Assembly (NCBI GenBank): GCA_020628935.1
Contig: JAHDEG010000008.1
Coordinates: 62,001 to 126,000, forward strand
Source of the DNA: Flavobacteriales bacterium
GTDB lineage: Bacteria; Bacteroidota; Bacteroidia; Flavobacteriales_G; JALEGO01
Reading direction: 5' to 3'
DNA length: 64,000 bases
Shown piece by piece: positions 1-64,000 of this stretch; position 1 is the stretch's first letter; every line of letters begins with the position of its first letter. The position numbers were made by a program, and so were the translations under genes. The notes under the pieces were generated by a model. That model was given only the letters and a program-made list of their open reading frames with translations, ran no database searches and was not told the origin of the DNA.

Positions 1-1077
1 CCAATTAATGGAACCGATTATATTGAATTATATGTTGGAAACGCGAAACAAACCGCACATTACTATAAAACAGCTTTCGGATTTCAAAGTTTTGCTTATA
101 AAGGATTAGAAACTGGCTCCACTGATTCTGTTTCATATGCTTTAAAACAAGACAAAATTGTTATTGTGCTAACTACGCCTTTAAAACAAGGTGGAGAAAT
201 TAATGAACACATTAATAAACATGGTGATGGAGTAAAAGTTGTAGCCTTGTGGGTAGATGACGCCACCAAATCGTGGGAAGAAACTACTAAAAGGGGAGCT
301 AAGTCATATTTAGAGCCGATAAGAGAAGATGATGACAATGGCTATGTAATTAAATCGGGTATTCATACATATGGAGATACCGTTCACGTTTTTATTGAAA
401 GAAAAAATTATAAGGGCATATTTTTACCTGGCTTTGTTGAGTCTAAATCAGATTACAATCCTAAGCCCGTTGGGTTGAAGTATATAGACCACATGGTTGG
501 GAATGTAGATTGGGGAGAAATGAATACTTGGGTAGAATTTTATGAAAAAGTAATGGGTTTTTCACAGTTGGTTTCTTTTGATGATAAAGATATTTCTACC
601 GAATACACTGCCTTAATGAGTAAAGTAATGAGCAATGGTAATGGGCGAATTAAGTTTCCAATAAATGAACCAGCCGAAGGGAAAAAGAAATCACAAATAG
701 AAGAGTACATTGATTTTTATAATGGAGCAGGAGTACAGCACATAGCCGTTGCTACCGATAATATTATTGAAACGGTAAAACAGCTAAAAGCTCGGGGAGT
801 AGAGTTTTTATACGTCCCTACATCCTATTATGATGATTTATTAGACAGAGTAGGCCCAATCGAAGAGGATTTAAAGCCTCTTAAAGAGTTAGGGATTCTA
901 ATAGATAGAGATGAAGACGGATATTTACTACAGTTATTTACTAAACCAATTGTAGATAGGCCAACAATGTTTTTTGAGATCATTCAACGCAAAGGAGCTA
1001 AATCGTTCGGAAAAGGAAATTTTAAAGCTCTGTTTGAAGCTATAGAAAGAGAACAAGAACAAAGAGGAACTTTATAA
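1..1077 (+). CDS. hppD: 4-hydroxyphenylpyruvate dioxygenase (5' end cut by window)
   Basis: The reading frame is open from base 1, so the N-terminus lies outside the window. Non-haem Fe(II) dioxygenase of tyrosine catabolism that converts 4-hydroxyphenylpyruvate to homogentisate. Two vicinal-oxygen-chelate domains are present. The three iron ligands of the family are visible in the C-terminal half: His in the KYIDHMVGN stretch (near base 492), His in GVQHIAVATDNI (near base 736) and Glu in FFEIIQRKG (near base 975). The C-terminal length and end match bacterial HPPD. The last 6 bases overlap the convergent nitrilase gene. Homogentisate dioxygenase often neighbours this gene in Bacteroidota and may lie upstream, but it is not visible here. 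Confidence 0.95.
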   Translation, partial: PINGTDYIELYVGNAKQTAHYYKTAFGFQSFAYKGLETGSTDSVSYALKQDKIVIVLTTPLKQGGEINEHINKHGDGVKVVALWVDDATKSWEETTKRGAKSYLEPIREDDDNGYVIKSGIHTYGDTVHVFIERKNYKGIFLPGFVESKSDYNPKPVGLKYIDHMVGNVDWGEMNTWVEFYEKVMGFSQLVSFDDKDISTEYTALMSKVMSNGNGRIKFPINEPAEGKKKSQIEEYIDFYNGAGVQHIAVATDNIIETVKQLKARGVEFLYVPTSYYDDLLDRVGPIEEDLKPLKELGILIDRDEDGYLLQLFTKPIVDRPTMFFEIIQRKGAKSFGKGNFKALFEAIEREQEQRGTL

Positions 1078-1878
1078 TTCTATATTAAAATTATCAGCAT
1101 CCAATCCTGCCGGAAATTTTTCTCGGTAGGATCGGATTTCATTTTTACTAAGTATTACCGTCTCTTCAAATTCCAAATCATTGGTGTTAAATTCTGGGTC
1201 AATTAACGGTTCTCCTTTGTAATTGAATGCATTACTATTACCAGAATAACTTATCCCTTTACCATCCTCACCAACTCTATTTACCCCAATTGAATAACAT
1301 AAATTTTCGTGAGCTCTTGCTTCTAGTAAGTTAATCCATGCGCTTTTTCTAGCTGAGGGCCAATTAGCAACGTAAATCAGTAAATCATAATCGTAAGTGT
1401 TATTTATGAATTTATTTCTACTAAAAACAGGGAATCTTAAATCATAACATATTAGCGGACAAATTTTCCATCCTTTATATTTTACAATAAGCCTATCTCT
1501 ACCAGGGGTGAAATAATTATGTTCATCTGCCATTCTAAATAAATGTCTTTTGTTATAAAAATGTTTTTCTCCGTTGGGCTTAACAAACAATAATCTGTTG
1601 AAATAATCGTTTAGTTCTTTTACAATGTAACTTCCAACAATGGCAAAACCTGTTTTTCTGGCTAAACTAGTCATCCATTTCTCGGTTAATCCATTTGGGG
1701 GTTCAAAACAAATATCGCTTTGCATGGTAAACCCAGTAGTAAACATTTCGGGTAAAATTATAAGGTCTGTTTCACTAGATAGTTTTTCTATCTTTTCCTC
1801 CAGTTTTTCTAGGTTTTTATTGACATCCTCCCAAAATAATTTTGTTTGAATAATGGTTGTTCTTAAGTTTTTTAACAT
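1072..1878 (-). CDS. Carbon-nitrogen hydrolase, omega-amidase-like (YafV/NIT2 type)
   Basis: Nitrilase-superfamily amidase of 268 residues. The catalytic triad is visible: Glu44 in LPEMFTTGF, Lys110 in FYNKRHLF and Cys144 in ICYDLRFP. The FTTGF segment and the short length match the omega-amidase (YafV) group, which hydrolyses 2-oxoglutaramate or 2-oxosuccinamate made by glutamine transaminases. This is a family-based assignment, since a different small amide substrate is possible. It is cytosolic with no signal peptide. The 3' end overlaps the HPPD stop by 6 bases, tail to tail. It is divergent from the TonB receptor gene, with 82 bases between their starts. Confidence 0.85.
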   Translation of the reverse strand: MLKNLRTTIIQTKLFWEDVNKNLEKLEEKIEKLSSETDLIILPEMFTTGFTMQSDICFEPPNGLTEKWMTSLARKTGFAIVGSYIVKELNDYFNRLLFVKPNGEKHFYNKRHLFRMADEHNYFTPGRDRLIVKYKGWKICPLICYDLRFPVFSRNKFINNTYDYDLLIYVANWPSARKSAWINLLEARAHENLCYSIGVNRVGEDGKGISYSGNSNAFNYKGEPLIDPEFNTNDLEFEETVILSKNEIRSYREKFPAGLDADNFNIEL

Positions 1879-1923
1879 GATTCGAATAAATAACCTGTGA
1901 ATAAAATGCTAGTCCCTAAATTA

Positions 1924-1931
1924 TATTTTTG
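1924..1931 (+). promoter_or_regulatory. Candidate -7 box (TAnnTTTG) for the TonB receptor gene
   Basis: A perfect TATTTTTG match to the Bacteroidota -7 consensus ends 29 bases before the ATG of the receptor. No clear TTG is seen at the -33 position. Assigned by motif only. Confidence 0.45.
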
Positions 1932-1960
1932 TAAAATTGCAAATTCTAAAGTAATATATA

Positions 1961-4300
1961 ATGATTAGAAACATTCTCAATACTGTATTTATAGTTGTTT
2001 TTATTTCTCTCGGAACTGTTTTTGCTCAAAAGGGCACGGTCAAAGGAGTTATTACAGATTCAAAAACTAAAGAAACATTGCCTAGCACAAGTGTTTTATA
2101 CAATGGAACAGGCGTTGTAACTGATATTAATGGTAATTATAAATTAGAACTCGATGAAGGTACACATGAGTTAACCTACCAATTTATTGGGTATGAAACT
2201 ATTAAAAGAACAGTAACAGTTAAAGCCAATGAGACACTAGAGCTTAATGTTTCACTTCAAGATTTTGCACAAACTTTAGGAGCTGTGGTTGTTACAGCGG
2301 GTGTTGAGCAGCGAATTGAAGAGGTAACAATGTCAATGGAGGTTATTAGGCCTGATTTGGCAACTGAAAAAGGGGCTAGTGATATTCAAGCAGCTTTAGA
2401 TCAAACACCAGGTGTGCAAATTGTTGATAACGAACCACAGGTAAGAGGTGGTAGTGGATATAACTTTGGTGCAGGAAGTAGAGTAATGATACTAGTAGAT
2501 GATGTTCCTCTTTTATCTGGTGATGCAGGTAGAGCTAATTGGAGCTTCTTGCCAATTGAAAACTTAGAGCAAATTGAGGTTTTAAAAGGAGCTGCATCTG
2601 TACTTTATGGATCGGCAGCATTGAGTGGTGTAATTAACATAAGAACAGCTTTCCCTGATGATGAGCCGGTTACTAAAATTAATTATATGTCTGGTTTTTA
2701 TGATAACCCAAGGTCTTTATATGCTAGGCCGTGGTCTACAGGAAATGTTCCAACGTTCACATCATTAAACTTTTTTCACTCACGTAAAATAGGAAACCTA
2801 GATGTAGTTTGGGGAGGAAATTTATATTCCGATGAGGGGTCAACAGGACCTGAACCAGGAGGTAATAATAATAACTTTGAAAAAAGAGCTCGTACTAATC
2901 TTAATTTAAGATATAGATCTAAAAAAGTGAAAGGATTGAGTTACGGTGTGAATTCAAACTTCCAGTCATCTTCATTTGCAGAGTCCCTCCTTATTTTAGA
3001 TACTGATACAGGTTTTTATACTAGTTTTCCAGGCTCACAAACATTAGGAGCTAGTGTTAAATGGTATATCGATCCATATATCACATATGCCAAAAACGCA
3101 TTTGAAAAACATTCTGTAAAAACAAGATGGTTCAACAACGGAAACCTGAATAATAATGGTCAATCTAACAGAAGCGATTGGTTTTTCGCAACATACCAGT
3201 ATTACCGTAAAATTAGAGCTATTGACTTAGACGTAACATTAGGTTTGGTAGGAAGTCAAACATATTCGGTGTCTGAACTTTATAGTGGTAATGCAGATGG
3301 AACTGGAGAGAGCCAAGCAGAAAATCAAGCAGTATTCTTACAACTTGATAAACGTTTTTTTGAAAGACTAAATGTTTCTGCAGGAGCAAGATATGAGCGT
3401 TTTAAAATTAATGATACAGAAGAATCTAAACCTGTATTTAGAGCAGGGTTTAACTTTAAAGCCGCAGAGTATACTTACATCAGAGGTTCTTGGGGGCAAG
3501 GATATAGATTTCCTACCATTGCAGAGAAATTCATAAATACTCAAGTAGGCCCTGTACGTATATTTCCTAATGAAAATATAGAGTCTGAGTCTAGTTCAAA
3601 TGCAGAAATAGGGGTTAAACAAGGAGTTAAAATAGGTGAGTTCAAAGGTTTTTTAGACGTTGCAGTATTCAGACAAGATATTGTAAATGCTATCGAGTTT
3701 AATTTTGGTGCATTTGGTAATACTGGTAACCCATTTAACGATTTAGGCTTTAAATCAATTAATATTGAGGATTCTCGTGTTCAGGGGGCTGAAATTTCTT
3801 TAGCTGGCCAAGGTAAAATAGGTCCGATAGATGTAACCGCACTAGTTGGGTACACTTATTTAGAGCCATTTAATTTAAACCCTAATGCAGCAATAGATAC
3901 ATCTGGAACAAGTGATATAACTTATTTAAGTTCTAGTATAGATTCTTCTGGTATTTTAAAATATCGTTACGAGCATATGATTAAAAGTGATGTATCGTTT
4001 AGGTATAAGAAATTTACCTTAGGTTTAACGTATAACCGCTTGTCTTGGATGAAAAATTACGATAGAGTATTTATTGATTTTGATGAAGTTGGAATACTAC
4101 CAACAGGCCTTTCAGAGTATCGTGAAAATACGATCGGAGATCCAATTCAGTGGATGGATGTTAGAATGCTTTATGATTTTAATGACAGCTTTAGACTATC
4201 GTTTATATCCAACAACGCAGGAAATGCTGAATACATGATCAGGCCACTTAAAAACTCTAACCCGCGTAAGTTTTTAGTTCAATTTACTTGGAAGTTTTAG
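1961..4300 (+). CDS. TonB-dependent outer-membrane receptor with CarboxypepD_reg domain
   Basis: Outer-membrane active transporter of 779 residues. Residues 1-22 form a Sec signal peptide ending FAQ. Residues 24-100 form a CarboxypepD_reg-like beta-sandwich, a common N-terminal extension in Bacteroidota receptors. The plug covers about 108-230, with the conserved LEQIEVLKG and VLYGSAALSGVINI segments. The rest is a 22-strand-type barrel ending in a terminal Phe (FTWKF), the usual barrel-assembly signal. There is no SusD partner, so this is a stand-alone receptor, more like iron, haem or cobalamin receptors than a glycan importer. The substrate cannot be read from sequence. A small barrel gene follows after 11 bases, probably in the same transcript. 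Confidence 0.93.
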   Translation: MIRNILNTVFIVVFISLGTVFAQKGTVKGVITDSKTKETLPSTSVLYNGTGVVTDINGNYKLELDEGTHELTYQFIGYETIKRTVTVKANETLELNVSLQDFAQTLGAVVVTAGVEQRIEEVTMSMEVIRPDLATEKGASDIQAALDQTPGVQIVDNEPQVRGGSGYNFGAGSRVMILVDDVPLLSGDAGRANWSFLPIENLEQIEVLKGAASVLYGSAALSGVINIRTAFPDDEPVTKINYMSGFYDNPRSLYARPWSTGNVPTFTSLNFFHSRKIGNLDVVWGGNLYSDEGSTGPEPGGNNNNFEKRARTNLNLRYRSKKVKGLSYGVNSNFQSSSFAESLLILDTDTGFYTSFPGSQTLGASVKWYIDPYITYAKNAFEKHSVKTRWFNNGNLNNNGQSNRSDWFFATYQYYRKIRAIDLDVTLGLVGSQTYSVSELYSGNADGTGESQAENQAVFLQLDKRFFERLNVSAGARYERFKINDTEESKPVFRAGFNFKAAEYTYIRGSWGQGYRFPTIAEKFINTQVGPVRIFPNENIESESSSNAEIGVKQGVKIGEFKGFLDVAVFRQDIVNAIEFNFGAFGNTGNPFNDLGFKSINIEDSRVQGAEISLAGQGKIGPIDVTALVGYTYLEPFNLNPNAAIDTSGTSDITYLSSSIDSSGILKYRYEHMIKSDVSFRYKKFTLGLTYNRLSWMKNYDRVFIDFDEVGILPTGLSEYRENTIGDPIQWMDVRMLYDFNDSFRLSFISNNAGNAEYMIRPLKNSNPRKFLVQFTWKF

Positions 4301-4311
4301 ACTTGTAATCT

Positions 4312-4944
4312 ATGACTAGGTTTCTGTGTGTTATATTTTTGAGCTGGTTTATTATGCAAGATGGCTTTGCTCAATCAAGTAATCGATTCAAAGGTGGCTT
4401 TCAAGCAGGCTTTACTAGTTCTCAAATACATGGCGATGGGTTTGCTGGTTTTGATAAAGCCGGTTGGACTGCCGGTTTCTTTCTAGAAAATAACCTCTCT
4501 AAGAAATCGACATTTCAAGTAGAGCTTAACTATATTACCAAGGGAAGCTTTGACCCCCCTAACTTTCAAATTGGAAAAAACAACTGGAAACGCATTCATT
4601 TGGGGTATGTTGAAATGCCTTTAATTCTTAAGTTTAATATAAAAAAGATCATTCTCGATGTAGGATTATCTGGCGGTTTTCTAGCGCATGAAAAACAGTC
4701 TGATGCAAATACTGTTTTGGAAGGAAGAGACATAATTATTGGACCCTTTAAACGATACGAAATCAGTTACCTGCTTGGTGTAGAATATCACTTTAATGAT
4801 CAATGGGGTGTTTCAGGCAGAACAGGTTCAAGTTTGCTACCCGTAACTAATCAAGTAAGATTTGAGAGAATTATTTGGGGTTTTTTTGGAGGATCATATT
4901 CTCAGTATTTAAACCTTTCGCTACGCTACAGGTTTAAGTCTTAA
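4312..4944 (+). CDS. PorT-like outer-membrane beta-barrel protein
   Basis: Protein of 210 residues with a signal peptide ending near residue 20 (DGFAQ). Amphipathic strands are rich in Gly and aromatic residues. The opening FKGGFQAGFTSSQIHGDGFAGFDKAG-type region is typical of the small outer-membrane beta-barrel family (PorT or OMP_b-brl_2) of Bacteroidota, and the segment around GVEYHFNDQWGVSGRTG is typical of its last hairpins. The molecular role is unknown. It starts 11 bases after the TonB receptor and 10 bases before ubiX, so the three genes are likely co-transcribed, but a functional link between them is only inferred. Confidence 0.75.
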   Translation: MTRFLCVIFLSWFIMQDGFAQSSNRFKGGFQAGFTSSQIHGDGFAGFDKAGWTAGFFLENNLSKKSTFQVELNYITKGSFDPPNFQIGKNNWKRIHLGYVEMPLILKFNIKKIILDVGLSGGFLAHEKQSDANTVLEGRDIIIGPFKRYEISYLLGVEYHFNDQWGVSGRTGSSLLPVTNQVRFERIIWGFFGGSYSQYLNLSLRYRFKS

Positions 4945-4954
4945 ACGTAGCTCT

Positions 4955-5530
4955 ATGAATAATATTCCTAAAAAAATTATCGTTGCTGTTTCAGGAGCAA
5001 GTGGTTCAATTTACGCGAAAGTGTTATTTGATAAGCTCGAAAAATATAAAAAAACCAATTCTGAAATTCAAATAGGTGTTGTAATGTCAAAGAATGCTAA
5101 AGACGTTTGGAAACATGAGCTAGGTAATAATAGTTACGATTCGTATTCTTTTTCTTTCTACGATAAGAATGATTTTATGGCTCCATTTGCTTCAGGTTCT
5201 GCTATGTATACAGCGATGATAGCTTGTCCGTGTTCAATGGGTACTCTAGCCAGAATATCAGCAGGTATAAGTAATGACTTGGTCACCCGGTCAGCAGACG
5301 TTATTTTGAAAGAAAGGAGAAAGTTAGTTTTAATTACTAGAGAGACACCTCTTAATTTAATTCAAATTAATAATATGAGAGATGTTACATTGGCTGGCGC
5401 TATCGTTTTACCAGCAAGTCCGTCTTTTTACAGCATACCCAAAAGTATAGAAGAGATTGCTTCAACAGTAGTTGATAGGTCACTTGACATAATAGGTGTT
5501 CCTAACAATAGTTATCGATGGAGTTCCTAA
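4955..5530 (+). CDS. ubiX: Flavin prenyltransferase UbiX
   Basis: Flavoprotein of 191 residues that transfers a dimethylallyl group to FMN. This makes the prenylated flavin needed by UbiD-type decarboxylases in quinone and aromatic metabolism. The N-terminal KIIVAVSGASGSIYAKVLF segment (residues 7-25) is the FMN-phosphate-binding glycine/serine loop. The MYTAMIACPCSMGTLARISAG and LVLITRETPLNLIQINNM segments are the family's conserved FMN and active-site stretches. Length is normal for the family. No ubiD is present in the window. It sits at the end of a probable TonB receptor / barrel / ubiX transcript. Confidence 0.93.
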   Translation: MNNIPKKIIVAVSGASGSIYAKVLFDKLEKYKKTNSEIQIGVVMSKNAKDVWKHELGNNSYDSYSFSFYDKNDFMAPFASGSAMYTAMIACPCSMGTLARISAGISNDLVTRSADVILKERRKLVLITRETPLNLIQINNMRDVTLAGAIVLPASPSFYSIPKSIEEIASTVVDRSLDIIGVPNNSYRWSS

Positions 5531-5532
5531 AC

Positions 5533-5664
5533 TTAGCTGGGAATCTCTACTGGAGTCTCAGTAATAATCTTACCATAAGCAGGACATCTTTCGTGCGACT
5601 TGCACGATGAAACTAAAATTGCTAAAGTAAAAACGGAACCAAGAGTTAAAAGAATCTTTTTCAT
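5533..5664 (-). CDS. Small lipoprotein, 43 residues
   Basis: The reverse strand encodes 43 residues from ATG 5664 to TAA 5533. The N-terminus MKKILLTLGSVFTLAILVSSC is a textbook lipoprotein signal with the lipobox Cys at residue 21. The mature peptide is only 23 residues and includes the motif CKSHERCPAYGK. I recall similar short Cys-rich lipoproteins in other Bacteroidota, but this could not be checked. It lies antisense in the gap between ubiX and ung, convergent with ubiX. No function is known. The clean start, signal and stop make a real gene likely despite its size. Confidence 0.7.
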   Translation of the reverse strand: MKKILLTLGSVFTLAILVSSCKSHERCPAYGKIITETPVEIPS

Positions 5665-5725
5665 ATCTATAATTAAGAAAACTTAAATTTACAATATATA
5701 ATTGTAATTATTACTAAGTTTTGTC

Positions 5726-5753
5726 TTGGTTTAACGTCATAAATGTAGTTTTG
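5726..5753 (+). promoter_or_regulatory. Candidate promoter for ung (TTG ... TAGTTTTG)
   Basis: A perfect TAnnTTTG box (5746-5753) is preceded by TTG at 5726-5728 with 17 bases between, close to the -33/-7 arrangement of the Bacteroidota primary sigma factor. The ung ATG follows 17 bases after the box. Confidence 0.5.
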
Positions 5754-5770
5754 TTGCAATTTCATGAATT

Positions 5771-6448
5771 ATGAGTGTAAATCCTCAAATAGAAGATAGT
5801 TGGAAGCAAGTATTGCTCCCTGAATTTGGAAAAAAATATTTTTTAGATTTAAAGCAGTTTTTAATAGAAGAACGAAAAAAGTATACTATTCTTCCTTCTG
5901 GTCGAAATATTTTTCAAGCCTTCAACCAAACACCGTTCAATGATCTTAAAGTGGTGGTCATTGGTCAAGATCCTTATCATGGGTTAAATCAAGCCCACGG
6001 TTTGAGTTTCTCTGTTCAAAAGGGAGTGAAAGTCCCCCCCTCATTGCAAAACATTTATAAAGAACTAAAAATGGATTTAGGTATTAACCCACCTAATCAT
6101 GGCTGTTTAACGGGTTGGGCATCTCAAGGTGTTTTTTTATTAAATGCTATACTAACTGTGCGTGCAAGTGAACCTGCCTCACACAAAGACAAAGGCTGGG
6201 AAGTATTTACTGATGAGGTTATTAAAATAATTTCAACCCAAAAACAAAATGTTGTATTTCTTTTATGGGGTAAATTTGCTCAATCTAAGGCAGAGTTAAT
6301 TGATGAAACAAAGCATTTAGTTTTAAAGGCAGCTCATCCGTCTCCTTTTGCAGCACACCGAGGTTTTTTTGGTTGCAAACATTTTTCTAAAACAAACGAG
6401 TATTTAAAATCTCATAGTATTAAAGAAATTAATTGGTCACTAGCTTAG
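5771..6448 (+). CDS. ung: Uracil-DNA glycosylase, family 1
   Basis: Removes uracil from DNA as the first step of base-excision repair. The protein has 225 residues, normal for the family. The water-activating motif GQDPYHG is at 65-71, with catalytic Asp67. The minor-groove intercalation loop AHPSPFAAHRGFFGCKHFS holds catalytic His189. VVFLLWGKFAQ is the conserved strand before that loop. Its 3' end overlaps the convergent mnmD gene by 20 bases, so the last six codons of each are complementary to the other. It has its own promoter immediately upstream. Confidence 0.97.
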   Translation: MSVNPQIEDSWKQVLLPEFGKKYFLDLKQFLIEERKKYTILPSGRNIFQAFNQTPFNDLKVVVIGQDPYHGLNQAHGLSFSVQKGVKVPPSLQNIYKELKMDLGINPPNHGCLTGWASQGVFLLNAILTVRASEPASHKDKGWEVFTDEVIKIISTQKQNVVFLLWGKFAQSKAELIDETKHLVLKAAHPSPFAAHRGFFGCKHFSKTNEYLKSHSIKEINWSLA

Positions 6449-7124
6449 TTGCTCTAAGCATTTCACGTTTTCCATCAGTAGGTCCCGCTAGTTTTTCAAT
6501 AGTAAATCCAACCTCTTTTAACGTTCTTTTAACAATACCTTTACAACAGTAGGTTACTAAAACAGCATTCTTTTTCATGCTCCTATAAATGACTTCAAAT
6601 ATTTCTTGAGTCCATAGTTCTGGTTGCTTATCTGGTGCAAATGCATCAAAATAAACAACATTATAAAAATCGTCTGCCAAAACAGTTAGCTCTAGTTCAG
6701 TGCTTATTTTTTTTAGTATAAATAAGTCGCCAATCAAAGTTGGAGTATTAAAAGCACTTTTATGCATAGTATTAAAACTCCTGGTATACATTTTGTTTAG
6801 AGGTATTTTCTCATTATAATTAAGTTGATCTATAATATCTAATGAAAGAGGCTTGGGTTCAATACTGTGATAGTTAATCATTACATTGTTTTCATCCCCA
6901 AAAATTAATGAAAGAATTGTGTTTAATCCAGTTCCGAAACCTATTTCAAGCAAATTTATTTTGTCTTCAAGTTTTGCTTTATATTCAAGCCCGCTTTTAA
7001 TGTAAACATGAAGTGCTTCAACAATTGCGCCATGAGAGCTGTGGTAGTGTTCATTTAAATGAGGTAAAAATAACGTGTGACTACCGTCTTTAGTTGTTTC
7101 AATTTCAATTTTATTCTCCTTCAT
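6429..7124 (-). CDS. mnmD: tRNA (mnm5s2U34) methyltransferase, MnmD-type stand-alone domain
   Basis: SAM-dependent methyltransferase of 231 residues (former DUF752) that makes the last methylation of 5-methylaminomethyl-2-thiouridine at the tRNA wobble position. Motif I is LLEIGFGTGLNT (58-69). Motif IV is the family-specific VVYFDAFAPDKQPELW (156-171). Unlike E. coli MnmC there is no fused FAD oxidase (MnmC1) domain, which is the usual state in Bacteroidota. Tail-to-tail overlap with ung is 20 bases. It is divergent from the NfeD gene across a 49-base gap. Confidence 0.88.
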   Translation of the reverse strand: MKENKIEIETTKDGSHTLFLPHLNEHYHSSHGAIVEALHVYIKSGLEYKAKLEDKINLLEIGFGTGLNTILSLIFGDENNVMINYHSIEPKPLSLDIIDQLNYNEKIPLNKMYTRSFNTMHKSAFNTPTLIGDLFILKKISTELELTVLADDFYNVVYFDAFAPDKQPELWTQEIFEVIYRSMKKNAVLVTYCCKGIVKRTLKEVGFTIEKLAGPTDGKREMLRATKLVTN

Positions 7125-7173
7125 GTAGTTTGCTTGCTAATAGTAGCATAAAAATATGTAAATTTAATGTTCA

Positions 7174-7614
7174 ATGTGGGATTTATATGTAATATGGTTT
7201 GTGGTAGCAGTTACTTTATTCACTGTAGAGGCTATTACCCCTGGGGTATTTATTTTTATGTTCTTTGGTGTAGGTGCATTAGTAAATGGAGTAATTACTT
7301 TTTTTGCTCCCGATTTCGCACTTATATATCAAGGATTAATATTCTTAGTAATATCAATAGGGAGTATACTCCTTTTTAGAAATCAAATTAGGAGTAAATT
7401 CTTCAACGAAAAAAAATCTGAAGATCAGTTAAAAGATGATTTTAATGGAAAAAAAGTCACAGCAGCTGTTAATTTCGTTAATCAAGTAGGTACCGTTAAC
7501 TTTAATGGTTCACTTTGGAAAGCTGAGTCATTAGATGAGGATGTGATGTTAGGAGAGATATTAATAATTAAAGATTACAACAATATAACACTTACAGTTA
7601 AACGTTTAAAATAG
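7174..7614 (+). CDS. NfeD-like membrane protein
   Basis: Short-form NfeD protein of 146 residues. Two to three hydrophobic helices occupy residues 1-68, followed by a soluble OB-fold domain at about 85-146 (VGTVNFNGSLWKAESLDEDVMLGEI is the conserved core). Short NfeD proteins are the standard partners of SPFH/stomatin proteins and probably anchor or modulate them in the membrane. The SPFH gene starts 5 bases downstream, which fits that pairing. The ATG at 7174 begins MWDLYVIW, directly entering the first membrane helix. An out-of-frame ATG lies at 7167. It lacks the ClpP-like protease domain of long NfeD. Confidence 0.85.
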   Translation: MWDLYVIWFVVAVTLFTVEAITPGVFIFMFFGVGALVNGVITFFAPDFALIYQGLIFLVISIGSILLFRNQIRSKFFNEKKSEDQLKDDFNGKKVTAAVNFVNQVGTVNFNGSLWKAESLDEDVMLGEILIIKDYNNITLTVKRLK

Positions 7615-7619
7615 AAGTT

Positions 7620-8543
7620 ATGTCTACACCATTTATTCTTTTAGTAGTTATTTTAATATTCACAATAGTTGTATTAAGTGCTACGGTAAAAATTGTACCA
7701 ACCAAACAGGCTTTTATCGTTGAGCGATTAGGAAAATACCGAACCACACTCAAAGCAGGTTTAAACTTACTTATTCCCTTTTTCGACCGTGTGCAATATA
7801 AGCATACATTAAAAGAGCAAGCTATGGATGTAGCAGAACAAGTTTGTATAACAAGAGATAATATTTCTGTTGGGGTAGATGGAGTACTTTATTTTCAGGT
7901 AATAGACCCAGTAAGAGCATCTTATGGGATAGACAATTACCGTTTTGCATCTGTACAAATTGCTCAAACAACTATGAGAAGTATTATAGGTAAGATGGAA
8001 TTAGATAAAACTTTTGAAGAACGTGACACTATTAATGCACAAATCGTCCAAGCGATTGATCAAGCGAGTGATCCATGGGGTGTTAAGGTTACTCGTTATG
8101 AGGTGAAAAACATAGTTCCTCCACAGAGTATAAAAGATGCAATGGAGAAGCAAATGCGTGCTGAAAGGGAAAAAAGAGCAACCATTGCCGAATCTGAAGG
8201 AGAAAAATTTGCTCGAATCAATGTTGCCGAAGGAGAAAAGCAAGAGTTGATTGCAAAATCTGAAGGTAACATGACCCGCCAAGTAAATGAAGCAAAAGGT
8301 AAAGCAGCCGAAATAGAGTCTATAGCAGTTGCAACTGCAATGGGTATTAAAGCAATAGCAGAGGCTATTGGTTCTTCAAATGGTAAAGATGCAGTTAATT
8401 TAAGAATTGCAGAGCAGTATATAGGTGAGTTTGGTAAATTAGCTGCAAAAAGTAATAATATGATTATTCCATCTAATATGGCAGATATTTCAAGTATTAT
8501 AGCAACAGCTACTAGTGTTATTAAGCAAGGTGATCAAAAATAA
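7620..8543 (+). CDS. SPFH/stomatin-type membrane protein (paraslipin, QmcA-like)
   Basis: Protein of 307 residues with one N-terminal membrane helix (about 4-24). A Band-7/SPFH domain follows (VPTKQAFIVERLGKYRTTLKAG at the start, DPWGVKVTRYEVKNIVPP in the middle). A long Ala/Glu-rich helical region (about 175-255) resembles the coiled coils that build SPFH oligomers. The C-terminal MIIPSNMADISS segment is typical of paraslipins. It probably forms ring or cage assemblies organising membrane microdomains and proteases. It is paired with the NfeD gene upstream, and its last 14 bases overlap the start of the next lipoprotein gene. Confidence 0.88.
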   Translation: MSTPFILLVVILIFTIVVLSATVKIVPTKQAFIVERLGKYRTTLKAGLNLLIPFFDRVQYKHTLKEQAMDVAEQVCITRDNISVGVDGVLYFQVIDPVRASYGIDNYRFASVQIAQTTMRSIIGKMELDKTFEERDTINAQIVQAIDQASDPWGVKVTRYEVKNIVPPQSIKDAMEKQMRAEREKRATIAESEGEKFARINVAEGEKQELIAKSEGNMTRQVNEAKGKAAEIESIAVATAMGIKAIAEAIGSSNGKDAVNLRIAEQYIGEFGKLAAKSNNMIIPSNMADISSIIATATSVIKQGDQK

Positions 8544-9186
8544 TTACTTGTGGCTCTTACTCCTTTTGGTGAGTAATAGCTTAATTTTTATTTCTTGTAC
8601 TAATTCAAGTCAAAAAGTTGATTGTTTCAAACCGCTGAAGCAACTCAATAAAAGATATAAGTATGAGTTAAAGCTTTACAATGATGTAAAGGCAAGCTAC
8701 GTTGGAGGATTAAGTAAAGAAAAGCTTCCTTCAATAATCGAATTTCAAAAAACAGCCGATTCGTTAATTTCATTAGTAGATGATTTTGAAAGATCTGTTC
8801 TTGGGTATTATCAACTTGATAGTTTAGCAATTAATAATTTAAATGCAGTACAAGTAACAAGTCTGAATTCATGTAACAAACAAGTAAGTGATTTTTTTGA
8901 AAATCAAGGCGATACTTTAATTTTAAAAAAGTTTTACGAGCGCATATTTTCATTACAAGAGGAACTGAAACATCAAGTTAAAAAACAAGGATATAAAGGT
9001 TATACAGAGCCACTTATTTTATGGGAAGAACAAAATGGAGTTACAGTTTTATCAGCTGAAAATAACCTTAAACTAAAAAGCATAAGTATTTCTGAGTTAC
9101 TTAACCTAACCTATACTTGGAGGATAGAAATCCTTCATTCTAAGAGAACATTTCTTAACCTAAGTTTAAATCAAAAAACATGTTAG
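8530..9186 (+). CDS. Putative lipoprotein of unknown function
   Basis: Starting at GTG 8530 the protein has 218 residues. An alternative GTG at 8515 would add five. The N-terminus has a long hydrophobic stretch ending SLIFISC, a lipobox-like Cys, so a membrane-anchored lipoprotein is likely. The mature part is helical, charged and Lys-rich, with no recognised domain. It overlaps the 3' end of the SPFH gene and its stop overlaps the start of the DUF547 gene by 7 bases. These overlaps indicate translational coupling in one operon and argue that the gene is real. Function unknown. Confidence 0.7.
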   Translation: MIKNNYLWLLLLLVSNSLIFISCTNSSQKVDCFKPLKQLNKRYKYELKLYNDVKASYVGGLSKEKLPSIIEFQKTADSLISLVDDFERSVLGYYQLDSLAINNLNAVQVTSLNSCNKQVSDFFENQGDTLILKKFYERIFSLQEELKHQVKKQGYKGYTEPLILWEEQNGVTVLSAENNLKLKSISISELLNLTYTWRIEILHSKRTFLNLSLNQKTC

Positions 9187-9941
9187 CAAAACAACTATTA
9201 TTTATCGTATTATTTAGTTTAATAAGTGTTACTACATTTTCCCAAAACAAAAACTACGTGAGCTTGTCAACGGAGCTAATTAATAATTTAAAAAACAACG
9301 AAGATTATATTTACATTTTACAAGACTTAGAAGAATTAGATATTAATGAACTAATAAATCAGTTAAGTAATGATGTTAAAAAGAAAACATTTTGGCTAAA
9401 CGTTTACAATGGTAATATTATACATTTTCTCAAGGAAGACAAATCAGCATACGAAAATCGTGGAGTATTTTTTAGTAAAAAACAAGTTAACATAGGTGGT
9501 GAACTTTTTAGTTTTGATGATATTGAACACGGTTTTATTAGAGGTTCTAAAATTAAGTTAAGTTTGGGGCTACTAAAAAATCCATTCGTATCCAAATTGG
9601 AGCGCAAATTTAGAGTGAATAAAACTGATGAGAGAATACATTTTGCAGCAAATTGCGGAGCAAAAAGTTGTCCGCCAGTAGCGGTGCTTAAAGAAGAAGG
9701 GTTTAATAACCAACTGGATGAATTAACAAATAGCTACCTAAGTAAAAACACAGAAATAACAGATAAAAAAATAAAAACCAGTATCTTATTTAAGTGGTTT
9801 AAAGGTGACTTCGGGCTTTTTGGAGGGGTTAAAAAGTTTTTAATTCATCATAAAGTAATTACTGAAGAAGATAAAAAAAAGAATCTGAAATATGGTTCGT
9901 ACGATTGGACAGTCGATATTGAAAATTTTACAGATATTTAA
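9180..9941 (+). CDS. DUF547 domain protein, secreted
   Basis: Protein of 253 residues with a signal peptide (1-22, ending TTFSQ). The DUF547 hallmarks are present: FWLNVYNGNIIHFL early in the domain, FSFDDIEHGFIRG in the middle, and the Cys-containing FAANCGAKSCPPVAVL motif. DUF547 occurs in bacterial envelope proteins and plant proteins, and its fold has been compared with papain-like hydrolases, but no reaction is established. It follows the lipoprotein gene with a 7-base overlap and precedes the YdeI-like gene by 2 bases. Confidence 0.85.
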   Translation: MLAKQLLFIVLFSLISVTTFSQNKNYVSLSTELINNLKNNEDYIYILQDLEELDINELINQLSNDVKKKTFWLNVYNGNIIHFLKEDKSAYENRGVFFSKKQVNIGGELFSFDDIEHGFIRGSKIKLSLGLLKNPFVSKLERKFRVNKTDERIHFAANCGAKSCPPVAVLKEEGFNNQLDELTNSYLSKNTEITDKKIKTSILFKWFKGDFGLFGGVKKFLIHHKVITEEDKKKNLKYGSYDWTVDIENFTDI

Positions 9942-9943
9942 AC

Positions 9944-10459
9944 GTGAAATCATTTAATGTAAATCTGTCAAAATCAAACTCAAGTACCTGGTGGTATCGA
10001 ATAATCATTCCTGAAGATGTCTCAGAGTATTTTTTATCTCAAAAAGTTAAAAGAGTAATTTGTACAATAAATAATAAACTCGAATTTCAATGCGGTTTAC
10101 TACCGGCTGGTAATGGCTTAATATGTATAAGTATAAATAAGAAAATACGAACAACCCTTAAACTGTCTTTAGGAGATGAGCTTAATGTCACCCTTAAAAA
10201 AGATAAAAGTACATATGGCCTCCCTATGCCAGACGAAATGCTTGAATTGTTATCTCAAGATGCCTTAGCAAATAAAATGTTTCACAATCTTACACCAGGT
10301 AAACAAAGAAGTTTATTGCATATGATTGGCTCTGCAAAAACTTCTTCTACTCGAATCAAAAGGTCAGTGGGTATTGTAAGACACATAAAATCTAATAATG
10401 GTAAAGTTAACTTTGTAACTCTTAGAGAAGACATAAAAAATACCAGTAGTTTATTTTAA
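9944..10459 (+). CDS. YdeI/DUF1905-family protein
   Basis: Protein of 171 residues starting at GTG 9944, two bases after the DUF547 stop. The N-terminal half (WWYRIIIPEDVSEYF ... LSLGDELNVTLKKD) is a DUF1905 beta-barrel-like domain. The C-terminal half (LTPGKQRSLLHMIGSAKTSSTRIKR) is the helical YdeI/OmdA segment, seen in proteins linked to cationic-peptide or bacteriocin resistance in other bacteria. That role is not demonstrated for this subgroup. It is the last gene of the NfeD-SPFH-lipoprotein-DUF547 run. No signal peptide is seen. Confidence 0.75.
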   Translation: MKSFNVNLSKSNSSTWWYRIIIPEDVSEYFLSQKVKRVICTINNKLEFQCGLLPAGNGLICISINKKIRTTLKLSLGDELNVTLKKDKSTYGLPMPDEMLELLSQDALANKMFHNLTPGKQRSLLHMIGSAKTSSTRIKRSVGIVRHIKSNNGKVNFVTLREDIKNTSSLF

Positions 10460-10523
10460 CTACAATAAAACCGAACTATTATTTAATTGTACCGTTAAAA
10501 CCTTCTAAACTAAATTATAATAA

Positions 10524-11366
10524 ATGCTTAAAACCAGTGTGTTTGTTTTAATAGTCTTTGTTTCTGCAATTTTAATAACACTCATAATCAGAAAGCTGCT
10601 CAGGCTATTTATTAATAGATATGCCCAAAAAATTAAGGTCGATCCTACAAACTATCAATTCTTATTAAACGCTATCCCATTTATAGTTTTTACTGGTGCG
10701 CTAATTGTAATTTTCACTCAAATTCCTTCCCTGAAAAACATTGGTAAAGCAATTTTTGCAAGTGCAGGTATATTTGCTGCAATTGTTGGTTTTGCTTCCC
10801 AAAAAGCTTTTAGTAATATAATTGGTGGTGTATTTATTCTTGTATTTAAACCTTTTAGAGTAGATGATATTATTGAAACCACCAGTTCAGGTAAGGGAGT
10901 TGTTGAAGATATAACTTTAAGGCACACTGTGATTAGAGATTATGAAAACAGACGAATAATTATTCCGAACAGTGCAATCAGCGATTACAATATTACTAAC
11001 AGCACTATTAGAGACGAAAGAATTCGCAAAAGAATAGAAGTAGATGTTGCCTATTCAACTAACTTAAATTTAGCTATCGACACGTTTAAACAAGTTATCG
11101 AAGAGCATCCATTATGTATTGATGTTCGCTCCCAAAATGAAATACTAAGTGGAGAAGAAAAAGTTCAGGTTATTGTTTTAAGTCTTGATAATTGGTCTGT
11201 AAAATTGAGAGGGTACTGCTGGGCGGAAGGTAATGATAAGGCCTTTGAATTACAATGTGACGTTCTAAAAAGTACAAAATTAAAATTTGATGAGGTAGGA
11301 GTTGAGATTCCTTATCCCTACCAAAACGTAATAATTAAAAATGAATCAAATACATTGAATGCATGA
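10524..11366 (+). CDS. Small-conductance mechanosensitive channel, MscS family
   Basis: Protein of 280 residues with three N-terminal membrane helices (about 4-24, 46-64, 74-98). The third is the pore-lining type (IFASAGIFAAIVGFASQKAFSNIIGG). The MscS beta domain follows (VFKPFRVDDIIE, VVEDITLRHTVIRDYENRRIIIPNS), then the mixed C-terminal cap. It releases solutes when membrane tension rises. Its stop overlaps the start of the arginine decarboxylase gene (ATGA-type, 4 bases), so the two are translationally coupled. Confidence 0.9.
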   Translation: MLKTSVFVLIVFVSAILITLIIRKLLRLFINRYAQKIKVDPTNYQFLLNAIPFIVFTGALIVIFTQIPSLKNIGKAIFASAGIFAAIVGFASQKAFSNIIGGVFILVFKPFRVDDIIETTSSGKGVVEDITLRHTVIRDYENRRIIIPNSAISDYNITNSTIRDERIRKRIEVDVAYSTNLNLAIDTFKQVIEEHPLCIDVRSQNEILSGEEKVQVIVLSLDNWSVKLRGYCWAEGNDKAFELQCDVLKSTKLKFDEVGVEIPYPYQNVIIKNESNTLNA

Positions 11367-12760
11367 AAAAAACATATTTTGATTTAATTGATCAAACCTA
11401 TTATTTCCCTCAAGAAAGTTTTGATCTTAATGAAGGAGATTTATACTTCAATAATGTATCTATTAAACATCTAATAGATAAATACGGAACACCCTTAAAA
11501 ATATCTTATTTACCAAAAATAGGCGACCAAATTAAACGGGCGAAAAATTGGTTTAATAAATCTATTAAACATTACAACTATGATGGCACTTATAACTACG
11601 CATACTGCACTAAAAGCAGTCACTTTAGTTTTATTGTTGAAGAAGCACTTAAAAATAAAGTAAGCCTTGAGACATCTTCTGCTTATGATATTGACATCCT
11701 TATTAAGCTTTTCGAAAAAGAAAAAATAGACAAATCAATTAAGCTTATTCATAATGGGTATAAAACCAAAGATTACCTTAATAAGCTGGCTATTCTTAAT
11801 GAAATGGGTTTTACCAATTCAATAATTGTTCTTGACTGCAAGTCAGAGCTCGATAGGTTATCTGCACGATTTAAAAAGCCATTTAAAATTGGTGTGAGAA
11901 TGGCTATCGATGAAGAGCCACAGTCACCGTACTACACATCTCGTATGGGAATAAGGAGTGCAGAAATACTTTCATTTTTTAATGATAAAATAAAAAACAA
12001 TACCAAAGTGAGTTTTGAAATGCTACATTTTTTTGTAGATAGTGGTATTAAAGATACAGTTTACTATTGGGGGCTTTTTTCTAAAGCGTTAGATCTTTAT
12101 GCAATATTAAAAAAAGATAGCCCAAATTTAAAGGCAATAAATATTGGAGGAGGATTACCCATTAGAAATAACTTGGGCTTTGAGTACGATTACAAACATA
12201 TTATAAATGAGATTGTAAGAAATACTAAAGAAACGTGCGACAACGCAAGTGTTGAGCATCCAGATGTATATACAGAGTTCGGAAAATTCACAGTAGGCGA
12301 AAGTGGGGCAGTTATTTTCAGTGTTATAGAATCTAAACAACAAAATGACAACGAGCTTTGGTATGTGATTGACAACAGTTTAATGACTACAATACCAGAC
12401 AGTTGGGGCTTGTTGGAGAAGTTCATTCTTCTACCTATTAATAAATGGGATAAGCCATATACAAGAGTCAATATAGGAGGCATTAGTTGTGACCATTCAG
12501 ATTATTATAATTCTGAAGATTTTAATCAGCAAGTCTTTCTGCCAAAAACAGAAGAGAATGATAAGGAACCTCTTTATATAGGGTTTTTTCATACAGGTGC
12601 CTACCAAGATTCCATAAGTGGGTATGGAGGGATTAAACACTGCTTAATTCCTTCCCCGAAACATATAATAATCAGAAGAAACAAAAACGGACAATTAGAA
12701 GACAGCTTATTTAAAGATGAACAAACAGTAGACGGTATGTTAGATATATTAGGTTACTAA
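11363..12760 (+). CDS. speA: Arginine decarboxylase, Bacteroidota fold-III type
   Basis: Cytosolic PLP enzyme of 465 residues with an alanine-racemase-like barrel (fold III). PLP-binding Lys84 lies in YAYCTKSSHFS. The glycine-rich INIGGGLPIRN stretch binds the PLP phosphate, and the C-terminal GFFHTGAYQDSISGYGG segment is the family's active-site region. It matches from memory the Bacteroidota proteins annotated as biosynthetic arginine decarboxylase, which are shorter than E. coli SpeA. Agmatine production for polyamines is the expected role, but diaminopimelate- or carboxynorspermidine-type activity cannot be excluded from sequence alone. It overlaps the MscS gene by 4 bases. Confidence 0.8.
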   Translation: MKKTYFDLIDQTYYFPQESFDLNEGDLYFNNVSIKHLIDKYGTPLKISYLPKIGDQIKRAKNWFNKSIKHYNYDGTYNYAYCTKSSHFSFIVEEALKNKVSLETSSAYDIDILIKLFEKEKIDKSIKLIHNGYKTKDYLNKLAILNEMGFTNSIIVLDCKSELDRLSARFKKPFKIGVRMAIDEEPQSPYYTSRMGIRSAEILSFFNDKIKNNTKVSFEMLHFFVDSGIKDTVYYWGLFSKALDLYAILKKDSPNLKAINIGGGLPIRNNLGFEYDYKHIINEIVRNTKETCDNASVEHPDVYTEFGKFTVGESGAVIFSVIESKQQNDNELWYVIDNSLMTTIPDSWGLLEKFILLPINKWDKPYTRVNIGGISCDHSDYYNSEDFNQQVFLPKTEENDKEPLYIGFFHTGAYQDSISGYGGIKHCLIPSPKHIIIRRNKNGQLEDSLFKDEQTVDGMLDILGY

Positions 12761-12817
12761 CTATCTATATTTAATTTAACTTTTATCACGTTGCTTTTTT
12801 TGCTAAATTCTTAAATA

Positions 12818-13924
12818 TTGAACAAGCAAGAACTTTATAACTTAATAGCACTTAGCCAAGTAAGACTTGTTGGCCCTGTTGCGGCTAAAAAACTGATTGC
12901 CTATTGCGGTAGTGCCGAAGCAGTTTTTAAAGAGAAAAAAAGTGCACTAATCAAAATCCCTGGTATAGGAACTATTGTTTCAGCAGAATTAAATAATACA
13001 ACTGCTTTTGAAACTGCAGAAAAAGAGCTTGAGTTTATAAATAAAAATAAAATAACTCCATTAAGCTTTTGGTGTGAAAACTATCCAAAACGTTTAGTTC
13101 ATTGTGAAGACTCTCCAATCCTTTTATATTCAAGAGGAAAAACAAACTTCAACGTGCAAAAAGTACTATCTATTATTGGTACAAGAAAAGCAACCAGTTA
13201 TGGTAAAGCAATTTGCGAAAAACTCATTGAGGAATTGGCCTCTTCACACCCTAATTTATTAATTGTAAGTGGTCTTGCGTACGGTGTTGATATTTGTGCT
13301 CAAAGAGCAGCTTACAAAAATAACTTACAAACAATTGGAGTTTTGGCCCATGGCTTAGATAGAATTTACCCATCTTCCCATGGTTCATTTGTAAATAAAA
13401 GTTTAACCAACGGAGGTATATGCTCAGACTTTGTTAGCAATACAAACCCCGATCGTGAAAACTTTCCTAAACGAAATAGAATAGTGGCAGGTTTGGCCGA
13501 TGCAACACTTGTAATTGAGTCTAAAATTAATGGAGGATCAATGATTACTGCAAACTTAGCTCACTCCTATAATAGAGATGTACTAGCGATTCCTGGCAAC
13601 GTGAATAATGAGTTTTCGAAAGGAACCAATGAACTTATTAAATCTCAAAGAGCTTCACTTGTTGAATCAGCTTCCGATATTGAAAAGCTAATGTTGTGGA
13701 AAGCTCAGGATGCCAAAAAGCCTGTTCAAGCAAGTCTGTTCTCAGATATTTCTAAAGAGCAAGAACAAATAGTAACCCTTTTAAGAGATAAAGGCACACT
13801 TAATATCGATGATTTAAGCTTTATGCTTAAAACAAAAACAAGCGATACATCTTTCCAACTTTTAGATCTCGAATTTAAAGGAATTGTTAAATCTAACCCG
13901 GGTAAAACCTACAGTATATTATAA
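12818..13924 (+). CDS. dprA: DNA-processing protein DprA
   Basis: Binds incoming single-stranded DNA and loads RecA during natural transformation. The protein has 368 residues. An N-terminal helix-hairpin-helix-like region (LVGPVAAKKLIAYCGSAEA ... IPGIGTIVSAEL) is followed by the Rossmann-like DprA core with LSIIGTRKATSYGKA, SGLAYGVDICAQRAA and RNRIVAGLADATLVIE. A C-terminal winged-helix-like tail completes it. The start is TTG 12818 (MNKQELYNLIALSQ), since no ATG precedes the conserved region. Its presence fits a competence-capable lineage, though no other competence gene is in the window. Confidence 0.93.
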   Translation: MNKQELYNLIALSQVRLVGPVAAKKLIAYCGSAEAVFKEKKSALIKIPGIGTIVSAELNNTTAFETAEKELEFINKNKITPLSFWCENYPKRLVHCEDSPILLYSRGKTNFNVQKVLSIIGTRKATSYGKAICEKLIEELASSHPNLLIVSGLAYGVDICAQRAAYKNNLQTIGVLAHGLDRIYPSSHGSFVNKSLTNGGICSDFVSNTNPDRENFPKRNRIVAGLADATLVIESKINGGSMITANLAHSYNRDVLAIPGNVNNEFSKGTNELIKSQRASLVESASDIEKLMLWKAQDAKKPVQASLFSDISKEQEQIVTLLRDKGTLNIDDLSFMLKTKTSDTSFQLLDLEFKGIVKSNPGKTYSIL

Positions 13925-13967
13925 TTCTATAAACTTGCACTTGTTTAAAAACAATAAACTGTAAATA

Positions 13968-15143
13968 ATGGAAGTTGATACCTTACCAACAAGCTCTAAA
14001 ACCATGCTTAATAAGTTTTTAAGCGTTAGAGGCTTAACAGAAGAGCTTTGCAGTCCGTTGCTGGCAGAAGATTACGTTGTACAACCAATTGCGGATGTCT
14101 CTCCTCCTAAATGGCATTTAGGGCATACCACTTGGTTTTTTGAAGAATTTATCCTTTCAAAACAAAAAAAATACAAGCGTTTTAACGATTCTTTTGCATT
14201 TGTTTTTAACAGTTACTACGAATCGGTAGGAGAAAAAATTATAAGAACTAATAGAGGTAATTTAACCCGCCCCGTTACCAGTAAAGTTTATGAATATAGA
14301 GCCTATGTAAATGAGCATATGTTTAAACTTTTCAACTCCTCTCAATTAAACGAATTTGAATATTTAATAGAAATAGGACTTAACCACGAGCAACAGCATC
14401 AAGAGTTATTGCAAATGGATATCAAATATATATTAGGCAACAACCCTCTTTTTCCTTCTTACAGACAAAACCCAATAGAGCAAACACCAGAGAGTGAGGA
14501 TAAGAGTTTTTTAAATATTAAAGAAGGAGTTTACACTATAGGACATAGCACAGATAGCTTTTGTTACGATAACGAACTAAACAACCATAAAACATACATT
14601 CAAAATTTTGAAATAAGTAATACGCTAATAACAAATGAAGAGTGGATTGAATTTATAAACGATGGTGGATATAAAAACTTTATTCATTGGCATTCTGAAG
14701 GATGGACTTGGGTAAACGAGAATAAAATAACCGCTCCTTTGTATTGGCACAAAATTAATAACCAATGGCAAAACTACACCTTGTCCGGACTAAAACCAGT
14801 AAATAAAAAAGCACCAGTAAATCATATTTCTTATTATGAAGCCTATGCCTTTGCAGAGTGGAAAAAAATGCGATTGCCAACTGAATTTGAATGGGAAGTA
14901 GCTTCAAATAAGTTTACTTGGGGGAAAGCTTGGGAGTGGACTCAAAGTGCTTACTTACCATATCCTGGCTTTAAAAAGGCAGATGGTGCATTAGGTGAAT
15001 ACAACGGTAAATTTATGGTAAATCAAATGGTATTGAGAGGAGCTTCAATTGCAACTCCAAAAAATCATTCACGAAACACGTATCGCAATTTCTTTCACCC
15101 TCATCTAAGGTGGATGTATAGCGGATTGCGATTAGTAAAATAA
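13968..15143 (+). CDS. egtB: Ergothioneine biosynthesis sulfoxide synthase EgtB
   Basis: Non-haem iron enzyme of 391 residues that couples a thiol donor to trimethylhistidine. The N-terminal DinB-like four-helix domain carries the three expected iron ligands: His53 in KWHLGHTTWF and His140 and His144 in NHEQQHQELLQ. The C-terminal formylglycine-generating-enzyme/C-type-lectin domain runs from about 185 (EGVYTIGHS) to the end, with GEYNGKFMVNQMVLRGAS as its signature. The gene lies 9 bases before egtD. No gamma-glutamylcysteine amidase EgtC is present, so whether cysteine or gamma-glutamylcysteine is the sulfur donor is open. Confidence 0.92.
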   Translation: MEVDTLPTSSKTMLNKFLSVRGLTEELCSPLLAEDYVVQPIADVSPPKWHLGHTTWFFEEFILSKQKKYKRFNDSFAFVFNSYYESVGEKIIRTNRGNLTRPVTSKVYEYRAYVNEHMFKLFNSSQLNEFEYLIEIGLNHEQQHQELLQMDIKYILGNNPLFPSYRQNPIEQTPESEDKSFLNIKEGVYTIGHSTDSFCYDNELNNHKTYIQNFEISNTLITNEEWIEFINDGGYKNFIHWHSEGWTWVNENKITAPLYWHKINNQWQNYTLSGLKPVNKKAPVNHISYYEAYAFAEWKKMRLPTEFEWEVASNKFTWGKAWEWTQSAYLPYPGFKKADGALGEYNGKFMVNQMVLRGASIATPKNHSRNTYRNFFHPHLRWMYSGLRLVK

Positions 15144-15152
15144 ATAATAAAT

Positions 15153-16103
15153 ATGTCATCAACATTCGCTACAGATGTAGCTAAAGGATTATCAGAAGAG
15201 AAAAAAACACTTTCATCAAAATATTTTTATGATAAAATAGGAGATGAGTTATTTATTAAAATAATGCACAGTAATGAGTATTACTTAACTAACAGTGAGT
15301 TAGATATTTTCAAAAATCAATCACAAGGTTTAATCGAAGGCTTTAGTCTCAAAAACGGAGACACAGATTTAATTGAGTTAGGAGCAGGTGACGGTTCAAA
15401 AACCACTCATTTACTCAAAGAAATGTTAAATCAAAACATCGATTTCACATATGCGCCTATAGATATTTCTGAACACGCAGTAAATAGTTTGGTAGCAAGT
15501 TTAAAAACGAACCTTCCTACTTTAAAATTACGACCACGTATAGGAGATTATTTTAATATTCTAGAAGAAGAAAATACAAACAACCCCAAAAACAGAATAA
15601 TTCTGTTTTTGGGGTCAAACTTAGGTAACCTAAATAATAATCAAGCAAGCCAGTTTTTAACCAAATTATCCTCCCGAATGCAAACCGGAGATAAGCTTTT
15701 ATTGGGCTTAGATATTAAAAAACTACCCAGTATTATATTAGCAGCGTATAACGATAAAGGCGGACATACCCGAGACTTTAACCTTAATTTGCTAACTAGA
15801 ATAAATAATGAACTGGGAGCAAATTTTAACTTAAATAATTTTATTCATGCTCCGTACTACGATCCTATTTTAGGTCGTTCAGTAAGTTCTCTAGTGAGTA
15901 CAAAAGAGCAGGTGGTTTTTATTAAAGAGCTTAACCAAGAATTTACATTTAGAGCTTGGGAGGCCATTCAAACAGAAATTTCACAAAAATATGATCTTCA
16001 CTCTTTAAACGAAATAATTAAAGGAACTGGCTTAGTTTTTAAGCGCGTATTTTACGATCAAAATAAACTATTTATGGATGTTTTAATTGAAAAAGAGAGC
16101 TGA
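15153..16103 (+). CDS. egtD: L-histidine N(alpha)-methyltransferase EgtD
   Basis: SAM-dependent enzyme of 316 residues that trimethylates histidine to hercynine, the first step of ergothioneine synthesis. The N-terminal SSKYFYDKIGDELFIKIM (about 21-38) is the family signature for the substrate-binding region. Motif I is LIELGAGDGSKT (73-84). FLGSNLGNLNNNQA and LLGLDIKK are further conserved methyltransferase stretches. Directly downstream of egtB with a 9-base gap, so the pair is surely one transcript. Confidence 0.94.
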   Translation: MSSTFATDVAKGLSEEKKTLSSKYFYDKIGDELFIKIMHSNEYYLTNSELDIFKNQSQGLIEGFSLKNGDTDLIELGAGDGSKTTHLLKEMLNQNIDFTYAPIDISEHAVNSLVASLKTNLPTLKLRPRIGDYFNILEEENTNNPKNRIILFLGSNLGNLNNNQASQFLTKLSSRMQTGDKLLLGLDIKKLPSIILAAYNDKGGHTRDFNLNLLTRINNELGANFNLNNFIHAPYYDPILGRSVSSLVSTKEQVVFIKELNQEFTFRAWEAIQTEISQKYDLHSLNEIIKGTGLVFKRVFYDQNKLFMDVLIEKES

Positions 16104-16164
16104 ACAATTCTGTTTGTAAGTTGTAATGAATAAACATAATAACTCGTCTAATAATATAAAAGTT

Positions 16165-16446
16165 ATGAAAGCAATTTGGAATAATACAGTAATAGCAGAA
16201 AGTGATAATACTCAGGTAGTAGAAAACAATCACTATTTCCCCGCTAACACTATAAAAAAGGAGTTTTTTAAAGACTCTAATACAAACACAGTTTGTCCTT
16301 GGAAAGGCAAAGCATCATATTATTCTTTAGAAGTGAACGGGGAAGTAAATAATGATGCCGCTTGGTATTATCCTGAAACTTCAGAAATGGCTAAAAACAT
16401 AAAAGGCCATGTCGCTTTTTGGAAAGGAGTCAAAATAGAAAAATAA
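16165..16446 (+). CDS. DUF427 domain protein
   Basis: Small beta-rich protein of 93 residues if translation starts at ATG 16165 (MKAIWNNTVIAESD), the start I recall in homologues. An upstream in-frame ATG at 16126 would add 13 poorly conserved Asn-rich residues. The family core is clear: VVENNHYFPANTIKKEFF, the Cys-containing TVCPWKGKASYYSL, and AAWYYPETSEMAKNIKGHVAFW. DUF427 proteins have a compact all-beta fold with no established reaction. It sits just after egtD and is followed by a terminator, which suggests it belongs to the ergothioneine transcript. A functional link is an inference. Confidence 0.85.
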   Translation: MKAIWNNTVIAESDNTQVVENNHYFPANTIKKEFFKDSNTNTVCPWKGKASYYSLEVNGEVNNDAAWYYPETSEMAKNIKGHVAFWKGVKIEK

Positions 16447-16473
16447 GTTTCCCTTAACAGTATTAAAACCGTT

Positions 16474-16501
16474 GCCTAATAGTACATTTAGGCGTATTTT
16501 T
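16474..16501 (+). terminator. Candidate intrinsic terminator of the egtB-egtD-DUF427 transcript
   Basis: Stem GCCTAA (16474-16479) pairs with TTAGGC (16488-16493), followed after three bases by a T run. It lies between the DUF427 stop and gcvP. The stem is short, so confidence is moderate. Confidence 0.5.
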
Positions 16502-16517
16502 ATAGTAAATTTTTTTT

Positions 16518-19379
16518 ATGTCAACCTTTGAAAATCGTCATTTAGGTACATCATTAAATAATATTGATAAGTACTTGAGCAAAGTAAGTGTTTCATCATT
16601 AAATGAACTTATTAATCAATCTGTACCAAAGCATATACAACTTACCAAGCCATTTAAGGTATGTGAACCACTTTCAGAGCATGAGTATGCAAAGCATATT
16701 AAAGAGGTAGGCGAAAAAAATATATTGTTTAAATCGTTTATTGGTTTGGGTTATTACAACACAATAACGCCAAATGTTATTAAGCGTAATATACTCGAAA
16801 ACCCAGGCTGGTATACCGCTTACACGCCATATCAAGCAGAAATTGCTCAGGGTAGACTCGAAGGACTGCTGAATTTTCAAACTATGGTTTCTGACTTAAC
16901 AGCCATGCCAATTGCAAACGCGTCTTTATTAGATGAGTCTACCGCAGCAGCTGAAGCTATGATCATGTTGTTTAATACACGATCAAGAAGTCAAGTTAAA
17001 GATGAGGTTCTCAAGTTTTTTGTGGCAGAAAATTGCTTTCCACAAACCATCGCAGTATTAAAAGCTAAAGCGGCTCCCTTAAATATTGAGTTAATTGAAG
17101 GATCCATAGAAAAAGTAGATATTAACGAATCATTTTTTGGCGCTTTATTACAATATCCGTCAGCAAACGGAAGTGTTTACGATTTAAGCGATTTTGTAAA
17201 TACTTGTCATAATACAGGTTGCAAAGTTGTTGTAGCGGCTGATTTGTTAAGCTTAACGTTATTAACCCCTCCGGGTGAGTGGGGAGCAGATGTAGTGGTA
17301 GGTAGTTCTCAACGTTTTGGAGTTCCATTAGGTTATGGCGGCCCTCACGCAGCTTTTTTTGCAACCAAAGAAGAATTTAAACGAAACATACCCGGTAGAA
17401 TTATAGGGGTTTCTTTAGATAGGATGGGCGAGCCAGCATTAAGAATGGCGCTGCAAACCAGAGAGCAACATATTAGAAGAGATAAAGCAACATCCAATAT
17501 TTGCACAGCACAAGCTTTACTAGCAATTATGGCTGGGGCATACGCTGTTTATCATGGCCCAGAAGGTTTAATACGAATAGCAAGAGGTATTCACGAAAAA
17601 ACATCCATCCTTGCAAACAGTTTAAAAGAGTTAGGATATAAAGTTTTACACGAAAGCTATTTTGATACAGTTGCTGTTAAAGTAGGCGCAGGAAAACTAG
17701 AAACTATTAAAACATTTGCAGAGCAAGCAAAATTTAATTTTAGATACGAAACCTCCCAACTATGTATTAGTTTAGATGAAACAACCACGTTAGAAGATCT
17801 AAAGAAAATCATAAATATTTTCGGAAAATCAACCAATAAAGAAGACGTTTGGTGCGAAAAAAATCTAAATAACATACATAAAGATTTAGCAAGAACTACT
17901 CCTTTTTTAACCAATCAAATTTTTAATAACTATCAAACAGAAACAGAGTTGATGCGTTATTTAAAGCGATTAGAAAATAAAGATATTTCTTTAACTCGCT
18001 CCATGATAGCTCTAGGTTCATGCACAATGAAACTGAATGCAGCTTCAGAGTTATATCCAATTTCAATGCCTGAGTTTGCAAATATTCACCCATTTGTACC
18101 CGTAGAGCAAACATTGGGGTACCAAGAAATTATAAATACATTAGAAAAATGGTTGTGTATAGTTACAGGTTTCGACAGTATGACATTTCAGCCAAATTCA
18201 GGTGCACAGGGCGAATACACTGGTTTAATGGTTATAAAGCAATATCAAAAATCTAAAAAACAAGGGCATAGAAATGTAGCCTTAATTCCAACATCAGCAC
18301 ACGGAACCAACCCCGCTTCAGCAGTAATGGCAGGCATGAAAGTTGTCCTAGTTAAGTGTGATGATAAGGGAAATATTGATGTTGCAGATTTAAAAGAAAA
18401 AGCAGAACTCCATAAAGAAAACCTTTCGGCATTAATGGTAACATACCCTTCTACGCACGGAGTTTTTGAGGAAGCAATAAAAGATATTACTCAAATTATA
18501 CATGATAACGGTGGTCAAGTATATATGGATGGAGCAAATATGAATGCCCAGGTAGGATTAACAAATCCTGCCATAATTGGGGCCGATGTTTGTCACTTAA
18601 ACCTGCATAAAACATTTGCTATCCCTCATGGAGGCGGAGGCCCGGGAGTTGGCCCAATAGGAGTTGCAAAGCACCTAACCCCATTTCTTCCATCACACCC
18701 TCTGGTAAATTTAAATAAGAAAAAAGGCATTGGCCCTGTTTCTGCAGCACCATTCGGAAGCTCATTAATACTGCTAATTTCATACGGCTACGTTCAAATG
18801 TTAGGTTCTGAAGGATTAAAAAATGCAACTAAGCTGGCTATTTTTAACGCAAACTATATTAAAGCAAAAATAGAGAATCACTACCCTGTACTGTACACCG
18901 CTAAAAACGGAAGGGTAGCCCACGAAATGATTATAGACTGCCGAGGGTTTAAAAAGGAAGTAGGAATAGAAGTAGAAGATATCGCAAAACGTTTAATGGA
19001 TTACGGTTACCATGCACCCACAGTTTCTTTCCCAGTGGCAGGTACTATGATGATAGAACCTACCGAGAGCGAATCTATAAGTGAGCTAGATCGTTTTTGT
19101 GAAGCATTAATTACCATCCGAGCAGAAATTCAAGAAGTAATTGATGGAAAAGCCGATAAAACCGATAATGTTTTAAAAAATGCTCCCCACTCAGCCTCAG
19201 AGCTCATTTCAGATAAGTGGGAGCGTCCTTATTCCCGTAAAAAAGCGGCCTATCCCTTGCCTTGGGTTCAAAACGATAAATATTGGGTGCCTGTTTCAAG
19301 AATAGATAACGCTTACGGAGACAGAAACTTAGTTTGTACTTGCCCAGAAACTGCTTCTTACGAAAACGTTGCGCAATAA
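16518..19379 (+). CDS. gcvP: Glycine dehydrogenase (decarboxylating), P protein
   Basis: PLP-dependent P protein of the glycine cleavage system. It decarboxylates glycine and passes the aminomethyl group to lipoyl-GcvH. At 953 residues it is the full fused form carrying both the P1 and P2 halves. The start FENRHLGTS is the standard N-terminus. The PLP lysine is Lys698 in LNLHKTFAIPHGGGGPG. Conserved stretches also include SLLDESTAAAEAM and GSCTMKLN. The other cleavage-system genes (gcvT, gcvH) are not in the window. The ATG follows a poly-T stretch with no obvious -7 box. Confidence 0.97.
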   Translation: MSTFENRHLGTSLNNIDKYLSKVSVSSLNELINQSVPKHIQLTKPFKVCEPLSEHEYAKHIKEVGEKNILFKSFIGLGYYNTITPNVIKRNILENPGWYTAYTPYQAEIAQGRLEGLLNFQTMVSDLTAMPIANASLLDESTAAAEAMIMLFNTRSRSQVKDEVLKFFVAENCFPQTIAVLKAKAAPLNIELIEGSIEKVDINESFFGALLQYPSANGSVYDLSDFVNTCHNTGCKVVVAADLLSLTLLTPPGEWGADVVVGSSQRFGVPLGYGGPHAAFFATKEEFKRNIPGRIIGVSLDRMGEPALRMALQTREQHIRRDKATSNICTAQALLAIMAGAYAVYHGPEGLIRIARGIHEKTSILANSLKELGYKVLHESYFDTVAVKVGAGKLETIKTFAEQAKFNFRYETSQLCISLDETTTLEDLKKIINIFGKSTNKEDVWCEKNLNNIHKDLARTTPFLTNQIFNNYQTETELMRYLKRLENKDISLTRSMIALGSCTMKLNAASELYPISMPEFANIHPFVPVEQTLGYQEIINTLEKWLCIVTGFDSMTFQPNSGAQGEYTGLMVIKQYQKSKKQGHRNVALIPTSAHGTNPASAVMAGMKVVLVKCDDKGNIDVADLKEKAELHKENLSALMVTYPSTHGVFEEAIKDITQIIHDNGGQVYMDGANMNAQVGLTNPAIIGADVCHLNLHKTFAIPHGGGGPGVGPIGVAKHLTPFLPSHPLVNLNKKKGIGPVSAAPFGSSLILLISYGYVQMLGSEGLKNATKLAIFNANYIKAKIENHYPVLYTAKNGRVAHEMIIDCRGFKKEVGIEVEDIAKRLMDYGYHAPTVSFPVAGTMMIEPTESESISELDRFCEALITIRAEIQEVIDGKADKTDNVLKNAPHSASELISDKWERPYSRKKAAYPLPWVQNDKYWVPVSRIDNAYGDRNLVCTCPETASYENVAQ

Positions 19380-19440
19380 CTTAAAAAGTTTTATTGTGAG
19401 CTAATCCGCCTATCCACTATAGGTTTAATGTTGTTTAACA

Positions 19441-19496
19441 AAATGTGTATGGTTTTGCAAGAGCTCACAAGCTCGCTTTGCAAAACCAACACATTT
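19441..19496. repeat. Long imperfect hairpin element
   Basis: AAATGTGT (19441-19448) plus TGGTTTTGCAA (19450-19460) plus GAGC (19461-19464) pair with GCTC (19471-19474), TTGCAAAACCA (19478-19488) and ACACATTT (19489-19496). This gives 23 paired bases around the six-base loop TCACAA, with a few bulges. A second hairpin follows at about 19499-19517 (AAACTTG and CAAGTTT). It fills the gap between gcvP and the convergent lipoprotein gene. There is no U-tract, so it does not look like a simple terminator. It looks like a dispersed palindromic element, but no second full copy is in this window. Confidence 0.7.
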
Positions 19497-19616
19497 AAAA
19501 CTTGGCTAGCAAGTTTAATGTTAACCAACATCAAACGCTGCCGTTTCTATACGGGCTATTTTCTAAGAAAATCCTTGCGGCAAGAGATGCTTTAATTTTA
19601 TTAAGTTATTGTTTTA

Positions 19617-20156
19617 CTAAAGCTTTCGCCCCTTAGCAACTCTTGTTTGCCTTTTAATTTTATTGAGCTTACTCATTTTAAACTTTAAGTAAATATTGCT
19701 TGCACCCTGGTTGGCATAATATTCATTACCACCATATAATAAAACAGCTCTGTTGTTTTCCCATTTAGGAGCAAGTAATGTGTAATTTGCTTTTCTATTG
19801 TTAGGGTCACCAAAAACTAAATATTTACCATCATCTTCAAACGAAATACCAATTCTTTGATTGTCAACTGATTTTTCTAAAACTCCCGGTGTACCAGCTT
19901 TAATAATTACTTGATCATAAGCTTTTCCTGTCGTTATTTTTAAGGTTCCATCTTGTGTTTTTTTTGTTTTTTTATCCTCTTCAACTCTCGTTAATACAAT
20001 ATCATTAGAGTTATAAAACTGCAGTAGTTTTAATTCATTTTCAGAAAGATCGTATTGTTCTCTAATAGTTTGAGTAAAAGGAATTCTGGGTGCACAAGAC
20101 TGTATTAAAGTGGCTATAATTAAAAAAGCTCCTAAATTAAAAATGAATTTATTCAT
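19617..20156 (-). CDS. Putative lipoprotein of unknown function
   Basis: The best start is ATG 20156, giving 179 residues (MNKFIFNLGAFLIIATLIQSC) with a lipobox Cys. The longer frame from 20183 adds nine residues that spoil the signal. After the Cys there is a region with PRIPFTQTIREQYDLSENELKLLQFYNSNDI, then a beta-rich body and a strongly basic C-terminus (about eight Lys or Arg in the last 20). No family is recognised with certainty. A TAACTTTG -7-like box lies upstream on this strand. Convergent with gcvP across the hairpin element. Confidence 0.75.
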   Translation of the reverse strand: MNKFIFNLGAFLIIATLIQSCAPRIPFTQTIREQYDLSENELKLLQFYNSNDIVLTRVEEDKKTKKTQDGTLKITTGKAYDQVIIKAGTPGVLEKSVDNQRIGISFEDDGKYLVFGDPNNRKANYTLLAPKWENNRAVLLYGGNEYYANQGASNIYLKFKMSKLNKIKRQTRVAKGRKL

Positions 20157-20192
20157 TGTAGTTGTTTTGTTATGTAAGTTCAAATACTATAC

Positions 20193-20200
20193 CAAAGTTA
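20193..20200 (-). promoter_or_regulatory. Candidate -7 box for the lipoprotein gene at 19617-20156
   Basis: On the minus strand this reads TAACTTTG, a perfect TAnnTTTG match, 36 bases upstream of the chosen ATG at 20156. No convincing -33 TTG at the usual spacing. Confidence 0.4.
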
Positions 20201-20260
20201 AAGTTTATTAACTGATGTGTAAATACAAATTGCAAAATCATAATTCATATAATTTATAAC

Positions 20261-20268
20261 TAAATTTG
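20261..20268 (+). promoter_or_regulatory. Candidate -7 box for the HTH/coiled-coil gene
   Basis: A perfect TAAATTTG box ends 20 bases before ATG 20289. The region between the two divergent genes is very A/T rich, so a chance match is possible. Confidence 0.45.
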
Positions 20269-20288
20269 TTATTTATAATTTCTTCAGT

Positions 20289-20879
20289 ATGAATTACCTA
20301 ACACTCGATCAAGCAAAAACCTTTACTGGTAAAAGTGAAAGTACTTTAAGAAGGCTTGTTAAAAAAAAATTAGGCACCAAAAACCGTTCTGAGTATGTTA
20401 AAACAAGAAAACTAAAAAATGGAGGATATCAATATCTGGTTCATAAAGAGTGGTTAAGAAAGAAATACAATATTCAATTAGAAGAGGTTTCTCAAAAAGA
20501 AGCTGTAGTTGAAAAACCTACGCAGCAAAAACAGGTCGAAAATCCCTCCCAAAAAATAGATGTTTCAGTTTACGAAAAGTATATTAAAACACTCGAAAAA
20601 CAATTAGAGGTTAAAGACACTCAAATAAGTGAGAAGGATAAACAGTTAAACGAACTTATTGAACGCGATAGAGAAAACCATTTGATGCTCGAAAAAATTA
20701 ATGACGCATTAATTAAGTTTAAAATACCTGAGTATATTGATGCTCAGCTTGTTACTTACTCTGAAGAGGAAAAAGTAAATATCCCTCAAGAAAAACCGGC
20801 TGAGAAAAAAAGTGAGCCTAAAAAAGTAGCTCCTATATCTAAAGCAAAGTTCTCTGATTGGCTAAGCGATTTAAAGTAG
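20289..20879 (+). CDS. HTH-like, coiled-coil protein of unknown function
   Basis: Protein of 196 residues. The first 60 residues (LTLDQAKTFTGKSESTLRRLVKKKL, ending in YLVHKEWLRKKY) look like a small winged helix or MerR/excisionase-like DNA-binding fold. A Gln/Glu-rich linker follows, then a clear coiled coil (about 95-145, KYIKTLEKQLEVKDTQISEKD). The C-terminal tail is Lys/Pro/Glu rich and ends SKAKFSDWLSDLK. No transmembrane segment. A DNA-binding, self-associating regulator or chromosome-associated protein is a reasonable inference, not a demonstrated role. It is followed 12 bases later by the NUDIX gene. Confidence 0.7.
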   Translation: MNYLTLDQAKTFTGKSESTLRRLVKKKLGTKNRSEYVKTRKLKNGGYQYLVHKEWLRKKYNIQLEEVSQKEAVVEKPTQQKQVENPSQKIDVSVYEKYIKTLEKQLEVKDTQISEKDKQLNELIERDRENHLMLEKINDALIKFKIPEYIDAQLVTYSEEEKVNIPQEKPAEKKSEPKKVAPISKAKFSDWLSDLK

Positions 20880-20891
20880 ATTATAGAAATA

Positions 20892-21545
20892 ATGAATAAC
20901 GTCCTCCTAAAAAAAATTAAAAAAATATATGAGGATGTCGCTTTACCTGGTGAAGAGGCTCAGTCTAAAATGGCTCCTTTTTCTAGAATGCGAAAAGCTA
21001 GTTATGCCAAAGAAATAGAAACAGCTAAAAGAAGTGCAGTACTGGCGTTACTACAAGAGGTTAATAATAAATTACATATTGTTTTAATACAACGTCCGAG
21101 TTATAATGGAGTACACGGAGGGCAAATAAGCTTTCCTGGAGGAAAAGCTGAACCCACAGATGTTAATTTAGAGCACACAGCTTTAAGAGAAACGTTTGAA
21201 GAAATTGGAATAACAAAGGAGCATATTGAAATGGTTGGCCCGTTAACCGATTTGTACATCCCTCCAAGTAAGTTTTATGTACAGCCTTTTTTGGGATGTT
21301 TGAAACCTAATCACCCGAGTTTTATACCCGAGAAAAGAGAGGTAGATGAGGTTTTGGTTCTACCGCTTTCAGAATTCAGGAAAAAAACAAATATTCAAAC
21401 TCGGCAGTTAACAACTGCCGATGGATTGGTGGTGAAGTTTCCGTGTTATTATATCCAAAAAAAGGTAATTTGGGGAGCAACAGCAACGGTTATTAGTGAG
21501 ATACTGGCGTTAATATCGGATAAAAAATCTCAGATTTTTACTTAA
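20892..21545 (+). CDS. NUDIX hydrolase, CoA pyrophosphatase-like (NudL/YeaB type)
   Basis: Protein of 217 residues. The Nudix box spans about 84-106, with FPGGK at 81-85 and REtfEEiG at 99-105 as the metal-binding core. The upstream HGGQISFPGGKAEPTD and the downstream PSKFYVQPFLG segments are typical of the NudL subgroup that cleaves coenzyme A and its derivatives to phosphopantetheine plus 3',5'-ADP. The substrate is assigned by subgroup resemblance. Its 3' end overlaps the convergent ruvC gene by 8 bases. Confidence 0.88.
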   Translation: MNNVLLKKIKKIYEDVALPGEEAQSKMAPFSRMRKASYAKEIETAKRSAVLALLQEVNNKLHIVLIQRPSYNGVHGGQISFPGGKAEPTDVNLEHTALRETFEEIGITKEHIEMVGPLTDLYIPPSKFYVQPFLGCLKPNHPSFIPEKREVDEVLVLPLSEFRKKTNIQTRQLTTADGLVVKFPCYYIQKKVIWGATATVISEILALISDKKSQIFT

Positions 21546-22086
21546 CCCTGCCTTTATTCTGATTTACAAACTGGCTCCATCCACCATAAGACTTACCCGT
21601 ACTTTTGGTTCCTTTTTGAAAGTAATGACAAACAGCAGCTCCTAAAGCATCGGTAGCATCTAAAACATCGGGTATCTCTTTAGAGTTTAATAGTGTTTGC
21701 AACATTGATGCTATTTGCTCTTTCGAGGCGCTTCCAGAACCAGTGATAGATTGCTTTATCTTTTTTGGAGCGTATTCAAATACGTCTAACCCGTTGTTCA
21801 TTGCACAAGCAATAGAAACTCCTTGCGCTCTTCCTAGCTTTAACATAGATTGAGGGTTTTTGCCGTAAAAAGGACTTTCTACAGCTAACTCTTTTGGCTT
21901 ATATTCTTTTATAAGCCCATCAAGTCGTTGATATATTTTATGTAGTTTCTGATAGTGATTTTCCAACTTGTGTAATTTAATTACACCTGCATTTAGCATG
22001 CTTAATTTTGATCCTTCAACCAATATCAAACCATAACCTAAAATGGTTGTTCCGGGGTCTACTCCTAAAATGATACGTTTACTCAA
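21538..22086 (-). CDS. ruvC: Holliday-junction endonuclease RuvC
   Basis: Resolves four-way DNA junctions with RuvAB during recombinational repair. The protein has 182 residues. The four acidic catalytic residues of the RNase-H-like fold are present: Asp10 (GVDPGTTILGYG), Glu70 (LAVESPFYGKN), Asp143 and Asp146 (LDATDALGAAVCH). Length and motif spacing are normal. ruvA and ruvB are not adjacent. Tail-to-tail overlap of 8 bases with the NUDIX gene. Confidence 0.96.
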   Translation of the reverse strand: MSKRIILGVDPGTTILGYGLILVEGSKLSMLNAGVIKLHKLENHYQKLHKIYQRLDGLIKEYKPKELAVESPFYGKNPQSMLKLGRAQGVSIACAMNNGLDVFEYAPKKIKQSITGSGSASKEQIASMLQTLLNSKEIPDVLDATDALGAAVCHYFQKGTKSTGKSYGGWSQFVNQNKGRVK

Positions 22087-22174
22087 TTAATTACTTTGCT
22101 TAAAAATACAGTTTCTTTACAAGAATGTTACATATAAAACTACCGGAGTGTTTTATTAATATTAATTTCGCGTT

Positions 22175-23290
22175 GTGATTCCACTATTAGCCATATCTGC
22201 ATTTGTTTTGCTCTGTTATTTTATAGTTTTACTGAAATTAAAACAGGGAGTAAAAAAGGGGTACAAACCCCAAAAAATGCAAATTGATATTAGCGAAAAA
22301 ACAAAGCCTATTGTTTCAGTAATTATACCTGTTAGAAACGAAGAAGAAAATATAGCTCGCTGCTTACAATCGCTTTCAGAACAGAACATATCAAAAGATT
22401 TTTTTGAAGTAATTTTAGTTAATGATCATTCAGAAGATAATACAGTAAATATTGCAAAGCGATTTGGGCAGCAACTTAATTTAAAGATCTTCAATTTAAG
22501 TGAAGGCGAGACAGGCAAAAAAGAAGCTCTCTCTTTAGGTGTGAAAAATTGTAAGGCGTTACTTTTTTTAACGACAGATGGCGATTGTGTATATTCAAGC
22601 GGATGGATACGAAACATGCTGTTGTATTACCGACAGCATAAAGATTTTTTGATAGCTGGTCCAGTATATTTTCATCCTCCAAAATCTATTTTTCAGAGAC
22701 TGCTTTTTGCTGAGCAAGTACTTATGAATGGTGTTTCAAAAGCAGGTATTGGTCTAAATAAACCTTTAATGTGCAGTGGGGCAAATATGTTAGTTGAAAA
22801 AGAGATGTTTTATGATGTTGGAGGATATGAATTTGGTAAGCAACTGGCCTCTGGCGATGACGTATTTTTGCTTCATGCTATTAATAGGAAGTGGGATTTG
22901 AGAGTAGGCTTTAATAATTTAAGTGATTGTTTTGTTGAAACAAGCTATCCTAAATCCTTTAAGCAATTTTTTAATCAGCGAATTCGCTGGGCGGGCAAAA
23001 CAAAACAGCTAAAATCTAGTTTCGTATTTATTGTGGGTGTTATTTTAACGTTAAGTAATTTATGCTTTTTGATGGCCTTGCCAATGATAGCTTACCAAAA
23101 TTTTTTTTTAATAATTGTAGTGGTTAAAATATTTCTTGATGTTCTTTTCTTTTACTTACTAAAACCAAAAAAGCGGATACGCTTTTTTGATGTACTGCTG
23201 TTATCTATTGTATTTCCTTTTTACAGTGTTATAATCACCTTGTTTAGCTTTAAAAAAAGGTATGAGTGGAAGGGACGCAATTTGAGATAA
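22175..23290 (+). CDS. Membrane-bound family 2 glycosyltransferase
   Basis: Protein of 371 residues starting at GTG 22175. One N-terminal membrane helix (about 3-22) precedes a GT-A domain with VSVIIPVRNEEENIARCLQSL, the DxD-like LTTDGDC, and the C-terminal catalytic QRIRWAGK (QxxRW type). Two to three membrane helices follow (about 280-360). This architecture resembles processive or lipid-linked sugar transferases of the cell envelope. Acceptor and sugar are unknown. It lies 37 bases upstream of folD with no related glycan gene nearby. Confidence 0.88.
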   Translation: MIPLLAISAFVLLCYFIVLLKLKQGVKKGYKPQKMQIDISEKTKPIVSVIIPVRNEEENIARCLQSLSEQNISKDFFEVILVNDHSEDNTVNIAKRFGQQLNLKIFNLSEGETGKKEALSLGVKNCKALLFLTTDGDCVYSSGWIRNMLLYYRQHKDFLIAGPVYFHPPKSIFQRLLFAEQVLMNGVSKAGIGLNKPLMCSGANMLVEKEMFYDVGGYEFGKQLASGDDVFLLHAINRKWDLRVGFNNLSDCFVETSYPKSFKQFFNQRIRWAGKTKQLKSSFVFIVGVILTLSNLCFLMALPMIAYQNFFLIIVVVKIFLDVLFFYLLKPKKRIRFFDVLLLSIVFPFYSVIITLFSFKKRYEWKGRNLR

Positions 23291-23327
23291 ATTGTAGTCT
23301 GTGCAAATAAATTTTTAACTTTACAGT

Positions 23328-24197
23328 ATGCTATTAGACGGAAAAAAAACTGCGGCAGAAATACTTAACGAAATAGGTGTTTCAGTGTTAGAATTAACTA
23401 AGTCTGGTAAAAAAAAACCTCATTTAGCTGCTGTATTGGTTGGTGATGACCCTCCAAGCGAGATGTATGTAAGGGCTAAAATTAAGGCCTGTGCAAAAGT
23501 TGGTTTTGACTCTACTTTTATAAAATTGCCCAATACTATTAGTGAGGAAGAACTGCTAAATAAAATTGATGAACTAAATAATAATAATGATATTGACGGT
23601 TTTATTGTTCAACTACCATTACCCGATCACATTACTAAAAGCACTATCACATTAGCAATTAATCCGGCTAAAGATGTTGATGGTTTTCATCCTGAAAACA
23701 TAGGTAAAATGACTTTAGGGTTACCAGGTTTAAGACCTGCAACCCCCGCGGGAATTTTAGAGTTATTAAAACGTAATAATATAAGTACAGAAGGTAAGCA
23801 CTGTGTTGTAATGGGTAGGAGCAATATTGTTGGTATGCCAATGAGTATTTTATTAGCTCAAAAGGCCTCTCCCGGAAATTGTACTACTACAATATGCCAC
23901 AGCAAAACAAAAAATATAGTAAAATACACTCGGAGTGCTGATATACTAATTGTTGCCATCGGGAAACGTGAATTTATAACAAGAGACATGGTTAAACCAG
24001 ACACGATTATTATTGATGTTGGTATTCATAGAAAACCAGCAAATACCGAAAAGGGATATATACTAACCGGTGATGTCGCGTTTGATGAGGTTTCATCTAA
24101 GGTTGATCAAATAACTCCTGTGCCAGGAGGTGTTGGGCCACTCACTATTGCATCTTTGCTTTTAAATACATTAAAGGCTCGTACAAAGAAATTTTAA
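23328..24197 (+). CDS. folD: Methylenetetrahydrofolate dehydrogenase / methenyl-THF cyclohydrolase
   Basis: Bifunctional one-carbon enzyme interconverting 5,10-methylene-THF, 5,10-methenyl-THF and 10-formyl-THF, using NADP. The protein has 289 residues. The YxxxK active site is Tyr47 and Lys51 (MYVRAKIKACAKVGF). FIVQLPLPDHI and KDVDGFHPENIG are the substrate-binding stretches. GRSNIVGMPM and the C-terminal TPVPGGVGPLTIA are the dinucleotide-binding signature regions. It is metabolically linked to gcvP, which feeds methylene-THF, although the two are not in one operon. Confidence 0.96.
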   Translation: MLLDGKKTAAEILNEIGVSVLELTKSGKKKPHLAAVLVGDDPPSEMYVRAKIKACAKVGFDSTFIKLPNTISEEELLNKIDELNNNNDIDGFIVQLPLPDHITKSTITLAINPAKDVDGFHPENIGKMTLGLPGLRPATPAGILELLKRNNISTEGKHCVVMGRSNIVGMPMSILLAQKASPGNCTTTICHSKTKNIVKYTRSADILIVAIGKREFITRDMVKPDTIIIDVGIHRKPANTEKGYILTGDVAFDEVSSKVDQITPVPGGVGPLTIASLLLNTLKARTKKF

Positions 24198-24258
24198 AAA
24201 TCATGTGACTTTTTTCAAAAAGACAGTCTAAAGGTTAAATACTAATTAGATTGAATTT

Positions 24259-24450
24259 ATGAAACTAAAGCAACATGCCCCAAAAATAAACCTTCAAGAG
24301 AGCTTAAGAGAAGCTCATAAAAGCCTTTCAGAGATTAAAGAAGTACTTGAATTAAAAAAGGAAAGTAGAAATTATAAACTAACAGTTTATGAAAGTTTAT
24401 GGCTACAGGGAATAAATAAGATTTTAGCGAAAAATAACTATTCAAATTAA
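24259..24450 (+). CDS. Small hypothetical protein, 63 residues
   Basis: The ATG is at 24259, and the predicted peptide is helical and charged (LREAHKSLSEIKEVLELKKE). No signal peptide, membrane segment or known motif. It lies alone between folD and the ECF sigma gene on the same strand. Composition looks protein-like rather than random, but the frame is short and nothing else supports it. Confidence 0.45.
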   Translation: MKLKQHAPKINLQESLREAHKSLSEIKEVLELKKESRNYKLTVYESLWLQGINKILAKNNYSN

Positions 24451-24516
24451 ATGTATCTTTCGTATTCACTTTTAACAACTGTTTTTCTTTATCGCATTGC
24501 ATTAGTATATTGTTAA

Positions 24517-25098
24517 TTGACCGAAGTTACAGATATACAAGAGCTCAGCGATGAACAAATAGTTAAACTCGTTTTATCTAATAAGGATCACAAGATTTTC
24601 CGAGTGATTTACAATAGGTATTCGGTAAAAGTCTATCAAAAGTGCTTAGCGATGTCAGGGGAGGTTAGTACATCAGAAGATCTTTCTCACGATATTTTCT
24701 TGAAAGTATTTGTAAACTTATCTTCTTTTAAAGAGAGATCAAAATTCTCAACTTGGATTTACCGAATTACACATAATTTTTGTATCGATTTTTTAAAGAA
24801 AAGAAACAAAGGGTCAACCGTTAATTTAGGTGAGTTTCCTGATGTTTTAATTGAAAACGAAGAAGAGAACGAAAGAAAAATCTTTCAACTTAAAGCAGAA
24901 AATTTAGTGGCTGTTTTAAATGAAATTGACCCAGAAGATAAAGCTATATTATTAATGAAGTATCAAGATGAATCTTCAATAGCAGATATATCAGAGGTGT
25001 TAGAAATTGGTGAAAGTGCCGCTAAAATGCGAATAAAACGGGCAAAAGCAAAGGCGGTAGTTATAATGAATAATTTGTACAAGAATGCAGAAAATTAA
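24517..25098 (+). CDS. RNA polymerase sigma factor, ECF (sigma-70 family)
   Basis: Protein of 193 residues starting at TTG 24517. Region 2 spans about 25-92, with SEDLSHDIFLKVF and FSTWIYRITHNFCIDFLKKR as the core-binding and -10 recognition helices. Region 4 spans about 130-185 (LNEIDPEDKAILLMKYQDESSIADISEVL, ESAAKMRIKRAKAK) as the -35-binding helix-turn-helix. The gene overlaps a 67-codon gene by 14 bases, which in turn overlaps a membrane channel gene by 4 bases. No recognisable anti-sigma factor with a zinc motif is present, so the two following genes are the candidates for its control. Confidence 0.93.
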   Translation: MTEVTDIQELSDEQIVKLVLSNKDHKIFRVIYNRYSVKVYQKCLAMSGEVSTSEDLSHDIFLKVFVNLSSFKERSKFSTWIYRITHNFCIDFLKKRNKGSTVNLGEFPDVLIENEEENERKIFQLKAENLVAVLNEIDPEDKAILLMKYQDESSIADISEVLEIGESAAKMRIKRAKAKAVVIMNNLYKNAEN

Positions 25099-25288
25099 TC
25101 CATTTCAAATAATTAAACCTACAGATCTTCCTTCTGAAAAAGTAGGTAAAGATGTTATGGAAAGTACCGAAACGGTTGTTCTTATATTAAGATTTGTGCA
25201 GCTTTTTGTTGGTGATTATAATAGAAGTATTTTTGAACTGTTTAAAACAGAATCCATTACAAACCCAAAGAATAATAAAAAAATATGA
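25085..25288 (+). CDS. Small protein between ECF sigma factor and channel gene
   Basis: 67 residues. The start ATG lies inside the last codons of the sigma gene (14-base overlap), and the stop overlaps the ATG of the next gene (ATGA type). This coupled position is the main evidence that it is translated. The middle contains one amphipathic or hydrophobic helix (TVVLILRFVQLFVGDY), with a polar start and a basic end. No family recognised. A small regulator of the sigma factor is an inference from position only. Confidence 0.65.
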   Translation: MQKINPFQIIKPTDLPSEKVGKDVMESTETVVLILRFVQLFVGDYNRSIFELFKTESITNPKNNKKI

Positions 25289-26103
25289 TTTCAGTAATAG
25301 ATAAACTAAACGGGCTTCTAAACACCCTGATAGATAACGTAGTAGGGTTTTTACCAGATTTAATAGGTGCGTTACTCCTTTTTGTGTTAGGTCTATTATT
25401 TGCAAAATTTGTGCGTTGGGTGCTAAGAAAAGCATTATTAAAAATTAGGATAAACGATTTTTCTGAAAAAATTGGGTTAGAAAACATTCTTAAGCGAATG
25501 AAAAAAGATTTATTGCTTTCCAATTTACTTTCTGATATCGCTTATTGGATTATACTAATGGTGTTAATAATGGGGGTTTCTACTATTCTTGGAATAGAAA
25601 TTATTTCTAATCAAATAACCATGTTAATAGCCTACTTTCCTAAGCTTTTAATAGCTTTAGTGATGGTGTTTATTGGGTATATGATTGCAGATAAAATTAG
25701 AAAAGTAGTTTATGCAGCCATAACAACTATAGGTATTACCGGTGGTAAAATAATTAGTAACATTCTGTTTTATATAATTTTTGTGTTAGTTCTTATTAAT
25801 GCTTTAGAACAAGCCGAAATTAATACGAGCCTAATAACCTCAAACATTATTTTGATTATGGGTTCAGCATTGCTAGCCTTTGCTCTCGCTTATAGTTTTG
25901 CTTCGAGAGATATTCTAACAAATGTTCTTTCTTCTTTTTATTTAAGAGGAAGGTATAGCGAAGGAGAAACAATTCGTATAGGAGATGTTCAGGGAAAAAT
26001 ACTTAAGATAGATTCTATATCTGTAATTTTGCAATTAACGGATAAAAAAGTAGTTATACCAAGCAAAAGGTTTATTTCCAAGGAAGTTGAGATTATAATG
26101 TAG
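25285..26103 (+). CDS. Mechanosensitive-channel-like membrane protein (TM_helix/CmpX type)
   Basis: Protein of 272 residues with about five membrane helices (near 20-42, 75-98, 108-130, 150-172, 180-200). A C-terminal MscS-like beta domain follows (GRYSEGETIRIGDVQGKILKID, KKVVIPSKRFISKEV). The conserved-helix repeats (LPDLIGALLLFVLGLLFAKFVRW, FPKLLIALVMVFIGYMIADKIR) are those of the TM_helix family, which includes CmpX of Pseudomonas, a protein tied to envelope stress and ECF sigma activity. It is the third gene of the sigma operon. A membrane-stress sensor or effector role is inferred. Confidence 0.85.
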   Translation: MISVIDKLNGLLNTLIDNVVGFLPDLIGALLLFVLGLLFAKFVRWVLRKALLKIRINDFSEKIGLENILKRMKKDLLLSNLLSDIAYWIILMVLIMGVSTILGIEIISNQITMLIAYFPKLLIALVMVFIGYMIADKIRKVVYAAITTIGITGGKIISNILFYIIFVLVLINALEQAEINTSLITSNIILIMGSALLAFALAYSFASRDILTNVLSSFYLRGRYSEGETIRIGDVQGKILKIDSISVILQLTDKKVVIPSKRFISKEVEIIM

Positions 26104-26269
26104 TATTAAGTTCCCTTAATTTATAATAGTTTGTGAATCAAGTTATCATCTTAAAGGATTGTAAGTTCGAAGAAAGAGGTTGAAGGTAACAGAACAACTG
26201 CTATCTTTAAATCACCTAAAATATAAGACTAGATAATTTCAACGTTTCGTGTTATGTTTAATAAATGTC

Positions 26270-26298
26270 AAAAAGGGCTGTCTTTATTAACAACCCTT
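26270..26298 (-). terminator. Intrinsic terminator after the ileS-traR transcript
   Basis: On the minus strand AAGGGTTGT pairs with ACAGCCCTT (26290-26298 with 26273-26281; nine pairs, one of them G-T), followed by a T run. It sits 12 bases past the traR stop and fits a Rho-independent terminator. Confidence 0.7.
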
Positions 26299-26309
26299 AC
26301 TAAAACTTA

Positions 26310-26687
26310 TTACTGCTGATTTTTCTTCGCTTCAATGCTTAAAGTAGCATGAGGGACTACCCTTAAACGTTCTTTAGAAATCAAATTACCAGTTTCTCTA
26401 CAAATACCGTATGTTTTATTCTCAATACGAATTAGCGCTGCCTCTAAATTTTGAATAAACTTTTGTTCTCTTGTAGCAAACCGTGCTGTGTCTTCTCTCG
26501 AAAGTGTTGCTGAACCATCTTCAAGTAACTTAAAAGTTCTCGAAGTATCATCTGTTCCGTGGTCATCGCCATGAGAGATAGTTGTTTTTAAAATTTCATA
26601 ATTTTCTCTAGCTTCTTCTAATTTGCTTAAAATAAGCTCTTTAAATTCTTGTAACTCATCGTCACTGTATCTGTTTTTTTCTGACAT
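26310..26687 (-). CDS. TraR/DksA-family protein with degenerate zinc finger
   Basis: Protein of 125 residues. An N-terminal helical hairpin (LQEFKELILSKLEEARENYEILK) carries a mid-helix acidic tip and a DDTSR segment, as in DksA-like secondary-channel regulators of RNA polymerase. The C-terminal finger reads YGICRETGNLISKERLRVVPHATLSIEAK. Only one Cys remains of the usual four, so zinc is probably not bound, yet the finger's hydrophobic and basic pattern persists. This degenerate form is usual in Bacteroidota. It follows ileS by 4 bases and is followed by a terminator. The lspA gene that commonly comes next in this phylum is absent. Confidence 0.9.
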   Translation of the reverse strand: MSEKNRYSDDELQEFKELILSKLEEARENYEILKTTISHGDDHGTDDTSRTFKLLEDGSATLSREDTARFATREQKFIQNLEAALIRIENKTYGICRETGNLISKERLRVVPHATLSIEAKKNQQ

Positions 26688-26691
26688 ACTG

Positions 26692-29600
26692 TTAGTTTTT
26701 AAAAATTACAATCTTTGTTTTTAAATCTCCATCTAAATCAATTAAAATGGACTGATCATTAATATCCTCCACAATTTTAAGTGATGAGGTTAATGTTTCT
26801 GAACAGATGTAATCCAAGTTACTATTTATTGCATTATCTATTGCATTGTTTGTTTGAACTTCTACATTTATTTTATCAGTTACTTCCAAGCCTATGTCTT
26901 TACGATAATTCTGAATTCTATTAACTAATTCTCTAGCAATACCTTCCTCAATTAACGATTCATTTAAAGTAATGTCAAGAGCTACGGTAATACCGTTCTC
27001 TGTACTTACTTGCCATCCTGGTATGTCTTCTGATATTATTTCCACGTCAGAAAGTTCAATTTCAATGTTTTCATCGCCAACTAGAACGTGCAATTTTCCA
27101 TTTTGTTCCAATTTTGTAATTTTTTTCTGATCTAAACTAGAAATTACAGGCGCAATTGCTTTCATTAACTTACCAAATTTTGGTCCTAATGTTTTAAAAT
27201 TTGCCTTCGCCTTTTTAGTTAGCATACCCTCTGTATCCTCTATAACACTTAGCTCTTTTACGTTTACTTCGGTTAATATTAAATCGCTTACTTGTTTTAC
27301 TTGTTTAGTAAAGGTTGAACTTAATGAAGGAACCATTATTTTTTGAAGAGGCTGTCTTACCTTAAGTTTTTCTTTTTTTCTGATGGATAAAACCATAGAT
27401 GAAATGCGCTGAGCAGCACTCATTCTACTTTCTAAATCTTCATCAATTGCTGATTTATCTGCAACAGGGAAAAAGTCAATATGAACAGATTCAGCTGACT
27501 TATCGTTGAGTTTTAAATCTTTATATACTTTCTCAGCATAAAAAGGACAAATTGGCGCAACCAACTTAATTACTGTAGAAAGACAAGTGTATAAGGTCTG
27601 GTACGCTGCAATTTTATCGTCAGAATAATCTCCTCTCCAAAATCTTTTCCTACATAAACGAACATACCAATTGCTCAATTCATCAACAACAAACTCTTGA
27701 ATTGCTCTCCCGGCTTTTGTTGGTTCGTAGTTAGCATAACTTTCGTCTACTTGATTAATAAGTGTATTTAATCTTGATACTACCCAACGGTCAATTTCTG
27801 GCCGCTCATTTAGTGGTATTATCTTTTCATCACTACTAAAGCCATCAACATTAGCGTAAAGTGCAAAAAATGCATAAGTGTTATGAAAAGCTCTAAAAAA
27901 CTTTCGTTGTGCTTCTGTAATTCCTTCTAAATCAAACTTTAAATTATCCCAAGGCTGCGCGTTGGTAATCATATAAAAGCGGGTTGCATCTGGTCCGTAT
28001 TTACTTAATGTTGTAAACGGATCAATTGCATTCCCTAGTCTTTTAGACATTTTTTGTCCGTTTTTATCGAGCACTAAACCATTTGAAACTACATTTTTAT
28101 ATGCTACAGAGTCAAAGCACATGGTTGAAATGGCGTGTAGTGTAAAAAACCACCCCCTTGTTTGATCAACGCCTTCGGCAATAAAATCGGCAGGATAATT
28201 TTTTCTGCTATCAATTAATTCTTTGTTTTCGAAAGGATAATGAAGCTGGGCATAGGGCATTGAGCCACTATCAAACCAAACATCAATTAAGTCTGATTCT
28301 CGTTGCATTGGTTTACCTGAAGGTGAAACAAGAATAATATCGTCCATATAAGGTCGGTGAAGGTCTATTTTTTTATAGTTATCTTCACTAAAATCACCTG
28401 GTGTAAAATCTTTAAACGGAAGCTCTGTCATTAAACTTGCTGCTACAGATTTTTCACACTCATTTATAAGTTGTTCTGTAGATTCTATGCAAATTTGCTC
28501 TGTTTTGTCTTCGGTTGTCCAAATAGGAATTGGTATCCCCCAATATCTTGAGCGTGATAAATTCCAATCTTGTAGGTTAGTTAACCAATTTCCAAACCGT
28601 CCAGTTCCTGTTGATTCTGGTTTCCAGTTTATTGTTTTGTTTAATTCAATTAAGCGGTCTTTTACTTTTGTTGTTTGTACAAACCAAGAATCAAGAGGAT
28701 AATATAGTACGGGCTTATCTGTTCTCCAACAGTGTGGATAGCTGTGTTCGTACTTTTCAACCTTAAATGCTTTGTTTTCTTCTTTAAGTTGGATGGCAAT
28801 TTCTACATCAATTGATTTTTGTGGGGCTTTTCCTTCCTCATAATATTCATTTTTAACGTATTTGCCAGATAGCTTTCCTAGTCCGTCAATAAACTTTCCT
28901 TGAAAATCGACCAAAGGTATTTTATTTCCCTCTTTGTCTTTTATTAGCATTGCAGGTACCCCAGCTATTTTAGCAACCATTGCATCGTCAGCACCAAAAG
29001 TTGGAGCGGTGTGTACAATTCCGGTACCGTCTTCGGTTGTTACAAAATCACCAGCTATTATTTGAAATGCATTTTCAGCATCATCACATGGTAAGGCAAC
29101 TGGCATAAGTTGGTGATAAAATAATCCTACTAGCTCTTTTCCTTTTATTTCTTTTTCAATTTTATAAGGAATGTTTTTGTCCCCTTCCTTGTAGTCGTTA
29201 AAGTTTAACTCGGCATGTTCTGGCTTGAAGTGTTTACCAACCAATGCTTTGGCGAGTAATACTTTTATTTTTTTAAAGGTGTACTGATTGTAGGTGCTAA
29301 CTAAAACGTAATCAATATTTGGCCCTACGGTTAGTGCAGTGTTAGAGGGTAAGGTCCATGGGGTGGTTGTCCATGCAATAGCATGTACTTCTTCAGAGCC
29401 TAATAAACTGTTTTTGAGATCGCTATTTTTTAGTAAAAATTGAGCAACAACAGTAGTGTCTTTTACATCGCGGTACGTGCCTGGCTGGTTTAACTCATGG
29501 GTACTTAAACCTGTTCCTGCAGCGGGTGAAAAAGGCTGTATTGTATATCCTTTATAAATAAGGTTTTGCTTGTATAGTTTTGCTAGCAACCACCAAACAC

Positions 29601-30075
29601 TTTCAATGTATTTACTGTCGTAAGTAATGTAGGGGTTTTCCATATCCACCCAATAGCCAGCTTTTTCTGTTAGGTCATTCCATAAGTCGGTATACTTCAT
29701 TACCGATTCTTTACACTTTTTATTGTATTCTTCAATACTAATTTTGGTGCCAATATCTTCTTTGGTAATACCTAATTCTTTTTCAACACTTAATTCAACT
29801 GGTAGGCCATGCGTATCCCAGCCAGCCTTACGTTTTACTTGATATCCTTTTTGAGTCTTATATCTACAAAAAATATCTTTAATAGCTCTTGCCATTACGT
29901 GGTGAATACCTGGCTTACCATTTGCAGAAGGAGGGCCTTCATAAAAAACGAAAGATTCAGCACCTTCTCTCGCGTCTACACTTTTTTGAAAAATATTTTC
30001 TTCTTTCCACCATTCACCAATTTCATTAGCGATTTTAGGTAGGTCAAGATTTTGATATTCAGGATATTTACTCAT
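26692..30075 (-). CDS. ileS: Isoleucyl-tRNA synthetase
   Basis: Class I synthetase of 1127 residues that charges tRNA-Ile. The HIGH-type motif is GIHH (56-59) within PPSANGKPGIHHVMARA. The KMSKR loop is centred at 675-679 (GQKMSKRLGNAID). The large insertion between them contains the editing domain (AWTTTPWTLPSNTAL, FGADDAMVAK). The C-terminal anticodon-binding region follows WYVRLCRKRFWRGDYSD. The long C-terminal tail without Cys-rich zinc motifs suggests the eukaryote-like, type-2 (mupirocin-insensitive) class common in Bacteroidota. That class call is by overall look only. Co-transcribed with traR. Confidence 0.97.
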   Translation of the reverse strand: MSKYPEYQNLDLPKIANEIGEWWKEENIFQKSVDAREGAESFVFYEGPPSANGKPGIHHVMARAIKDIFCRYKTQKGYQVKRKAGWDTHGLPVELSVEKELGITKEDIGTKISIEEYNKKCKESVMKYTDLWNDLTEKAGYWVDMENPYITYDSKYIESVWWLLAKLYKQNLIYKGYTIQPFSPAAGTGLSTHELNQPGTYRDVKDTTVVAQFLLKNSDLKNSLLGSEEVHAIAWTTTPWTLPSNTALTVGPNIDYVLVSTYNQYTFKKIKVLLAKALVGKHFKPEHAELNFNDYKEGDKNIPYKIEKEIKGKELVGLFYHQLMPVALPCDDAENAFQIIAGDFVTTEDGTGIVHTAPTFGADDAMVAKIAGVPAMLIKDKEGNKIPLVDFQGKFIDGLGKLSGKYVKNEYYEEGKAPQKSIDVEIAIQLKEENKAFKVEKYEHSYPHCWRTDKPVLYYPLDSWFVQTTKVKDRLIELNKTINWKPESTGTGRFGNWLTNLQDWNLSRSRYWGIPIPIWTTEDKTEQICIESTEQLINECEKSVAASLMTELPFKDFTPGDFSEDNYKKIDLHRPYMDDIILVSPSGKPMQRESDLIDVWFDSGSMPYAQLHYPFENKELIDSRKNYPADFIAEGVDQTRGWFFTLHAISTMCFDSVAYKNVVSNGLVLDKNGQKMSKRLGNAIDPFTTLSKYGPDATRFYMITNAQPWDNLKFDLEGITEAQRKFFRAFHNTYAFFALYANVDGFSSDEKIIPLNERPEIDRWVVSRLNTLINQVDESYANYEPTKAGRAIQEFVVDELSNWYVRLCRKRFWRGDYSDDKIAAYQTLYTCLSTVIKLVAPICPFYAEKVYKDLKLNDKSAESVHIDFFPVADKSAIDEDLESRMSAAQRISSMVLSIRKKEKLKVRQPLQKIMVPSLSSTFTKQVKQVSDLILTEVNVKELSVIEDTEGMLTKKAKANFKTLGPKFGKLMKAIAPVISSLDQKKITKLEQNGKLHVLVGDENIEIELSDVEIISEDIPGWQVSTENGITVALDITLNESLIEEGIARELVNRIQNYRKDIGLEVTDKINVEVQTNNAIDNAINSNLDYICSETLTSSLKIVEDINDQSILIDLDGDLKTKIVIFKN

Positions 30076-30161
30076 AACAGTCTAATAACTAGTATAAAAT
30101 TAGGTAAAACATTAAATACAGGCTAGTTTTTAGTAGTGTAAGTTATAGGGAAAGAACATTG

Positions 30162-30169
30162 TATATTTG
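30162..30169 (+). promoter_or_regulatory. Candidate -7 box giving a near-leaderless transcript
   Basis: A perfect TATATTTG box ends only six bases before ATG 30176, so transcription should begin at or within a base or two of the start codon. It also rules out the in-frame TTG at 30167, which is part of the box. Confidence 0.55.
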
Positions 30170-30175
30170 TTTATT

Positions 30176-31087
30176 ATGAAACGGTTATTATTTTTCGTGT
30201 TAATTTTATTTTTTTCAAGTGGTAATAGTGCTTTAGCTAAGTCGGGGTTTACGTTAATTACTTCGGCAAATGAGCTACGAATGGGTTTGCCTTCCTCCAT
30301 AAATCCCGATGCTAATAATTTTCAAGTTTCTTTGTTTGATTTAAAATGGAATAATAAGGTAGGAGGTGAGCTTGGTTTATTTAAGTATGATAACGATAAA
30401 TTTAATGTAGGTTTTGGAGTAGGTGGGTTTATTAATATTCATGATTTTGAGTCTTTACAATTTATGTCATGGCAGTTATGGAGAGCGAGTTTGGGAGGAA
30501 GCTTACATTTTGAGTATAAGCCATTAAGTAGTTGGTTAGGTGCTAAAGATAGACTTATGTTTAAGGGTTCGTACGTACACGAAAGTCAGCATGCGACAGA
30601 TGTTTATGGTTATGTTTATTCATTTACGTACCAGAGGCCTAATGAGTTTGATAATGGAGGAATTAGATCGTTTGAATATATTCAATTTATGTTGTCTTAT
30701 GCTAAGCCAATTGGCGAAAATTGGAATGTTTATTCAAATGTTTTTTATAAATATTTTCCAAAACCTGCATTAGGTACACCATCGCAAATGTTTAGTTCGG
30801 GAGGATATGAGTTGGGAATTACGAGAGCGTTAAGTAGTAAAGCGAATGTTTATGCACAGTATTATTTTGAAAGTATTGAAAATAACTTTGATGCGGACAA
30901 ACAGATGTATATAAACTCTTGGAAAAGAACGCCCTTTACGTACAAAATTTTGGAGTTAGGTTTAAACGTAAACAACGGAGATAGGTCTTTTACACCATTT
31001 ATAAATATAAATCATTCAAACGGAAGAGGGTTAGATTTTATAAATTTTTACCGTACCGTATCTTTTGGGATTAGAATTGAGTTGTAG
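30176..31087 (+). CDS. Putative outer-membrane beta-barrel protein
   Basis: Protein of 303 residues from ATG 30176. Signal peptide is about 1-21 (LLFFVLILFFSSGNSALAKS). The rest alternates short amphipathic strands with Gly, Asn and aromatic residues and ends in the hydrophobic strand VSFGIRIEL, typical of outer-membrane barrels. Segments such as WRASLGGSLHFEYKPLSSWLG and YVHESQHATDVYGYV recall Bacteroidota proteins of the DUF1207 kind, but that match is uncertain. No transport partner nearby. It ends 2 bases from the convergent DUF6089 gene. Confidence 0.7.
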   Translation: MKRLLFFVLILFFSSGNSALAKSGFTLITSANELRMGLPSSINPDANNFQVSLFDLKWNNKVGGELGLFKYDNDKFNVGFGVGGFINIHDFESLQFMSWQLWRASLGGSLHFEYKPLSSWLGAKDRLMFKGSYVHESQHATDVYGYVYSFTYQRPNEFDNGGIRSFEYIQFMLSYAKPIGENWNVYSNVFYKYFPKPALGTPSQMFSSGGYELGITRALSSKANVYAQYYFESIENNFDADKQMYINSWKRTPFTYKILELGLNVNNGDRSFTPFININHSNGRGLDFINFYRTVSFGIRIEL

Positions 31088-31089
31088 TT

Positions 31090-31845
31090 TTAAAATGAGC
31101 TGTTAATACTGCTACACTCTGTAATTTTTGCGCCTAAACGTATTGAAAGTGTAACACCAGCATGTTGATACCAATCATTGCTTTTAGAATCACCTCGTTG
31201 AATAAGTGTGTTAGGGTAAACGGTGCTTACATCATCTACATAGTCAGTGAATGTTTTTCTCATGCCGTATTCAATGCCCATAAACATCCTGTCAGATAGC
31301 CTGAATTTCATTCCAACACCAAAAGGAATTGCAATACTAATTTTTGAATAGTCTTTTCCTTCAGAAAGTTGTCCGTTTAAGTCTATAACTCTGCTTCCGA
31401 TAGTACTTTTGGGATTAAAGTGAAAGCCGCTTAAACCTGCAAATAAATAAGGTGTGTTACCGTATGATTTATTTTTAACAGCAGAAAATGCGAAAAAATT
31501 GAATTCCATCACCGTGCTAAACTCTGTTAGTGAAGATGTGAAGTTTAAATTTCTTCTTTGTGAGAATGTGCCGGCAATACTATTATCGTCACCAGATAAT
31601 TTACCACGCATTAACATGTATCTTAAGCTCCATCGTGTGTTCATGTTTTGTTTGTAGAAAACTGCTCCTGCTAAATGATAAAAATCGATATTAGTATGCC
31701 CTTCAGGGTTTAACTCTCCCATGTAATAAGTGAAAGCTGGCATTATGCCAATCTCAAAGTTTCTAGCTTGTCCGTTCCCTGCCCATGTTTTTCTTGAAAA
31801 AAGCAGTATGCATAGAGCACAAGTAAAAAATGCTGAAAATTTCAT
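31090..31845 (-). CDS. DUF6089-family outer-membrane protein
   Basis: From ATG 31845 the protein has 251 residues. The longer frame to 31875 would overlap the upstream lipoprotein gene. A signal peptide (MKFSAFFTCALCILLFSRKTWAG) precedes a barrel-like domain. The opening FEIGIMPAFTYYMGELNP and SLRYMLMRGKLSGDD, together with LTEFSTVMEFNFFAF, are typical of Bacteroidota DUF6089 barrels. The biological role is unknown. It begins one base after the stop of the lipoprotein gene, so both are co-transcribed. Confidence 0.8.
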   Translation of the reverse strand: MKFSAFFTCALCILLFSRKTWAGNGQARNFEIGIMPAFTYYMGELNPEGHTNIDFYHLAGAVFYKQNMNTRWSLRYMLMRGKLSGDDNSIAGTFSQRRNLNFTSSLTEFSTVMEFNFFAFSAVKNKSYGNTPYLFAGLSGFHFNPKSTIGSRVIDLNGQLSEGKDYSKISIAIPFGVGMKFRLSDRMFMGIEYGMRKTFTDYVDDVSTVYPNTLIQRGDSKSNDWYQHAGVTLSIRLGAKITECSSINSSF

Positions 31846-31846
31846 G

Positions 31847-32353
31847 TTAAGGTTTATAAATTTCTGGTGTTTCAATAGTGTTGCTCTTATTTAATGCTCT
31901 ATCAATAAGTGTTACTTCAAACTTTATGGTGTCAAAGTTAGTAGTAGGTACGTAATAGAGCGGTTCTAGTTCTACTTGAACTTCACCAATTAATGCGTTT
32001 TTTGGGTTTTCAGTATTTACAACCGGAACTCGATAATAAAAAGGTGGTGTTAAGTTCTCCCATTTCACCCAAACTCCATTTTGTTTTTCAAAATACTCTA
32101 AAAGCAAGTTGTAGTAATTATCTCCTTCAATGCTAAAAACACCAGAGGTGTCAGCGTCTGACAAGCCAACATCACCATCACAGTCATTAAATTTAATACT
32201 TAAAATTGCATTGCCAGTATCGCTAATGGCAAAGCTTTTAAATTCAATTTCTGGTACTGTGTTTTCACAAACTTCGTCTTTGCATGAGCTTACAAATAGA
32301 GTTACCGCTAAAAGAAGTAAATTTGAAAGTAGTTTGAAGACAGATTTTGACAT
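31847..32353 (-). CDS. Putative lipoprotein
   Basis: Protein of 168 residues. The signal MSKSVFKLLSNLLLLAVTLFVSSC has a lipobox Cys at residue 24. The mature part is beta-rich with an acidic FNDCDGDVGLSDADTSG stretch that resembles Bacteroidota lipoproteins annotated only as hypothetical. It is upstream of and 1 base from the DUF6089 gene, suggesting a lipoprotein/barrel pair in the outer membrane. The 5' end overlaps the divergent acyltransferase gene by 20 bases if that gene uses its TTG start. Confidence 0.78.
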   Translation of the reverse strand: MSKSVFKLLSNLLLLAVTLFVSSCKDEVCENTVPEIEFKSFAISDTGNAILSIKFNDCDGDVGLSDADTSGVFSIEGDNYYNLLLEYFEKQNGVWVKWENLTPPFYYRVPVVNTENPKNALIGEVQVELEPLYYVPTTNFDTIKFEVTLIDRALNKSNTIETPEIYKP

Positions 32354-33335
32354 AGATAAACTAGAAAACTCAATTTTTAAAATTGATAATACAATACAAT
32401 TTAACGAAATAGCACTTAAAATATTTCAATTTCAAGCTTACAATAATCAAATTTACAAAGATTATCTCAAGGGGCTAAATGTTAACCCTACAAGTGTTAA
32501 ACATATTTCTGAAATTCCTTTTTTGCCCATTCGTTTTTTTAAGTCACATTCGGTTGTTTCGTTTAAAGAAAAAGCAGAAGAAGTATTTTTAAGCAGTAGT
32601 ACAACCTCTCAAACCCCCAGTAAACACTTTGTAAAAAAACTTAGCGTATACGAAAATGCTTTTAAAACAGGGTTTAAACAATCGTATAAGTTAGATAAAA
32701 ACGTAAAAATTATTGCCTTACTGCCATCGTACTTAGAAAGAGAAGGTTCATCATTAATTTACATGTTTAGAAGTTTAATGTTAGAGTATTCTGGCTCAGA
32801 TGCGTTTTTTTACAAAGAAATAAGTAGAGAATTAATTAAATACCTTAAGCAGCTAAGCATGTCTAACGAGCCAGTTCTGTTACTCGGTGTTTCTTATGCT
32901 TTGTTAGATTTATGCGATGCAATAGATTTTCCTTTAAATAATATTTGGGTAATGGAAACCGGAGGAATGAAGGGAAGACGAAAGGAAATGGTTAAATCTG
33001 AGTTGCACGCTGTTTTAAAAAAAGGATTAGGAGTGAATGAAATTCATTCAGAGTATGGAATGACTGAATTAATGTCTCAGGCTTACTCAAAAGGAAATGA
33101 GTTATTTGCTACGCCACCATGGATGGATGTTTTGATTAGGGAGGTAAATGATCCTTTTAATTTTTTAGAGAATAGGCCTGGTGGAATTAATGTAATTGAT
33201 TTGGCAAATTTATATTCATGTTCATTTGTAGCAACAGATGATTTAGGTATTAAATATGCGAATGGTAGCTTTAGTGTTTTAGGAAGACTTGATGGTTCAG
33301 AAAGTAGAGGGTGTAATCTTTTATACACTTTTTAG
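32334..33335 (+). CDS. LuxE/PaaK-like acyltransferase (acyl-protein synthetase family)
   Basis: ANL-superfamily-like protein of 333 residues when started at TTG 32334 (MKTDFDIDKLENSIF). The longer open frame to 32130 runs antisense through the lipoprotein gene and is not credible. Recognisable features are FNEIALKIFQFQAYNN near the start, ISEIPFLPIRFFKSH, the Ser/Thr-rich SSSTTSQTPSKHF (P-loop-like in acyl-activating enzymes), VMETGGMKGRRKEM and EIHSEYGMTELMSQAYS. Bacteroidota homologues are annotated as acyltransferase or acyl-protein synthetase LuxE. The substrate is unknown, and there is no lux or fatty-acid reductase gene nearby. Confidence 0.82.
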   Translation: MKTDFDIDKLENSIFKIDNTIQFNEIALKIFQFQAYNNQIYKDYLKGLNVNPTSVKHISEIPFLPIRFFKSHSVVSFKEKAEEVFLSSSTTSQTPSKHFVKKLSVYENAFKTGFKQSYKLDKNVKIIALLPSYLEREGSSLIYMFRSLMLEYSGSDAFFYKEISRELIKYLKQLSMSNEPVLLLGVSYALLDLCDAIDFPLNNIWVMETGGMKGRRKEMVKSELHAVLKKGLGVNEIHSEYGMTELMSQAYSKGNELFATPPWMDVLIREVNDPFNFLENRPGGINVIDLANLYSCSFVATDDLGIKYANGSFSVLGRLDGSESRGCNLLYTF

Positions 33336-33412
33336 TTATTGTTTAGTTTCTCCATTAATGATTCGTAACTTTATTACAACAAACCATTATTTATTTGGTT
33401 AAACACTTTATT

Positions 33413-34036
33413 ATGATACCAACATTTGTATACTCAGAAATCACTCCTAATCCGGATGCAATGAAATTTGTAGCCGATCGCTTAATGGTTACGGGAACAT
33501 ATGAATTTAATGACCCTGATGAGGTTACAGGTATTCCTCTTTTAGAAAAGCTGTTTAATTTTCCGTTCGTAACTGGTTTGTTTATTTCAGGAAACTTTAT
33601 TTCTGTAACAAAGAATAATTTAGTGGAATGGGGAGATGTAAGTGGAGAGTTGAGAGAGTTTATTCAGAATTTTTTGAAAGAAAACCAATGGGTAATTGAT
33701 GATGTTAAAAAGAGTTTGGAGGAAATGGAGCAAGCTGCTGAGCAGGGAGATGGCCAACAGCTAGAAGATATTGAAGAACAATTTAGCAGGGAAGACCTAA
33801 ATGAAGTTGAGTTGAAAATTGTTGATTTGTTAGATGAATACGTTCGCCCAGCTGTTGAGCAAGACGGGGGAGCAATAGTATTTAAAAACTTTGAACCAGA
33901 GGTAGGTAAATTAACCGTTCAAATGAAAGGAGCCTGTAACGGATGCCCATCTTCAACAGTAACGTTAAAATCTGGTATTGAACAATTGTTTCATCGCATG
34001 ATGCCAGAAGTAAAAGAAGTAGTTTCTGAAGGTTAG
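33413..34036 (+). CDS. NifU-family Fe-S scaffold/carrier protein (Nfu type)
   Basis: From ATG 33413 the protein has 207 residues. The in-frame TTG at 33395 adds six poorly supported residues. An N-terminal Nfu_N domain ([22 protein letters not shown]) is followed by an acidic linker. The NifU C-terminal domain carries Cys175 and Cys178 in [10 protein letters not shown], the CxxC that holds a shared [4Fe-4S] cluster across a dimer. It carries iron-sulfur clusters to target enzymes. It overlaps the convergent accA by 4 bases. Confidence 0.93.
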
Positions 34037-34992
34037 TTTGTTTTGTAAGCCCCTATTTTACTGTATTTTTTTATTCTTTTATCAATTAAACGATCAGGTT
34101 TAATTTTTAAAAGTTCATCTAGGTGCTTTTTAACTTCAGCTTTAACATTCGCAAAAGATCTGATGGCATTTACATGAGCACCTCCTATAGGTTCTTTAAT
34201 AATGCTGTCAATCATGCCATTTGATAGCATGTCATCGGCAGTTAGTTTAAGAACTTCTGCAGCTTTTTCTTTTTGTTCCCAAGTTCTCCATAAAATAGAT
34301 GAACACGATTCAGGTGAAATAACAGAATACCATGAGTTTTCTAGCATAGAAACTCTGTCTCCAACACCAATACCAAGTGCGCCACCAGAAGCTCCTTCTC
34401 CTAGAATAACACACACAACCGGTACAGTAAGTTGTGCCATTTCAAACAGGTTATTAGCAATTGCTTGACCTTGTCCTCTTTCTTCGGCACCAATACCTGG
34501 ATACGCTCCTGGTGTGTCTATAAATGTAACGATAGGTTTATTAAACTTTTCGGCAAGCTTCATTAATCTCAATGCTTTTCTGTAGCCTTCAGGTTTTGCC
34601 ATTCCAAAGTTTCTATATTGCCGCATTTTGGTGTTAATACCTTTCTGATGACCAATAAACATTACAGTTTTTTTATCAAAGGTTCCAAAACCACCCACAA
34701 TTGCTTTGTCGTCTTTAAAAGAACGATCACCGTGCATTTCAATAAAATTACCTTTGGTAAGAGCGTCAATATATGCAAGGGTAAATGGCCTTTCAGGATG
34801 GCGAGAAACCTGTACTTTCTGCCAAGGACTTAAGTTCTTATAAAGTGTTTTTCTTTTCTGACTTATTTTTTGCTGTAACGAAGCAATTTCGTCTGAAAAA
34901 TCAGTTCCTTTTTCTTCTTGTTTTTTAACTAATTCTTGCTGTTGCAAAAAAAGCTCTTCTATTTCAATTTCAAAATCTAGAAAAACAGCCAT
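34033..34992 (-). CDS. accA: Acetyl-CoA carboxylase carboxyltransferase, alpha subunit
   Basis: Subunit of 319 residues of the enzyme making malonyl-CoA for fatty-acid synthesis; works with AccD. An N-terminal helical region ([22 protein letters not shown]) precedes the crotonase-like core with [50 protein letters not shown] and [15 protein letters not shown]. Length is normal. Its accB, accC and accD partners are elsewhere. A TATATTTG -7 box lies 16 bases upstream of its ATG. Confidence 0.96.
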
Positions 34993-35008
34993 GTTTAATT
35001 CTTTTGTA

Positions 35009-35016
35009 CAAATATA
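35009..35016 (-). promoter_or_regulatory. Candidate -7 box for accA
   Basis: The minus strand reads TATATTTG, a perfect TAnnTTTG match, 16 bases before the accA ATG at 34992. No clear -33 TTG. Confidence 0.5.
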
Positions 35017-35075
35017 AAGTTTTATTAAGGAGAATGCTCAACTAAAATGTATTGCATGCTAATATGCAGTTTTCC

Positions 35076-35212
35076 GGGTTAAGGATAGAACGGAACTACC
35101 CTGCAATGAGCGCAGCGAACGAAGCGTATGAGTGATAGCCTGGCCGTGCTGAAAGTACGGAAACCCCACGTGTTTACTATAACGGTTTGGGTTGGGGAGT
35201 AATTGAGCTCCC
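35076..35212 (+). ncRNA. Candidate structured RNA between accA and the nucleoside transporter
   Basis: A GC-rich block (far richer than the flanks) with several possible stems. GGGTT (35076-35080) pairs with AACCC (35162-35166) as an outer stem. A seven-pair hairpin CCGTGCT-GAA-AGTACGG is at 35144-35160. GGGAG (35195-35199) pairs with CTCCC (35208-35212). Purine-rich internal stretches (GGATAGAACGG, GAGCGCAGCGAACGAAGCG) separate them. From memory such sequences recur between genes in Flavobacteriia, and Rfam Flavo-1 is a model to test, but identity is not established. Strand is chosen because the outer stem and loop read naturally this way. Confidence 0.45.
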
Positions 35213-35241
35213 ATTTAATGAGAGAATACGTTTTTTGACCT

Positions 35242-35249
35242 TATATTTG
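35242..35249 (+). promoter_or_regulatory. Candidate -7 box for the nucleoside transporter gene
   Basis: A perfect TATATTTG box ends 14 bases before the TTG start at 35264, downstream of the candidate structured RNA. If used, the RNA-like block would not be part of the transporter's leader. Confidence 0.5.
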
Positions 35250-35263
35250 ACAAAATTTTTGAT

Positions 35264-36574
35264 TTGAATATAGCATCAATACTTCATGGTTTTTTAGGTT
35301 TGTTTTGCTTAGTGGCAATTGCATATTTATTTAGTGCCAACCGAAAAAGAATTAATTGGATACTCGTTGTTAAAGGTTTGGCGATACAGTTAATTTTTGC
35401 ATTTGCGATATTAAACATTGGCTTTGTAGAGCAGTTTTTTGCTGTTGCAAGTAGCTTTTTTGTTAAAGTGATTTCGTTTACTCAAGAGGGAACTAACTTC
35501 TTGTTCGCCTCTTTTACTACAGGTAAGGTAGAAAATAGTCTAGTAAATTTTGTGGTTCAAGTATTGCCTACCATCATATTTTTCTCGGCACTTAGTAGTT
35601 TACTTTACTATATAGGGTTATTGCAAATAGTGGTGAAAGCTTTTGCTTGGGTAATGAAAAAAGTACTTAAAATATCAGGTGCTGAAAGTCTGGCTGCTGC
35701 GGGTAATATTTTTTTAGGACAAACCGAAGCGCCTTTACTTGTTAAGCCTTATTTAAATAAAATGACAAAATCAGAGTTGTTTTGCTTAATGAGTGGTGGT
35801 ATGGCAACTATTGCTGGCGGTGTTTTAGCTGCTTATATTGGTTTTTTGGGAGGTGATGACCCTGTGCAACAAGCTTTATATGCAAAGCATTTGTTAGCAG
35901 CATCCGTAATGTCGGCACCTGCTGCTATTGTTGCTGCCAAAATTTTAATGCCTGAGACTGAAAAGTTTAATGAATCACTTGAAGTAAGTAGCGAGCGATT
36001 GGGAAGTAATATTTTAGAGGCAATATCAAATGGTACTACTGATGGTATTAAGTTGGCCGTAAATGTTGCGGGTATGTTACTTGTGTTTACCGCTTTTATT
36101 GCGATGCTAAATTTTGTTTTAACAGATGTTTTAGGATATTACTCTGGTTTAAACGAAGTGATAGCCGCCAACACGAAGTATAAAGAAGGACTTTCTATGC
36201 AGTTTGTATTGGGTTATTTATTTGCCCCCTTAAGCTGGGTGATGGGCGTGCCTAAAGAAGATATTTTGTTGGTAGGACAACTACTTGGAGAAAAAACTAT
36301 TTTAAATGAGTTTGTGGCTTATGTTTCTTTAGGAAATATGAAATCTGCTGAGGGCGGTGTTTTTGGATTGTTTACTCATGAAAAATCAATGATAATGGCT
36401 ACGTACGCATTGTGTGGTTTTGCAAATTTTGCTTCTATTGGCATACAGATTGGAGGTATTGGCGCTTTAGCTCCAAATCGTAAGGGTCTCTTATCTCAAA
36501 TGGGTTTTAGAGCCTTATTGGGAGGTACATTAGCCTGCTTATTTACTGCAGTTGTTGTTGGTATGTTTTATTAA
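35264..36574 (+). CDS. Concentrative nucleoside transporter, NupC family
   Basis: Inner-membrane protein of 436 residues starting at TTG 35264 (MNIASILHGFLGLFCLVAIAYLFS). It imports nucleosides with protons or sodium. Conserved features are FFSALSSLLYYIGLLQ, GNIFLGQTEAPLLVKPYL (the substrate- and ion-binding re-entrant loop), SGGMATIAGGVLAAYIGF, FVAYVSLGNM and CGFANFASIGIQIGGIGALAP. About eight to ten membrane segments are seen. Its end overlaps only an upstream extension of the next frame, and the likely ATG of that gene is 10 bases past the stop. Confidence 0.94.
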   Translation: MNIASILHGFLGLFCLVAIAYLFSANRKRINWILVVKGLAIQLIFAFAILNIGFVEQFFAVASSFFVKVISFTQEGTNFLFASFTTGKVENSLVNFVVQVLPTIIFFSALSSLLYYIGLLQIVVKAFAWVMKKVLKISGAESLAAAGNIFLGQTEAPLLVKPYLNKMTKSELFCLMSGGMATIAGGVLAAYIGFLGGDDPVQQALYAKHLLAASVMSAPAAIVAAKILMPETEKFNESLEVSSERLGSNILEAISNGTTDGIKLAVNVAGMLLVFTAFIAMLNFVLTDVLGYYSGLNEVIAANTKYKEGLSMQFVLGYLFAPLSWVMGVPKEDILLVGQLLGEKTILNEFVAYVSLGNMKSAEGGVFGLFTHEKSMIMATYALCGFANFASIGIQIGGIGALAPNRKGLLSQMGFRALLGGTLACLFTAVVVGMFY

Positions 36575-36584
36575 TTTTTTTAGA

Positions 36585-36971
36585 ATGGATACTTCGTTTA
36601 AAAAAAATCTCATAGCTATTGCCGAGGTCGTGTTGCCAGATATTCAGACAGATGCTAAGCTAAAAGAAGACTTTTGGAATAACTTCTCTTATTTTTTTAA
36701 TGATTTGGATGCCGATTCATCGGGCAAATTAAAATTACTTACGGGCGTAATAGCAAAACTGAGTTGGGTGTATAATGTTAAGTCATTTAATAAGCTTAAT
36801 GTGGTAAGTAGAGAACATTACCTTAAGAAAATATCAGATTTTCCTGTGTCTAAAATCACTGCTGGTTTTACTGGCTTACGAAATTTAATTATGGTATCTT
36901 ATTATAGTATGAATAATACCTGGGATGATATTAATTATGACGGCCCAATTGTACAAAGAGAAATAAAATAG
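36585..36971 (+). CDS. Probable small subunit of a GMC-type dehydrogenase
   Basis: From ATG 36585 the protein has 128 residues. The frame upstream lies in the end of the transporter gene. A helical protein with a C-terminal GFTGLRNLIMVSYYSMNNTWDDINYDGP motif. The pattern of YY, a Trp a few residues later and a Gly-Pro end resembles the small subunits (gluconate 2-dehydrogenase subunit 3 or similar) that accompany flavin GMC oxidoreductases. It ends 2 bases before the GMC gene, the arrangement expected for such a pair. No Tat signal is visible, unlike classic subunit 3, so cytosolic or accessory placement is open. Confidence 0.65.
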   Translation: MDTSFKKNLIAIAEVVLPDIQTDAKLKEDFWNNFSYFFNDLDADSSGKLKLLTGVIAKLSWVYNVKSFNKLNVVSREHYLKKISDFPVSKITAGFTGLRNLIMVSYYSMNNTWDDINYDGPIVQREIK

Positions 36972-36973
36972 AT

Positions 36974-38476
36974 ATGAAATCAGCCTACGATATTGTTATT
37001 ATTGGTTCAGGAGCTGGTGGAGGAACTGCTGCTGAATATTTGAGTAGATTTAAGGATAAAGGGGTATCTATTCTTTTGTTAGATTCTGGTTCATACAGAA
37101 CAAAAGAGTTTTTTAATCAGAAGGAAAAAGACATGACTTCCATGTACTACAAACGTGGTGGTTTTTTATCTAAAAACTTAAGTGTTGGGGTGGCTGCCGC
37201 AAATACTGTTGGTGGTAGTACTGCTGTTTATACGGGTGTTTCATTTAGGCCACCTAGTTCCGTTTTAAAAGAGTGGAGGGATGATTTTGGTTTATCGTTT
37301 TTAACAGACGACTATGCGAATAGTAGGTTAAACGAAATTGAAGAACAGATTAATGTTCACGAATTACCCGAAAGTTGGGATAATGAAAACAATAGTCTAT
37401 TTAAAAAAGGTGCTGATGCATTAGGCATACCTACTAAGCGATTAAAAATTAACGTGAAAGGATGCCAACAACAAGGCTTTTGTAATATAGGTTGTACTTC
37501 TGGCGGAAAGCAAAGCACTTTAGAAGTGCAAGTGCCAAAAGCATTAAATAACGGAATTGACTTTATTTATAATGCTGAGGTAAGTTACCTCGAAGAAAAC
37601 AAGGTTAATTTTAAGGTGAAGCCCGCTGTGTTAAATACAGAACCTAACAAAGTTAGCGAAGGGGATTACAGTATTTCTGCTAAGGTTATTGTTTTGGCAG
37701 CTGGCGTTTTAAACTCTCCTGCTATTTTAATGAGATCTTTAAAGCATTTAAATCTTCAGAAAGATGCGTTAGGTCGTTACGTAACCCTTCATCCTGCATT
37801 GAATGTAAACGGAGTGCAACCTGAAAAAATTAAAAATTATAGGGGTTTTCCAAAGACGTATTATATCGATGCTTTTTCTGAGTCTAACGGGTATTATTTA
37901 GAAACTTCATTTTATTACCCAGGTATAACTGCCAAAAATAACCCTGGTTTTGGTGCGGATCATCAAAAAGTAATGAAGGATTACAATAAAATGATGTCTA
38001 TACTTATTCTAACACACGACAAGGCTGAAAAGCATAACAGAATTACAGTAGATAAAAATGGAAATCCAGTTTTAGAGTATACAGTAAACCCAGCTGTAAA
38101 GGCATCGCTTGTGGATGCTCTTAAAAAATCGGTACAACTATTTTTTGCTGCTGGTTGTGAGTATGCTGTTATTCCTGGTTCAACTAAAGCATTACTATAT
38201 CCTTCTGATTTAGATAATTTAGATGAATTAATTACTGATAAGAGTTTATCATTTGCAAAATCGCCACTTTCAAGCGCGCATCCGCAAGGCGGTTTAAGAA
38301 TGAGTGCTGATGAAACAGGTGCAGTAGATATTAACGGTAAATTAAAAGGCAGTAAGTCTATTTATGTTGCTGATGCTTGTTTATTTCCTACCTCTGTTCA
38401 TGTTAATCCTTATGAAACTGTAATGCTGTTGGCAAGGTATGTTTCTGAACAAATACTATCTGAAAACTTCAATTAA
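36974..38476 (+). CDS. GMC-family flavin oxidoreductase
   Basis: Protein of 500 residues. The FAD-binding beta-alpha-beta motif is VIIGSGAGGGTAAEYL (about 9-24). SVGVAAANTVGGSTAVYTGVSFRP contains the second GMC signature region. QQQGFCNIGCTSGGKQST is a Cys-containing loop seen in the large subunits of membrane-linked GMC dehydrogenases. The C-terminal active-site region is SAHPQGGLRMS followed by HVNPYETVMLLARY, with the catalytic His/Asn pair. Substrate (a sugar or alcohol) cannot be assigned. Coupled to the small upstream gene. Confidence 0.9.
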   Translation: MKSAYDIVIIGSGAGGGTAAEYLSRFKDKGVSILLLDSGSYRTKEFFNQKEKDMTSMYYKRGGFLSKNLSVGVAAANTVGGSTAVYTGVSFRPPSSVLKEWRDDFGLSFLTDDYANSRLNEIEEQINVHELPESWDNENNSLFKKGADALGIPTKRLKINVKGCQQQGFCNIGCTSGGKQSTLEVQVPKALNNGIDFIYNAEVSYLEENKVNFKVKPAVLNTEPNKVSEGDYSISAKVIVLAAGVLNSPAILMRSLKHLNLQKDALGRYVTLHPALNVNGVQPEKIKNYRGFPKTYYIDAFSESNGYYLETSFYYPGITAKNNPGFGADHQKVMKDYNKMMSILILTHDKAEKHNRITVDKNGNPVLEYTVNPAVKASLVDALKKSVQLFFAAGCEYAVIPGSTKALLYPSDLDNLDELITDKSLSFAKSPLSSAHPQGGLRMSADETGAVDINGKLKGSKSIYVADACLFPTSVHVNPYETVMLLARYVSEQILSENFN

Positions 38477-38493
38477 TTTTAAAAACATTTTTT

Positions 38494-39072
38494 ATGTCTA
38501 ATGCTCTTTATAAAATTTTATTCTTTCTATTTTTTATTACTTCGCTAGTTTTAGCATTTATATTATACAATAAATCTAAAAATAGTTTTGCAGAAAGAGT
38601 TATAACAGAAAATGGAATTCAAGGAAAGGTTATGCTTAGTGATTTTGTTACGCTAACATTTAAACAAAATAAAAATGAAGAAATAACAGAAGCAGTTTTA
38701 ATGAATATTAAATCTGATCAGTCGTTTACTCAAAAGTTTGATAGCACTGGTGTTTTGTCAGAATCTTATGTGGTTAATCTTGAAACAGGAAATGATTTTT
38801 CTTTAGTGATGGGGGGTAAAAACATTAAACTCATTAGAGTTGTTGGTGATTCAAAATTGGAAAACTACATTCATTTTAAAGATCAAGAGATCAGAGAAGT
38901 GACTACTTATTTAGGAAGTAGAGAAGCATCTATGGTTACTTATGCTAATAAAGGCAAGTTGGGAGGTGTAAAAACATTTAATTGGCCTACAAGAAACACA
39001 ATGACGCAAGTTAACTTTAGTGACGATAAAAAAAAGCCTATTATTACTTTAGTTGATTTGTTAGGAAGATAA
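38494..39072 (+). CDS. Membrane-anchored protein of unknown function
   Basis: Protein of 192 residues with one N-terminal hydrophobic helix (about 6-26), then a beta-rich extracytoplasmic domain without cysteines. No family recognised. It follows the GMC gene by 17 bases and precedes a second unknown gene by 1 base, suggesting one transcript. Function not inferred. Confidence 0.7.
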   Translation: MSNALYKILFFLFFITSLVLAFILYNKSKNSFAERVITENGIQGKVMLSDFVTLTFKQNKNEEITEAVLMNIKSDQSFTQKFDSTGVLSESYVVNLETGNDFSLVMGGKNIKLIRVVGDSKLENYIHFKDQEIREVTTYLGSREASMVTYANKGKLGGVKTFNWPTRNTMTQVNFSDDKKKPIITLVDLLGR

Positions 39073-39073
39073 A

Positions 39074-40066
39074 ATGATAAATATGCGAAGCAAGATTCTT
39101 GTTATTGTGTTTTTATTGTTTTTTCCAGCAATTTTAAAAACACAAAATTCTAAGTATTTAACATCTAAAGAAGTTTTAGAAGGGTTTGGGGTAGTGATAG
39201 ATTCTAGCAACAACTCATTTTTTAGATTGGGTGTGAAGCAGGCTGTTTTTTTGGAAGAAAATTTCAAAAAAAACCTCTTAGGGTGGACACCGCTTAAAGA
39301 TGTGGCAAGTAGTAATAAGTTTATAGTTAACTACAATAGAAAAGGGCTTCCTCTCAAACTAGAGCTTTATTTCAAAGCGGTAAAACCTTTGGTTGAGACT
39401 AGCCAATTATTTTATGATCAGATGGAAGAAATTACTATTAAATATGATAGTAAGAATAGAATAACTAATGTATCACATGTTTCAACTCAAACAGGAGAAA
39501 TAGAATCATCAGAGACAGGCTTTATTGCATTTACATACAATACAGACAGCGACCTTCAAGAAGTGGTTATTGATAATTTTTCAAAAGAAAGAGAGGTTAA
39601 TCCTGATTCGTTTATTTTAATGAAAAGCCACGTTCTAACATATCATTTTGAGTATAAGCAACCAGGTGTTATTTCAGATGTGCTTGTGAACGATAAAATA
39701 ACGGAATATTATAACGACACATCAAATGTGATTTTCACCAATAATCTCGCAAAGCTATTTAAGCATGAGGAGATAAAAAATGATGGGATTGTAATTAAAC
39801 AGTACAGTACTGAAAAAGACAGTCTTGCTATTGGAGAATTTACTGTTAACTCAAAGTCGCAAATGTTTTATCCGTTTGATTTAAACAATCAGTTATTTGA
39901 TCCTATGTATTACCAAGGTACCTCAGAGCTTCGCGATTGTGATTATTACACAGTGCCTTGTAAGTCCGTTCGTTCTGAAGAGCAAAAAAACCTGGTAACT
40001 TATCAGGAATTACTATTTAAAAAGCAAAAAATAGTAACAACGGCTACGTATACTTTTTGGGAGTAA
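39074..40066 (+). CDS. Secreted protein of unknown function
   Basis: Protein of 330 residues. Signal peptide of about 25 residues (MINMRSKILVIVFLLFFPAILKTQ); a start at ATG 39083 is equally possible. The mature part is mainly beta strands with repeated KITNVSHV-like and YNTDSDLQEV-like segments that recall the RHS/YD-like 'nucleotide-question' strands of secreted Bacteroidota proteins, but no definite repeat family is recognised. One Cys pair is near the C-terminus (LRDCDYYTVPCKS). Located one base after the previous unknown gene. Function unknown. Confidence 0.7.
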   Translation: MINMRSKILVIVFLLFFPAILKTQNSKYLTSKEVLEGFGVVIDSSNNSFFRLGVKQAVFLEENFKKNLLGWTPLKDVASSNKFIVNYNRKGLPLKLELYFKAVKPLVETSQLFYDQMEEITIKYDSKNRITNVSHVSTQTGEIESSETGFIAFTYNTDSDLQEVVIDNFSKEREVNPDSFILMKSHVLTYHFEYKQPGVISDVLVNDKITEYYNDTSNVIFTNNLAKLFKHEEIKNDGIVIKQYSTEKDSLAIGEFTVNSKSQMFYPFDLNNQLFDPMYYQGTSELRDCDYYTVPCKSVRSEEQKNLVTYQELLFKKQKIVTTATYTFWE

Positions 40067-40173
40067 ATAGTTGAAGCTTTACTTTTCTCAAAAATTTCCT
40101 TAAGATGTTAGTTATTGTAGTTCTGGCAGATTCATTAACCTCCTTTTTGTATCTTTAAGTATATTTTTAAACT

Positions 40174-41226
40174 ATGCTCAAAAAAATTCCTTCTATTGTA
40201 TTCGGTTTTTTACTCATATTTCTTCAGTCTTGTGATGATGAAATACAGGTAAATGCTCCTTGGAAAGATACAACTGTAGTGTACGGTTTACTTAGTAAAG
40301 CAGATAATACTCACTTCGTAAAAATAAACAAGGCTTTTTTAGGTGAAGCAAATGCTACTGATATTGCTGCAATCAGAGATTCTTCTGAATATAATAGCAA
40401 TATTACTGCTACTATTACCGAGACAATTAATGGTTCTGTTACCGATGTTATAACATTAAAAGACACCATTTTAAATAACAAAGAAGGTGGTCTTTTTTAT
40501 GGGCCAGAGCATACGTTATACTATTTCGATAAAACTCTAGATGCCGAAGCTACCTATGACTTAGCTATTGCAATAGATGGTAAAGAGGAAATAGTGCGTT
40601 CTTCTACTGAGATTATAGATAATTTTAATCTTTCAGGAGGAATAATTTTTGGTAATTCTGCTGTTAGTGTTGGCTTTAAAAGTTCAAACGGTGATTATGT
40701 TGATCAAACGTTTAGCTTTAAGTCAGTTAAGGCTGGTAAGGCTTACCAATTATCTATGAATGTTTATTACGATGAGTTTTATGCTGATGGTTCTTCTGAA
40801 GAAAAATCGATACAATGGGATTTTGAAAATAAAAGTTCATTTAACACCCTTGGTGGTCAGGATTTAAATCAGACAATATCTGGGGAAGCTTTTTATCAGC
40901 AGTTGGCATCTAAAATTTCGTCTTTGGCTGAATCTCCTGGAGTTACTAAACGTAAGTTTTTATATTTTCAGTTCAAAATGGTTGTTTCTGGTGACGAGTT
41001 GAATACTTATTTAGAGGTTAATTCACCAACTTCGAGTAGTGTGGTTTTAGATAAGCCTCAATACACGAATATTGAAAACGGCATTGGAATATTTTCTACT
41101 AGAAACACTATTGTTTCTGTTTATGAAAAGCCTCTAAACGCTGAGTCACGAAAAGAGCTTTACATTGGTCAGTATACTTCTGATTTGGGTTTTTGTGCTG
41201 AGAGTGGTTTGTATGCGTGTGATTAG
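40174..41226 (+). CDS. DUF4249 lipoprotein
   Basis: Protein of 350 residues with lipoprotein signal MLKKIPSIVFGFLLIFLQSC (Cys20). The conserved DUF4249 N-terminus follows: WKDTTVVYGLLSKADNTHFVKINKAFLG. The C-terminal region GIGIFSTRN is also typical. These outer-membrane lipoproteins usually sit beside a TonB-dependent receptor and are thought to be surface partners of it. Here no receptor is adjacent, so it is an orphan. A long gene-free region follows. Confidence 0.85.
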   Translation: MLKKIPSIVFGFLLIFLQSCDDEIQVNAPWKDTTVVYGLLSKADNTHFVKINKAFLGEANATDIAAIRDSSEYNSNITATITETINGSVTDVITLKDTILNNKEGGLFYGPEHTLYYFDKTLDAEATYDLAIAIDGKEEIVRSSTEIIDNFNLSGGIIFGNSAVSVGFKSSNGDYVDQTFSFKSVKAGKAYQLSMNVYYDEFYADGSSEEKSIQWDFENKSSFNTLGGQDLNQTISGEAFYQQLASKISSLAESPGVTKRKFLYFQFKMVVSGDELNTYLEVNSPTSSSVVLDKPQYTNIENGIGIFSTRNTIVSVYEKPLNAESRKELYIGQYTSDLGFCAESGLYACD

Positions 41227-41234
41227 AATGTTTT

Positions 41235-41326
41235 TCTTTTGCTTTGATGCGAAAGGAAGCTGAGATCGGGTCTTGCGTTCTTTCGAAAGGTTGCTATTCA
41301 ATCTTCTTGGCCTTTTCGCATCCAAA
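41235..41326. repeat. Hairpin element, copy A
   Basis: TCTTTTGC and GCGAAAGGA form an imperfect short hairpin around TTTGAT (about 41235-41258). A longer-range inverted repeat joins TTTGATGCGAAAGG (41243-41256) with CCTTTTCGCATCCAAA (41311-41326). It is the most degenerate of three similar elements around dnaK. A CTTTCGAAAG palindrome lies inside at 41280-41289. Confidence 0.5.
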
Positions 41327-41475
41327 CTCGCTGTGCTCAAACAGAGGGTGCTTTCGCGCATGCCTGCGCTAAAGAATATTAAATGTAATGCTAGTTAAAT
41401 TTACTGAAGGCCGAGTGTTTATTTGTTTGGTTTCTTTGATTGATTTGAGTTTGGTAAATGGAATGTCTGATTATT

Positions 41476-41611
41476 ATTCTTTTGTCTTGACACAAAAGAA
41501 TCAAAAAATCAAGACTTACTATAATAACATCAATAACTCTTGATTAAACCTAAGTGCAGTCAAGTGATCTTCGAGCCAAGCTCTCAGCTTCTTGATTTTA
41601 CTAAGGTTTAA
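41476..41611. repeat. Hairpin element, copy B
   Basis: Perfect nine-base arms ATTCTTTTG (41476-41484) and CAAAAGAAT (41493-41501) enclose TCTTGACA. The loop's TCTTGA is complementary to TCAAGA at 41509-41514, so a pseudoknot or alternative hairpin is possible. Further on, TTAAACCTAAG (41544-41554) pairs with CTAAGGTTTAA (41601-41611) with one mismatch. The layout matches copy C beyond dnaK, with different arm sequences. Confidence 0.6.
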
Positions 41612-41841
41612 TGCTTCGACTAATTACTGTTATTCTAGAATGTCGAGGGGGTGTTGATTAGTTATTTCTAGCCCCGGTTGAAACGGTTAGCTTGTGCTTT
41701 TTTACTTGATATAATTATATGCTTTTTGAGAAAGCGATTTTATGAGCTTTTGCAAAGTGCAATATAACTTCAGGTAAAATAGTACAACTAGTAGTGTAAA
41801 ACGGGAGTAGCTTCTAAGGTTTTAAAACGTGTGATTATGTC

Positions 41842-41941
41842 TTTTTGTCACTTTTGTCATTCTAAAATGCCTTTGTTTGCAGTACGTTTTTACAATATGT
41901 CATGAATTTTAAGAGTGTAACGGGCTGGCACAGTGATTGAT
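41842..41941 (+). promoter_or_regulatory. dnaK control region: TGTCA boxes and sigma-54-like -24/-12 promoter
   Basis: TTTTTGTCA (41842-41850) and TTTTGTCA (41852-41859) form a direct repeat, and another ATGTCAT lies at 41898-41904. TGGCAC (41926-41931) and TTGAT (41937-41941) have the five-base spacing of a -24/-12 element, with GG and GA exactly 12 bases apart. Only the final C of TTGC is replaced by A. This would start transcription near 41951, about 28 bases before the dnaK ATG. No TAnnTTTG box is closer to the gene. Confidence 0.5.
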
Positions 41942-41978
41942 CTAAGGGTAATAAATTATTAATTAAAAAAAACACAAG

Positions 41979-43892
41979 ATGGGAAAAATTATCGGAATAG
42001 ATTTAGGTACTACCAATTCCTGTGTTGCAGTAATGGAAGGTAATGAGCCTGTAGTTATCCCAAATAGCGAAGGTAAAAGAACCACTCCATCTGTTGTAGC
42101 ATTTGTTGAAGGTGGCGAAAGAAAAGTAGGAGATCCTGCTAAGAGACAAGCAATTACAAATCCTCAAAAAACAGTTTCTTCTATAAAGAGATTTATGGGG
42201 AACAGATTTGATGAGGTTTCTAAGGAAATAGGAAGAGTGCCTTACGAAGTTGTAAAGGGTAAAAACAATACGGCAAGAGTTAAAATTGATGATAGAGAGT
42301 ATACGCCTCAAGAGATTTCGGCAATGGTGCTTCAAAAAATGAAGAAAACGGCTGAAGATTATTTAGGAACTTCTGTTTCTGAGGCTGTTATTACTGTGCC
42401 TGCATATTTTAATGATGCTCAAAGACAAGCTACCAAAGAAGCTGGTGAAATTGCTGGTTTAGCTGTTAAAAGAATTATTAACGAACCTACTGCAGCGGCT
42501 CTTTCTTACGGCTTAGATAAGAAAGGTAAAGACATGAAAATTGTTGTGTTTGACTGCGGTGGTGGTACGCATGATGTTTCTATTTTAGAGCTCGGTGATG
42601 GCGTTTTTGAAGTTAAATCTACTGATGGTGATACGCACCTTGGTGGTGACGATTTTGATCAGGTAGTTATTAATTGGTTAGCTGATGAGTTTTTAAAGGA
42701 TGAAAACTTAGATTTAAGAAAAGATCCGATGGCGTTACAGCGTTTAAAAGAGGCTGCTGAAAAAGCTAAAGTTGAGCTTTCAAGCACAACTTCTACGGAG
42801 ATTAATTTACCTTATATTATGCCCGTTGATGGTGTGCCAAAGCACTTGGTTAGAACACTTTCTAGAGCAAAATTTGAGCAATTAGCTGACAGTTTAATAA
42901 AAAGAACAATTGAGCCATGTAAATCTGCACTTAAAAATGCGGGTATGAGCACAAGCGATATTGATGAGATTATTTTAGTTGGTGGTTCTACTCGTATACC
43001 AGCGGTTCAAGAGGCTGTGAAGTCTTTCTTTGGAAAAGAGCCTTCTAAAGGTGTTAACCCTGATGAGGTTGTTGCTGTTGGGGCGGCTATTCAAGGTGGT
43101 GTATTAACTGGTGAGGTAAAAGATGTTCTTTTATTAGACGTTACTCCTCTTTCTTTTGGTATTGAAACTATGGGTGGCGTTTATGATGTGTTAATTGAGT
43201 CTAACTCTACTATACCATCTAAAAAGTCAAAAATATATTCTACTGCTAGTGATAACCAGCCATCTGTTGAGGTTCATATTTTACAAGGTGAGCGCCCAAT
43301 GGCTAAAGATAACCGTTCGTTAGGTCGTTTTCACTTAGATGGAATTCCACCAGCACCAAGAGGTGTGCCGCAAATTGAAGTTACTTTTGATATTGATGCG
43401 AATGGTATTTTAAATGTATCGTCTAAAGACAAAGGTACTGGTAAAGAGCAAAGTATTAGAATTGAAGCAGGTAGCGGTCTTTCTCAAGAAGAAATTGATA
43501 AAATGAAGCAAGAAGCTGAAGCTAACGCTGCAGAAGATGCTAAAGAGAAGGAAAAGGCTGATAAAATTAACCAGGCTGATTCACTGATTTTTCAAACAGA
43601 GAAGTCATTGAAAGATTATGGTGGTAAAATACCTGCTGAGAAAAAGCAACCTATTGAAGATGCTTTAGCGGAACTTAAAACTGCTTACGAAGCTAAAGAC
43701 CTTGATAAGATTACGACTACTATGGAAACGTTAAATACGGTTTTCCAAGCGGCTTCTCAAGAAATGTATGCGGCTCAGCAAGCGGCTGAAGGTGGTGCTA
43801 CTGCAGATGCAGGTGATGCTTCTGATGCTACAGCTGATGCAACTGCAGAAGAAGTTACCGATGTTGAATACGAAGAGGTAGATAACAAGTAA
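41979..43892 (+). CDS. dnaK: Chaperone protein DnaK (Hsp70)
   Basis: ATP-driven chaperone of 637 residues that folds nascent and stress-damaged proteins with DnaJ and GrpE. The N-terminal ATPase domain starts [20 protein letters not shown]. The phosphate-2 loop reads [20 protein letters not shown], a Cys and His variant of the usual DLGGGTFD that I have seen in Flavobacteriia. The hydrophobic linker [15 protein letters not shown] separates the substrate-binding domain. The C-terminus ends VEYEEVDNK after an Ala/Asp-rich tail. dnaJ and grpE are not adjacent. It has its own promoter and a strong terminator, so it is a single-gene transcript. Confidence 0.98.
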
Positions 43893-43912
43893 GCTGCTTA
43901 TTGTTAGAATGC

Positions 43913-43948
43913 AAAACCCCTTTAACCGTTAGGTTAAAGGGGTTTTTT
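43913..43948 (+). terminator. Strong intrinsic terminator after dnaK
   Basis: AAAACCCCTTTAACC (43913-43927) pairs perfectly with GGTTAAAGGGGTTTT (43932-43946) around the loop GTTA, followed by more T. The A tract at its start lets it work in both directions, so it may also end transcripts coming from the convergent side. Confidence 0.92.
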
Positions 43949-43975
43949 GTGGGTTGTTTTGAATGTTTAGTGCTT

Positions 43976-44015
43976 CTTCGTTTTGACTTGAACCAAAACG
44001 AAGCGAAAAGTTCAA
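43976..44015. repeat. Hairpin element, copy C
   Basis: Perfect ten-base arms CTTCGTTTTG (43976-43985) and CAAAACGAAG (43994-44003) enclose ACTTGAAC. The loop's TTGAAC is complementary to GTTCAA at 44010-44015. A CTAAAATAATAG stretch follows, similar to the CTATAATAAC that follows copy B. The architecture is the same as copy B, but the arm bases differ in a self-complementary way. Confidence 0.6.
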
Positions 44016-44116
44016 GGCATACTAAAATAATAGCAACCAATCTCGATAAACTTAAGGTCGAACAAGTGTACGTAAAACGCACTAAAAACTTATGAGTGTA
44101 TGGCAGGTTTTGCCTT

Positions 44117-45145
44117 CTAAATAAAATTACTTTTATCTAAACTTAACCATTCTAGTGCGGAGCCATGTAGCAGTGCTTCTTTTGTTTTAAAGTCAGTAAA
44201 GGTTTCTTTAATAAGCTTACCTGGCTGTAATTCGCCCAAAGGGAATGGGTAGTCAGTGCCTAAAGCGATTCGGTTAGCGCCTACTAGATCAACAAGGTAT
44301 TTTAGCATGTTTTTATCGTGAACAAGACTGTCGAAGAAGAATTTTCCTAGGTAATTTTTTGGATTAATTGGGTTGTCTACGGCACATAAATCGGGACGAA
44401 CATTAAAGCCATGTTCGATACGGCCGATGGTTGCAGGAAATGATCCTCCGCCATGTGCAAAGGCTACTTTTAAATTTGGTAACCGCTCAAAAATGCCCCC
44501 AAAAATCATAGAACAAATGGCTAATGATGTTTCTGCAGGCATGCCCACTAGCCATGGCAGCCAGTATTCGGGCATCTTTTTTTGCCCCATCATATCCCAA
44601 GGGTGAACGAAAATTGCCGCACCTAGTTTTTCAGCTTCTTGAAAAAATGGAAACAGATTTGGGTTACTTAAATTCCAGTCGTTTATGTGTGAGCCAATTT
44701 CTACACCTCTTAATCCAATTTTCATACATCTGCGCAACTCTTGTATGGCCAAATCAGGATCTTGCATTGGAAGAGTGCCAAGGCCTACAAAACGTTTAGG
44801 ATATTTTTGTACTATGCCTGCAATATGATCATTAATTACTTTTGACACTTCTAACGTGTCTTTTGGTTTTGCCCAATAGGCAAACAAAACAGGTACTGTG
44901 CTTAATACTTGTACGTGTACATTTTGTTCGTCAGATTCAGTTATACGTTGTTTAGGATCCCAACAATTACACTGTATTTCGCGAAAAAATTTGTTGTCCA
45001 TCATCATACGAGCACAACCAGTTTTGTGGTGATCTAAGTGAATAAATCCTCCGTAACCAAATCGTTTTTTAAAATTTGGGATATGCTCAGGCAGAATGTG
45101 CGTGTGAATATCAATGGTTAATATTTGATCGTTTGTTAATGGCAT
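44117..45145 (-). CDS. 2-amino-3-carboxymuconate-6-semialdehyde decarboxylase (ACMSD)
   Basis: Amidohydrolase-fold metal enzyme of 342 residues. It decarboxylates the ring-opened intermediate of the kynurenine/3-hydroxyanthranilate pathway. The metal site is His14 and His16 (DIHTHILPEH), His in FVHPWDMMGQK, His in FAHGGGSFPAT and Asp in LGTDYPFPLGE. Similarity to animal ACMSD is visible across the whole length (KRFGYGGFIHLDHH, QVLSTVPVLFAYWAKP, YWLPWLVGMPAET). No other kynurenine-pathway gene is in the window. tyrS lies 23 bases upstream on the same strand. Confidence 0.92.
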   Translation of the reverse strand: MPLTNDQILTIDIHTHILPEHIPNFKKRFGYGGFIHLDHHKTGCARMMMDNKFFREIQCNCWDPKQRITESDEQNVHVQVLSTVPVLFAYWAKPKDTLEVSKVINDHIAGIVQKYPKRFVGLGTLPMQDPDLAIQELRRCMKIGLRGVEIGSHINDWNLSNPNLFPFFQEAEKLGAAIFVHPWDMMGQKKMPEYWLPWLVGMPAETSLAICSMIFGGIFERLPNLKVAFAHGGGSFPATIGRIEHGFNVRPDLCAVDNPINPKNYLGKFFFDSLVHDKNMLKYLVDLVGANRIALGTDYPFPLGELQPGKLIKETFTDFKTKEALLHGSALEWLSLDKSNFI

Positions 45146-45168
45146 AAACCTTGTTTCTGAAAATCGTT

Positions 45169-46443
45169 TTATACAGCTTTTACCAAAAAGTAATTCTTTT
45201 TACCTCGTTGTAATATTGCGTATTTGTTATTTATGAGATTTTCTGATTTTAGGGTAAAGTCTTCTTTTACTTTTTCTTTATTTATTTGAATGGAGTTTTC
45301 TTTAAGTGCTCTGCGCGCTTCTCCGTTTGATTTTAAAAAACCAGTACTGTTTGCTAAAAGTTCTATTACATTAATGCCTGCGGCAATTTCTGCTTGCGGT
45401 ACTTCAGCTTGTGGCACACCTTCAAAGACAGATAGAAAGCTGTCTTCAGAAATTGAATTTATTTCGTCAAAAGTTGTTTTTCCGAATAGTATCTGAGCTG
45501 CTTTTTGAGCTTGATCAACGTCTTCTTTACTATGTACTCTTGCAGTAATGTCTTCTGCGAGTGCTTTTTGGAGGAGTCTTAAATGTGGTGCTTCTTTATG
45601 TTGTGCGATTAAGTTTTTTATTGTTGGTTGATCAAAAAACGTAAATATCTTTATGAACTTTTCTGCATCTTCATCTGATGTGTTTAACCAGTACTGATAA
45701 AATTTATATGGGCTGGTTTTACTAGCGTCTAACCAAATATTTCCTCCTTCAGATTTACCAAACTTAGTGCCGTCAGCTTTTGTTACCAAAGGTGCTGTAA
45801 ACGCAAAAGAATCGCTACCGCCTTTACGTCTTATTAATTCTATACCTGTTACAATGTTTCCCCATTGGTCTGATCCTCCTACCTGAACTTTACAATTGTA
45901 TTCTTTATTTAAATGATAAAAATCGTAGCCTTGTACTAATTGGTATGTAAATTCTGTGAAAGACATGCCTGTTTCTAAACGACTTTTTACTGAGTCTTTA
46001 CCCAGCATGTAACTTATAGTAATGTGTTTACCAGCGTCACGAATAAAATCTAAGAATGAAAAATCTTTAAACCAATCATAGTTGTTAACTACTATTGCAT
46101 CTTTTTTGCCTGTGCCAAATTGAATAAATTTTGCTAGTTGTTTTTGTTGGCAAGAAAGATTATGCTGAATGGTTTCTTCGTTTAACAACTGTCGTTCCTC
46201 TCTTTTTCCTGAAGGATCACCAACCATTCCGGTTGCTCCACCAACCAATGCAACAGGTTTATGACCTGCTTTTTGAAGGTGCATTAGTAAAATAATTGGC
46301 ACTAAATTACCAATGTGTAATGAGTCTGCTGTAGGGTCAAAGCCTGCATAGCAGGTTGTAGGCTCTTTCAGAAGCTGCGCTTCTGTGCCGGGCATAATAT
46401 CGTGTATAAGTTCTCTCCAGGTAAGTTCTTGAATTACTGACAT
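45169..46443 (-). CDS. tyrS: Tyrosyl-tRNA synthetase
   Basis: Class I synthetase of 424 residues. The HIGH-type motif is in PTADSLHIGNLVPI (HIGN), and the KMSKS-type loop reads GTKFGKSEGGN. The Tyr-recognition stretch YQLVQGYDFYHLN is present. A C-terminal S4 RNA-binding domain is seen from about 350 (NVIELLANSTGFLKSNGEARRALKENSIQIN). It is the TyrRS-1 type with the S4 domain. The ACMSD gene is downstream and the HMA lipoprotein gene upstream, all on the minus strand. Confidence 0.96.
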   Translation of the reverse strand: MSVIQELTWRELIHDIMPGTEAQLLKEPTTCYAGFDPTADSLHIGNLVPIILLMHLQKAGHKPVALVGGATGMVGDPSGKREERQLLNEETIQHNLSCQQKQLAKFIQFGTGKKDAIVVNNYDWFKDFSFLDFIRDAGKHITISYMLGKDSVKSRLETGMSFTEFTYQLVQGYDFYHLNKEYNCKVQVGGSDQWGNIVTGIELIRRKGGSDSFAFTAPLVTKADGTKFGKSEGGNIWLDASKTSPYKFYQYWLNTSDEDAEKFIKIFTFFDQPTIKNLIAQHKEAPHLRLLQKALAEDITARVHSKEDVDQAQKAAQILFGKTTFDEINSISEDSFLSVFEGVPQAEVPQAEIAAGINVIELLANSTGFLKSNGEARRALKENSIQINKEKVKEDFTLKSENLINNKYAILQRGKKNYFLVKAV

Positions 46444-46453
46444 TGTACTAATT

Positions 46454-46897
46454 TTAACCTTCTTGGTTTGTTTTTTCTTCGCTTATTGGAATTTCAGTTA
46501 TAAATTTTTCTACTTCCATTTTTGTAACGGCATATTGTCCGTTATTTAGGTCTTGAATGGTAGAGATTAACTTATCTTCAGTTATTGTTTTATCATCATA
46601 TTGAACTGTTGCAATTTTATCTTCAAAGTTTATGCTGCAAGACTTAACACCTGATTGAGTAGAGAGCGTTTTTTGAATTTTACCCGCACATGCTTTTTCA
46701 CAAGCCATTCCTTCAATTGCTATACTAGCTGTTGAATTACTTGATAAGCTTGCCATTTCATCTGAACTAATTGCCTTTTTTGTAATTGTTTTTGATATTT
46801 CAGTAGGTGCTTTTTGAAGGCTTTCTGAAGTTTCATTTGAACTACACGCTTGAAGGCCAATGAAGCCTAAAGCTATTAATGCTAATTTGAAATTCAT
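46454..46897 (-). CDS. Lipoprotein with heavy-metal-associated (HMA) domain
   Basis: Protein of 147 residues with signal MNFKLALIALGFIGLQAC and lipobox Cys18. A Ser/Thr/Lys-rich linker leads to an HMA ferredoxin-like domain (about 55-125). Its metal loop reads IEGMACEKACAG, with Cys66 and Cys70 separated by three residues. Canonical HMA has CxxC, so this loop is one residue longer. A periplasmic copper or zinc chaperone role is inferred from the domain. Its ATG follows a TATTTTTG box on the same strand. Confidence 0.85.
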   Translation of the reverse strand: MNFKLALIALGFIGLQACSSNETSESLQKAPTEISKTITKKAISSDEMASLSSNSTASIAIEGMACEKACAGKIQKTLSTQSGVKSCSINFEDKIATVQYDDKTITEDKLISTIQDLNNGQYAVTKMEVEKFITEIPISEEKTNQEG

Positions 46898-46936
46898 GGT
46901 ATTTATTTTTAAGTGTTAATTAACAAGATTTAGATA

Positions 46937-46944
46937 CAAAAATA
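46937..46944 (-). promoter_or_regulatory. Candidate -7 box for the HMA lipoprotein-tyrS transcript
   Basis: The minus strand reads TATTTTTG, a perfect TAnnTTTG, 39 bases upstream of the lipoprotein ATG at 46897. Confidence 0.4.
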
Positions 46945-46988
46945 GGCATAACAACTATCTCTTTTATGAGGATGAGTATTTTTTAAGT

Positions 46989-46996
46989 TAAATTTG
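46989..46996 (+). promoter_or_regulatory. Candidate -7 box of tatC, near-leaderless
   Basis: A perfect TAAATTTG box ends four bases before ATG 47001. The mRNA would begin at or inside the first codons. The ATG at 47007 (codon 3) may then be the real start. Confidence 0.5.
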
Positions 46997-47000
46997 TTTT

Positions 47001-47861
47001 ATGGCAATGGATCAACCAACAGAGGAAAGTGCTGAGATGTCTTTTTTAGACCATCTTGAGATATTGCGCTGGCACATTATGCGCTCTCTTTTTGCTATTT
47101 TACCAGGTATAGTTTTCGCATTTATTTTTAAGGATTTTGTATTTGATAAAATTATTTTGGCTCCTAAAAATGCCGATTTTATTACCTTTCGGTTTTTGTG
47201 TAAGGTTTCGGTTTGGTTAAACGGAATAGTACCATCTATGGTTGAGACTGATACTCTTTGTATTGGTCAGAATTTACCAAAATTGCAAAACGTTGATATG
47301 TCTGGTCAGTTTGTATCACATTTAATGGTTTCTATTGTAACAGGTTTTATTATCTCATTTCCCTATATAGTATGGGAATTTTGGCGCTTTCTAAAGCCTG
47401 CTCTTAGCAAAGAAGAGCGTAAAGCTTCTCGAGGGTTTATTTTTTTTACCAGTATTTTATTTATAAGCGGTGTTTTGTTCGCTTACTATATTATAGCCCC
47501 TTTATCTATTAATTTTTTAATGAACTACCAAGTTAGTAGTGATGTTGAGAATATACCTAGGTTAAATTCTTACAATAGCCTGTTTATAAGCTTAATTCTT
47601 GGTTGTGGCGTTTTGTTTGAGCTGCCAGTACTTTCTTACTTTTTAGCTAAAATTGGAATCATTACAGAAAGCCTTTTAAAAAACTATCGGAAAATAGCGT
47701 TTGTAGTTTGCTTGGTTTTATCAGCCGTTATTACTCCCCCTGATATTTTTAGTCAGTTATTGGTAACAGGCCCGTTGATGGTACTTTATGAAATAAGCAT
47801 TAAAATAGTGCGCAGGGTGGAGCTTGCTAATAAAAAGGCTTTATCTCTACCAGTTAGTTAG
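47001..47861 (+). CDS. tatC: Sec-independent protein translocase TatC
   Basis: Polytopic inner-membrane receptor of the twin-arginine pathway. The protein has 286 residues and about six membrane helices. The N-terminal amphipathic MSFLDHLEILRWHIMRS is the signal-peptide recognition region. Further conserved segments are GFIISFPYIVWEFWRFLKPALSKEERK and the C-terminal AVITPPDIFSQLLVTGPLMVLYEISI. The 40-residue insertion after the first helix (FLCKVSVWLNGIVPSMVETDTLC) is also seen in other Bacteroidota TatC. tatA is not adjacent. It overlaps the convergent HAD gene by 4 bases. Confidence 0.95.
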   Translation: MAMDQPTEESAEMSFLDHLEILRWHIMRSLFAILPGIVFAFIFKDFVFDKIILAPKNADFITFRFLCKVSVWLNGIVPSMVETDTLCIGQNLPKLQNVDMSGQFVSHLMVSIVTGFIISFPYIVWEFWRFLKPALSKEERKASRGFIFFTSILFISGVLFAYYIIAPLSINFLMNYQVSSDVENIPRLNSYNSLFISLILGCGVLFELPVLSYFLAKIGIITESLLKNYRKIAFVVCLVLSAVITPPDIFSQLLVTGPLMVLYEISIKIVRRVELANKKALSLPVS

Positions 47862-48499
47862 TATTCGCTAAATAGGTTGAGAATATCATCTCCTTTTTGC
47901 ATCCAATATGTTTGCAATCCTGTCTTATTAGCTCCTTCAATATGTTGAATAGAATCATCAATAAATAAAGTTTTGGAAGGATTAAGTTTATTCTTTTTAA
48001 TTACATATTCGAATACTTCAGTATGCGGCTTTCGAAGCTGTATTTCATGTGAATAGTAAACTTCTTTAAAAAAATTTTGGTTTTTGAGGGATGATAGGCC
48101 ATGTGTTTTTTCTAAAATTTTATTAAAAGACTCTAAATGAATTTGATTGGTATTACTTAATAAAAAAGTATTGAATTTTTTATTTAAACGTTTTAATAGC
48201 TCCAATCGTTCTTTTGGGAAATCTTGTAGTAATGCATTCCATGCATCAATGGTTTGTTGATCAGTAATTTGTATTGGAGTCTTTAATTTAAGCTCATTTA
48301 CAAATTGCTTTGGCTGTATTTTGCCGGTTTCTAGTAAATCAAATAACCCCGACTGTTTTGCTTGCGAGTATTGTTGGTTAAAATCTGTAAATCCTATTTT
48401 TTCAAAAGCTTTAACAGTTAGGTTATAATCAATGTTGATGATTACACCACCTAAATCAAAAATTATTGCTTCTAGGTTTTGAATATCAATTGTTTTCAT
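47858..48499 (-). CDS. HAD-superfamily hydrolase, subfamily IA
   Basis: Protein of 213 residues. Motif I is IFDLGGVIINID, with nucleophile Asp15, where Gly17 replaces the usual second Asp, as in many YihX-type members. Motif II is LLSNTNQIH, and motifs III and IV are around YSHEIQLRKPHTEVFEYV and LFIDDSIQHIEGA. Such enzymes are small sugar- or nucleotide-phosphate phosphatases. The exact substrate is unknown. Its start lies inside the 3' end of the cyclase-HD gene (14-base overlap), so it is translated from the dxs transcript. Confidence 0.9.
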   Translation of the reverse strand: MKTIDIQNLEAIIFDLGGVIINIDYNLTVKAFEKIGFTDFNQQYSQAKQSGLFDLLETGKIQPKQFVNELKLKTPIQITDQQTIDAWNALLQDFPKERLELLKRLNKKFNTFLLSNTNQIHLESFNKILEKTHGLSSLKNQNFFKEVYYSHEIQLRKPHTEVFEYVIKKNKLNPSKTLFIDDSIQHIEGANKTGLQTYWMQKGDDILNLFSEY

Positions 48500-51400
48500 T
48501 TTCGAGCAGGGTTTGATATCTTTTTTTGACTAGTGTTAAATTCTGATATTTTTTCCAGTCTCTTGTAGACTGAGAAGTTTCAGTGAAATATTGATGCTGG
48601 GAGATAAATTTAATTTGTAGCGCATCCCACTCAAGGTCATTTTTAACAATACTTCTTTCTAAAAACTCACGTTTTAATTTATCTGATATTTTGAAAAAAT
48701 CATCTCGACCTAGATAATCTAAATCGGCATCGCAAAGGATTTTTTGAAAATGTGTTTGTGGTTTTGATGGCATTGATGTAGCATCAATTAAGTTTGTTAT
48801 TTCTTCAATTTGCATTTCGCTAAATCCAGATTTTGGGAGGTCTTCTTTAGCCATTTTTATTCCTATGTGTTCATTGTTATGGTATTGTTCAATAAATCCA
48901 GCATCATGATAAAGGGCAGCCGTCTTTATTAGTATCACATCTTCTCTTTTTAGCCCTTCTGCAATGGCTATTTTTTCTGCTGCTGCACAAATATCTATAG
49001 TGTGATGAACATTATGATAATAAAGATTAGAAGGAAGTTGTGTTCTTAATTTGGTTAAGAGGTTTTTTTCTGCTTTTTTGTAGTTGAGAATATGCCCGAA
49101 AATTAATTCATCAATTTTGGTAATTAATAAGTTATTAGCAATTTTCCCATTTTTGTTCCTGCTATATTCAGGCTTAATTCTGTCAACAAAGTACATTTCA
49201 ATTTCACCTTTGTTTTTAGCTTGAATTTTACCCCTATGGGTGCATTCAAAATAATCTTTTATATGTCTATATGTTACACCTGATATATTAACCTTTCCGG
49301 GTAAACAGGTTGTTTCAAGCCTGTTAGCAATATTTACAGTATCTCCCCAAATATCATAGGCAAATCGTTTAGATCCTATAACACCAGCGACCAAAGACCC
49401 TGTGTGAACGCCAACTCTTGCTTCCCAATATTGTTCACCATTTTTTATTTTTTCAAGCTTAAGCTCATCCATATAATGCTGAATTTCTAGGGCCGCTAGT
49501 ACTACATCATATGGGTTTGTTCTATTTCGAATAGGTATTCCTCCAACACACATATACGAATCGCCAATTGTTTTAATTTTTTCAAGATTATATTTTTCAA
49601 TAATGTCATCGAACTTCTTAAAATACTTGTCTAATTGTTCAACAAGCTCTTTCGGATTTAATTTTTCTGCTATTCTAGTGAAATTTTTAAAATCAGTAAA
49701 CATTACAGTTGCCATTTTAAAACTTCTTGGTTTCGCTTTTCCGCTTAGCTGAAGTTCTTTTGCGGTTTGCAATGGCAACATATTTCTTAATAATTCGTCT
49801 GATTTTTGTTTTTGCTCTTCAAGTTCAGCTTTCTGTTGTTCTATTTTTTCTTTTTGAAGAATAACTTCTTTGGTTCTTCTTTGTACAAGAATTGCGAGTG
49901 CCTTCTTTTGATTTTCAACCAGTTTAAATCTTGTTTTTATAGCCAATAAAGCAAGACCTATTAAAGCAAGCAGTAGTGCAACTCTAAACCACCACTGCTG
50001 AAAAATGGCTGGCTTAATATTAATGTTCATTTTTAAAGGGCTTTCATTACATAGACCGTCTGAGTTGCAAGCTTTGAGCAGAAAGGTGTAATTACCAGGC
50101 TCTAAATTATTGTAAATTGCTTGTCGGTTTGTAGTATGAACCCACTTTTCATCAAAGCCGTCAAGTTTATACTGATAAGAGTTTTTGGAGGATGATAAAT
50201 ACTGTAACCCTGCAAATTCAATGGTTAAATTATTTTGCTTATGCTTAAAATTCAATTCACTATTATAAGCGACATCTGTAGGCGATAATATCGGATTATA
50301 GTTTATTGATCGGTTGTAGAGTTTAACATCAGAGATTACTGGTACTGGAGGAACGGTGTTTATTATTATGTTTCTAGGATTAAAAATATTAAAGCCATTT
50401 ATTCCTCCAAAAATCATGTAATTATTCCTTCCTTTTGTATATGCTCCAGCATTAAATTCATTGCTTTGCAGGCCGTCTTCTTCGGTGTAAGTGGTGAAGG
50501 TTTGTTTACTAGGGTTAAACATGCAAAGCCCTTTGTTGGTGCTCATCCAAAGATTGTTTTTATGGTCTTTTAATATACCATACACCACATTATTAGAAAG
50601 TCCGTTTCTTTCAGAATACCTTTTAACCTGATCTGTCTTTTGAGAGAACTTTATTAGTCCTCCTCCATAGGTTCCGACCCACATAAAATCTCCGTCTATT
50701 AAAAGAGAGGTGATTATATTATTAAAACCAGTTATTTCATTTCCAAAATAAGTGACATTATAAAAGTCTTTATCTATTATTTTATAGAGTCCTCGCTCAG
50801 TTCCTACCCATAAATTTCCATTTTTATCTTCTTCAATACACCTAACTTGGCTAAAACTGGGTAATTTACTTCCATCTTTATTAAATACATCTCGTATAAA
50901 TTCAAACTCTTTACTAGATTTTTTATAAACGCCTATTCCGTATCGGGTTCCAAAATAAATATCTTTGTTTTTCGCTTCAGAGATTCGATAAATCGGATTT
51001 TCAATATATTCATTTTCTTTACTTCCCCAATGAAACATTTCTACAACCTTAATCACTTCGTTATTTTCGTTTCGCTCTATTTTTAGAAGTTGATCAATGG
51101 TTCCAGCCCAAAGTGTTTCATCAGAATCTTCGAGAATGGAATATACACTATTGTTAGATTTGAAATTAGGAGAGCTTGATAAATCGCTAGTTGTTATACT
51201 TTTATTATTTACCTTGTTAAACTGAGACAAGCCTTCTCTAGTGCCTATCCATACTGTACCTTTTTTATCTTCGTGCAGCGACCATACATTGGAATTGTTA
51301 GAATTATCTGTAAATCCTTTAATATGATCGAAATATTGTTTTGAAGGAGAAAATTTACTTACCCCGTTTGAAGTTCCTACCCAAATAACACCTGAGATAT

Positions 51401-52388
51401 CTTCGAACAACGTATAAATTACATTACTTGTTAGCGAGAATCGTTCAGCACTATTACTAACGGATAAATGATAGCTTTCTGGTAATTCAGTTTTAGGGTT
51501 GAGAACAACTCTAATTAGTCCATGACCGTTTGTGCCAAGCCAAAACTTATTTTTTGAATCGTGTAAAATTGTATTTACGCTAATCTCTTCGTTACTATAA
51601 GATTCTTTTTTGTAAATATTAATAATACTGTCGGAAGAAATTTGTTCTGGCAGGTTGAAAATTGATAGTCCGGTGTTAGACCCTACCCAAACATGTTTTA
51701 GAGTGTTATTTATAGTAATAGATTTAACTCCAGCAGAATTAATTAATTCAAGCGTATTTAAAGTTCTAATTAACTGCCCTTGCTTATTTACTATAAGTAT
51801 TCCATTTGCGGCAGTTCCTATCCATATATTTCCTTTACTGTCGTTCTTAAGATCAGTAATTTCACTTGTTATTGGTAGTTTGTTTAGTCTTGTAAATGTT
51901 TTACTTTCTCTATTATATATAGTTAGTTTGCCATTAGAAGCACCTACCCAAAGGTTAGAGTCGTTATCTAAAAGAAGTTTTCGGGTTAAATTATTTGCAA
52001 GTGAGTTTTCATTTAAGGGATCAAAAAAAAAGCTCATGATTTTCCCTTTTTTAAGGTCAATCATATTTAATCCTTTGTCTGTGGCTACCCACAACTCACT
52101 ATCAATTGTTAATACATCAAAACAATAGTTGCTGCTTAAAGAATTTAATTGATCAATTTTGTTTTTATAAATCTTAAATTCATAGCTGTTGTACTTATTT
52201 AATCCATCTTGAGTTGCAATCCAAATAAACTGTTTTTCGTCTTGAACAACTTTATTTATTTTACTTTGTGAAAGCCCATCTTCAATGGTAATTGTTTCAA
52301 ATTTATATTTGATATTCCGAACAGCAAATGACGGTATGCTCGCTAAGAAAGTAATGAGTATAAACCATAATTTTTTGTTTACAAACAT
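48486..52388 (-). CDS. Propeller-type sensor with adenylate cyclase and HD phosphohydrolase domains
   Basis: Protein of 1300 residues. Signal peptide is about 1-22. Some 14 Reg_prop repeats (FIWIATQDGLNKY, LWVGASNGKLTIY, MWVGTYGGGLIKF) form two seven-bladed propellers up to about 690. A Y_Y_Y domain (700-795) and one membrane helix (about 798-818) follow. Then a coiled coil (820-885), a class III cyclase (about 890-1075) with metal Asp899 and Asp943, and an HD domain (about 1100-1290) with His1128/His1129 and His1161-Asp1162. Lys in EKIKTIGD and Asp in AYDIWGD match adenine specificity. Start overlaps the dxs stop by 1 base (TAATG). Extracytoplasmic sensing that drives cAMP synthesis is inferred. 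Confidence 0.9.
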   Translation of the reverse strand: MFVNKKLWFILITFLASIPSFAVRNIKYKFETITIEDGLSQSKINKVVQDEKQFIWIATQDGLNKYNSYEFKIYKNKIDQLNSLSSNYCFDVLTIDSELWVATDKGLNMIDLKKGKIMSFFFDPLNENSLANNLTRKLLLDNDSNLWVGASNGKLTIYNRESKTFTRLNKLPITSEITDLKNDSKGNIWIGTAANGILIVNKQGQLIRTLNTLELINSAGVKSITINNTLKHVWVGSNTGLSIFNLPEQISSDSIINIYKKESYSNEEISVNTILHDSKNKFWLGTNGHGLIRVVLNPKTELPESYHLSVSNSAERFSLTSNVIYTLFEDISGVIWVGTSNGVSKFSPSKQYFDHIKGFTDNSNNSNVWSLHEDKKGTVWIGTREGLSQFNKVNNKSITTSDLSSSPNFKSNNSVYSILEDSDETLWAGTIDQLLKIERNENNEVIKVVEMFHWGSKENEYIENPIYRISEAKNKDIYFGTRYGIGVYKKSSKEFEFIRDVFNKDGSKLPSFSQVRCIEEDKNGNLWVGTERGLYKIIDKDFYNVTYFGNEITGFNNIITSLLIDGDFMWVGTYGGGLIKFSQKTDQVKRYSERNGLSNNVVYGILKDHKNNLWMSTNKGLCMFNPSKQTFTTYTEEDGLQSNEFNAGAYTKGRNNYMIFGGINGFNIFNPRNIIINTVPPVPVISDVKLYNRSINYNPILSPTDVAYNSELNFKHKQNNLTIEFAGLQYLSSSKNSYQYKLDGFDEKWVHTTNRQAIYNNLEPGNYTFLLKACNSDGLCNESPLKMNINIKPAIFQQWWFRVALLLALIGLALLAIKTRFKLVENQKKALAILVQRRTKEVILQKEKIEQQKAELEEQKQKSDELLRNMLPLQTAKELQLSGKAKPRSFKMATVMFTDFKNFTRIAEKLNPKELVEQLDKYFKKFDDIIEKYNLEKIKTIGDSYMCVGGIPIRNRTNPYDVVLAALEIQHYMDELKLEKIKNGEQYWEARVGVHTGSLVAGVIGSKRFAYDIWGDTVNIANRLETTCLPGKVNISGVTYRHIKDYFECTHRGKIQAKNKGEIEMYFVDRIKPEYSRNKNGKIANNLLITKIDELIFGHILNYKKAEKNLLTKLRTQLPSNLYYHNVHHTIDICAAAEKIAIAEGLKREDVILIKTAALYHDAGFIEQYHNNEHIGIKMAKEDLPKSGFSEMQIEEITNLIDATSMPSKPQTHFQKILCDADLDYLGRDDFFKISDKLKREFLERSIVKNDLEWDALQIKFISQHQYFTETSQSTRDWKKYQNLTLVKKRYQTLLENENN

Positions 52389-54319
52389 TAAGCGAGTGCT
52401 TTGCTAGATTTTTTTTCCAACATGATAGTTGCATTTTCAACAATTGAATCTACATTGTAATTACATTCGGTATATAATTCTTTTTGGCTACCATGTTCAA
52501 TTATTTTATCTGGTATGCCAAGTATTTTAACTTGTGCTTGATATCCATTACTAGCCATAAATTCTAAAACAGCGCTGCCCATCCCACCTATAACACAACC
52601 ATCCTCTACGGTAATTACTTTATCAAATTTGCTAAATACTTCATGTAGCATAACTTCATCTATGGGTTTTACAAACCGCATATTATAAACACTCACATCA
52701 ATACCGTTTGTCATTAGTTCATTTGCCGCTTCCAGAGCTAAATTACCCATATGGCCAATTGTTAAAATAGCAAGAGAATCTCCCGACTTTATTTTTGTGC
52801 CAGTGCCAATTTTAATTTTTTTCAAAGGTGTTTTCCAATTTGTCATAACACCACTCCCTCTTGGATATCTTATGACTACTGGAGCATTTGTTTCGGCAAG
52901 TTGAGCTGTGTACATTAAGTCTCTAAGCTCTTCTTCGTTTAGTGGAGCACATACAATAAGGTTTGGTATACATCTCATGTAGGCTATATCATATGCGCCA
53001 TGATGTGTTGGTCCGTCAGCTCCTACTAAGCCAGCTCTATCTAAACAAAAAATTACGTGTAAATTTTGTATTGCAACATCATGAATTACCTGATCATATG
53101 CCCGTTGCATAAATGATGAGTATATATTGCAGAAAGGAACTAGGCCTTGTTGCGCCAAACCTGCTGAGAATGTTACTGCATGTTGCTCAGCAATTCCAAC
53201 ATCAAAAGCTCTGTCGGGCATTGCTTTCATCATTATATTTAATGAACTACCAGATGGCATTGCAGGAGTGATACCAACTATTTTTTCATTTTTTTCAGCA
53301 AGTTCAACTATTGTATGTCCAAAAACATCTTGGTATTTTGGAGGCTGAGGCGATTTAGGAATTATTTTAACAATTTCTCCTGTTTCTTTATTAAACAAAC
53401 CTGGTGCGTGCCATTTCGTTTGGTTACCTTCTTCTGCAGGTTTATACCCCTTGCCTTTACGGGTAACACAGTGAAGTATTTTTGGTCCGGGAATATTTTT
53501 TAAATCTTCGAGTACACTTACTAGATGCTCAACATCATGACCGTCTACCGGTCCGAAGTATCTGAAATTGAGACTCTCAAATAAATTGCTTTTTGTTAGT
53601 AATGTGGATTTTATGGAGGATTCAACTTTAGACACAATTTCTTGAGCACTTTTTCCGAATGTGCTTAATTTACCAAGTAAATTCCACACCTCGTCTTTAA
53701 TTTTATTGTAAGTGTGCGAGGTTGTAATATCTGTTAGGTAATCTTTTAATGCGCCTACGTTCGGATCTATAGACATGCAATTGTCATTTAAAACAACTAA
53801 TATATTTGTATTTGCTATACCTGCATGATTTAAGCCTTCAAAGGCTAAGCCTGCAGTCATCGCACCATCTCCAATTACCGCAATGTGTTGTTTGTCGTTG
53901 TTTCCTAAGTGTTTTGAAGCCACAGCCATTCCTAATGCGGCCGATATAGAGGTAGATGAATGCCCTACGCCAAAGGTATCATATTCACTTTCACTAATTT
54001 TCGGAAAGCCACTTAATCCTTTGTAAATTCTGTTTGTGTGAAATTGTTTTCTCCTGCCTGTAAGTATTTTGTGACCATAAGCTTGATGTCCAACATCCCA
54101 AACAAGTTGATCGTAAGGAGTATTAAATACATAATGGATGGCAGTTGTTAATTCAACCACTCCTAGGCTAGCGCCAAAATGCCCGCCTTTATGAGATACT
54201 ACATCAACAATAAAATCTCTTAGTTCATCACATACTTGTGGAAGCAGTTCTGCATCTAATTTTCTTAAATCTTCAGGGATATTTATCCTGTCTAAAAGGG
54301 GGCCTGCCTTAAACTCCAT
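52388..54319 (-). CDS. dxs: 1-deoxy-D-xylulose-5-phosphate synthase
   Basis: Thiamine-diphosphate enzyme of 643 residues (from ATG 54319) that joins pyruvate and glyceraldehyde 3-phosphate, the entry to the non-mevalonate isoprenoid pathway. Key stretches are VWDVGHQAYGHKILTGR, GVGHSSTSISAALGMA and the ThDP motif IGDGAMTAG through NDNCMS. The catalytic/transketolase half has DVGIAEQHAVTFSAGLA and LDRAGLVGADGPTHHG. The frame is open to 54367, but the promoter lies inside that stretch. It is coupled to the cyclase-HD gene. Confidence 0.96.
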   Translation of the reverse strand: MEFKAGPLLDRINIPEDLRKLDAELLPQVCDELRDFIVDVVSHKGGHFGASLGVVELTTAIHYVFNTPYDQLVWDVGHQAYGHKILTGRRKQFHTNRIYKGLSGFPKISESEYDTFGVGHSSTSISAALGMAVASKHLGNNDKQHIAVIGDGAMTAGLAFEGLNHAGIANTNILVVLNDNCMSIDPNVGALKDYLTDITTSHTYNKIKDEVWNLLGKLSTFGKSAQEIVSKVESSIKSTLLTKSNLFESLNFRYFGPVDGHDVEHLVSVLEDLKNIPGPKILHCVTRKGKGYKPAEEGNQTKWHAPGLFNKETGEIVKIIPKSPQPPKYQDVFGHTIVELAEKNEKIVGITPAMPSGSSLNIMMKAMPDRAFDVGIAEQHAVTFSAGLAQQGLVPFCNIYSSFMQRAYDQVIHDVAIQNLHVIFCLDRAGLVGADGPTHHGAYDIAYMRCIPNLIVCAPLNEEELRDLMYTAQLAETNAPVVIRYPRGSGVMTNWKTPLKKIKIGTGTKIKSGDSLAILTIGHMGNLALEAANELMTNGIDVSVYNMRFVKPIDEVMLHEVFSKFDKVITVEDGCVIGGMGSAVLEFMASNGYQAQVKILGIPDKIIEHGSQKELYTECNYNVDSIVENATIMLEKKSSKALA

Positions 54320-54343
54320 AAGGTTGAACTTTTTAAAGAAACA

Positions 54344-54374
54344 CAAATATACACAACTTTGTTTCATGCTTCAA
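54344..54374 (-). promoter_or_regulatory. Candidate promoter of the dxs-sensor-HAD operon
   Basis: The minus strand reads TTG (54374-54372), a 20-base spacer, then TATATTTG (54351-54344), which is a full Bacteroidota -33/-7 match. The ATG at 54319 follows 24 bases after the box. It excludes the longer dxs start at 54367. Confidence 0.6.
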
Positions 54375-54419
54375 CTGCTTTCCTAATCTTATAAATAGTG
54401 TATTAATCCAGCTTTATTT

Positions 54420-54427
54420 TAAGTTTG
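54420..54427 (+). promoter_or_regulatory. Candidate -7 box of the serine hydrolase gene
   Basis: A perfect TAAGTTTG box ends 12 bases before ATG 54440. The in-frame TTG at 54425 is part of the box, which argues for the ATG as the start. Confidence 0.55.
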
Positions 54428-54439
54428 CAAAAAAAAAGT

Positions 54440-55816
54440 ATGAATAACTTCGGTCGGTTTATTTTAATTCTTTCACTTATAGTGGTTTTATTTGGGGTGT
54501 TATACCTCTCAAAATACACAGAAATAGCAAACGGTTTCAACGCAAAGTCACTATGTTCTTGCACATTTATAGCAGAAAGAAATGATTGTCAAGCAAAAGA
54601 GTTAAAAAATTATTGGTATTTAACAAAGGAGGTAGATTTAAACTCCAAAACTGTCGAGTCTTCACTGTACGGGTTCTTAGCTAAAAAGGCGATTTACAGA
54701 AAGGGCCTAGGCTGCACCTTAGTTGATGAAGATTACAACCTTCAAAAACCCAAGAGATATGTTTACGAGCGACCGCGAGTTTTAACTGTAGAACCATGGG
54801 CATTAGGTGAGCGAGTTGAAAACCCTAAAGACTCAATTACGGTAAACCATAGTAAACTTAATTTGGCAATAGACGCAGCGTTTTCTGAACCTTATGAAGA
54901 CATGACTAAAGAAACAAGAGCTGTGCTAGTTGTGTACAAAGGAGAGATAATTGCAGAACGATATGCAGATGGTTTTACCAAAAGCACTCCTCAGTTAGGC
55001 TGGTCAATGACTAAAAGTTTAATAAATGCACTCACTGGTGTAATGGTAAAAGATGGGTTAGTTACACTAGATGAAAAAGTTGAGATTGACGAATGGAAAA
55101 ATGATTCGAGGAAGAATATAACAATTGATAATTTATTAAGGATGAACTCTGGGCTGCATTTCGAAGAGGAATATGCAAAACCTAGTGCGGCAACAGAGAT
55201 GCTTTTTGATAGTTATTCTGCTGCATCTGTGGCTATTAACCAAGAAATTTATTATCCTCCTGGTGAAAAATGGTATTACTCTAGTGGCACTACAAATATT
55301 TTAACAAAGTATTTGATGGATAAACTTTCTGCCGCAGGTGAAAACCCGGTAGATTATATTTACAACAAGTTGTTCTACAAACTTGGTATGTACAGCATGG
55401 AGATGGAAGTTGACGCCTCAGGTTATTTTGTAGGATCTTCATTTTCATATGCAACACCTAGAGACTGGGCTCGTTTTGGTATGTTTTATTTAGAGAAAGG
55501 CGTATGGAATGGAGAGCAAATATTACCTTCAGATTGGGTGCGCTACACGCGTACTCCAACTGAAGCAAGTGATAGTTTGCAATACGGTGCGCACTTTTGG
55601 ATGAATGCGGGTTTAGAAGAGGATAAAAGTGATAGAAAATGGAAAGATTTACCGTCTGATTTGTATTATCCTGCAGGTTACCAAGGTCAGTACGTATTTA
55701 TTATCCCTTCTATGGATTTAGTAATTGTAAGAATGGGAATGTATTCTGATAGAGACGCTTGGAGTACACATGATTTTTTAGAGAGGATGCTTACTGCATT
55801 TCCGCAGAAGAACTAA
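54440..55816 (+). CDS. Serine hydrolase of the beta-lactamase / class C family
   Basis: From ATG 54440 the protein has 458 residues. An N-terminal membrane helix or signal anchor (about 5-25) is followed by a roughly 130-residue domain with four Cys. The penicillin-binding-protein-like domain has the SxxK motif at Ser189-Lys192 (GWSMTKSLINAL) and the YxS/N-type motif at Tyr280 (WYYSSGTTN). A C-terminal AGYQGQYVFIIPSMDLVIVRMG stands at the KTG position. Such proteins act as esterases, D-amino-acid peptidases or amidases. The substrate cannot be read. Located in the periplasm by its N-terminus. Confidence 0.88.
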   Translation: MNNFGRFILILSLIVVLFGVLYLSKYTEIANGFNAKSLCSCTFIAERNDCQAKELKNYWYLTKEVDLNSKTVESSLYGFLAKKAIYRKGLGCTLVDEDYNLQKPKRYVYERPRVLTVEPWALGERVENPKDSITVNHSKLNLAIDAAFSEPYEDMTKETRAVLVVYKGEIIAERYADGFTKSTPQLGWSMTKSLINALTGVMVKDGLVTLDEKVEIDEWKNDSRKNITIDNLLRMNSGLHFEEEYAKPSAATEMLFDSYSAASVAINQEIYYPPGEKWYYSSGTTNILTKYLMDKLSAAGENPVDYIYNKLFYKLGMYSMEMEVDASGYFVGSSFSYATPRDWARFGMFYLEKGVWNGEQILPSDWVRYTRTPTEASDSLQYGAHFWMNAGLEEDKSDRKWKDLPSDLYYPAGYQGQYVFIIPSMDLVIVRMGMYSDRDAWSTHDFLERMLTAFPQKN

Positions 55817-55844
55817 AACCAAGTAATCGTTGTTTTATACTTAA

Positions 55845-56942
55845 ATGTCGGTAGTTACAAAAAAAATAATTCCCTTAAATAAGTGGTTCAAAGAGTCAAA
55901 AAACCTTAGGCCTTACTTAATCTCAGGCCCCTGTAGTGCAGAAAGTGAGGAGCAGTTAGTTTCTACAGCTAAATTGCTACAAGAGCATACAAATATTAAT
56001 ATGCTTAGAGCGGGTATTTGGAAACCAAGAACAAGGCCTAATTCTTTTGAAGGAGTAGGAGCGGATGCGCTAAATTGGCTCAAAACAGCTTCTAAAGCAA
56101 TTGATGTTCCTTGTTGTACGGAAGTTGCAAACACAAAACATGTTGAGGCTTGTTTAAAAGCAGGGGTTGATGTATTGTGGCTTGGGGCAAGAACCGTTGT
56201 AAGTCCTTTTGCAGTGCAAGAAATTGCAGATGCATTAAAAGGAATAGATATTCCTATCATGGTAAAAAACCCTGTAAATCCAGATTTTAAACTTTGGGTA
56301 GGAGCGATAGAACGGATTCAGAATTCTGGAGTCAATAAAATCGCAGCTATACACAGGGGGTTCTCTTGGTTTGATAATACGCCTTACCGAAACGCACCTC
56401 GCTGGTCAATGGCCATTGAGTTAAAAACAATTTTTCCTGATTTAAATATCATTTGCGATCCAAGCCATATAGCAGGTAAAAGAAATTTGATACATGATAT
56501 ATCTCAAAAAGCGCTAGACTTGGAAATGGATGGATTAATGATAGAATCTCATATTAATCCAGATGAAGCACTAAGCGATGCTTCTCAACAAGTAACACCA
56601 CAAAATTTAGGACAAATTCTCGATAATCTCAACGTTAGAGATTCAGGCGTGAATAGTTTAAATCAAGAACTTAAATCACTAAGAGCTATTATTGATGAAA
56701 TTGATCATGAAATTCTTAGAAAGATTAAAGATCGTATGCAAATTGTAGAAAAAATAGGTGCTTATAAAAAGAAAAATAAAGTCACTATTCTTCAGTTAGA
56801 GCGTTGGAAAGAGATTTTAGAGTCTCGCACTAATTTATCTAACTCATTGTCTTTAAATTTAGATTTTACTAAAAAATATCTCGAAGTATTGCATGAAGAA
56901 TCAATCAGATTGCAAACACAAATCATGAACATGAATGAATAA
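55845..56942 (+). CDS. Bifunctional DAHP synthase / chorismate mutase type II
   Basis: Fusion protein of 365 residues. Residues 1-265 form a class I-beta 3-deoxy-7-phosphoheptulonate synthase, with KNLRPYLISGPCSAES, MLRAGIWKPRTRPNSFEG, KNPVNPDFKLWVGA and CDPSHIAGKR. Residues about 275-360 form an AroQ-type chorismate mutase (LRAIIDEIDHEILRKIKDRMQIVEKIGAYKKKN). It joins the first step of aromatic biosynthesis to the phenylalanine/tyrosine branch point, so the mutase domain can serve as an inhibitor-sensing unit. This order (synthase then mutase) is the Bacteroidota form. Confidence 0.94.
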   Translation: MSVVTKKIIPLNKWFKESKNLRPYLISGPCSAESEEQLVSTAKLLQEHTNINMLRAGIWKPRTRPNSFEGVGADALNWLKTASKAIDVPCCTEVANTKHVEACLKAGVDVLWLGARTVVSPFAVQEIADALKGIDIPIMVKNPVNPDFKLWVGAIERIQNSGVNKIAAIHRGFSWFDNTPYRNAPRWSMAIELKTIFPDLNIICDPSHIAGKRNLIHDISQKALDLEMDGLMIESHINPDEALSDASQQVTPQNLGQILDNLNVRDSGVNSLNQELKSLRAIIDEIDHEILRKIKDRMQIVEKIGAYKKKNKVTILQLERWKEILESRTNLSNSLSLNLDFTKKYLEVLHEESIRLQTQIMNMNE

Positions 56943-56946
56943 TTTA

Positions 56947-56954
56947 TAAGTTTG
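56947..56954 (+). promoter_or_regulatory. Candidate -7 box for kbl
   Basis: A perfect TAAGTTTG lies in the 29-base gap after the DAHP synthase gene and ends 17 bases before the kbl ATG. An independent start of the kbl-carboxylase transcript is plausible. No -33 TTG at the standard distance. Confidence 0.4.
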
Positions 56955-56971
56955 AATAAAACCACTAATTA

Positions 56972-58156
56972 ATGTATTCTAATAAAGCTTTTCTTCAAAA
57001 AGAAATCAAAGAAATAGAACAGGCCGGTCTTTACAAAAAAGAACGCGTAATTACTTCTCCTCAAGGGGCGGTTGTAACTACAGATAAAGAAGAGGAAGTA
57101 GTAATAATGTGTGCAAATAACTACTTAGGTTTATCCTCACACCCAAAAGTTATAGAAGCTTCAAAAAAATATATCGATTCTCATGGCTTTGGCATGTCAT
57201 CTGTTCGTTTTATTTGCGGTACACAAGATATTCACAAGCAATTAGAAGCTAAAATTGCCAACTATTTAGGTACTGAAGATACCATTTTATATGCCGCATG
57301 TTTTGATGCAAATGGTGGTGTGTTTGAGCCACTTTTAACGGCAGAAGATGCAATTATTTCTGATTCTTTAAACCACGCTTCTATTATTGATGGAGTAAGA
57401 CTTTGCAAGGCACAGCGTTATCGTTATAAGCACAGCGATATGAGCGACCTTGAAGAACAATTAAAAAAAGCTACTGCTCAGCGTTTTAAAATAATTGTTA
57501 CCGATGGTGTTTTTTCTATGGATGGCGATATTGCTAAGCTTGATAAAATATGTGATTTAGCCGATAAATATGAAGCTTTGGTAATGGTAGATGATTGCCA
57601 TGCAACTGGTTTCATAGGAAAAACTGGTAGAGGCACTGCTGAGTATAATAATGTATTGGGTAGAGTAGATATTATTACCGGAACACTTGGTAAAGCATTA
57701 GGTGGATCTATGGGAGGGTTTACTTCAGGAAGAAAAGAAATAATTGAAATTCTTCGTCAAAAATCACGTCCTTATTTATTTTCAAACTCTTTGTCGCCAG
57801 TAATTACAGGAGCTTCTATTGAAGTGTTAGATTTGTTGAGTACAAACAAGGATCTTAGAGATAAATTAGAAGACAACACGAAATACTTTAAATCGGCCAT
57901 TAAAAAATTAGGTTTCGATATTAAAGAAGGCGATTCGCCCATAGTACCTATTATGTTATATGATGCTCCATTGGCTCAAAAATTTGCCGACCAATTATTA
58001 GAAAAAGGGATTTATGCAGTAGGGTTCTTTTATCCAGTTGTACCCAAAGGTCAGGCCAGAATAAGAACGCAAATTTCTGCAGCACATACAAAAGAGCATT
58101 TAGATAAAGCAATTAAAGCCTTTGAAGGGGTAGGTAAAAACCTTCAAGTGATATAA
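56972..58156 (+). CDS. kbl: Glycine C-acetyltransferase (2-amino-3-ketobutyrate CoA ligase)
   Basis: PLP-dependent alpha-oxoamine synthase of 394 residues that splits 2-amino-3-oxobutyrate with CoA into glycine and acetyl-CoA in threonine catabolism. CANNYLGLSSHPKV is the family N-terminus. The PLP lysine is Lys241 in ITGTLGKALGGSMGG. DGVFSMDGDIAKLDKICDLA and VDDCHATGFIGK are conserved. The full match to Kbl makes serine palmitoyltransferase or AONS less likely. No threonine dehydrogenase (tdh) lies next to it. It is followed 2 bases later by the biotin carrier gene. Confidence 0.93.
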   Translation: MYSNKAFLQKEIKEIEQAGLYKKERVITSPQGAVVTTDKEEEVVIMCANNYLGLSSHPKVIEASKKYIDSHGFGMSSVRFICGTQDIHKQLEAKIANYLGTEDTILYAACFDANGGVFEPLLTAEDAIISDSLNHASIIDGVRLCKAQRYRYKHSDMSDLEEQLKKATAQRFKIIVTDGVFSMDGDIAKLDKICDLADKYEALVMVDDCHATGFIGKTGRGTAEYNNVLGRVDIITGTLGKALGGSMGGFTSGRKEIIEILRQKSRPYLFSNSLSPVITGASIEVLDLLSTNKDLRDKLEDNTKYFKSAIKKLGFDIKEGDSPIVPIMLYDAPLAQKFADQLLEKGIYAVGFFYPVVPKGQARIRTQISAAHTKEHLDKAIKAFEGVGKNLQVI

Positions 58157-58158
58157 TT

Positions 58159-58668
58159 ATGGCTACTAAAGTAAACGTTCAAAATTCGTCTATACTTGTT
58201 GAGCTAGACAAGGCTAATTCATTAAAAAGCACCGTAAACGGAGAGCCGTTTGAAATAGACCAGTATAAGGTAAACGATCATACCTATCATATTATTCATA
58301 ATCATGTTTCTTACTTGGTAGAAATAAATGAGCGCATACCAGATGAAAATAAAATGATTGTTAGAATAAACAATAAAAAAACAGAAGTAAGTTATAAAAC
58401 CGATCGTGATTTGTTGCTAGAATCTATGGGTTTTGAGAGTTCATCCTCACAAAAAATGAAAGATTTAAAAGCGCCAATGCCTGGCTTGGTAGTTCAAGTT
58501 GGGGTTAAGGTAGGCGATGAGGTAGAAAAAGGCGATCCACTTATTATATTGGAAGCCATGAAAATGGAGAATATAATTAAGGCAAGTGGCTCAGGAAAAA
58601 TTAAAGAAATACTTGCTAAGCAAGGAGCAGCAGTAGAAAAAAATGCAGTATTAATTAAGTTCGATTAA
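58159..58668 (+). CDS. Biotin carboxyl carrier protein of an acyl-CoA carboxylase
   Basis: Protein of 169 residues. The N-terminal half (about 1-95) is a less conserved beta-rich region. The C-terminal biotinyl domain has the biotin acceptor Lys135 in ILEAMKMENIIKAS, preceded by LKAPMPGLVVQVGVKVGDEV. This matches carriers of propionyl-, methylcrotonyl- or methylmalonyl-CoA carboxylases of Bacteroidota. It directly precedes the carboxyltransferase gene (7-base gap), with which it should form a complex. The biotin carboxylase needed to charge it is not next to it. Confidence 0.9.
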   Translation: MATKVNVQNSSILVELDKANSLKSTVNGEPFEIDQYKVNDHTYHIIHNHVSYLVEINERIPDENKMIVRINNKKTEVSYKTDRDLLLESMGFESSSSQKMKDLKAPMPGLVVQVGVKVGDEVEKGDPLIILEAMKMENIIKASGSGKIKEILAKQGAAVEKNAVLIKFD

Positions 58669-58675
58669 AGTTAAT

Positions 58676-60235
58676 ATGAGTTCAGAAAATAGTAAAAATG
58701 CTTTTGATTTACTTAATCAAAAAAAAGAAGAAGCTAAATTAGGTGGCGGACAAAAACGTATTGATTCGCAACATAAAAAGGGCAAATTAACTGCCCGAGA
58801 ACGAATTAATTTCTTGTTAGATGAAGGCTCATTTGAAGAAGTTGGTGAGTTAATGAAGCACCGCTCTAAAAACTTTGGGTTAGATAAGCAGCAGTATTAC
58901 GGTGATGGAGTAGTAGTTGGCTATGGCAAAGTAAACGGTCGCTTAATTTATGTTTATTCGCAAGATTTTACTGTTTTGGGAGGATCATTGGCCGAAGCTC
59001 ATGGAGAAAAAATTTGCCGGATTATGGATTTAGCTATGCAAAATGGTGCGCCAGTTATTGGTTTAAATGATTCGGGTGGAGCACGTATTCAAGAAGGAGT
59101 TGTTTCCTTAGCGGCATATGCAGATATTTTTTACAGAAACACAAGAGCATCAGGAGTAATCCCTCAAATATCAGCCATTATGGGGCCTTGTGCAGGTGGA
59201 GCCGTTTATTCTCCGGCACTTACCGATTTTGTGTGCATGGTTCAAAATACATCATACATGTTTGTAACTGGGCCAAATGTGGTAAAAACAGTAACGCATG
59301 AAGAGGTTACTTCTGAAGAGTTAGGAGGAGCAGATTCTCATGCATCAAAATCAGGAGTTACACATTTTGCATATGCAAATGAAATTGAGTGTATTGAAGG
59401 AATTAAAAGACTGTTAAGTTATATCCCTCAAAATTGTGAAGATAGCCCCACTAAATTAGTTTATAGAACGCCAGAAACAGAGGTTCGTGAAGTGTTAAAT
59501 AAAATAGTTCCTAAAAACCCAAATCAACCTTACGATATTAGAGAGGTAGTTGATGGTATTGTTGATGAAGACTCTTTTTACGAAGTACATAAAGATTATG
59601 CAGCTAATATAGTTGTAGGGTTTTCAAGAATTGGAGGAAGATCGGTTGGAATTGTCGCAAATCAGCCTTCTGTTTTAGCAGGAGTATTAGATATAAATGC
59701 CTCAAAAAAAGGAGCACGTTTTGTTCGGTTTTGCGATTGTTTTAATATTCCGTTACTTGTTTTAGTAGATGTACCAGGTTTTCTACCAGGAACAGATCAA
59801 GAGTGGAATGCAATAATTACCAATGGTGCTAAACTATTGTATGCGTTTAGCGAAGCTACCGTTCCAAGAATAAGTGTTATAACTCGTAAGGCTTATGGAG
59901 GAGCTTACGATGTAATGAACTCTAAACACATTGGTGCCGATATGAATTTTGCTTGGCCAAATGCCGAAATTGCTGTTATGGGAGCTAAGGGTGCTGCTGA
60001 AATTATTTTCAAAAAAGAAATTAAAGAAGCAGATGATTCAGATGCTAAATTGAAAGAAATGGAACAAGAATATGCCAACCTTTTTGCTAATCCTTACAGA
60101 GCAGCTTCTAGAGGATATGTAGATGAGGTAATTAAACCAGAACAAACCCGCCAAAAATTAATTAGAGCCTATGAAATGCTCGAAAACAAAGTGGTAAATT
60201 TACCAAAGAAGAAACACGGTAATATTCCCTTATAA
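58676..60235 (+). CDS. Acyl-CoA carboxylase, carboxyltransferase (beta) subunit
   Basis: Protein of 519 residues with two crotonase-like halves (carboxyltransferase N and C domains). KGKLTARERINFLLDEGSFEEVG is the family start. GAPVIGLNDSGGARIQEGV and MGPCAGGAVYSPALTDFVCM form the first oxyanion region. VDVPGFLPGTDQE and RKAYGGAYDVMNSKHIGAD form the second. The propionyl-CoA carboxylase beta / methylmalonyl-CoA decarboxylase alpha group fits best, but the acyl substrate cannot be read from the sequence. Confidence 0.92.
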   Translation: MSSENSKNAFDLLNQKKEEAKLGGGQKRIDSQHKKGKLTARERINFLLDEGSFEEVGELMKHRSKNFGLDKQQYYGDGVVVGYGKVNGRLIYVYSQDFTVLGGSLAEAHGEKICRIMDLAMQNGAPVIGLNDSGGARIQEGVVSLAAYADIFYRNTRASGVIPQISAIMGPCAGGAVYSPALTDFVCMVQNTSYMFVTGPNVVKTVTHEEVTSEELGGADSHASKSGVTHFAYANEIECIEGIKRLLSYIPQNCEDSPTKLVYRTPETEVREVLNKIVPKNPNQPYDIREVVDGIVDEDSFYEVHKDYAANIVVGFSRIGGRSVGIVANQPSVLAGVLDINASKKGARFVRFCDCFNIPLLVLVDVPGFLPGTDQEWNAIITNGAKLLYAFSEATVPRISVITRKAYGGAYDVMNSKHIGADMNFAWPNAEIAVMGAKGAAEIIFKKEIKEADDSDAKLKEMEQEYANLFANPYRAASRGYVDEVIKPEQTRQKLIRAYEMLENKVVNLPKKKHGNIPL

Positions 60236-60259
60236 ACAAACAAAAATTAAATAATAATT

Positions 60260-61066
60260 ATGGAAAGATATGGTAAACTACCTTTTATAGGTGCAGCAGT
60301 TTTTATAGTACTTGTACTTATTTTAAAATCGAGTGTAACAATAGAAAGTGGTCACGGAGGAGTTTTGTTTAAAACCTTTGGAGGAGGAGTAAATACAGAA
60401 AAAACATATGGCGAAGGATTTCATATTCTTGCCCCTTGGAATGATATTATTGTGTATGAAGTTCGCCAGCAAGAGATAAAAGAAAAAATGTCAGTTTTAT
60501 CTTCAAACGGACTTGAAATTGATGTTGATTTATCTGCTTGGTTTCAACCCCAATACAAGTCGTTAGGTAATCTTCATCAGCAAAAAGGAAAAAATTATAT
60601 CGAAAACGTAGTTCTTCCCTCCTTAAGATCTTCCACCAGAAGTGTAATTGGTAGATACACCCCTGATGAAATATACTCTTCTAAAAGAGATGCTATTCAG
60701 GCAGAAATTTATGAGGAAACTAAAAAAGTATTAGATAAACAGTTTGTACAAATAAATGAGATTTTAGTAAGAGATATAACTTTGCCAACAACAATAAAAA
60801 CGGCCATCGAAAACAAACTAAAACAAGAGCAAGAGTCTCTAGAGTACGAATACCGATTAGAGAAAGCTAAAAAAGAGGCACAACGACAAAAAATTGATGC
60901 CGAAGGTAAAGCAGTAGCTAATAAAATATTAAGCGAATCGTTAACCGATAAAATTTTGAAGGAAAAAGGTATTGAAGCTACCTTAGAACTTGCTAAATCA
61001 CCAAACTCTAAAGTTGTAGTAGTAGGCGGTGGAGATAACGGATTGCCAATTATTTTAAATCAGTAA
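60260..61066 (+). CDS. Prohibitin-like SPFH protein
   Basis: Protein of 268 residues with one N-terminal membrane helix (about 8-24). The SPFH domain follows (VTIESGHGGVLFKTFGGGVNTEKTYGEGFHILAPWNDIIVYEVR, typical of prohibitins). An Ala/Lys/Glu-rich helix (about 195-235) and a short hydrophobic C-terminus complete it. It probably forms ring-like assemblies on the inner membrane that control FtsH-type proteolysis. It is distinct from the paraslipin at 7620-8543 and has no NfeD partner here. It follows the carboxyltransferase by 24 bases. Confidence 0.88.
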   Translation: MERYGKLPFIGAAVFIVLVLILKSSVTIESGHGGVLFKTFGGGVNTEKTYGEGFHILAPWNDIIVYEVRQQEIKEKMSVLSSNGLEIDVDLSAWFQPQYKSLGNLHQQKGKNYIENVVLPSLRSSTRSVIGRYTPDEIYSSKRDAIQAEIYEETKKVLDKQFVQINEILVRDITLPTTIKTAIENKLKQEQESLEYEYRLEKAKKEAQRQKIDAEGKAVANKILSESLTDKILKEKGIEATLELAKSPNSKVVVVGGGDNGLPIILNQ

Positions 61067-61088
61067 AAAACATAAGCTTATAATTGCT

Positions 61089-61595
61089 ATGGAGGAAGAA
61101 GAGATTGTAAATAGAGTCGCCAATAGTAGCTTAATTAATATCGATTTACAAGATTTTTATCCGAAAGGAGAAAGAGTCTTGTACGATTTAAAGCAAAACC
61201 TTTGGCAAGAACTTGTTTTAAAAGAAACTGAATTCAGAGCATTTGTAAAAGAAAACGACTGGAGCCAGTACCAAGATAAATACGTTGCTATTGATTGTTC
61301 GGTAGATGCCATATTGCCATCTTGGGCTTATTTATTATTAACCGTAGCATTAAGCCCATATGCCAAAAAAGTAGTACAGGGCAATTTAAAAACTTTGGAG
61401 CTTGTCATTTTTCAGGATGTAATAGCAGATATAAATGTAAACGAATATGCTGATAAACGCATTATTATAAAAGGCTGTAGCGATTTACCCATCCCAGACC
61501 AAGCCTATGTTGATTTAGTGCAAAAATTAAAACCAAATGTAAAGAGCCTCATGTTTGGTGAAGCATGCTCTACTGTGCCTTTGTTTAAAAAGTAA
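61089..61595 (+). CDS. DUF2480 protein
   Basis: Protein of 168 residues, a Bacteroidota-specific family. Conserved stretches are SSLINIDLQDFYPKGERVLYDLK, AIDCSVDAILPSWAYLLL and IIIKGCSDLPIPDQAYVDLVQKLKPNVKSLMFGEACSTVPL. No signal peptide or membrane segment. Function unknown; I recall it near Fe-S assembly (suf) genes in other genomes, which is not the case here. It is the last gene of the kbl-carboxylase-SPFH run. Confidence 0.88.
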   Translation: MEEEEIVNRVANSSLINIDLQDFYPKGERVLYDLKQNLWQELVLKETEFRAFVKENDWSQYQDKYVAIDCSVDAILPSWAYLLLTVALSPYAKKVVQGNLKTLELVIFQDVIADINVNEYADKRIIIKGCSDLPIPDQAYVDLVQKLKPNVKSLMFGEACSTVPLFKK

Positions 61596-61711
61596 TGTTT
61601 CTTTGAGCTCTTTCAAACTCTTTTTTTTTGTATTTGTGTGTCTCGTTATCAGACATGTTTTTTAAAATTCATAATTGCTCAACTTAAAAAAATAAATATA
61701 ACAAGAGAAGT

Positions 61712-63481
61712 CTAAGCCTCCAACGTCTGTAAATCAACTAACTTCTTGTATAAGCCATCAGTATTAGCAATTAAATCTTCATGAGAACCAAACTCTTCAA
61801 TTTCGCCATTTTCTAATACTACAATTTTGTCAGCATTTTTAATGGTTGAAAAACGGTGAGCAATAATCAAAGAAGTTCTACCCGTCATTATACGATCTAG
61901 TGCTTCTTGCACTAAACGTTCAGATTCAGAATCTAATGAGCTGGTAGCTTCATCTAAAATAAGTACTCTTGGGTCTTTAATAACGGCACGTGCAATTGCA
62001 ATACGTTGTCTTTGTCCCCCAGAAAGCTGAATACCTCTTTCACCAACAACGGTTTCTAGCTTTTCAGGTAGTTTTTCAATAAACTCAAATGCATTTGCAA
62101 TTTTAGCAGCATCTAATATTTGATCATCTGTAGCATTTGGATTTCCGTATTTAATGTTTTCCTTAATAGTTCCTCCAAATAATAATGTTTCTTGAGGTAC
62201 AATACCAATTTGGCTTCTTAATTCAGATAAATCCCAATCAGATAGTTTTTTGTTATCCAATAAAATATTTCCTTCAGAAGGATTGTAAAACCGCATTAAT
62301 AAAGCTGCTAGTGTAGATTTTCCACTTCCACTTGGGCCAACAATTGCTACGTTTTCACCTTGCTTAATATTTATAGAAACCCCTTTTAAAATATTAATAT
62401 CTGGTCTACTTGGATAATGAAATTTCACACCTTCAAAATTTATATTGCCAATAGCAGTAGTTTTTGTGTTGGTGGGAGTTAACGAAACTGGTTCGGCTTC
62501 CTCTTCAAAAATCGCCATTACATCTTCAGTAGCACCCAAAGCTTTTAGTATTTGCGCATAAACAGCAGTAATTCCTCCTATTGAAGCACCAATAAATACA
62601 GTGTATAAAACAAATTCAAATAACTGACCCGTAGTAATGCTTCCTCCCTGAACTAAATGTGAAGCATACCAAACAACAGCTATTATAGAACCAAAAATGC
62701 AAAAGATAATAAAGGAAGCAAAAGCACCTCTCCACATTGCTCCTTTTAGGCCAAATTTTACTACTTCAGATAAATGATTTTTATATCTGGTAATCTCAAA
62801 AAGCTCATTTGTAAAAGTTTTTACAATACTTATCGATTGTAAAGCTTCATCTACCACAACGTTAGACTTTGCTAACTGATCTTGTGTTTGCTTAGAAAAC
62901 TGTTTTATATATCTACCAAAAAACACAGCAAAAACAGCAATTAAGGGTACAATTGCAAGCATAAACAGGGTTAGCTTTACTGAAACGGTAAATAGCATTA
63001 TACAGCTGCCAACAATAACAATAAGCTGTCTTATAAATTCAGCAATACTAGTAGTAAACGAATCTTGTATTAAAGAAATATCATTTGATATTCTACTGTT
63101 TAATTCGCCAACTCTTCGTTGGTCAAAAAACGATTTTGGTAATTGTATTAAGTGGCTAAAAGCTTTTTCTCTTAGTGTAGCTAATCCTTTTTCAGATACA
63201 ATACCGAATAGGTATATTCTAAAAAAAGAAAATATGGATTGTAAAAATATTACTACTAACAATGCTAAACCAACTTGGTTAATAGAATAGCCGGATTCAC
63301 CTTTTACAGCATCCACCATAGAGCCCATTATTTTAGGAAAAACAATTGCGGTAGCTCCTGTTAATGCCAAAAAAATTAACCCTGCAACAAATACCCATTT
63401 ATAAGGTTCAATAAAACTATATAGTTTATTCGCTTGTTTCCAAGATCCTTTTTTTGCTTTCTTTTCTTTTTCTTTACTCAT
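61712..63481 (-). CDS. ABC exporter, fused permease and ATPase (MsbA/LmrA type)
   Basis: Half-transporter of 589 residues that works as a homodimer. An N-terminal membrane domain with six helices (to about 320) carries a Lys-rich cytosolic start. The nucleotide-binding domain (about 345-585) has Walker A GPSGSGKSTLA, signature LSGGQRQRIAIARA, Walker B VLILDEATSSLD and the H-loop IIAHRFSTI. It resembles lipid or multidrug exporters, and the substrate is not predictable. A TATTTTTG -7 box lies 18 bases upstream of its ATG. Confidence 0.94.
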   Translation of the reverse strand: MSKEKEKKAKKGSWKQANKLYSFIEPYKWVFVAGLIFLALTGATAIVFPKIMGSMVDAVKGESGYSINQVGLALLVVIFLQSIFSFFRIYLFGIVSEKGLATLREKAFSHLIQLPKSFFDQRRVGELNSRISNDISLIQDSFTTSIAEFIRQLIVIVGSCIMLFTVSVKLTLFMLAIVPLIAVFAVFFGRYIKQFSKQTQDQLAKSNVVVDEALQSISIVKTFTNELFEITRYKNHLSEVVKFGLKGAMWRGAFASFIIFCIFGSIIAVVWYASHLVQGGSITTGQLFEFVLYTVFIGASIGGITAVYAQILKALGATEDVMAIFEEEAEPVSLTPTNTKTTAIGNINFEGVKFHYPSRPDINILKGVSINIKQGENVAIVGPSGSGKSTLAALLMRFYNPSEGNILLDNKKLSDWDLSELRSQIGIVPQETLLFGGTIKENIKYGNPNATDDQILDAAKIANAFEFIEKLPEKLETVVGERGIQLSGGQRQRIAIARAVIKDPRVLILDEATSSLDSESERLVQEALDRIMTGRTSLIIAHRFSTIKNADKIVVLENGEIEEFGSHEDLIANTDGLYKKLVDLQTLEA

Positions 63482-63498
63482 TTCAAATAATGTAAGTG

Positions 63499-63506
63499 CA
63501 AAAATA
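63499..63506 (-). promoter_or_regulatory. Candidate -7 box for the ABC exporter
   Basis: The minus strand reads TATTTTTG, a perfect TAnnTTTG, ending 17 bases before the ATG at 63481. Confidence 0.45.
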
Positions 63507-63613
63507 ACGGTATTATGTTTTATTGAAGTTCAATATGTCATAAATTTTAATAAATCGAACTCGGCTTGTTAAAACAATACATCAAAAAGTAGTAATTTTA
63601 AAGTGTGTAATTT

Positions 63614-64000
63614 ATGATAAGACTTTACAAAATATTTTATTTGTTACTTTTTTTTGTAGGATTTCAATCCGTAATAGTTAGTCAAGATTTATCATTAATT
63701 GGCTTAGGAGATATTGCAGTGTATTACAGTTTAAAAGAAGCATCAAGGCACCCTAATGAAGTAGAAGGTTTGGTGCTTAAAAAGCAGAAATTAAAAGAGC
63801 TTCCTTTAGAAAAACTCCTTAAGTTTCCCAACTTAGTTTATTTAGATGTTTCTAAAAACAAGTTGGATAGCATCCCTAAAAGTATTGATAAGCTAAACAA
63901 GTTACAGGTGTTAGATTTATCAGCCAATAATATTGTTCGTCCTCCTGAAACACTTTATAATTTAACTGAATTAAAGTTTTTAAAGCTCGGGCGTAATAAA
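63614..64000 (+). CDS. Leucine-rich-repeat protein (3' end cut by window)
   Basis: Frame open from ATG 63614 to the window edge, 129 codons without a stop. A signal peptide is visible at about 1-24 (LYKIFYLLLFFVGFQSVIVSQ). From about residue 60 there are LRR units of the bacterial type (LPLEKLLKFPNLVYLDVSKNKLDSIP, LQVLDLSANNIVRPP, LKFLKLGRNK). A secreted or surface protein-interaction role is expected. The rest of the gene, and so any catalytic or sorting domain, lies beyond the window. Confidence 0.8.
   Translation, partial: MIRLYKIFYLLLFFVGFQSVIVSQDLSLIGLGDIAVYYSLKEASRHPNEVEGLVLKKQKLKELPLEKLLKFPNLVYLDVSKNKLDSIPKSIDKLNKLQVLDLSANNIVRPPETLYNLTELKFLKLGRNK

Follow-up and report, generated by a model that had tools for sequence, protein, structure and literature searches.

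The window analysed here, a 64 kb stretch of DNA (G000:C10:62001-126000), comes from a 2.13 Mb genome assembly that is 82%-complete. It carries on the forward (+) strand a dnaK gene (41979..43892) whose 637 aa product is a full-length DnaK, scoring above the cut-off against both the PRK00290 and TIGR02350 models of NCBIfam. The phosphate-binding motif of this protein (residues 192-201, window positions 42552-42581) differs from DLGGGTFDVS and has the form that is commonest among relatives (49/80). A search for Rfam leader elements upstream of dnaK returned no match.

Preceding the gene on the same strand is a sigma-54-like promoter sequence, TGGCACAGTGATTGA, found at 41926-41940, 53 nt 5' of the dnaK ATG (41979). 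Consensus match and conservation identify TGGCAC (41926..41931) as the -24 element, which is followed by the spacer AGTGA and a -12 element, TTGA (41937..41940), a lineage variant of TTGC recognized from base counts in dnaK and groES promoters. The GG (41927-41928) and GA (41939-41940) are 12 apart, and the site has the GG at -24 and G at -13, with N10 between them (TGGCAY-N5-TTG), that characterize sigma-54 promoters; the C at -12 that is usual, though not absolute, in such promoters is here an A. With zero mismatches, TGGCACNNNNNTTGM occurs in the 64 kb window solely at the dnaK promoter site, and YTGGCACNNNNNTTGA has two exact matches in the genome, the dnaK site and a second that was set aside because it lies within a coding frame. 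Farther upstream, TGTCA boxes start at 41846, 41855 and 41898. The first two (41846-41850 and 41855-41859) form a TGNCA-N4-TGNCA pair on the + strand, annotated as a distal upstream activator site (41846..41859) from the enrichment of box pairs in relatives, and the proximal box (41898..41902, +), 23 nt 5' of the -24 element, corresponds to a second box cluster in relatives. The first-pass annotation of this DNA had described TGGCAC-N5-TTGAT with its 12-base spacing, the TTGA in place of TTGC, and the repeated TGTCA upstream, and all of these were confirmed. Sigma-54 promoter geometry would place the start of dnaK transcription 12 nt 3' of the -12 base, giving a predicted, A-rich 5' untranslated leader of ~27 nt (41952..41978, +).

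Conservation of the -24/-12 element and its -12 base

When the 180 nt preceding the dnaK ATG are dinucleotide-shuffled, the chance of a match to TGGYAY-N5-TTGM is 0.0016, and that of at least three TGWCA boxes is 0.0046. Taken alone, these single-locus values are modest evidence, and it is conservation in relatives that is decisive. We collected 80 dnaK loci from other Bacteroidota genomes, 79 of which had usable upstream sequences, and the strict TGGYAY-N5-TTGM motif is present in 72 of the 79, compared to an expectation, which ignores kinship among the genomes, of 0.235 (maximum of 2 in 200 shuffles). The remaining seven show small variants, such as AGGCAC-N5-TTGA, CGGCAC-N5-TTGA, and TTGG or TTGT at -12. 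The distance from motif to ATG in these relatives varies from 39 to 152 nt, indicating that the element itself is conserved and not the whole region, as mere similarity would have it. A loose consensus may be matched by chance in AT-rich DNA, and across the window the number of consensus matches with two mismatches does not exceed chance (68, with 76 expected). However, the dnaK match is correctly placed, and its retention in so many relatives, where about 0.2 would be expected, leaves a chance origin with a negligible probability; we regard it as ruled out by conservation across the dnaK upstream regions.

Expression of dnaK is needed in the absence of stress as well, and its main promoter might be of the housekeeping sigma-ABfr type (TTTG / TAnnTTTG), with the sigma-54 site being secondary or reserved for special conditions. 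The mapped promoters of Bacteroides are mostly of the sigma-ABfr type (PMC7366714). However, no TAnnTTTG that could serve at -7, with or without a TTG element, occurs in 41227-41990, and the conserved element in dnaK upstream regions is the -24/-12 sequence, which makes a housekeeping main promoter distinctly unlikely. The sigma-ABfr candidate was rejected for lack of an upstream match.

The gene for sigma-54, rpoN, was found in 388 of 392 genomes of the phylum, and that of the source genome (G000:C10:158362) encodes both the helix-turn-helix (HTH) and the RpoN box. The base at -12 is A in 60 of 75 dnaK promoters and C in 12, and for groES promoters the corresponding values are 27/35 and 2/35. 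Judged by these counts, TTGA is the usual form in this lineage and not a defect. The part of sigma-54 that reads the -12 region is the HTH (Merrick and Chambers 1992, as cited in PMC3162934). In E. coli, the -12-reading helix is MHESTISRV (HESTISR), with E at 378, and in Bacteroidota it reads DISTxSR or DVSTxxR, so that I or V stands at the position of E. coli E378 in all 29 of the 29 sequences where the helix was found. The correlation suggests that this replacement (E378I/V) probably underlies the A at -12. Some sigma-54 proteins, among them the Rhodobacter sphaeroides and Bradyrhizobium japonicum paralogs, are known to have natural promoters that differ only at one base, -11 or -12 (PMC3162934), but the Bacteroidota change is phylum-wide and matched by a fixed residue change in RpoN. 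One genome (G366) has the promoter and no detectable rpoN, perhaps reflecting an incomplete assembly. Joint loss of rpoN and the motif was considered as a test and is uninformative, since rpoN is near-universal and the genomes lacking it are possibly incomplete. Programs that predict sigma-54 promoters after training on TTGC may therefore overlook targets in Bacteroidota, where A stands at -12.

Upstream boxes and a candidate activator

TGTCA or TGACA is present in 72 of 75 Bacteroidota dnaK upstream regions, where 24 are expected, and paired boxes are more strongly enriched: TGNCA-N3-TGNCA occurs in 38 of 76 dnaK promoters (0.13 expected), pairs with a gap of 7 in 20 (0.2 expected) and pairs with a gap of 4 in five (0.33 expected). 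In relatives the boxes fall into two clusters relative to the -24 element, one at about -100 to -60 and the other at -40 to -20. The starts of the distal boxes of the source dnaK are 9 nt apart, the commonest spacing among relatives being 8. Boxes at ~25 nt are nearer to the -24 element than is usual for a classical enhancer, which counts against their being an activator site of that kind.

The source genome was covered by pattern and family searches together with individually retrieved stretches. In it, TGTCA boxes precede dnaK, hsp20 and groES. Another five intergenic sites resemble sigma-54 promoters, at 36-47 nt from genes for OmpH/Skp-like, lipoprotein and response-regulator-like proteins and two further genes (names judged by eye from the protein sequences) downstream of them, and these sites have no such boxes. 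The boxes therefore appear to mark chaperone genes rather than sigma-54 promoters in general. One of the sigma-54-like sites, TGGTATAGTATTTGA (20180-20194 of the window, - strand), precedes a lipoprotein-like gene (19617-20183) and, as it is without TGWCA boxes, is probably served by another activator. The gene for the OmpH/Skp-like periplasmic chaperone (G000:C4) has TGGCATTATATTTGA 39 nt 5' of its start, also without TGWCA boxes. When a box pair and the promoter were combined into a single search pattern, 60 genomes of the class yielded two matches, the first upstream of hsp20 and the second upstream of dnaK (control matches: 1). This low number is attributable to variable spacing, and the pattern is too strict for a de novo search of the regulon.

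A sigma-54 promoter with an upstream activator site calls for an enhancer-binding protein, and the source genome, besides the TGNCA boxes, encodes four strong sigma-54 activators. Three have receiver domains, one of these being without an HTH, and the fourth (G000:C17:198171-199403, 411 aa) is the sole member of the set to lack a receiver domain. It consists of an AAA+ domain (residues 12-178), a lid (185-263), a variable linker of ~100 aa and a Fis-type HTH (368-408). A signal domain is missing from its N terminus, and it scored above the cut-off of no NCBIfam equivalog, PspF included. The gene order around it is miaB - activator - lptE - hypothetical - secG - groES - groEL, and the miaB-activator-lptE...groES order recurs, with small differences, in all 13 of the relatives compared; in many other genomes of the class, too, the activator gene is flanked by miaB and lptE and followed by groES. 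The position between miaB and lptE is kept more widely than the groES neighborhood, and in families f3 and f4 groES was not found beside the activator. A single ortholog at the cut-off used, full-length or nearly so and with 55–65% identity, was detected in each of the 28 same-class genomes searched, and more distant orthologs (about 45–50% identity) are present in other classes. The core of the HTH, GI[ST]ERTLYRK, is almost invariant and is kept in other classes too.

From its neighborhood, its universality and the elimination of other candidates, the best inference is that the receiver-less activator of the miaB-lptE locus binds the TGNCA boxes. Alternatively, the promoter may be a sigma-54 promoter whose boxes are bound by a response-regulator activator or by a protein that is not an enhancer-binding protein, the miaB-lptE activator serving a gene such as lptE. 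The three receiver-domain activators of the source genome offer candidates for this, and the activator gene stays at miaB-lptE even where groES is not adjacent. On the other hand, the presence of the receiver-less activator in every same-class genome searched matches the near-universal boxes, its HTH core is conserved in other classes where the boxes are also conserved, and one of the three competitors lacks a DNA-binding domain. We consider binding of the boxes by another protein unlikely. The preferred candidate resembles activators of the PspF/HrpR type in having AAA+ and HTH domains without a separate signal domain (type Ic, PMC3162934), but differs from them in being encoded with miaB, lptE and groESL, and in the ~100-aa variable linker before the HTH.

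Other heat-shock genes and HrcA/CIRCE

The source groES is preceded by TGTCACAATGTCATTTAGCTGACA and TTGGCATAGAAAATG, and the source hsp20 by TGGTATTCCATTTGA and two boxes. Among 41 non-redundant groES upstream regions, TGGCAY-N6-TG was found in 35, a TGWCA box in 40 and a TGNCA-N3-TGNCA pair in 33. The source assembly, at its 82% completeness, has no clpB, and in relatives the element upstream of clpB is a weaker GG-N10-GA/GT, in which TGGAMT frequently replaces TGGCAY. The first-pass suggestion that the dnaK layout recurs before other heat-shock genes thus holds for groES and hsp20, and for clpB only in this weaker form. A palindrome like AGACAWWWWGTCT, unlike the TGNCA boxes, was seen upstream of clpB, and may belong to a second activator. 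The weaker -24 element and the different palindrome of clpB indicate that one activator does not fit every heat-shock gene. Outside the class, the hsp20-dnaK operons of family f19 have TGWCA boxes and TGGCAC-N5-TTGA, -TTGC or -TTGT, so the arrangement probably predates the class; most genomes of this family also encode HrcA.

HrcA was detected in 111 of 198 genomes, every one of them outside the class of the window, and none was found in the source genome or in about 49 same-class genomes (a total counted from the genome listing). The best match to CIRCE upstream of dnaK has seven mismatches in 18 positions, in agreement with the first-pass annotation, which had seen no CIRCE-like repeat. As neither hrcA nor CIRCE was found, HrcA/CIRCE control of the source dnaK was rejected. 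The replacement of HrcA/CIRCE by an RpoN-type system, also proposed in that annotation, gains support from the presence of rpoN and activators, and from the fact that no same-class genome examined had HrcA. Coexistence of the sigma-54 promoter with HrcA outside the class counts against this explanation.

A proposed sigma-54 chaperone regulon

The results computed here comprise the promoter motif, the operator architecture, the layout common to three chaperone genes, and the presence of rpoN and the activator. On this basis, we consider it likely that dnaK is driven from a sigma-54 (RpoN) promoter, with an activator site upstream of it, as part of a chaperone regulon of dnaK, groESL and hsp20 in Bacteroidota. 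The dnaK, groES and Hsp20 genes of this phylum would then appear to be controlled by sigma-54 and a dedicated TGTCA-box activator, and not by sigma-32 or HrcA. The target genes (dnaK, groESL, hsp20) are shared with sigma-32 (RpoH) and HrcA/CIRCE control; the differences from HrcA/CIRCE are that HrcA is missing from the source and same-class genomes, that CIRCE is missing, and that the proposed sigma-54 control is positive.

In the proposed mechanism, RpoN-polymerase would sit at TGGCAY-N5-NTGA as a closed complex, and an AAA+ activator on TGNCA boxes about 25-100 nt upstream would use ATP to open it. ATP-driven opening by a bound activator is established for sigma-54 systems generally. The likeliest activator would be the receiver-less protein of the miaB-lptE locus, upstream of groESL. 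Without a receiver domain, the usual switching by a kinase is not possible, and we infer that the trigger is heat or unfolded protein, perhaps acting via release from a chaperone or other inhibitor. More speculatively, the inactive activator may be held by a partner, and a chaperone as partner would give a feedback loop. We tentatively suggest, at somewhat less than even confidence, a further type of heat-shock control, in which a dedicated receiver-less activator (miaB/lptE/groESL) is set directly by chaperone availability and acts on TGNCA-N3-TGNCA before dnaK, groESL and hsp20, in combination with a sigma-54 whose -12 preference has changed from C to A via position 378.

Sigma-54 control of Bacteroidota chaperones, the main claim, is not new and was predicted earlier (PMC12316311, PLoS One 2025). 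That article reports enrichment of GroEL, GroES, GrpE, DnaJ, DnaK and IbpA among the sigma-54 targets it predicts for Bacteroidota, most strongly in Flavobacteriia, and it states, citing Sabree et al. 2009 (PNAS), that GrpE and GroES depend on sigma-54 in two species. Its consensus is TGGCACN5-7TTGCT, and the sections consulted describe for Bacteroidota no upstream operator, dedicated activator, TTGA variant or sigma-54 residue change. Neither the operator nor the candidate activator was found in the literature searched, which was mostly outside subscription journals, and the same holds for the preference for A at -12 and the replacement at E378. Bacteroidota are a dominant phylum of gut and marine systems, and their chaperone control is poorly described in the literature searched. 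The data now name the promoter class, its operator and a single candidate regulator conserved through the class, so that one knockout could address the question.

The boxes of dnaK, groES and hsp20 often lie inside an apparent terminator hairpin of the preceding gene, an overlap which suggests that one sequence may have two functions.
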